Shown one piece after another: positions 1 through 64,000 of a stretch of 64,000 nt of DNA. Both the position numbers and the translations under genes were made by a program. Origin of the DNA: Rugalucina vietnamica (taxonomy: Eukaryota > Mollusca > Bivalvia > Lucinida > Lucinidae); assembly GCA_964017185.1 (NCBI GenBank), contig OZ024871.1:30046488-30110487 (forward strand). Direction: 5' to 3'. Every line of letters starts with the position of its first letter. The first letter of the stretch is position 1. The notes under the pieces are model-generated. The model was not told where the DNA came from. It saw only the letters and a program-made list of their open reading frames with translations, and ran no database searches.

Positions 1-99
1 GAATACATTGGGCTTTTGCCCTAATCATGAAATACAACCACCAGAACCTTTGAGACATTGTTATGGTATTTTGAAAACGAGGCATAAAACCCCCAAGAA

Positions 100-2335
100 C
101 GTCACAGATTCTTTCTCCTAAAGAATCCGAGAGTTCTGTTAGCCTTTGTACAGACATTGGAAATATGAGTATTCCATTTCAAATCATTTGTGATAGTTAC
201 ACCCAGGTATTTTATGCTTTCAACGTTTTCCAGTACAGTGCCCTCAAGGGTGTAGTTCGCCTGTATCTTACTAGACCGTTTATTTGTCAGCTGCATCATG
301 TTGCATTTGACGGGTTGAAATCTCATTCCCCATTTCCTTGCCCAACTGCCTAAACGATCAATGTCTCTCTGAAGTTTCAATGTATCCTCTTCATTCTTGA
401 TTTCACGATAGCAAACACAATCATCAGCAAAGAGTCTTATTTCAGACTCAATGTCTGCTGAGATGTCATTTATATACAAGGAAAACAGCAAGGGGCCCGA
501 GAACGGTGCCCTGAGGGACACCCGACACAACTGGAGCCCAATCCGATTTAATACCGTTAACCACTACCCTTTGTTGTCGGAAACAAAGGAAAGCATTTAT
601 CCAATTCAGTGTTGTTCCACCTATTCCATAGCTAAACAATTTGCTTTTAAGGAGTTCATGGGGAGGAGTATCAAAAGCCTTTTCAAAATCAAGTATAAAA
701 GTGTCGACCTGGCCTTTTCTGTCTAAGATTTTGGCCCAGTCATTTATCACTGTAGTCAACTGAGTTTCACAGCTATGCCATTTCCTAAATGCGTGTTGCC
801 TGTCCGACAAGAGTTCATGTTCATCAAGATGGGCCATAATATTTGAGCATACAATATGTTCAAGAAGCTCACAAGGAATGCATGTAAAAGAAACAGGGCG
901 GTAATTGCGGGCAAGTGACCTGTCGCCCTTCTTAAACAGGAGGCAAATATTAGCAAGAAACCATTCTTTAGGAATTTCACCTGTATCAATTGACTGCTGG
1001 AAGAGATGGGCGAATACCGGCCCTAATTCCATAGCCAGTTCCTTTAGGACTCTGGGATGAAGCTCATCAGGCCCTAAGGCTTTAGACGGGTTTAGACCTT
1101 TGAGAAGTTTGGTCACCCCTTCCTTTGTGACCACAATATCATGCATGAATGGGGCAGATCTATCCATAAGAGGGACCTGTTTGTATTCACTTTTACTGAA
1201 AACATCCAAGAACTGACCATTAAATTCTTCTGCCTTCTCAAATTCGGATTGTGCAATTCCACTTCCATGCATTTCTCTTTTTCAACGGGGGAATACCTTG
1301 GGTATCTTTTTTCTGACTGTTTATGTACCTGTAAAAATCTCTAGGATTAGCCTTAACATCTCCTACCAAGTTGTTCACGTAAAGATCATGCTGCTTCCTG
1401 ATATCAGCTTTGATCTCTTTCTGTAAAGATTCAAATTTAGATCTAAATTTTGCACTACCAGTCTTTTTAGCTTTTGCATGAGTTGCATTTTTTTCTGCGA
1501 ATCTTCCTCCTTATTTCAGGTGTTATCAAAGGGACAGAGGAAACTGGGCGACTAGTTTTTGAGGGGATATGTTTATCTGCCGATTCCTGAATAAACGATG
1601 TAATGATATTGAAATTTTCCTGGACCGACCGAGTATCTGAGTAACCGTTGAAGTATCTTTCCTTTGCAAATTTAAGTGTTTCTGCTCTCATAGATTCATA
1701 ATCACCTTTCTGATAACGATACACTTTTCTCCTAGGTTTCTTTATTGGGGGATAGCAATTTTCAAAGTGCCAGAAACAATGGCATGATCACTGAGCTTAT
1801 CCGGGGAATGAATGTCTGCAAACTGACAAGGGAGAGGTCAAAATTAAGTCCAAAGTATTTCTTTCTCTGGTGGGGAAATTGACTAATTGTTCCAAACCGT
1901 GGTCATTCATGATATCTATCAAAATCTGACCCTCCGTCTGACTCAATGATGACCCAGATTTGCTGAGTCTGTCCGGCCATACAATATCTCTAAAGTTGAA
2001 ATCACCTAAAACGTGAATTAAGGGGGGTTTGTTGCCTTTATTAATATTTTTGATTTTGTCAAGCTGTTCTCTAAATAAATTGTCAAACTTTTCCAGGGAA
2101 TTCAATAAGTCATTTGTCCGATACTGGTAAATGACCATCGACAGGTGGTCGATACCAGCTAGCCACAAAGTGAGTTTTCTTATTTACAAACAGTTTGACC
2201 CAAACTGACTCTGAGTCATTGTCCAATTCTGTGAGGGGCATGTGTGGGATGTCCTTGTGCACAAGAAGCATAACACCACCACCATTTAAGGTTCTATCCT
2301 TTCTGTACACGCTGTTACCTGAACTTAACATCACA
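100..2335 (-). pseudogene. Decayed non-LTR retrotransposon (LINE), copy 1
   Basis: Reading the - strand from about 2335 down, fragments of an apurinic endonuclease domain come first (GDFN motif, then FPTRERNTLDLI), followed by a linker and a reverse transcriptase with KAFDTPPHELL, SGVPQGTVLGP and the catalytic LFADD motif. The order is that of a Jockey/CR1-like LINE second ORF. Frames are broken several times (open stretches 2110-2382, 1797-2168, 1467-1724, 466-1272, 102-530), so it is inactive. The 5' side is cut by an F-element fragment near 2336, and similarity to copy 2 (8175-10977) fades near 115, so the 3' end is also missing. The clade is not certain; the endonuclease plus RT assignment is. 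Confidence 0.85.
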
Positions 2336-2530
2336 TATGAAAACGTGCAAAAGGTGGAAACAGCACAAAAAATAAACGCCAAAAGGTAAAAGAATTAGAT
2401 ACACAACAAACGTGTTGCATTGGAACGATCAGTAATATACAATGAATGGGGGACTGGTGGGGGGGGTCTTAAATCGGTTTTACAGTACCTAAACTTCGCC
2501 ATCAGCTTCTGTAGTGGTTCGATTATACAT
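2336..2530 (-). mobile_element. F retroelement fragment (copy 1)
   Basis: Matches the middle of the F element: a run ending in cagcacaaaa, then the ttggaacgatcagtaatat block, then the cagcttctg block. It abuts LINE copy 1. No coding capacity. Confidence 0.6.
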
Positions 2531-2610
2531 AGGCATGAAACAAGAAATAAGGTAAATCATGAAAACACTGTACATTGTACATCAAATCTAAGTTTATATT
2601 TTCACTGCTG

Positions 2611-2615
<5 letters not shown>

Positions 2616-2658
<43 letters not shown>
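2616..2658. repeat. (ATT)n microsatellite
   Basis: Uninterrupted ATT triplets, about 14 units. Confidence 0.95.
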
Positions 2659-2786
2659 TGGTATCTAGATTGTTACTTCAATAAAAAAGGCTTAATTTCT
2701 ACTTCTCTATTGTGTCCCGTAGAAAGGCGGCCATTGTTTTGTTCACATAGACTCGACATAAAATTTAAACTGAACATATTAAATAC

Positions 2787-3395
2787 ATCAAAAGTAAAAG
2801 TAGGCAACAACCAGGAAATGGTGCAATCAGAAAGAAATTCCCACTCCAAAAACCGAGGTGGGAAAATAAATTAACAATCAGGTACTTATACTAAGAAAAC
2901 ATATTGAAAGCCGAATGGGCAGCCATTTTTTCTCGCATTTATTGTTCATCACCTATATTATAGATGATTGCAGAAATGAAGCTTTGCTGACCATACGCTC
3001 CACCTAAAGTCTACCTACAATATAGTTGTCATACAGGCAGCTATGTTTGATCATAGTCCTTCTTGGTCATACGTAGTTACTTTAAGGAGCATAATCTGGT
3101 CAGCGTCTTTAATATCCACTGCCTCAATGAAATGCACAATTCTCGAACGAAAAACTAAAATCGCAAGCACGTACTTATTCTGTTCTATATATAATCGTGT
3201 GTCGTATGGTGTTGTTCGTTTCATCAAAGCAAGTCCACAGGCATTGCTTTGTAAGGTATTTTCAAATAAATGCTTCTTAAAAGTGGCCACCTATTGGGAA
3301 ATAGCTGCTTATTTGTCTTACCATATATTCTCTTTGTGTTAGTACCTGATTGTCAATTTAGTTTTTCCACCATTGCTTACTTTTACATTTTTAGG
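2787..3395. mobile_element. Two F-element fragments in inverted orientation (copy 2)
   Basis: 2787-2935 carries the F 3' end reading on the - strand (aaaagtaggc... then the aaaccgaggtggg block). 3279-3395 carries the same block on the + strand (gtggccacctattggg ... gtacctgattgtcaattta). The 340-base spacer holds nothing I recognise; its ORFs are short and unlike known proteins. Confidence 0.6.
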
Positions 3396-3435
3396 TGATT
3401 AAACAAGAATAGAATTCACTCGTTTTTGCGAATAC

Positions 3436-3715
3436 AGTAAAAAGGTAAAAATAAGCAATGGTCAGGAAATAGCACAATCAGAAAGAAATTCGTATTCCAA
3501 AAACCACCACCAGTAATTTTATATTACTGATACTTCTGTTGTGGTTCTTATTGTTTTATGTTTTGGTGTTGAATTTTTGTGCTGTTTGCACCTTATATAC
3601 CTTATCATATATTTAGTTATGTTCGAGACTGAGTGCCTGCTTAATGGGAAATAGCTGTTTACCCGGCTTATGATATGTTCTGTTAGTATAAGTACGTGTA
3701 CCTCAATTTAGTGTT
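3436..3715. mobile_element. F-element fragments, head-to-head (copy 3)
   Basis: 3436-3508 matches the F 3' end on the - strand and 3508-3715 matches the F body on the + strand, so two pieces meet near 3508. Confidence 0.55.
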
Positions 3716-3773
3716 TCAATCTCGTTTTTAGAGAACAGTCGGTATTAGCAAATCCCAAGGCAGGAACGATTCT

Positions 3774-4640
3774 GTAAAAAGGTACAAGTAGGCAAAGATC
3801 AGGAAAAGGCGCAATCAGAAAAAGATTCCCACTCCAAAAACCGAGATGGGAAAAAACTAAATTAACAATCAGGCACTTATACCATGAAAACATATCGTAA
3901 GCCGAATGAGCAGCTTTTTTCCCAATATGTGGCCACTCACTTACTTATACTTACTAAAAATATAAAAACATACATAAGGCGCCAACAGCACAAAAATTTT
4001 AAACACCAAGACATACAACGAAAGAACCACCACAGACGTATCGCCTTGGAACGATCAGTAATATAACATTACTGGCGGTAAATCGATTTTACATGGCCAT
4101 AACCTCACCCTCAGCTTCTGCAGTGGTTCATAACATTTAGTTAGTTCTTCGGTCTTCGTGGTGAATCTCTAACTAGTCAATGAGTCATCAAGAACAAACA
4201 GATAAATCATGACAAACATCCTGATGAATCAGAAACGAGGACTCAACAGATTCAGTAAGCTGCCCGACGATGGAGATCCCTGGGCGCCGAATAACTTACT
4301 AAATGTAAGCAAAAGAAAAACACCAGTTGGACCCCGGTTGGCCAAGCAACAGACACGAACCTCCGGCCCCAACCAACTAAAATGAATAGCTTTAAGTCGG
4401 GGCCACCATAGAGTCTGACGCCCGACCCACCGGCGTGCAATTTAAGAAGGCAACATAGTTATCAGCCATGATTGGGTTGAAAACTAAGCATGCAGACTGT
4501 CGCATAACATTCAAGTCATAACCTATACGTCTGTAATGTGTAATGATTTTTCTGAACTGAAAAGAAAAATCGTTCCTTCCTATAAGTTCTAAAATTTGTA
4601 AACCAAGTCACCATAAAATTCTGGTTCCGAAAGGCCCTCA
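3774..4640 (-). mobile_element. F/G retroelement, long copy 4
   Basis: About 870 bases that align along their whole length with 6612-7447. On the - strand the element reads G (4640 to 4250) then F (about 4150 to 3774), ending in the shared 3' end acttgtacctttt. All F copies in the window share this 3' end while their 5' ends differ, as for 5'-truncated retroelements. G contains a stretch that reads FQFRKIITHYRRIGYDLNVM and on to ACLVFNP in one frame, similar to that in the 7 kb copy, but frames are broken here. I do not recognise the protein. Confidence 0.6.
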
Positions 4641-4800
4641 CCTAAAAGCGTCTTTAACCCAACATTATATTTGGAAATCAATTCATAGTGTCTACGATAA
4701 AATTTAGAAAATGGTTTTCGAAGTTTATGATACCGATAACCAACCCTGTTGGAGAAGTTTGGCCGTTAAACATTTATTTCGAGCGTTGAAGTCCGTAACA

Positions 4801-5057
4801 TGAGCAGCTATTTTCCCATTCGTGGCCACTCAGTTACCTAAACTTAACTAAAAATACAAAAACATACATAAGGCGCCAACAGCACAAAAATTTTAAACAC
4901 CAAGACGTACTTGGTTTGCACTGCAAGTATAAAGACTAAGTTTACACTGCAAGTATAAAAAGGTACAAGTAGGCAAAGATCAGGAAAAGGCGAAATCAGA
5001 AAAAGATTCCCATTCCAAAAACCGAGGTGGGAAAAAACTAACAATCAGGTACAAAGA
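4801..5057 (-). mobile_element. Rearranged F-element fragment (copy 5)
   Basis: Middle part of F (ttcccattcgtggccactca to the aaattttaaacaccaagac block) lies at 4801-4905, followed by the 3' part at about 4955-5040. This is the reverse of the normal order, with a short duplicated sequence (aagtataaag) between them. Confidence 0.5.
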
Positions 5058-5785
5058 CTAAGCTAACAATCAGGTACAAAGACTAAGCTTGGTGTCCTTC
5101 GAGGAATTTGTGAATGACATTCATATGTACAATTGTTGACTAAAATCCCTCAAATGTGCTTTAAATTATTTGATCAGATGGTCTACCACAGAACTTGACA
5201 GACGGGCACGGTAAATATGTGGAATTGTGGCTGATCATTTTGCCAAGATCACCTTAAGGTAAAATTCCGCCTTCGTAGACACACCCTTGTCTATAAAGGC
5301 TGATTTTCATATACTTTTATGACCCCCTTTTACCGGTTTTACCCGTTGTGTCGAATAAATAAGCGACGGATCATAAAGAAGGATAGAACAGAACAGATGA
5401 TGGTCACAATTATTTGTGTCTATTCTCTGTATATCCGGTCAATCAAATTACCGCAAACCACTGCAAACCACCCCAAACCACAGCGAACCACCTTTTTTTC
5501 AACAGCCCACCTTTTCTCTGTGACCAGAACATGGAATATGATGTCTTAGTGTGCCGCAAACTACTTATTACATACAGATACAAATACATTGGTCGGGATT
5601 TGCTTGTATGGGGACCGCAAACCATTTTTCCAACATCATTACAATGACTCATTGTATTGTTGTGTGTTAGTTGACCGGTGAGGCCATATGCTGCCATTCG
5701 AAGGTACCGGGCGTTCCATGGTTCGAACCTCGGATCGCCAATCATGAAAAACATTATAACATTTGGGGAATTCTGTTTGAAATTA
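5058..5785. other. Spacer with a short C/A-rich tandem repeat and a tRNA-like box B
   Basis: No gene seen. 5450-5492 holds four or five imperfect 10-base units around caaaccac. 5714-5740 holds ggttcgaacctcgg, which fits an RNA polymerase III box B, but no convincing box A or cloverleaf was found, so this is at most a relic of a tRNA-derived repeat. 5262-5290 matches the reverse complement of a piece at 11015-11045. Confidence 0.35.
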
Positions 5786-6125
5786 TTAGGCACAAGTAGG
5801 CAACGATCAGGAAAAGGCGCAATCAGAAAGAGATTCCCACTCCAAAAAGCAGAGGTGGGAAAAAATAAATTAACAATCAGGTACTTATACCATGAAAACA
5901 TACCGTAAGCCGAATGAGCAGCTATTTTCCCAATAGGTGGCCACTCATTTACCTAAGCTTAGCTAAAAATATGAAAACATACATAAAATGCAAACAGCAC
6001 AAAAAAATAACACCAAGACATAAAACAATAAGAAGTTAAGAACCATCACAGAAGTATCGCATTGGAACGATCAGCAATATAAAATTACTGGCAGCTTCTG
6101 CAGTGGTTCACAACATTTAGTTAGT
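5786..6125 (-). mobile_element. F-element fragment (copy 6)
   Basis: Shared 3' end (cacaagtaggcaacgatcag) at the left, followed by the usual F blocks up to the cagcttctgcagtggttca block. The G part is absent. 6126-6611 holds no recognisable gene or repeat. Confidence 0.6.
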
Positions 6126-6611
6126 TGTTCGGTCCTCGAGGTTTCTTTCAGAAAGAAATGTGCCAAACTGAGAGGTTCGTGTTTAGGACCGCATGTTACA
6201 ATCACGTGTACGAATAGGAGACAATAGGATTGACCTTTATACAGTTTCTTTAAGAATCATATGGCAGTACTGAAAAAGGACTTTATGTATAAAGATCCTT
6301 AATCGTACATGGATAAGCATTTGTATGCCAGCAATGGTTCAGCTGTCCGCCAGAAATGAACCCAGTCTTTCGTTGATATGACGTCGGTATTAATCTAGCT
6401 CTTGGTCATGGCCCCACAGATATTGTCTCTTACTTGATCTTGTTGGGGCACTTAGCTCGTTTGTTGTACGGTCGTGTCGGAGAAACATACAACCAAATAC
6501 CATAGATTTATTTTATTCATGTAGCTCTTATCGTGTTTAGACACGAAAATAATTATTGTAAGGGAAACTACTCATCTTATTTATTTATCGGGAATGATCA
6601 AACTTGATATT

Positions 6612-7447
6612 AAAAAGGGTACAAGTAGGCAATGGTCAGGAAAAGGCGCAAGCAGAAAGAGACCCCCACTCCAAAAACCGATGTGGGGAAAAATAAATAG
6701 ACAATTAGGTACTTATACTAAGAAAACATATCGTAAGCCGAGTAAGCCGCTATTTGTCAACTGGTGGCCACTCAGTTACCCGAACTTAACAACTAAAAAT
6801 TTATATAAAAACGTACGTAAGGTTCAAACAGCACAAAAATTCGACTCCAAAACATAAAACAAATAGAACCACAACAGAAGTATCTTACTGGAATGATCAG
6901 TAATATAAAGTTACTGGGATGGGCTTAAACTGGTTTTACAGGCGCCTAACCTCACCCTCATCCTCTGCAGTAGTTCGCAACATTTAGCTAGTTGTTCGGT
7001 CTTCGTGGTGAATTATCTTTAACTAGTCAATGAATCAGCAAGGACAAATAAATAAATCACGATAACCACCACGATTAATAAAATTCAGTAAGCTGCCCGA
7101 CGATGGAGATCACTGGGTGCCACATAACTTACTGAAAATCCGTAGCAAAAGAAAAACACCAGTTGAACCCCGGTGGGCCAAGCAACAGACAAGAAGCTCC
7201 GGTCCCAACCAAATAAATGAATAGAGTCTAACGCCCGAGCCATCGGCGTGCAATTAAGGAAGGTAGCATAGTTATCAACCATGATTGGCTTAAAAACTAA
7301 GCATGCAGACTGTCGCATAACATTTAAGTTATACCCTATACGTCTGTAACGTGTAACGATTTTTCTGAACTGAAAAGAAAAATCGTTCCTTCCAATCAGT
7401 TTTTTAAATTTGTAAACCAAGTCACCATAAAATTCTGGTTCCGAAAG
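6612..7447 (-). mobile_element. F/G retroelement, long copy 7, with a conserved open segment
   Basis: Second long copy, co-linear with 3774-4640. On the - strand, 7420 to 7085 stays open for 111 codons and begins MVYKFKKLIGRNDFSFQFRK, then YRRIGYNLNVMRQSACLVF. The matching region of copy 4 keeps this reading with scattered replacements. No motif of a known transposase or polymerase is visible. It may be the remnant of an element ORF or a chance open frame in a repeat. Confidence 0.55.
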
Positions 7448-8174
7448 GGCGCTTTACTTTATAGATTTATTTTTCAATAATTTAATTATTTGTACATGTA
7501 CTTCATGACAAACATTTAAAGAGTATGCAATATTTCTATAAACATACATGTTAAAATATTTGACGTTATCAAATAATGCACATTTAAAGACTTACTTCTA
7601 AAGAAGCTCAAAGTGGTACCACTGTTTATTCGGTTAATGACCCCTAATGGTGCAATATGGTCCTTAGATCAGAGGACTGTCATAATCAGGTGATTATCAC
7701 ATATCTGCAGGGGGTCATAAAGAGGCATCCAAAGGATAATACCTGTAGTTCCACTGTTTATTGATTTTATGGTCCCTGATAACCTGTGCAATAAAACTGC
7801 CTCCCTCTGCAATCAATATTGATTTTACCTGTTTTGGCCCCTACCCGTGTTCTGAGTCATTGTCAGGGCACTAGGTTTTCTAATGCCCTGTCCCTTATCT
7901 AATGACCCTCAATAGACATGGAAATAGGCAAGTTGAAAGAAGATCTGTGCATGTAGCTACTGCTATAATGTTTGACGTTATAGTTCTGTCCAAAGTCAAT
8001 ATTCTTGTTTCTTAAAGGGGCACTTGGAGTATAAAAGGCTGAATTAGGTGTCTATCTCACTTTTTGCTTAGTATCAACCTGTCAACATCTCTCTGAGCTC
8101 TCCAATAATCATCTAACATAACAATAACAGTTTCTCATTTATTTGCTGTCTTGTCCGATTTTTTTTTATTTCCG
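7448..8174. other. No gene or clear repeat seen
   Basis: AT-rich stretch between the F/G copy and LINE copy 2. Only short random ORFs and no repeat shared with the rest of the window that I could find. Confidence 0.5.
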
Positions 8175-10977
8175 ACCAATGTGGGTCACCATTGAGTAGG
8201 ATTGAAGGTCAAATTTTGGTTGACATTATTAATGATCATGGATTTGATCAATTAGTCCACTTCCCTACCAGAGAAAGAAATACTTTGGACTTGATTATCA
8301 CTTCTCTTCCCAATCAGTTTGTAGATATTCACTCCCAGATTGTCTCAGTGATCATGATATTGTTTCTGGAACGCTGAAGATTGTTATTACTCCCATTAAG
8401 AAACCTCGGAGGAAGGTGTATCGGTACCAGAAAGGTGATTATGAATCTATGAGGGCAGAAACATTAAAATTTGCAAAGGAAAAGTATTTCAATGGCTACT
8501 CGGATACCCGTTCGGTTCAGGAAAATTTCAATCTTATTACATCTTTCATTCAGGACTCGGCAGATAAGCATATCCCATCAAAAACAAGTCGCTCTGTCTC
8601 TTCTGTCCCATGGATAACTCCTGAGATAAGGAGGAAGATTCGCAGGAAAAATATAACTCATGCAAAAGCTAAGAAAACTTGAAGAGCAAAAATTAGATCT
8701 AAATTTGAAAACTTAAGAAGGGAAATCAAAGCTGATATAAGGAAGCAGCATGACCTCCTCATTGCATGTTTATATGTGTGTATATCTGAGCCACTGCAGA
8801 AGATGAGGGTGAGGTTATGGCCATGTAAAATCGATTTAAACCCGCCAGTAACTTTGTGTTACTGATCGTTCCATGTCGATACTTCTGTGGTGGTTCTTTT
8901 TTTATGTCTTGGTGTTCAAAATATTTTTGTGCTGTTGGCGCCTTATGTATGTTTGCATATTTTTAGTTAAGTTAAAGTAACTGAGTGGCCACCTTTTGGG
9001 AAAATAGCTGCTCATTCGGCTTACGAAATGTTTTCATGGTATAAGTACCTGATTGTTAGTTTGGTTTTTTCCCACCTCGGTTTTTGGAGTGGGAATCTTT
9101 TTCTACTTGCGCCTTTTCCTGATCTTTGCCTACTTGTACCTTTTTATGTCAATAACTTGGTAGGGGATGTTAAGGCTAATCCCAGGGATTTTTTATAGGT
9201 ATATCAATAGTCAGAGTAAAGATACCCAAGGCATTCCCCCTTTGAAAAAGAAAAATGGAAGTGGTATTGCTCAATCAGATTTCGAAAAAGCAGAAGAATT
9301 TAATGGACAGTTCACAGATGTATTCACCAAAACGGTACACACCCAAGTCCCACTTCTGGATAGGTCGGCCCCATTCATGGATGAAATTGTTGTTACAAAG
9401 GAAGGAGTAACAAAACTCCTTAAAGGTCTGAACCCATCTAAAGCCTTAGGACCTGATGAACTCCACCCTAGAGTCCTAAAAGAATTGGCAAAAGAATTAG
9501 GACCTGTATTTGCACATCTCTTCCAGCAGTCAATCAATACGGGTGAAATCCCCAAGGAATGGTCACTTGCTAATATTTGTCCACTTTTCAAGAAAGGTTA
9601 CAGGTCCCTTGCTTGTAATTACCGCCCAGTTTCTTTGACTTGTATTCCTTGCAAACTTCTAGAACATATTGTCTGCTCAAATATCATGGGTAATCTTGAC
9701 CAGTATAATCTTTTGTCGGACAAACAGCATGCATTCAGGAAATGGCATAGTTGTGAAACTCAGTTGATTACAGTAATAAATGATTGGGCAAAAATAGGTT
9801 GACACTTTTATTTTTGGACTTTGAAAAAGCTTTTGACACCCCTCCACATGAACTTCATAAAAAGCAAATTGTTTAGTTATGGTATAGGTGGAAAGACATT
9901 GGAATGGATAAATGCTTTTTTGTGCTTCAGGCAGCAAAGGGTAGTAGTTAATGGTGTTAAATCTGACTGGGTCGCTGTTGTGTCTGGTGTCCCTCAGGGC
10001 ACCGTTCTCGGTCCATTGTTGTTCTCCTTGTACATAAATGACATACCCGTTGGCATTGACTCTCAAATCAGGCTTTTTGCTGATGACTTTGTTTGTTACC
10101 GTGAAATTAGAACAGTAGAAGATACATTGAAACTTCAGAAAGACATTGACCTTTTAGGGAGCTGGGCCCGAAAATGGGGCATGAGATTTCAACCTGTCAA
10201 ATGCAACATGATGCAGCTGACAAATAAGCGGATAAATAAAATTGAGGCCTCGTACACCCTCGAGGGAACGGTACTGGAAAATGTTGATAGCATTAAATAT
10301 CTAGGTGTAACAATTACAAATGACCTCAAGTGGAATACCCATATCAATAATATCTGTACTAAAGCCAACAGAACACTTGGATTCTTGAGGAGAAACTTAT
10401 TTTCTTGCCCCCAAGATGTTAAAGAAGCAGCTTATAAAGGACTGGTGCGCCCAGTTCTGGAATATGGAAGTTCTGTTTGGGATTCTCATACTAAATGCCT
10501 CCAGGAGGAATTGGAGAAGGTACAGAATCGTGCCGCTAGATTTGTAACTAGGAATTATACTTTCGAGGAAGGTAGTATGACTGGCATTCTTGAACAACTC
10601 AAATGGGAATCTCTCAAGAAAAGGAGGACGGATAATCGACTTATATTACTATACAAAGGTCTGAAGGGTAAAGCCAGAATACCTACAGATGACCTTATCC
10701 CAAAGACTAGGCGTTGTAGAAATAGCCACTCCAAGGCATTTCAGCTTCCATCTGCTAGTATAGAGGCCTATAAATGTAGTTTCTTTCCCCAGACTATCAG
10801 GGACTGGAATGACCTCCCTGACTCTCTGTTTTCTACTGCTGAAATGTCAGATGATTGTGTGTCCAAGTTCGCTTCACTCGTGCGTTCAAGGGACTAATTT
10901 CTCCCCCATCCGAACCTCCTGGTGAAATAATGTCATTTGGCGTGTCACCAGTAAACTATTCAGATTCAGATTCAGGC
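8175..10977 (+). pseudogene. Decayed non-LTR retrotransposon (LINE), copy 2
   Basis: Same family as copy 1. In order: the end of the endonuclease domain (8192-8377, FPTRERNTLDLI), a linker (8416-8682), then reverse transcriptase in two frames (9167-9802 and 9821-10897) with SGVPQGTVLGP, the catalytic FADD motif (read as LFADDFVCYREI) and the C-terminal part through VLEYGSSVWDSHTK. It is 5' truncated, carries frameshifts near 8380 and 9803 and stops after 8682, and is split by an F element at about 8757-9146. The stop at 10897 is followed by a short 3' tail that ends in repeated attcag units, which suits a CR1/L2-like 3' end. It lies 485 bases upstream of the CNOT3 start codon on the same strand. 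Confidence 0.85.
8757..9146 (+). mobile_element. F retroelement inserted in LINE copy 2 (copy 8)
   Basis: LINE copy 1 reads straight through from aagcagcatgat to aacaacttggtaggagatg, whereas copy 2 has about 390 extra bases here. The insert runs from the gagccactgcag block to the common 3' end acttgtacctttt, so it is an F copy lacking G. Exact ends and any target duplication are blurred by divergence. Confidence 0.7.
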
Positions 10978-11461
10978 CTCAATGCAAGTAACCGACAGGA
11001 ACACCCCGTCTACTGCAAAGGGTGTGTCTACGAAGGCGGGGTTTCCTATACAGGTGGTGACGGTTTCTAGCTTTATTTCAATTCAATAATAGTTGTTTAA
11101 TAAATTAGACCATACCATCCTTTCCTTTGGAAAGAAATTAATACGCGAAAACATTTAGATGATATTTTATTAATGAGTCGAATAAAATAGTCTACTCAAA
11201 CAAAATTTATATCTTAAATTCTTCGAAGACAGTCAGAATCCCAGATTTTACCGATTAAATGTCTATATAAAGGTTCCATTTTTGGAACTATTTCTCAGAG
11301 CGTAGAACGAAATTAATAAAACTGAAGGAGCAGCCATCTTGGTTTACATTAGACAAAAAGAAAGAGAAACTTATCACAATTTCCCCTCTCCACATCAATA
11401 TTTGAGCCTTAATGAGCTCAAGTAGCATGCATCAGCTATTTCCAATCGAGTATTCATAGCA
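10978..11461 (+). promoter_or_regulatory. Presumed CNOT3 promoter and 5'UTR
   Basis: Region between the LINE 3' end and the CNOT3 ATG. 11333-11341 reads gccatcttg, the reverse complement of a YY1-type core (AAGATGGC), which is common near starts of animal housekeeping genes. No TATA box is obvious at a fixed distance. The start site itself cannot be placed from sequence alone. Confidence 0.4.
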
Positions 11462-36566
<25,105 letters not shown>

Positions 36567-38447
36567 GTTGTCGTCATGCGACAAGAGAATGTCAGGAAAT
36601 AGTATTATGGTGGTTTCAGCTGCCTTCACAGCGATGGTTATGTGCTGGACAAACCAGGGTGATCTTTCTTCTTGTTTACCGGACTGACATTATTCCTGGC
36701 GCTGCCGTGTGAATTTGTGATAGATATTACTGTTACTGAGTGTGTGCTTGTATAGTATGTGTGAGAAAGATAAAGTGATGGAACATTTTGTTGATGGCAC
36801 AGTAGTCTAAACATGGTAGGTCTTAGGTTAAAATTTGCAGATAATTTGTTAATTTTTCATATTAAACCCTAAGTTGTAGGTATTCATTAGAAGTACCATG
36901 TTGGGCTTATCATGAACATCTTGGGTTTTATGGGGATATAATGCCTTTCTCTCTTGATCTTTGTTTTGGGGCTGTGGCCCCTTAAATTCACCTCTGTGAG
37001 GTGACTGAAAGCCAACGAAATTTTATCAACCACTTTTAGAAATGTGTGACATACAAAATGTTTGATCACTTTCTTTGATTGTTTTAAAAAAAGGTCAATT
37101 GAAGGCTTGACTCGCACCAGTGTATTCGACAAAAACACAAACACCCATGTGTGTTGAATAAAAGTCGAGTCATTTGGATGAGTGTGAATCAAGCCTCTAT
37201 TTGACTCAGCACATGTGGTTTAGAGTGATTGAGGCAGTAATGTCATCGACAGATTTAGCATGGCAGTAAGGAATTTCTCACAAAATATGTCACAAGATAC
37301 TAACATCATTGTCAGTACATGATTTTGACTTTATGCTCCAGTTCACAAACGATGTACAGACAGCAGCCTGACTGTGGTTGGATTTTAGTTGATTTTGATG
37401 ATTTCTCAATGGATAAGTTGTGGGTAATCATTAAAAGGGCTTCTAGTAGAGCTTTCTGAGTACCCACAACTTAAATCCTTATGAAGAATTGATAAAAATC
37501 ATCATTTATCACCAAGTACCTTAATCAGGCCAATGTCAGTGGAATATACAACACCAGACTATAGTCATTCAGCTGTAGCTGCGGTATTGGTGCAGTCAGA
37601 ATTCACAGGATACGAATCTCAGTAGTGCCTTGCTCAACTTAGTTTACACAGAACGACAATGTGGGCACTGCCATGTGTAGTTAAAGATTGCTGTCATTTT
37701 AGTGTAGTTATTAATCGGAAGATTTGGTAAAAGCGGATGCTTAGCAGTAATGAAAATACAATGTTTTTACCTAAAAGTTGTGCTGTGGATGCTCTGTAGA
37801 ATTATTTTGCCACAAGATTTTATAGAGAAACAAGAAACCATCTGTGATTTGTTAACAGAAAAAGTGGTAAAATATTGCAAAATGTTCAATTTGATGAAGC
37901 TTTGAGCGCCACTATTGTTAGATTTAAAATGGTGCTGTTAGATTTTCATATCAACTCCATAGTATTTGTTATGCTGCTGCATTCAAGTGTGTGCTATGAA
38001 AACAAGTGTGCTGACATTGTTGGGGGATAGGTTTGGGGTTGGGGAGAATAAAACTTCTTACGCAGTGTAGCTAACACAAGCATGCTACTAACAATACACT
38101 GTGACAAGCAATTCATCACCAATGATTTCGGAAATCTGCAGGATAGCCGAAACTAGCTATTAGAACTTTCCAAAACTAACAAGCTCTAAAATGTTTGAAC
38201 AATTTATTTACAGCAAAATGTCTGTTTCACAGAAGTTCATGCATCCAAGTCATCAATTAAATTGCCACTCTTGCAAAATTTGTCTCCTATTTGTTTACTG
38301 ATTAGTAGAAAGTAATTTTAGGCCTAATTCTGTTTTAAGTCTGTATCATTTCTCACTGTAGATCACTTCCATACACATCCATTTCTTTCATCCAGGGTAG
38401 CTCTTGTGGTTATACAAGCTAATGTTTTAATCATCCTGTTTGATCTA
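36567..38447 (+). other. CNOT3 3'UTR and 3' flank
   Basis: No further coding exon. Contains two imperfect hairpins, 37104-37195 (arms around aggcttgactcgcacc) and 37395-37505 (arms around aagttgtgggta). Candidate polyadenylation hexamers aataaa occur near 37151 and 38048, but I cannot say which, if any, is used. Confidence 0.5.
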
Positions 38448-38647
38448 GGTACACAGTATAGTCCAAGGTTTGACACTTCAGACTTGGCGTCCCATCCGGG
38501 GCTGTTCTGCTTGCTAAGACACAATGTATAGAAAAATGAAATAAAAGTTCAAATTGAAAAATTAGATTCACTTCTGATATCCCTTAAAATGAAAGTAGAC
38601 CAACCCAAATGATAATAATGGACAAGTCAGTTTGTCACAGATGGGTC
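38448..38647. mobile_element. MITE-B copy 4
   Basis: Diverged: acacagtatagtccaagg and cgtcccatccggggctgttc correspond to the two palindrome arms; right end agatgggtcaag. Confidence 0.65.
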
Positions 38648-38758
38648 AAGACATTAGTTTTTGTTTCCACTTGATCTCATTGAGCTACTCTGGTCCATTG
38701 TTATAGAATCAGTATTACTACAGCCCATAGGTGGCAAAAACTAATAGAAGCAACATTT

Positions 38759-38990
38759 GAGCAGCATCATAAAAAACTGATTTTTGCCTATGCGAAAACA
38801 AAGGCGCAGATCAGCTTCGCAGTAACTGGGAAGCTGATCAGTGCCTTTGTTTTCGCTACACGGATAGTACAATCGCCCTTCTTCTTAAAACCAAAGTTTC
38901 AAGTATCTTGCCTGCTTCTTTGTCGTACCCTCTGGTGTGTGTCGGACCTGGTCGGAAACGCAAATTGTTGGTTTTCTCATGCGTAGGCTC
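38759..38990 (+). mobile_element. MITE-A copy 20
   Basis: Full length; flanks attt and atat. Inner stem has one mismatch (cttcgcag/ctgggaag). Confidence 0.88.
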
Positions 38991-40898
38991 ATATATCTAC
39001 AATATCAGTAGCAGAAATGCGGTTTCATACAGCCATTGACTAGTACATGTCAACTGTTTTTGCTGCCAGTCTGCTGTATTCACGCACAAGATGGAGTAAA
39101 AGGAACCTTAACTGTAGCTTTATTTCCTTCTATTAGCCTGTTTATTTCTTAAATAAAAATTAAATATTAAAACAACACGGTGGTTTTGCTTGTACATAAC
39201 TTGAAAGGTGAAATTCCTCTACTTATACATAATGTAATATTAAAAAAGAAAGGCTGCATAGGACAAAAAGTTCCTGTTCATAAGTAAACTTATTGGCTTA
39301 GTGGCGTTTAATCGATTTTGGTTTGCTATTGGTTCCTTTTGCTTTATCTTGTTCTATATATTGTCACATTTTCATTTTACACATCTTTTTTTTCTCTCGC
39401 ATTTTCTGACAATAGAAATCTTGCATTTTCTGTTACAGCATTGTCTCATGGTAAGGAATGGTGCATTTCAATCACTTGTTCATAAAACTTTAATTGCATT
39501 TGTGACCAATGTAGATCTGGATCTGCAAGGGTGTACACATAATGTTGCCAGCTATATGAAAGGAAGAAATATTTGAGGACAAAGTGAATATAAAAGCCTG
39601 CATGGTCAAGCCACTGCCTAGCAATCCAGTTTTGCAAGTTGGACCACCACCCCCCCAAAGGGAATGCTGGCCAATCTGGATATAGTTAGACCCAGGCAGA
39701 ACTTGGTCTCCAGCTTGGGCCATGGTCCGATTTATTGATTTGTTCATGCGGTTCCATCTGTCATAAAGCATTTATACATTCACCTCACTCATATTAGGCA
39801 GTCTCTTCATGAAATTGGCCATAATTACTAGTCTTTCAACTCACATGTTCATGCATATATTCATTCAGTGCTGTAGTGATCAAATCATCTGTCTGTGGTA
39901 TGTGTAAATAAGCAGGCTATGACCTTGTCAGATCTAGGCATGGAATAGGGGATATGCTGATGAAGAAAAGAAGGGCATTGTGCTATTCTCATGAAGTTAT
40001 TTGTTATTAACTTTACCTCCAGTGTTTCCAATTATTGAGTTGAAGTCTGTAATATACTGCTCAAAATAATTTAAGGATCGCTTTAATATTTTCCATGTAT
40101 CGTAGTTGAAAGCGCACAAAGTATAACCACATTTCATTACGAAAATTTGCGCCGAGGCAGTTCTAACGAGTAAACACGATCTGTTTTGGATCAAAAATAA
40201 GAAAAATAGGTATATTCCTGCATACCCCTGTTTTGCTGTTTTATACACATGCTATCCAGATGTAGTGGCATTCCACAAAGATTTAGAATATCTGATTATT
40301 TTGTATTGTGTGAATAGTGCTTTGAAGACACTGACAACAAGAAATCTTTCCTGGAAATATGCTGTCTAAGTCCATTAAGCTTTGTTTGATCCTTAATTTA
40401 TTTTGAGTAGTATTACTTAGTTGTCATTTTAAGTTGAGCACTTATGTAGGTGGCTTAGATCAGTTTTCCATTCTGTAGTCAAGCTTAAGATACTTTGTAC
40501 TGTCAAAATTTTGAAAAATTTCAGAAATATATTTTATGTTTTCAGTTCTGTAAATTCATTGTTTTTACGTTAGAACAAAGACAAGGGGTAAAGCTAAAAT
40601 GTTGCTTTTAGGTCTATGCCTTGGTTATGTTGGCATTTTGTTAAGATTCAAGTTGAGGATTATGTGCTAGTAGGAGTGCAAAAAATCAAAGCAATATGTG
40701 ATTTGTTTTCCTTGTGCAATACCAAAGACAATGTGTAGCAGGAGTGGAATAAAATCTGCAAGAGTACTGTAAAATAGATATTTTGGCAGCATTTTTTTGC
40801 ATTATTTAACATGGCATAATGCAAATGAATTAACAAAAGCGGGTTGGCGCTGTTTGACTAGATGTGTGAATAGAAGTTCTCAAACATAAGGATCAAAT
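38991..40898. other. No gene seen
   Basis: AT-rich; ORFs are short and without known motifs. aataaa occurs near 39150. Confidence 0.5.
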
Positions 40899-41125
40899 AA
40901 GCCACCTCATGGGAAATCAACAATTTGCATATGCGAAAACAAAGGCGCAGATCAGCTTCGCGGTTACCGCGAAGCTGATCAGCGCCTTTGTTTTCGCTAC
41001 ACGGATAGTACAATCCCTCTACTTCTTAAATACTAAATTTCATGCTTCTAGCTCTTTTCTGTACAGGCCGGTTTGTGTGGGACCTGTTCGGAAACCACAT
41101 TGTTGGTTTTTCCACAAAGCGGCTC
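40899..41125 (+). mobile_element. MITE-A copy 21
   Basis: aaat on both sides. Inner stem cttcgcgg/ccgcgaag fully paired. Confidence 0.92.
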
Positions 41126-41324
41126 AAATAGTACAAGACATTCCAGAATCATGCTAATATTTCTGTAACTATTATCATGTTATTACCAACAGTAAAAGAG
41201 ATTGGTGGCAATGTGGATTTGGATATAAGCTAGGCTTTGAGATAAAATGACATTATTACGAATGCAATCATCAAATAAATGAATGGATAAACTATGCTCA
41301 TGATTATCCATGCCCCAAGGTTAT

Positions 41325-41521
41325 GAAACTTGTCATGCTCAACTCAACTGAGTATAAAACTTAAGAATACTGAAATAGCAAAAGTCAGCATAAATTTCAA
41401 GTTTCAATCATAAAAGTCATTTATCCTGCTAATAAACGTTAGTGCAAAAATAAGAGCATTTTAACATGTTTGAGCAGAATGAAGTACATTCTCAATTGTA
41501 TTGAGCATGTAAAGTTTTATT
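41325..41521. mobile_element. MITE-H copy 2
   Basis: gaaacttgtcatgctcaact at the left and attgagcatgtaaagtttta at the right as inverted ends, with tttatcctgctaataaa inside. Confidence 0.65.
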
Positions 41522-41633
41522 AGCTCAGGGGCCATGTCTTTGTTGTTCACTGCTTAGTATGATGCCTTATTCTCTCATGGCAAAGTTCAAATACTCAAGC
41601 TGGTCTGTCTAGCTGGACTGAATGCTTGTAAAT

Positions 41634-41868
41634 GAGCCACTGCATGGGAAAACCAACAATCTGCAGAGCCGAAAACAAAGGCGCAGATCAGCTTCGCAGT
41701 AACTGCGAAGCTGATCAGCGCCTTTGTTTTTGCTATAGGGATATTACAATTCCTCTACTTTCTAAATCCAAAATTTCCAGCCTCTAGTCATCTTATGTGA
41801 CTGTACAGGCCGGTTTGTGTTGGGCCTGGTCGGAAACCCAAATTGTTAGTTTTCTCACGCACAGGCTC
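41634..41868 (+). mobile_element. MITE-A copy 22
   Basis: aaat on both sides. Best hairpin: 41672-41699 pairs with 41703-41730 over 28 bases with a single A-A mismatch and loop taa. Confidence 0.94.
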
Positions 41869-42369
41869 AAATCAGTTACAAGAAACACACCGGTTATCCA
41901 GAGACAACCAATGTGACTGAGAACAACCAATGCAACTGAAATCATAACATGTATTAGGCTTTGTGGTGTAAATAACTACATGGGAACAACTGACCACAGG
42001 TCTTTCTGACCATGGTAAGTTATTCCCAGGCAGGTATTTATTCTGTAGTGCCACATATTGATTTCATGTGGTTGTTGTTCTCAGCTGCATTGGTAGTATC
42101 AGGATAACCAGTGTGAACTAAAATTCTCAGGAAAAAGTTGACATTGTTGTGATTTGAAGGAAGGTTTTAACTATTTTGACAGCAGCCTTAGAACATGATA
42201 ATAGCAAGTGTAACTAAATGGCAGGGACTTTCATGAAGATTTTTTGTGTAAAACTGATAATTACTGTTATAGAACAAAGAGTTTTTACTTGTTTTTCTCA
42301 CAAGTAGTGACGCAAATTTTAACTGTGTTGGCAACTTGGGTGCGTAAATTGGTTGATGCAACATTATTT

Positions 42370-42605
42370 GAGCCGCATCGTGAGAAAACGGGATTTTTGC
42401 CTATGCGAAAACAAAGGCGCAGATCAGCTTCGCAGTAACTGCGAAGCTGATCTAGCGCCTTTGTTTTCGCTACACGGGTACTACAATTTCTCTTATTCTT
42501 AAATCCGAAATTTCAAGCTTGTAGCCTGCTTCTGTGACTGTACAGGCCGGTTTGTGTCAGACCTGGTCGGAAAGCCCGAAGACCGGTTTTCTCGCGTCGA
42601 GGCTC
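42370..42605 (+). mobile_element. MITE-A copy 23
   Basis: attt on both sides. Hairpin as copy 22 but with one extra base (gatctagcgcc) in the second arm. Confidence 0.93.
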
Positions 42606-44020
42606 ATTTTATACTGTTGTTATTGCTGTATTGTCATTGATTATCAGATATATACAGTTGGAGCATATTGTTGAATCTTATAGACAAGCGTCTGAAGGAT
42701 CACTACATAGGGTACAAGCGGCCGAAAGATCACCAGAAAACTATTTTGGCAGGGGTTTTGGAGACTTGATTGGTTCTGGTGGTCATATTTTATTTTTTCT
42801 TCTGTGAAATATATTTAATGTGGCTTTTTGTATAACACAGTGCAAAATGTTGAGTTTAAATACAAACTGTGCAAACTGTCAGCAGCAATATGAGTGATGT
42901 CCTGCAATGGCTGTTTATCCGGTATCTCTGGTATTTCAGATAATATTTCCTGAACATGAAAGTAAAATATTTCACAGAGACAAAATTAACAATGACCATC
43001 AAAACAGATCAAGTCCAATCCCCGCAAGGTACTATGTTTGTTCTGTCGTCGGGCTCATTTGTGATAGTTGTGATATGTAGAACACTTCCCAACATGCTTT
43101 GTTTGATGAAATGATTGTGATTCAACTTTTTAGGGGTTGATTTATTGTCATTTTAGCTTGTAAAACATGTTGGGTCAAGATTTGGAAAGAACAGTTACTC
43201 TTTACACTGTTGTACAACAGTGATGAGTTACGGTTCTTGCCTGAACTTGTCCACCTGAAGATTTTAGTTTATAAATGTACACATCATTTGTATAAGTGTG
43301 TCCTATTTTTGTACAGCATAAAATGTGATACCTCAGTGTTCAAGCCTCTGGCAGACGAGGCTGTGGATGGGTTTAGAGAGCCGCATCCACTGCCAGTTTT
43401 ACAATGAAGCGAATGATGTGGATATGTGATGTTAATCCAAGGACAATTTTATTTAGATTTTCATAGATGAATGTGCTGGGTATGTACATGTGTATTATAA
43501 TTGCATCAAAATAAGTTCCCACGATGTTCTCAAGAGTATTGTGGATTCTCTGAATACCTACATACATACCTAAAATAAATATTCTGGAAAATTTAAGAAA
43601 AAAATGTACCTGGCAGATTAACACAACATACCCATATTGTTTGATTCATTGAAATCTAGTTGTATATATTCTGGGGGCCAAACACAAAGGTGAACAGAAA
43701 ATGCTGAAAGAAGAGAAAAAAATTATAAAGGCAAAATACAGTGATTTTGTCCATGCAGTTTAGTCGTATTTCTATCTTTAATACCTGCAAACCAGCCACT
43801 AAATGAAATGATCAAGATGGCTTTGTCGGTAGCATCCCACCATCAGGAAAACTAGACTCAGACCTTCAGCTGTTATTTACAATCTCCATGCGTGTTTACA
43901 CAAGGGCATTCCGAACGTAGTGGAGTGAGGATTCGCAACTACAGAAAAACATGAAATGTATACCCTCTAAACCCCCACTTTTATATGGTAAAACTGGGGT
44001 TTGCAGGGGTAAAGCTATTT
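42606..44020. other. No gene seen
   Basis: Short ORFs only (for example 43210-43407) with no motif. Confidence 0.45.
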
Positions 44021-44128
44021 TTCTTATGTTTGCTCCAAAACAAGATTGTGGGTACTCGTTAGAACCACCTCGGCGAGGCGGTTCTAATGTGTACCCTTAG
44101 TCTATGTTTTGAGCAAAAATAAGAAAAA
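44021..44128. mobile_element. Near-perfect 108-bp palindrome
   Basis: Arms of about 50 bases (atttttcttatgtttgctcc ... ggttctaatgtgtaccc) meet at cctcggcgagg near 44074. Probably a small fold-back element. Confidence 0.7.
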
Positions 44129-44283
44129 TATAAAAAAAATTCCAATGAAAATTTTCAATTTTTACGACTTGAGAAAAATCTTTATATATCATGGATATGT
44201 TTTCATTATAGCTTTATCGGTAGTGTGTCTGGTCCATAAGGATGCAGACCTGCAAGCGATTGTCACATGCATATTTCTTTCAT

Positions 44284-44492
44284 GGGGTATCGTGATGGCT
44301 TAGTGGTATAGAATCGGACTTATAATCCAGAAGTCCTGGATTGGATAACAACGGGGGTTATCAGGTTGTGTCCTTGAACATCAACTCTCCAGAGTACTGG
44401 TTTAATAATGTTCAAGAAGTGATGGCTCTGTCCTGGCATGACTGGAAAATTGTTGACAGGGACATTAAACCTCAGTATAAACCAAACAAAAA
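44284..44492 (+). mobile_element. SINE
   Basis: Head tgatggcttagtggtatag (box A), gtcctggattggataac (box B area), then ccagagtactggtttaata and tail gacagggacattaaacctca. Confidence 0.75.
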
Positions 44493-44705
44493 ACAGGAAG
44501 ATTTGGTCATAAAGATATTTCTGGGGCAATTCTTCCTCTTCTGCTGATTCAATAAGAGCATGTCAGTTAATGGTGAAACAAATTTGCAATAAGTACTGAT
44601 AACCTGCCTCTGGGAGGCTTGTGCAAGAACAGTGTGGCTAGGTTAACGGCTGTTGATCTTGGACCAGTTGTTCAAAATTAACGATATCGTTAGTTAATGA
44701 TTCAT

Positions 44706-46512
44706 TATGTCTCCCCCCGACAGGGTCGGGAGACATATTGTTTTTCCCCGTGCGTCTGTCCGTCCGTCTGTCTGTCTGTCCGTCCGTCTGTCTGTCACAA
44801 ATCGTGTCCGCCCTATAGCTTGAAAACCGTTAAAGATTTTTCAATGAAACTTGGTACACTTGTAAACCACGACGAGACGATGTGTCATGCACAAGAACCA
44901 TAACTCTAGCTTGAGTATTTTAGGAGTTATTTCCCTTTGATTATTTTCGATACAATTTCGTGTCCGCTGTATAACTTGAAAACTGTTAAAGATTTTTCAA
45001 TGAAACTTGGTACACTTGTAGACCACGACGAGACGATGTGTCATGCACAAGAACCATAACTCTGGCATGAGTATTTTTGGAGTTATTTCCCTTTGATTAT
45101 TTTCGATACAATTTCGTGTCCGCTGTATAACTTGAAAACCGTTTAAGATTTTTCAATAAAACTTGGTACACTTATTGAGCATGATCAGCCTCGACAGGGT
45201 CGGGAGACATATTGTTTTTCCCCGTGCGTCCGTCCGTCCGTCCGTCCGTCCGTCACAAATCGTGTCCGCCCTACAGCTTGAAAACCGTTAAAGATTTTTC
45301 AATGAAACTTGGTACACTTGTAAACCACGACGAGACGATGTGTCATGCACAAGAACCATAACTCTAGCTTGAGTATTTTAGGAGTTATTTCCCTTTGATT
45401 ATTTTCGATACAATTTCGTGTCCGCTGTATAACTTGAAAACTGTTAAAGATTTTTCAATGAAACTTGGTACACTTGTAGACCACGACGAGACGATGTGTC
45501 ATGCACATGAACCATAACTCTGGCATGAGTATTTTTGGAGTTATTTTCCTTTGATTATTTTCGATACAATTTCGTGTCCGCTGTATAACTTGAAAACCGT
45601 TTAAGATTTTTCAATAAAACTTGGTACACTTATTGAGCATGATCAGACGATGTGTCATGCACAAGAACCATAACTCTGGCTTGAGTATTTTATGAGTTAT
45701 TTCCCTTTGATTATTTTCCATACAATTCATGTCTGCTTTCTAACTCGAAAATCGTAAGAGTTATTTCAATGAAACTTGGTACACTTATAAAGCACGATGA
45801 GATTACGTGTCGTGTTAAAGAACCATAACTCTTGCTTGCATATCTTTGGAGTAATTTCCCTTTGATTATTTTCCATACAATTTCGTGTCCACCCTATAAC
45901 TTGAAAACCGTAAGAGAAATTTCAGTGAAACTTGGTACACTTATAAAGCATGATGAGACGATGTGTCATGCACAAGAATTATAACTCTTGCTTTCATATC
46001 TTTGGAGTTATTTCCCTTTGATTATTTTTCCATACAATTTCATGTCCACTCTATAACTTGAAAACCATAAGAAATATTTCAATGAAACTTGGTACACTTA
46101 TAAAGACGATGAGATGTAGTGTCATTCTAAAGAACCATAACTCTTGCTTGCATATCTTTGGAGTTATTTTCCTTTGATTATTTTCCATTCAATTTCGTGT
46201 CTGCTCTATAACTCAAAAACCATTAGAGATTTTTCAATGAAACATGGTACACTTATAAAGCATGATGCACAAGAATCATTACTCTTGCTTTCATATCTTT
46301 GGAGTTATTTCCCTTTGATTATTTTCCAAACACTTTCGTGCCCCCTCTATAACTTGAAAACCGTAAGAGATATTTCAATGAAACTTGGTACACTTATAAA
46401 ACAGAATGACAGGATATGTGATGCACAAGAACTATAACTCTTGCTTGCATATTTTGGACATGCATGTAGAAAGGGGGGAGACATCAGTTTTCACATAGAA
46501 AACAAATTCTAG
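44706..46512. mobile_element. Helentron-like element D with internal tandem repeats
   Basis: tgtctcccccc near the left end is inverted at 46474-46486, near the right end. It is followed by a hairpin gttttc-acata-gaaaac and the terminal ctag. Comparison with the empty site in copy C3 shows insertion in a T run without duplication. The inside is about eleven repeats of 150-160 bases (tttcaatgaaacttggtaca). The left 474 bases, including the terminal ccgacagggtcgg hairpin and a (GTCC)n run, are present twice (offset 44718 to 45192). Confidence 0.78.
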
Positions 46513-46649
46513 TTAAAATTTCAAACATGAATATTACAAATACACTGTCATTTGCAATGTGATTCTCACATTTTGTCAACAAAAAATAACAGTGTATTTG
46601 CTTATGTAGTCGGCATTTACACGAGTTGATATCTTAACGATGACCTTAA

Positions 46650-46870
46650 CTCATTTAAGCCTGGCGTCCCTTTTGTGGGACATAGGCAAACAGTATAGCC
46701 CCAGATGTGACGCCGCAGAACGCGGCGTCCCATCTGGGGCTATTCTGTTTGCTTACAGTAATTTCATTGAAAAATGGAATAAAATTTTAAAATCACACCT
46801 ACGGCCCCCAAAAACGAAGGTGGACTCGCCTAAATGATAATGATGGGAGAATTCATTCGTCAAAAATGGG
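46650..46870. mobile_element. MITE-B copy 5, complete, TTAA target
   Basis: TTAA at 46646-46649 and 46871-46874. Inverted ends, and an inner palindrome with apex gcagaac between gacgccgc and gcggcgtc. Copy C3 has a single ttaa at the equivalent point. Confidence 0.92.
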
Positions 46871-46898
46871 TTAAGCTTACGAAGTTTTGAACAACTGG

Positions 46899-47338
46899 CT
46901 CAAGGGGCATACAAGTAATATATCAACAATTCATACCTTCTAATCAGTGGGCCTATGTCTTGCAAGTTCTTTGGTTGAAAGATTTTTCCCACTTCCACTG
47001 ATTCGAGAAGAGCAAGTTGCCAGTTGTTGGTAAAAAGAGTGTGCACTAAATACTTGTAAACAGTATTTTAGAGGCTCACCAAAGAAGGGTATAGTATAGT
47101 TGTTTTCATTTAGCCAGCTGTCCCAGTATTATATCCGTTTACCCTTGGCACATGTCCCCCAAACTGACTTGTAAATGTTTCAAAAATTACTTTAATTTAT
47201 ACTTTAAAATTACTTTAAGTAGCCTACCAACGTCAATGATCCATGAAATACAAGTCAGTGACATAGAGTCATGGTGTTAAGTATGCCAAGGACAACCAAG
47301 CCGTTTCATGCTAACATCTCTTTCAATGCTACAAACAC
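46899..47338. other. No gene seen
   Basis: AT-rich spacer; nothing recognised. Confidence 0.45.
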
Positions 47339-47539
47339 ACCGCCGCATAAAAAACAGTGATTTGCAAATGCTAAACCAAAGGCGCAGATCGCCTTTGTTT
47401 TCGTCAGTTGGATAGTACAATTTCTGTTTTTCCTAAATCCGAAATTTCAAGCTTCTAGACATCATCTGAGACTGCACAGAGTATATTATGTCAGACCTGG
47501 TTGGAAATCCCGAAGGCCGGTTTTCTCGTGTCGCGGCTT
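47339..47539 (+). mobile_element. MITE-A copy 24
   Basis: The hairpin is deleted to ggcgcagatcgcctttg, so only the outer stem remains. Ends worn, no clear duplication. Confidence 0.8.
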
Positions 47540-47600
47540 ATGTAACTCAACACAGATATTGATTAAGTCCATCAACCATGAAATATAGGTCAATGATATA

Positions 47601-50600
47601 CAGTGTACTCGACAATAGAGAATCATCGTCAATGGCGAACCACTCGTAAAGATATTGCAGAATTTCTTGAAACTTAGACTAAATATGATTTATTGGAAAA
47701 GGTCCCTCAGGACCTTTTCCACAGTGTTTACTTTGAATATGAAGAAAATTGTACCCATGATCGACTGCTCTCCCTCAGTTACGCGTTTTGTCACATAAAG
47801 CGCTTACTAAAAACTAGTGAACCCGTCTATAGGGACTAGACAGTTCACCGCAATCAATTTAATTTATCAATTGTTGACACTCCCCGACAAATAGCGGTAA
47901 ATATCTAGCAAGCAGTCTCGATCGTGGTGACTGCTATCATAGCGCATCTAGGTTTACATCGTACATGTATATACCCTGACGAGGGGTACAGAAACTACAG
48001 AAACTCTGTATGGCTGACTTTTAGTCCATCACATCGCACTATGGGTCTGTTTCTGGTAGTGTGGCTGCAGGTCAAAATTCAGAACTCTGTCACAAATTGA
48101 CTGCACTGCAAAAGTTTTCTACAAATCGACATATTGATTGTAATCGTGTTCCCTTTAGTATTGGCTTTGATTTCATAAGATCAAAAAAAAATTATCATTG
48201 CATTGAACAACAGATACACACACTGGTCAAGCTTCAATACAAGAAACGACATTCATGTATAGGAAACGAAACTGAAATGTATGAGAATCGAAATTGACGA
48301 ACCAGAGAATCAACAACACTGAAATCTAGGGAATCTCTTAAAACAAACGGCTGATGACCTTTTCATTGGTTTCTTTTTAAAGAAGCCAACTTGTTATATT
48401 ACTCAGTCATTTACTTTCATCTATGCCTTGGGGTTTGGTAAGAGAATGGAGTCAAAATTCCACCGGACAATAAAATCAGGGTTGCTGAAACGCTTGACCC
48501 CTTAACTAAGATGCCTAGTTTATTGTTCCACAAAAAGAAATGTTCAGATAAAATGTGTTTCATACACGGGTGGTAATCAGGGGAACTAGCTCCAAAAAGA
48601 GTCAACGAGATTTTGTTCCCTCGACACATCCGGGAACTCACGAGCTAGTCCTCTCGACGGAAAAAAAGTAAACAAAGGTATGTCTCGAAGCATTTTATCA
48701 ATATTTATTTCTTTATAAGCTGTCTGCTGCAAAATCCGGCAATGGTAGTCTGTGTAGATATGATTTAACTCCACTCGCTGATAGGATTGGTCCTTGGAAT
48801 ATACACGGTGCGAATACGATTGTAAAAGAGCGTTGAAGACACGAAATGAAAATATGTCAACACGAAGATTTGGGACCACTATTTTTTCATTTTTCGTCAA
48901 ATATATATCCTTCCAATCGCATGAAACATCATCCCTGATAAAACTAAGCCCCTGAAACCATATAAAAGCAAATTAATCCGGTGGAAACATTGTTTTGGGA
49001 GGATATTGACTAAATTACCGTCCGAGCTAGTCCTCTCGACATGGAGCTAGGTACCTCGTCAAGGAGATAACACCCTCGTTGAGGTTTTACTGAGTCAAAA
49101 ATGTCATTTCATGATAGCTGTCGTTCCTGGTTTTAGCACCATAGATAGGAAATGATCATAAATTGTATACACAATTAGCATGGGCCATGATGGTATACTA
49201 TTTTGTAACTTGGACATTATGATTTACAATATAAATATCACGAGAAATGGGATAGTTAACTGCAATTTTACAGATGTTAACCGTTTCATAACTCACAGCA
49301 GACCACAATTCATTATGCTACTGTATTATCTAAAAACATACGAACGAAAACAACACATTACGAAAACACGCCTATACAAAATACAGCGATTTTTCATAAG
49401 TAAAAATGAAAGTTTCAGTTGAAAATTCGTTTTTCTTTTCTTTTTTTTTTTTTTGTTTGCTTCATATGATGACTCACCCGTTTACCGGTGTATACCGTTT
49501 ACCGGTGCAATTCATAAAATTGCTGTTGTTTATATGTTTTACGATTTTCCTTTGCCATTTTTGCAGTTAATGTGCACGATGTGCTGTTTTAATTGGAAAT
49601 AGTAGAATTAATCGAACTTGCCACGCATTCTTCATAAAAGTACAGCTTTTATCAAAAACTGTAAATAGAGACATATATAAACTGTAAATAGGGTGGTGGA
49701 ATACCATTTTAGAAGTGATTCTTTTATTCGCTACTCCAGCGTGTGGAGGTGTGCCAGGATTGGCCGCTGAGAATTTCTACTCAAGATTCAAGATTCAATA
49801 GCGGCTTTTTGCGATTTTGGCGCTAATGAAGACCCTACACTATCGTTTCCGTGTCTTTTGAATCGAAGGCGCTCTGTTACCAAGTGTAGTGGAGTGCAGG
49901 TTAGCCAGCTGACCTATCGATCGCCGCTTTGGGCGTCAACAAAATGCATCAACGGGAAGAGGGGAGCATAATTTATAGAAATCGGTTGAGTAGATTCAAA
50001 CAGAGATGCTAAGCTGCACCCCGTTACACTTCGGTGGCTCGTAAAAACATTTGCACAGAGGCACCACGCACGGAAGACCAACGTGAGGATTCCGTCTAAT
50101 TCCAACATTAAAACCTCAACGAGGGTGCTTTCTCCTTGACGAGGCACCTAGCTCCATGTCGAGAGGACTAGCTCGGACGGTAATTTAGTCAATATCCTCC
50201 CAAAACAATGTTTCCACCGGATTATTTTGCTTTTATATGGTTTCAGGGGCTTAGTTTTATCAGGGATGATGTTTCATGCGATTGGAAGGATATATATTTG
50301 ACGAAAAATTGATAATAGTAGTCCCAAATCTTCGCGTTGACATATTTTCATTTCGTGTCTTCAACGCTCTTTTACAATCACATTCGCACCGTGCATATTC
50401 CAAGGACCAATCCTATCAGCGAGTGGAGTTAAATCATATCTACACAGACTACCATTGCCGGATTTTGCAGCAGACAGCTTATAAAGAAATAAATATTGAT
50501 AAAATGCTTCGAGACATACCTTTGTTTACTGTTTTTCCGTCGAGAGGACTAGCTCGTGAGTTCCCGGATGTGTCGAGGGAACAAAATCTCGTTGACTCTT

Positions 50601-51342
50601 TTTGGAGCTAGTTCCCCTGATTACCACCCGTGTCATACCTCGTTTCTAAGCATGATGAAGGCCACTTTTGCATTACTTAAATGCCTAATATCCCTAGTTA
50701 TGCAATATGCCTGTTTTTGATAAAAGTTTTGTCACTGAAGGTAGATGTAAGCGGGGAAAGATGTACATGTAAATTCGACAATAGCGAATCATACTTTGTG
50801 TGGTGAAAAGAATGTGCACAAAATACTGATAATCTACCTTTTGAAGGCTTGCCCTGGAACCATTTGGTTTGGTTAATGGAGTAACTAATATTGGTGCAAG
50901 TCGTGGTTTAACCATCTTGCTTTTAGGCTTACATTGATTCGTTAAAGCAATAAGACATGCTTAAATGGGTAAAATTGACCTTTCCGATATGGCATTTGCT
51001 GTTGACAGTTAACGTAAAGCACATAAGCAAATTAACACAATATTGTCGAACACCATGATGATGGCACCATTTGTGTGCAAAAATACTCTTCTAAAATGGT
51101 TTCTTATGGGCTATAGACTATCTGATTCGCCATTGTCGAGTTTGGTTCGCCATTGTCTAATGCAGGAGGTATCATATCAACAGTTATCTCCCATTAAAAA
51201 TTGAATGAATTAAAATTATTCTTTTCCTGTAAAGCTGAGATATGTTAGATGTTCTTAGTATCAAATAGAATAACATTCCCATGGTCGTGTTTAAAATAAT
51301 AGCGTTAGATCTCTTTGTGATTCGCCATTGTCGAGTAAACTG
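47601..51342. mobile_element. TA-flanked element (Tc1/mariner/pogo-type), non-autonomous
   Basis: cagtgtactcgacaatag at the left and the complement of cagtttactcgacaatgg at the right, each bordered by TA (47599-47600 and 51343-51344). Related sub-terminal copies of attcgccattgtcgag occur at 51124-51155. No transposase was found; the interior holds the 2.07-kb element below. Confidence 0.65.
48565..50632. mobile_element. DNA element with ~530-bp terminal inverted repeats
   Basis: Starts cacgggtggtaatcagggg and ends in its complement. tcata lies on both sides (48560-48564 and 50633-50637), a 5-bp duplication. The arms 48565-49093 and about 50106-50632 are nearly identical. Each arm holds the same open frame (48586-48900 - and 50276-50611 +; shared text VVPNLRVDIFSFRVFNALLQ), which matches nothing I know. 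The centre (49094-50105) has no transposase. Confidence 0.85.
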
Positions 51343-52010
51343 TAGTTAAAGAAAATGAGGATGACACTTAGATCTACTATGCAGAGTTTTGTCGTACAGC
51401 TTGCATAAGAAGAATATTTTTAATCATGCAGGCGAAAAGCTGCATATTGTTATGGAATTGAATTAAGAATAAGAGGAAGTCTATTGAATTAAATGCTGCT
51501 TCTTTGTAACTCTTGGCCGCTTTTTATTACAGCCACAGAAATTGGGTAACCGGTTACCACCGTGTAAATGATTTTCCACAAGTATCACATTTGTGTGATG
51601 ATTATATAGAAATGTTAAGCGATATTTATGAATAAAGCAAAATTTATCTCCAAGTAGTTTTCAAATCTGTGGTTAAAATCGAAGGTTCATTAGACGAGTA
51701 TATGTAACATGATCTTATACCCAGTCTAGATCTTTCTTGTATATGCCAATGAGCAATTTCGGAATCGAACTGTCCAACGTTTTGGAAACCACACTATTAG
51801 ATATTATGCGTTTGCGTATTTAACGAACTTTATGTTTTAATTTCAGTGAGTAACGTTCCACATAACATTTTGCTCAGTTGCTTAGCGGTAAGAGATGACG
51901 ATCTTTGAAACTGGAGGACGGACCGGTCCAGAGATACCCCCATTGGCCTCCATTAACGCCATATAAAGTTGTCTGGATCTACCAGACAGGTCTCTGCCAC
52001 GGTCAGGCTG

Positions 52011-52014
<4 letters not shown>

Positions 52015-52086
<72 letters not shown>
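52015..52086. repeat. (TC)n microsatellite
   Basis: About 36 perfect units; a homopurine-homopyrimidine tract. 51345-52014 holds nothing recognised. Confidence 0.97.
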
Positions 52087-52091
<5 letters not shown>

Positions 52092-52574
52092 AAAGCTGTA
52101 AAATCGGGTCATCCCGGAGCCATCATTTGAACAAACTGATGGGATTGATTCCCAAAGTGCTGCATACCAAGTTTCACCGGTCCTGGAGACGAAGACTGTT
52201 TTTGAAAGAACATTTGTGAGCAAGACGCTCATGTTTAGCATGTGATCCATTTTTGTTAAGCAAACAAATTTTAGCCTTCCCTACCCATAGTATAAAATTT
52301 GCCTTTTTTACTTTAATAATATTAATATTTTTTTGAAAATGGTGAAATGATAACGAACGATGAATGGACCACAGGCGCTCGACGACTGGTCCATTTTTTA
52401 TCATTATTATTATTTTACTTTACACCCCCCACCCCCCCCCCCCCATTTTTCTCTCTTTTTTTTCTTTTGTTTTTCATTTTCACCCGTTTGAAGACTACGG
52501 TAACGTTCATATCATTAAAGCTTTTATTACAACCCATTTATCAATCACCCACCCTCTGGTTAAGTGTTTCTATA

Positions 52575-53710
52575 CTGACGTCAATAAAAAACGCCTCATC
52601 GAAAATGTTGCATAACTTGGCCAAACGATACACAATATGAACAAAATTTGCATCATCCTTATTTTCACCTACTCTCTCATGGTATAGCATAAATCGAATT
52701 TGATTAAGACGCGCATGTTTCCCAAAACTTGCGTGGGTGCACCATTTTTAAAAATGCATCCTGACGTCATTATACAGACGTTTTTGACGTAAAAATTCTT
52801 GAAAGCCGTGTGAAAGTTGTTTTACAAACTTGTGAACATCAAAGTTTTGAAACGTAACTTCACTGGACTAAGTGAAGTTGAAATACTGAAATTATCATAG
52901 GGACTTTTCACAAAAATGATACTGCTCGGTTTCTTGCGTTCGAAGCGACTCCACAGTCGGGGATCATCGTTCGCATCGACACAAGATTCCCTCTATCGAT
53001 TTTTGTTACCCTAGCTTTTTCGCCGACGCTTCAGTAGCAAAATCTTTTTGACGTCGACGTCTCTTATGCCTACGAATTCTAATGATGAAACATTTCAGAA
53101 ACGATGCCGTAATATTCAGATGTACACCTTGAGTTGATTTTCATAACGTAGTCGCATTATTTCAAATGAATTGCCAGGAATGGAGCCATGGTATTCTGAC
53201 GCTTATTTCCCTAGACGTCAAATACACGTTATCCGTAAGGACGTTCGTTTCACGCTGAAAGGCAAAAGAAGTAACAATAGAAACTATTCTTTGTCAAATA
53301 GCCATGCCAGGATCGCATTTGAAAACTTGACGGCGATAACCATTTAAGCATTGATCATTAGCTGCATTGACGTCAATAACGCTAGAGAACGAAATTTGGT
53401 TTTCAAAAAATGTGTTTCAACAACATATGGCCACGTATGTTATGTGTTGGTATTGCAAAGGAGACTTTCAATGATCGAAAGAAGCGATGCCTGATAGACC
53501 GGTTCATGAACAGAATAGGGATTTTGCGAGGGGTGTATGTTTTCAACAGCATGCCATGTTTCAAGCAGACGACTCAATGATTCCATTTCAGCATTTCCGA
53601 ATGCGTAAAAGGTTAGCAAAAGATATGACCAATATTTAAAATCATTAATATTGTTAATCTTGGCAGTATCACGTGTCAGATTTGACTGAGGCGTTTTTTG
53701 TTGACGTCAG
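52575..53710. mobile_element. TA-flanked element with CRE-bearing ends
   Basis: Ends ctgacgtcaataaaaaacgc and complement of ctgacgtcaacaaaaaacgc, each bordered by TA (52573-52574, 53711-53712). Suggests a Tc1/mariner-type target. There is no ORF of note. gacgtc appears six times inside. Confidence 0.75.
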
Positions 53711-53712
53711 TA

Positions 53713-53930
53713 TATATGAGGCTCTCCCAGGGGGTCTTCGCTCCCTGCCTCCCGAAAGAAAAACGACCTTTCTCCCCAGCTTCCTCAGCTCCCTGCTTCC
53801 CAAAAACTCTGCTTTCTCCCCAAATCCCTGAAAATTAATGACCCTTCTCCCCAAATCCCTGAAAATAAATAGCCTTTCTCTCTGAATCCCCAAAACGCCT
53901 GGGAGGGCCTCATATATAGACAAAGCCTGA
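53713..53930. mobile_element. Small inverted-repeat element with internal tandem units
   Basis: tatatgaggctctcccagg at the left and cctgggagggcctcatata at the right are inverted. Between them are four to five units of about 34 bases based on cctttctccccaaatccctg. Confidence 0.65.
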
Positions 53931-53971
53931 AACGCGCCCCAACATATTTAGAACCATCTGTATGAAAACAC

Positions 53972-54064
53972 TCAAGGCAAGCTAACTCCGCAATCAGTAA
54001 TGGTATCTGGTTGAAATTCAAATGGATTCGAGATATTCTGGTTGTCCTTGGTGCTGGCAAGAAT
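53972..54064. repeat. Direct repeat, left member (flanks LINE 3)
   Basis: caaggcaagctaactccgca through gagatattctggtt is similar (about three quarters identical by eye) to 56708-56798 and, less so, 56840-56905. The LINE lies between the first two. Confidence 0.6.
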
Positions 54065-54129
54065 GAAGAAGATTGGATCAAAAATGAAGACGCTAGAGAA
54101 TTGACATCACAACATGATAGTTCGTCTCT

Positions 54130-56712
54130 CACTAATGAGAAAGACCATCATTATTTCTTGAATAGTGCTGATGTGTGTTGGTGAGTTCTTTGATGGCTGA
54201 CTAGGCCAATTCTGGCTCTAAACTGTCGGTTGCAAGTACAGCAAGTCAATGTCATAGAGTCTGATGGTGGCACATTTGTTTTGGCTTTGCGCTCTCTTCG
54301 CTTTCTTTCAGCTTCACAGATTCTCTTCTTTTCATAAAGAGCTGCTCCTTTGTTGATGAGACCTCGCCACTTTGATCGCTCCTGTGCAGTCTGTTCCCAG
54401 GACCCCATTGGTATTTCGAAATCCTTCAGAGAGGCTTTGAGGGTGTCTTTGTAGCGTTTCTTCTGGCCACCTTGAGAGCGCTTTCCCTCCTGTAGTTATC
54501 CATAGAAAACTTTCTTTGGAAGTCGCGCATCAGGCATTCTTATAACATGGCCAGTCCATCTTAGCTGTGCTAGCTTTAAGACTGTATGCATGCTTTGCAT
54601 CCCTGCTTTCGTCAGGACCTCTGTGTCTGGAATCTTGTCCTGCCACTTGATTTTTAACAACTTTCTCAAACAGCTTAAGTGGAAATGGTTAAGTCTCTTT
54701 GCATGGCGTTGGTATACTGTCCAGGTCTCACATGCATACAAGAGGGTTGGCAGTACCACAGCCTTGTAGACTTTCAGCTTGGTGTCAAGCTTGATTCCAT
54801 TTCGCTCCCAGACATTTGCACGGAGTCGTCCGAATGCCACACTAGCCTTTGCAATTCTGGCAGTGATCTCATCATCAATATGCACTGCTCTGGAGAGAGT
54901 GCTTCCCAGGTAGGTGAACTTGTCAACAACTTTCAGTTTTTGCCCATTCACAGTGATGGTTGGTTCATTATATGGCTTTCCGGGCGCTGGTTGGTGTACA
55001 ACCTCTGTCTTTTTTGTGCTGATTGTGAGATCATAGTTATCACATGACTGTGAGACTTGATCCATGGCTCTTTGCATTTTTGCCTCTGTGCTGGCATTCT
55101 TATCCATATCATCTGCATAGAGGAGCTCATCTAGCACATCAGTCTGGACCTTAGTTTTGGCTTGCAACCTTCTGAGGTTGAATATGTTGCCATCAAAACG
55201 GTACCTGATTGGAAAACCAGTGTCACTGTCCTGAAAAGCATCCATAAGCATGGCAGAAAACATCATGCTGAACAGTGTTGGTGCCAGAACACAGCCTTGT
55301 TTGACCCCATTTGTTACTTCAAATGGTTCAGAGAACTCTCCATCATTTTGCACACGTGCCTGCATGCCATCATGAAACTGCCGCACCATTGCTATGAATC
55401 TGGGTGGACAGCCAAACTTGGCCATGATTTTCCAGAGTCCATCACGACTAACAGTGTCAAAAGCTTTGGTGAGGTCAACAAACGTTATGTATAGATCTAC
55501 ATTCTGTTCTTGGCATTTCTCCTGAAGCTGTCTTGCTGTGAAGATCATGTCTATTGTCCCTCTGTCTTTTCTGAATCCACATTGACTTTCTGGGATAAGT
55601 CCCGTCTGATCAAGATGAACATTCAGACAATTCAACAGAATTTTTGCAAGTATCTTCCCAGCAATTGATAGGAGGGAGATGCCTCTGTGATTGTCACAGA
55701 CTTGAGGATTTCCTTTCCGCTTGTATAGGTGGATTATGGATGCATCCTTAAATTCTTGTGGGATAGCCTCCTTTCTCCACATACAGTGAAACAACTCTGT
55801 CAGTTTCTCTGCCATGGGTAGCCCCCCAGCCTTGTAAACTTCGGCAGGAATTGCATCTGCACCTGGGGCTTTGCCAGATGATAGTTGTTGAACTGCTTTT
55901 CTTGTTTCCGTAACGGTAGGAAATTCATCTAACAGAACATTGCACTCTATCTGTGGAAGTCTGTCGATTGCATCCTCATTGATGCTTGATGGTCGATTAA
56001 GCACACTATTGAAGTGTTCTGCCCACCTTTCCAAGATAGCTTCTTTATCTGTGAGAAGAGTGTTACCATCTGCACTGAGCAATGTGGTGGCTCCAGAACT
56101 CTTTGGACCATAAATGGTTTTCAGTGCATCATGAAATTTCTTCATGTCCTTTCTATCCGCAAAAGACTGAATTTCTTCTGTTTTCTTCCTCAGCAAGGAA
56201 TTTTGCATGCCCCTAAGCTTGGTCTGGACTGTCTTACAAATGTTGCTGTAGGCTGCTTTCTTTGATACTGAGCTAGTATCATCTTGATGTGCCTTGTGCA
56301 ATCGGTGCTTTTCTTCAAGAAGCCTCTGAATTTCGTCATCATTCTCATCAAACCAGTCTTGATGTTTGCGAGATGGATGGCCTAAGGTGCTTGCAGCTGA
56401 AGAAAGAACTGTTTTATGGAAAACTGTCCAGTTTTCTTCGGGGTCCTCTGAACTGAGATTCATTGCATCCAGTTGGTTGCAAATGTCTGTTAAGAAATCT
56501 TGTCTCATGCTGTCTTTATTCAGCTTTGAGACATCCAGTCTCTTAGGAGCTTTCTTGCCTTGAGGTCGCCTCGCAGGCTGTATTCTTAGGTTGAGTTTGC
56601 TGACAACCAGTCTATGATCTGTCCAGCAGTCTGCACCACACAATGTCTTTGTCACTTTAACATCCTGCCTGTCTATTCTCCGCACTATGACTATCACAAC
56701 ATAAAATTTCAA
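54130..56712 (-). pseudogene. 5'-truncated LINE reverse transcriptase with a C-terminal C2H2 finger, one nonsense codon
   Basis: From 56712 down to 54151 the - strand stays in one frame except for a single TAA at 54496-54498. It starts inside the end of an endonuclease domain (CWTDHRLVVSKLNLR), then a linker, then RT motifs (NHRGISLLSIAGKILAKILL, GFRKDRGTIDMIF, VDLTKAFDTVSRDGLW, GVKQGCVLAPTLFS, the catalytic YADD), a thumb-like part (YLGSTLSRAV, LLYACETW) and, past the nonsense codon, CCTCNRQFRARIGLVSHQRT-H, a C2H2 finger at 54190-54255. No first ORF or full endonuclease remains. Different family from LINE copies 1 and 2. The near-intact frame points to a fairly recent insertion. Confidence 0.88.
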
Positions 56713-56905
56713 GGGCAGCTAACTCCGCAATCCTCAAGAGCCGATCTGGTCGAAATGCAAAGTCATCCGAGATATTATGGTTTTCCACGTTACTGCTAAG
56801 AAGAATTATGTTTTTTTTTTTTTTTTTTTTTTTTCAAACATTCAAGGACAGATAACTCTGCGATATGGGTGATCAGGCCGAATTCACAACTCATCCGAGA
56901 ACTAG
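56708..56905. repeat. Direct repeats, right members, with a poly(T) run
   Basis: Two related blocks (56708-56798, 56840-56905) separated by T24 at 56812-56835. Confidence 0.55.
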
Positions 56906-57129
56906 GCTTTATAGCAAACACACATGTGTGTTTGCTTAACGATAAACGCACGTAAGAAATTTAGAATAAAAAATCTACATACCTTACCGAACAAAACCGA
57001 CGGTTACGCGGCCATGTTTTTGTTGCAATGTGGGGGCAGACATTTTTGTTGGTGTCACGATTTACCGGAGCCACAAAAGGTCGTTTCGGCAGGTCCGTGG
57101 AAACACCCCAAACCACCCCATAGCGTACT

Positions 57130-57331
57130 TGCGCCCGAGTCAACTCTCACCCGGGTCAACTCGTCCCGGGTCAACTCTCACTCGCCCGTGTCAACTCGTC
57201 CCCTGTGTCAACTCGTCGCCGAGTCTACTCGTCCTCGGATCAACTCGTCCCCGGGTCAACTCGAATCCAGGTCAACTCGTCCCCGAGTCAACTCGTCCCC
57301 GAGTCAACTCGCCTCGGGTCAACTCGTCCCT
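57130..57331. repeat. 16-bp GC-rich minisatellite
   Basis: About 12 imperfect units of gtcaactcgtccccgg. Much richer in GC than its surroundings. It gives open frames on several phases that should not be read as genes. Confidence 0.9.
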
Positions 57332-58090
57332 GCCTATCACACTACCCACCTACCTATCTACCTACACTACCTCCCACCTACCTAAATACCTACCTACCTC
57401 CTTTCATTCCTCCCTCCCTACAGACTTGCATACCTACCTCGCCTACACTACATACCCCTCCCTGCCTCCTTCTCTACCTACCTACCGCTTCCCTACACTA
57501 CCTAACTTCCCACTCCCTCCCTCCCTACCTCCACACAGTACCACCTTAATCACCCCCTCCCACCACTACCTATCTGTCTACTGACTACACACCTACCTAA
57601 CTGCCGCACTCCCTACACTATACTATATCCCTCCTTCCTTCCCTAAGTACCCCCTACACTTCCTTTCTACCTTACTCCCTACACTAACTCTCTCCCTACT
57701 TACCTACCTACCTACCTCCATCCCTACTTACCTTCCTACCTCCCACTACCTACCTCTACTCTACCTCCCTCCCTACTCTACTCCCTACCTAACTCTATTC
57801 CTACACTACCTTCCTCCTTACACTACCTAACTACCCTCCCTACACTTCTTACCTACCTCTTTCCCTCCGTATATCTCCCTCCTCACACTACCCCATAGCT
57901 CGATCCCTCCCTACCTACATACACTACATAACTCCCTACACTACCTTCCTCTCTCCCTACCCTACCAAACTACCTCCCTCCCTAAACTTCCTACCTCCTT
58001 CCCTCCATCCACTACCTACCTATCTCCCTCCTTACACTACTCCTAGCTCCCCCTCCCTCGCTCCCAATCTCTAACTACTTCCCCTCGCAC
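57332..58090. repeat. 750-base pyrimidine-rich tract of CTACC/CTCC units
   Basis: Almost free of G on the + strand; irregular units of cctacctacc, ccctccctac and tacactac. Confidence 0.9.
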
Positions 58091-59100
58091 TGGACAGCTG
58101 GATATACACTCGACGGTAATGATTATGTTAAGTATCTAGCGTAAAGTTTACCGTGTGTTTGCAGATAAGGCAGCGTACCTTTATTTCATATTATATGTTG
58201 ATCGATCAATATTATATGTTTTTCGTGTTATCATTTAGTACATCCGGGTGTGTTGATATTCATGAAGAGATATACACTTCTTTTGGACTTTGGACATACT
58301 GTTCAATATTATCTTTTTCATATTCAATCCTGAGATTGTACACGGGACTTGATTTTCCCCACTCAGAAGGCAGGTATTTCGTTTTGATATAATTCTTTAC
58401 TCATACTTCACCCATCACAATTTTAATTTAAATGGTATTGGCTTGCTGCGCCCTTAAAACAAACGTCTACCGTAAGTATGTCAAACTATATTAATTTATA
58501 TTTGACCACCATCTGGAAAGATCATCTTACCAGGAAGATCAATTGTTTTCAGTGCATCAGTTTATATAGGCAGATTATATTTTTCTTTTAATCCTTTGTG
58601 ATCAGTGAAGACATTTGGAGCATTTCAAATATATTGTACGTTAAGAATCACCATCTTAACAGAATTTTGAATTTTTGGCCTCTTTGGGAATATTAGTCTT
58701 TGAATTAGACTATGTTAGTGTAAACTTTGAAAATTGCAGCGATCATGAGTGTCTGGCTTTCACTGCCAGTTTTGTAAAGGGTCACTGATGGAGGTTCATT
58801 ACCTGAAATTGTACAATATGGCCCACATTTTCTCTTTGAATGTTTTTACTGCTTGCAAAGGATCTAATAATTACATTTTATTTACTTGCACAAATGTTAA
58901 CGCATTTGCTTCATAGTGCTCTTTGAAATGCCCGTCATGCTGGAAGAATACGAAATATAAGAAATGACCCAAACCACGGTGTTATAAGAGTCTATTGTTT
59001 GTATAATCAATTATATTTTAAAACCTATATTCACACCGATATTTGACCAACGGCGAAATGGTGTCATAATTTAAATTGAGTTATATCTAACTCTGATTTC
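58091..59100. other. Upstream region of the B-box gene
   Basis: No gene seen. A 5' untranslated exon probably lies here or further left, since the coding exon is preceded by an acceptor. Confidence 0.4.
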
Positions 59101-59102
59101 AG
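59101..59102 (+). promoter_or_regulatory. Candidate splice acceptor before the B-box start codon
   Basis: taactctgatttcag ends one base before the ATG, suggesting a 5'UTR intron and a single coding exon. Confidence 0.5.
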
Positions 59103-59103
59103 C

Positions 59104-61008
59104 ATGTCAAGTGTCGAAGTCTTGCGAGAGGAAGACGCAGAGGTTACATCATCTGATGAACATGTAGATCCTTACTGTGAACAATGCGTGGACGATAAGA
59201 CGATAAGAGTTGCAGCCATAGGTCTCTGTAAAGAGTGTAACACTCTCATCTGTCAGCAATGCCTGGAAGCCCATTCTAAATGGCCGAAATTGAGAAACCA
59301 TACAATTCTGCAAGGTGAGGATATGCCACGGACGCAGGCCGCGAAACCAGTAAAATTTCCTGACTGTGAAATACACAAAGATAATGTTAATGACCACTTT
59401 TGTCTGGACCATCATAAGATACTTTGCAGCCAGTGCATGGAATCTTTCCATGGGGCATGTAAGGGGACAACCATACATGAACTATGCAAACTTCTTGACA
59501 TAAACGATGTAAGAAAAATTCGAGATGATATACAAAAATCTGTACAAACAGCAAACACGGTAAAGCTTGCAATACTGCAGAATAAAGATACTATAGAATA
59601 TCAGAGGAAGACAGTGATAAGAGAAGCTCAAAATTTGAAGAAACAACTGATCGATAAGATCGAGTCCATCAATGTTGAGGACATTCCCATCACTGACTTT
59701 TGTGATAATAAAAATTCATCTTTTGAAGAGAAAGCAGAAGCAACAGCAAACGCAATTCATTACATGCAAAATGACATTTCACTCCTTGATGACTTCGACG
59801 TTGACGTCGTTACGCCCAAAATGTTTCTAGAGATACAGAGGATAGTCGAAAATACAAATGCAGCTCATAGGAAACTAAATGAAGTGTCTAATCGACATCG
59901 AAATATCAGTATTGCCTTTGATCCCAATCCCGCTGTAGCTAACTTCCTCGAGTCTAAGGATGAGTTGGGAGAGATAAAAGAAGACGTTACTGACACCGGT
60001 GTCTCGACAGCGTTGCCTGTGATGTATTTTCCAGCAAAATCTCCGTCGAAATCTGATTCACAAAGTTTAGGAACAACCAAACGGATGCATTTGTTTTTCT
60101 TGCTGGCATATATTGTGGTTTATGTTCTCATTTTCTTCCATCACCCATACACCAAAGGTGACGTAAAAACGTGTGAAATGTTCAACATGACGCTCACAAA
60201 GAAATCCTCAGTGAATGTAAAGATAGATGCTGATCCTGATAAAGAAGTACTTTGGGGTATCCCAGGAATGGTTATCACTACAAATGAGTTTTTTCTTATG
60301 TTTGCGACATACGTAAATGACAAAAAAGTAAAGGCATTCTCTAGTGATGGAACATTTGTATCATCTCTGTCATTGTCGGGTACTCCATTAGCCATAGCTT
60401 TGATCAACACGACTACAGCAGTAGTGAGTACCATGGATAAAAAAATTCACTTCATTAACATATCTCTTCCTTCAGAACTATCATTACTAACGTCAGTGTC
60501 ACTTGTATACAAGGTAAGGGCTCTGAATGTGTTTAATGATAAACTAATCATTGCTGATTGGAGTATACCACCCAGTGTGAAGATGTTGGATCTTGGTGGC
60601 AACGAGCTATGGTCTGCTCCGTCAAATGGACAGGAACTCTTTCCGACACCAGTTTTTCTTGTAACGAAAGTTATCAATGATACAGCAACAGTAATAAAGA
60701 CCGATCATGTGAATGATCAGATAGTATTCCTAGACGCTGACAATGGTAAACTTATAAACACTATTGATGTGAAAGGGAAGCGTCCATCAGGCATCGCAGT
60801 CGATAATTATGGTTATGCTTATATCTGCTATTGGAAAACTTCAGAAATCAGTGTGTGGGCTCCAGACTTCAGTCAAAGCCGGATCCTCCTGTCAAGTGAT
60901 CAGTTGCAGGGTAGACCTAGACATATTGTTTACAGTAACGTCACTGGAGAACTTTTCATCAGATACAGCGGGAGCAGTATCGTAGATCGTTTTCAAGTTA
61001 CTTGTTAA
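59104..61008 (+). CDS. TRIM-like protein: two B-boxes, coiled coil, membrane helix, NHL-like propeller; no RING
   Basis: 634 residues in one exon. B-box 1 uses C25, C28, C42, C45, C50, C53, H57 and H66. B-box 2 uses C88, H91, C100, H103 (or D102), C108, C111, H116 and H125. Residues about 130-270 are helical and charged, as in TRIM coiled coils. Residues 330-345 (LFFLLAYIVVYVLIFF) form one short hydrophobic helix. The rest reads like NHL/six-bladed propeller repeats (GIPGMVIT, KVKAFSSDGTFVSSLSL, GIAVDNYGYAYICYW). Without a RING it is unlikely to be a ubiquitin ligase itself. The B-box/propeller set suggests a scaffold or sensor role, possibly membrane-bound; the substrate is unknown. The start has A at -3 and follows an acceptor. 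A MITE-A lies 40 bases after the stop. Confidence 0.85.
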   Translation: MSSVEVLREEDAEVTSSDEHVDPYCEQCVDDKTIRVAAIGLCKECNTLICQQCLEAHSKWPKLRNHTILQGEDMPRTQAAKPVKFPDCEIHKDNVNDHFCLDHHKILCSQCMESFHGACKGTTIHELCKLLDINDVRKIRDDIQKSVQTANTVKLAILQNKDTIEYQRKTVIREAQNLKKQLIDKIESINVEDIPITDFCDNKNSSFEEKAEATANAIHYMQNDISLLDDFDVDVVTPKMFLEIQRIVENTNAAHRKLNEVSNRHRNISIAFDPNPAVANFLESKDELGEIKEDVTDTGVSTALPVMYFPAKSPSKSDSQSLGTTKRMHLFFLLAYIVVYVLIFFHHPYTKGDVKTCEMFNMTLTKKSSVNVKIDADPDKEVLWGIPGMVITTNEFFLMFATYVNDKKVKAFSSDGTFVSSLSLSGTPLAIALINTTTAVVSTMDKKIHFINISLPSELSLLTSVSLVYKVRALNVFNDKLIIADWSIPPSVKMLDLGGNELWSAPSNGQELFPTPVFLVTKVINDTATVIKTDHVNDQIVFLDADNGKLINTIDVKGKRPSGIAVDNYGYAYICYWKTSEISVWAPDFSQSRILLSSDQLQGRPRHIVYSNVTGELFIRYSGSSIVDRFQVTC

Positions 61009-61047
61009 TGAAAACCGTTCACTCGCTTTTGGTGGAATTTTATATAT

Positions 61048-61265
61048 GAGCCGCCTCGTGGGAAAACCAACAATCTGCTCATGCGAAAACAAAGGCGCAG
61101 ATCACTGCGAAGCTGATCAGCGCCTTTGTTTTCGCTACACGGATAGTGCAATTCCTCTACTTTCTAAATCCAAAATTGCAATCCTCTAGCCATATTCTGT
61201 GACTGTACAGCTCAGTTTGTGTCGACCCTGCTCGGAAACCATATTGTTGCTTTTCCCACGAGGGA
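61048..61265 (+). mobile_element. MITE-A copy 25, in the presumed 3'UTR of the B-box gene
   Basis: atat on both sides. The first hairpin arm has lost its inner half, so the stem is shorter. Starts 40 bases after the stop codon. Confidence 0.9.
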
Positions 61266-61609
61266 ATATATGTTCAATGTGCAAAACGACTGTCCTATTA
61301 AGGTTTCAATCACAGTAACTCTTCTCTTCCTAAATCTTGTTTTGTATTGTTCTATTTGTGCTGTATAAGACCAGCTCCCAGACAATTTACAGCTGCTGGT
61401 GAAATCACACTCCCAGGCAGTTTACAGTTAATGATGAAATCACACTTTATTTAGAGATAAAGTGTATAAATGAATAAATATGAAATGGAAATTTATAAAA
61501 GTCGTTGATTAAAGTCGAGGATCGAACAACTAACTTAAATGCTTTGACCCACTGAGGGTGTAATGCGGTAAACACGTTTTGACTTCAGCTTTCGTTATCT
61601 TTACTTTTC

Positions 61610-62210
61610 TTAACTTAAGCCCCAAAGTAATTTTATATTAATTGCCGTTCCAAAGCTGAAATTCTGCTGTGGTTCTGTTAACTTTGCATCATGCTTTTAG
61701 CCGATATGTGTACCGTGTGTGCATTTTATGTGTTTATTCATATTTATTCAAGTTCAGGTAACTGGGAGATCACCTATCAGAGAAAAGCTGCTCAGTTTTA
61801 AGTTTTATTCACTCAGTTGGCGTTTTATTTTCTTTGTATAAACATGACGAATACCTGGGGCTAGTTGTTCAAAATTAATAATGTCGTTAGTTAACGATTC
61901 GTTTAAATTTAAAATGGCAATATTACAAATACACTGTAAAAAAATGCATTGCAAAGGATTCTCACATTTTTTAAACAAAATATACAGTGTATTTGCTTTT
62001 GAAGTCGATATATACGCTCAACAAATTAACAAATTGAGGCATAATAAATTAACAAATTAAAGCGTAACAACAGCGTTAAGCTAACGAAGTTTTGAACAAC
62101 TGGGCCCTGATTGTCAATTTGTTTGCTTTCATCTGGTGTTTTATGTTGGACTTTGGTTCTGATTGCACCAGTACCTAATCATTGCTTACGGTTTACCTGT
62201 TCGATTCTAA
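61610..62210 (+). mobile_element. Diverged F element, split by MITE-C copy 3 (copy 9)
   Basis: 61620-61835 follows the F order (ttatattaattgccgttcca, tgctgtggttct, gtaactgggagatcaccta) and 62104-62205 continues it (cctgattgtcaattt, ctgattgcaccagtaccta). Confidence 0.6.
61861..62103. mobile_element. MITE-C copy 3
   Basis: Ends ctagttgttcaaaattaa and gttttgaacaactgg, inner palindrome 61920-61998. Serves as empty-site reference for D and MITE-B copy 5. Confidence 0.8.
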
Positions 62211-62967
62211 CTATCTATGTCGATTGGATACAAAGAAAAACACAACCCAACGTTTTGGCAACAATATATTTAGAACAGCTCGCATAAAATGTTTTTGTTT
62301 TTCATAACAACAACATATGAATGAGCGTAGATGAAATGACAAAGATTCGAAGAATAGAGAAGATGCGTATTTGTTGATATGCGTATTTCTATGCTCATAA
62401 AAAGACGTGTAAGGAGACTTTTTGTTCACTTTTACGGGTGACTAGAGAAACTTTCTGAAGTGACCAACTGGTGTAGAACACAATCATATTCTACAACGCC
62501 GGACTGATTTTGCATTACGAAATTTTGCCCATGTGATATACAGAGATTTTTTTTTTTTCAGTTGAAAAATTGAAACTTTCATTACAAAAATTTTGGTATT
62601 TTACTTATTACCTATATTTATAAAAAATAAAAATGGGGTTTAAGGTAGTTCGGCCATCCAACCATTTTGTGTACAGAATTCCTCTTTATTGAAATGACGT
62701 TCCTGGTCATTCTGCGCAACGTCTTTCAATGAGTCATTCTATGACGTTAGGTTTAATGGGGGATATGCATTTCATGGACATGTTATCCTGTTGGATTGTT
62801 TCGAACAAATCGCTATAATCTGGTATGCATACAAATGCTGTTATTATCACCCTAACAGCACAGATTCCATTTAAATACTTTTTAAATCTTTTTCTTCGAA
62901 AAACCTTACATCTATTAAACCATTCCATCAAATTTCTGAAAAAAGATGAAGCAAAGTTAAAAAAAAC
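62211..62967. other. No gene seen
   Basis: AT-rich, short ORFs only. Confidence 0.45.
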
Positions 62968-62970
62968 AGC

Positions 62971-63024
62971 ATGTGTGTGTGTGTGTGCGCGCGCGCGCGC
63001 GTGTGTGAGAGAGAGAGAGAGAGA
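62971..63024. repeat. Compound (GT)n(GC)n(GT)n(GA)n microsatellite
   Basis: Alternating purine-pyrimidine run followed by a purine run. Confidence 0.95.
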
Positions 63025-63785
63025 TTGCTTGAAAAATAGAATATATTGAAGATAAGCGAGAAGAAAAAGTGTGCATGTAGCACTTTGACAATAAAACTAT
63101 AATACTCTAATCACAGTTATTTCTCAGTTGTATGATAAAATTGTGAAATTGACACGAGACGTGAAGACAAATAGCACAATTAGCTTTTTTTCTGTTCTGT
63201 ACATTATTTACATGTGAAACAAAAAGAAACAATAGATTTACACTTAACTACAGAATCAAACGACCACATAATGGTAATGGCATTGTGAAAATCATGATAA
63301 AAACGAACAAACGACCACCTTCTATGATGGAAATGACAGCATGAAAAATATGAGAAAAGCATGGTTTTTATGAACGTTAAGTCATCAAAAACGCGTACAC
63401 AATGAAGACAAAATGACTTCTGCGACTCTGGAACTAATACAATAATTATTAATTGGTCGTTAATTCAACAAGAGCAAGATAAAGATAAATTTAATTTAAC
63501 TTGTTTTAAAGTACTGGAATCACTCGGCTTTGGATTTCTAGTGATGCAGAGACAAATAGAATGTTGAAATGACAATAACGTCTTTTCTTTATTTCTTACT
63601 GAGTTATATTCTGTTGAAGCATTTACGTATACGGTACACATGATGTACGACAAACAACAACTTGTAGTGCTTCAATTGCTGTCTTGGTCTTTATATAGAG
63701 AAACGGGACTGAAAATAAGGCACTGTCATTATATACAAATGTTTATGAGATAAAAATATGGATTATCGATGATAGATGGATGAGC
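63025..63785. other. No gene seen
   Basis: AT-rich, nothing recognised. Confidence 0.45.
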
Positions 63786-63789
63786 TTTA

Positions 63790-63854
63790 TACCCAGCGGG
63801 CACATAACGTCAGAATGACGTCATATCGACGTTGATGTGCCTGCTGGGATAAAA
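63790..63854. mobile_element. 65-bp palindromic miniature element
   Basis: ttatacccagcgggcacat and its near-complement atgtgcctgctgggataaa enclose acgtcagaatgacgtcat. Nothing recognised from 63855 to the end. Confidence 0.55.
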
Positions 63855-64000
63855 CTGGAGCAAGAATGTTTGATGATGATTCGTAAGTCCGAATGATACA
63901 GTAATACACAATGGTATACGCAATTTCAACTTAAGGTTGTAAAACGGCTAATTTTGGATGATAATTTTGAAATGCTTAACAGACCCTTAAAATTGGTGAG

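Follow-up and report, generated by a model that had tools for sequence, protein, structure and literature searches.

The inner hairpin of a short, highly repeated DNA transposon of the bivalve Rugalucina vietnamica seems to be conserved in the source copies of the family and fragile in the inserted copies. In the reading that we prefer, to which we give a probability of roughly 0.55, the hairpin is a constrained cis-element of source copies, and the paired differences between its arms stem from a few inherited switches, from chance pairs arising at CpG dinucleotides and, perhaps, from some arm-to-arm copying. When the two arms of a hairpin change in pairs, this is usually taken to prove selection for an RNA fold. 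In the present family, the paired changes concentrate at three pairs of the stem, are tied to the end type or the age of the copies, fall partly within mirrored CpGs and are accompanied by deletions at the tip of a probable DNA hairpin; the case is a caution for covariation tests applied to repeats. All coordinates below refer to the window, a 64,000-nucleotide stretch of contig OZ024871.1, unless a locus is named. The reference copy of the element has the following features:

41633..41869, + strand: whole element, 237 bp (profile match, flank comparison)
41631..41632, no strand: left 2-bp target duplication (AA), with A at 41630 (exact family-wide in 43/59 copies)
41870..41871, no strand: right 2-bp target duplication (AA), with T at 41872 (flank comparison)
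41633..41663, + strand: left terminal inverted repeat, with an approximate inner limit (DNA folding pairs it with the right end)
41839..41869, + strand: right terminal inverted repeat, likewise with an approximate inner limit (copy alignment, DNA fold)
41669..41733, + strand: inner hairpin region, 65 nt, with a 3-nt loop TAA at 41700-41702; the outermost pair is broken in this copy (folding)
41685..41685, + strand: A of the A.A mismatch in the left arm, partner 41717 (pair counts)
41717..41717, + strand: A of the A.A mismatch in the right arm (pair counts)
41694..41698, + strand: left-arm pairs 26-30, partners 41704-41708; paired changes concentrate at 26, 27 and 30 (pair counts, permutation)

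The element is a MITE-like non-autonomous terminal-inverted-repeat DNA transposon. Its ends are inverted repeats (TGAGCC...GGCTCA), and flank comparison shows that similarity between copies stops abruptly at both borders. Both ends are present in 59 copies; in 43 of these the 2-bp flanks are the same, as compared with a mean of 12 for shuffled pairings (at most 22 in 500 shuffles). The base beyond this 2-bp target site duplication is A on the left in 50/59 and T on the right in 53/59, which defines the target as ANNT. The element is short (237 bp) and its copy number is high, since the exact tip pattern AGATCAGCTNNGCNGTNACNGCNNAGCTGATCA has 60,211 matches in the 1.09-Gb assembly and the reversed-pattern control has none (this and the other genome-wide pattern counts are whole totals). 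Small size, an AT-rich target, terminal inverted repeats, a target duplication and a very high copy number are shared with bivalve MITEs; the window itself is AT-rich. The 65-nt inner hairpin and the 2-bp duplication at ANNT, in contrast, set the element apart from them. Some likeness also exists with the pearl family of bivalves, another mollusc repeat; according to PMC5139131, DTC84 has a conserved palindrome near the repeat junction. Pearl elements are characterized there by internal satellite-like repeats; inspection by eye of the aligned copies of the present element found none.

The hairpin described by a first-pass annotation of these letters is real. The region 41669-41733, with its TAA loop and its mismatch, has an RNA fold of -49.4 kcal/mol (z -13), and 31 ordinary pairs are counted in the stem across 73 copies. 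The A.A mismatch had been described as kept in all full copies; it is indeed found in most of them (68/73), but not in all. The idea that it is a specially preserved feature was rejected, because 6 of its 146 bases are changed, close to the mean of 6.3 for the other pairs (pairs 13, 26, 27 and 30 set aside). Similar mismatched hairpins probably occur in repeats of other bivalves.

Copies were collected by a profile search of about 340 kb, which yielded 131 non-overlapping copies or fragments, 73 of them with a whole hairpin. The window contributes 29 copies or fragments (14 whole hairpins), where 25 copies had been counted at first reading, and 250 kb of evenly placed stretches contribute 69 (33 whole hairpins). 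The remaining 26 of the 73 whole hairpins belong to loci that were retrieved as best hits, with a bias toward the query; the other 47 form a less biased subset. For end types, a 93-copy set was made of the 73 whole-hairpin copies and 20 copies chosen from the listed genome-wide tip-pattern matches. All four tip versions named in the first-pass annotation, together with its hybrid copy, are found in the window. Representative copies are:

19860..20093, + strand: hybrid copy, TC left arm and AC right arm
20922..21153, - strand: copy with paired TT/AA at pair 27
21421..21657, + strand: consensus-hairpin copy
33323..33566, + strand: GT/AC-tip copy
34638..34873, - strand: copy with G-C at pair 30
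40898..41126, + strand: copy with G-C at pair 30
42369..42606, + strand: consensus-hairpin copy

It had been proposed that, wherever the stem varies, a change in one arm is matched in the other. This does not hold: one-arm changes are present in six window copies (17271, 18953, 24351, 26239, 34873 and 38758). A changed Watson-Crick pair is found at pairs 26, 27 and 30 in 8, 13 and 19 of the 73 copies, respectively, while the other 28 ordinary pairs show 156 one-arm cells versus 14 paired cells, plus 4 in which both bases are changed but unpaired. These counts were compared with 2000 permutations in which right arms were swapped among copies of similar divergence. With all pairs, 54 paired cells are observed versus 40.7 in the permutations (0/2000 reach the observed value); without pairs 26, 27 and 30, 14 are observed versus 11.3 (383/2000 reach 14). 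The 47 less biased copies give 49 versus 36.9 (0/2000) with these three pairs and 13 versus 9.5 (145/2000) without them, the latter being a weak hint toward pairing. In 57 young copies (T26/A26'), the stem outside the three pairs holds 81 one-arm cells and 3 paired cells, for 2.7 in the permutations. Thus, the covariation signal is retained as an excess at pairs 26, 27 and 30, near the loop, but the rest of the stem stays close to the permuted values. Paired changes spread over the stem, as expected for a structured RNA, were not found in these sets. Moreover, the left-arm change G13 to A is seen in 16/73 copies belonging to several tip classes, and is unpaired in 14; because it mostly occurs without a matching partner, pairing is not strictly required. 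Most single copies seem to decay one arm at a time.

These data bear on the possibility that a folded RNA is selected, for instance as a source of small RNAs. Strong RNA folds were obtained for 4/4 hairpins folded, which is consistent with such selection. However, the paired changes are not distributed over the stem, the tip deletions described below point to a DNA fold, and no Rfam family is found at gathering score in the window, so that we regard RNA selection as very improbable. A reading of the hairpin as an RNA gene was rejected on the same absence of Rfam matches (0 at gathering score in the window).

The copies can be sorted into tip classes, which are told apart, on the left arm as on the right, by pairs 26-27 (GT/AC or TC/GA) and by pair 30 (A-T or G-C). 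In the 93-copy set, 20 copies carry the TCG/AGC tip, of which 19 have a right end of type I and one is without assignment. The TCA/AGT copies have right ends of type I (8), II (7) and III (18), with 5 unassigned, and the assignable right ends of GT/AC copies are of type II (4) or III (3). Divergence from the type consensus is 0.155-0.194 for GT/AC copies (3 subsets, 5 copies) and 0.051-0.125 for TC/GA copies (8 subsets, 44 copies, some of them fetched as best hits). Pair 30 therefore tracks the end type, and pairs 26-27 go rather with age. Since TC/GA is present in all three end types, switches may have been repeated. On a tree built without the hairpin columns, parsimony counts both-arm changes twice at pair 26, five times at pair 27 and four times at pair 30, with a further 5 elsewhere in the stem, all on end branches; this tree is weak (6/64 inner branches starred) and does not separate repeated switches from exchange between copies. 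A tree-based event count for numbering the switches was set aside, its support being too weak.

According to the first-pass annotation, selection or arm copying would be contradicted if all variants could be traced to a small number of ancestral hairpins and no paired switch had recurred. The confinement of G-C at pair 30 to end type I agrees with a few ancestral hairpins; the presence of TC/GA in three end types, the repeats counted by parsimony and the occurrence of TT/AA on several backgrounds do not. It can be proposed that source copies underwent a few switches of the tip and passed the new states on, which is clearest for pair 30; at pairs 26-27, switches may have recurred or subfamilies may have exchanged their tips, and the GT/AC tip would be the older state. 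Hybrids may be products of recombination between subfamilies. Indeed, one copy (L093) has a TC/AC mix like that of window copy 19860, and its left end is of type II whereas its right end is of type III, which such recombination would explain. For the window hybrid itself (19860-20093), the alignment is compatible either with recombination or with an intermediate form.

Pair 27 lies within a CpG on both arms, and so does pair 30 in its G-C form (mirrored CpGs). One may therefore imagine that no constraint exists, a few founder hairpins having drifted and CpG decay having supplied the remainder. The concentration of paired changes at three pairs, with 27, and 30 as G-C, in mirrored CpGs, fits this scheme. 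However, the difference at pairs 26-27 needs four complementary changes, two of which are transversions, and the hairpin diverges less than the rest of the element. We thus consider the absence of constraint improbable.

Genome-wide, the paired doubles 27T/27'A (the TT/AA form) and 28A/28'T number 472 and 264, versus 254 and 281 for the unpaired controls 27T/28'T and 28A/27'A (odds ratio 1.75, CI 1.39-2.19, p 1.6e-6). Part of the TT/AA excess may reflect a subfamily: the left end is of type IV in 5/20 fetched TT/AA copies as compared with 2/93 others. These 20 copies are distributed over several end types. At pairs 1-16, the 20 fetched TT/AA copies show 6 paired versus 39 one-arm cells, and 20 copies from the listed tip-pattern matches show 1 versus 28; among the 6 paired cells, 4 are in mirrored CpGs and 2 (pair 13) are outside. 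For non-CpG doubles, three cells were counted, with 24 (pair 31) and 10 (pair 24) paired and 9 unpaired, corresponding to an odds ratio that goes from 13 to 1.3 if the fourth cell is 2 to 20. The 24 paired pair-31 copies are distributed as 6 on the + strand and 18 on the - strand, perhaps by chance. Finally, in one copy (L019:5327-5564) both arms have changed so that a C-G pair became G-C; this fits copying, and CpG decay cannot make such a change. This copy and its neighbour (L019:5013-5242) both have an unusual right-arm C at pair 14, with the matching left arm only in L019:5327-5564; the common C is perhaps due to local exchange between copies.

Replication of an inserted copy could transfer one arm onto the other, through template switching or quasi-palindrome correction; could such arm copying make most of the paired changes? 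The mechanism is already described, and template switching produces paired changes (PMC8794818). Template-switch and quasi-palindrome mutations (PMC8794818, PMC3820800) resemble the present case in that hairpin arms gain paired changes, but differ from it in that changes here are mostly one-armed outside three pairs and the CpG pair excess is modest. The odds ratio at CpGs, the non-CpG paired doubles (24 and 10 versus a single unpaired control of 9), the both-arm transversion, the occurrence of tip states in several end types, the value of 13 versus 9.5 in the less biased copies and the tip deletions, which suggest a folded strand, all argue for it. Nevertheless, neither the young copies (81 one-arm cells, 3 paired, 2.7 permuted) nor the 73 copies (14 versus 11.3) depart much from permutation, the TT/AA excess may partly be a subfamily effect, and arm copying would erase the A.A mismatch, yet a Watson-Crick pair is found there in 1/73 copies. 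Arm copying as the main source of paired changes therefore appears doubtful. That a small share of hairpins is rewritten arm to arm, perhaps more often near the loop, is a tentative suggestion; if so, a rate per hairpin could be read from a single genome, with the unpaired doubles as internal control, and the more than 60,000 copies lend themselves to measuring how often arms are copied naturally. With this qualification, our preferred reading attributes the additional paired states of pairs 27 and 30 chiefly to double CpG decay, to which arm copying may have added a small part. Among the titles and abstract openings listed in the literature searches, with few subscription journals, none describes paired changes in a MITE hairpin.

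Divergence is one argument for constraint in source copies. Over 57 nearly complete copies, taken both from the window and from the evenly placed stretches, divergence of the hairpin is 0.48-0.67 of that of the rest, even though the hairpin is richer in CpG (6 in 65 nt versus 6 in 172); this low value could partly result from how the copies were found. This lower divergence is consistent with maintenance of the hairpin in source copies. The initial alternative, namely that either the fold is selected or one arm is copied onto the other, is thus partly supported by the excess at pairs 26, 27 and 30 and by the lower hairpin divergence, but not in the form of a steady selection or copying acting on each copy, as judged from the remainder of the stem (3 versus 2.7 in young copies; 14 versus 11.3). 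As a guess, the hairpin might be kept as a site for the transposase or a host factor, or for the fold itself.

In inserted copies, the tip is a preferred site of loss. Among 32 deletions of at least 4 nt in 79 copies, 20 start in the 65 hairpin columns (p 3.5e-5) and 17 in 31 tip columns, out of 237 positions (p 7.6e-8), the events being not all independent since a few copies hold several. In two copies (L022 and L012), an identical 27-nt segment is missing between two GATCAGC repeats, and these repeats owe their existence to the A.A mismatch. The clustering of deletions in the tip indicates that the DNA probably folds, the hairpin strand adopting its structure as DNA, as during replication; the folded strand would then lose its tip.

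Other hairpin repeats were observed as well. A second, unrelated family has a hairpin of about 77 nt (CAAAACATAG...) with a mid-stem mismatch in many copies (L009:58-134, L012:7542-7618, L015, L017, L024 and window 43952-44162); by eye, 5/23 aligned rows lack tip bases. A third family (window 46645-46875, also 21183 and 26097) has TTAA-containing ends and a hairpin in its left third. In a Pfam scan of 8 of the 19 listed open frames, reverse transcriptase (RVT_1) matches were found at 54496-56718 (-), 9803-10897 (+) and 466-1281 (-), and a 642-aa open frame at 59080-61008 (+) gave a match to the B-box zinc finger that barely exceeded the cut-off. Lastly, several similar matches of about 70 bp, spaced by roughly 156 bp, lie at 44852-46162 and perhaps form a tandem array.
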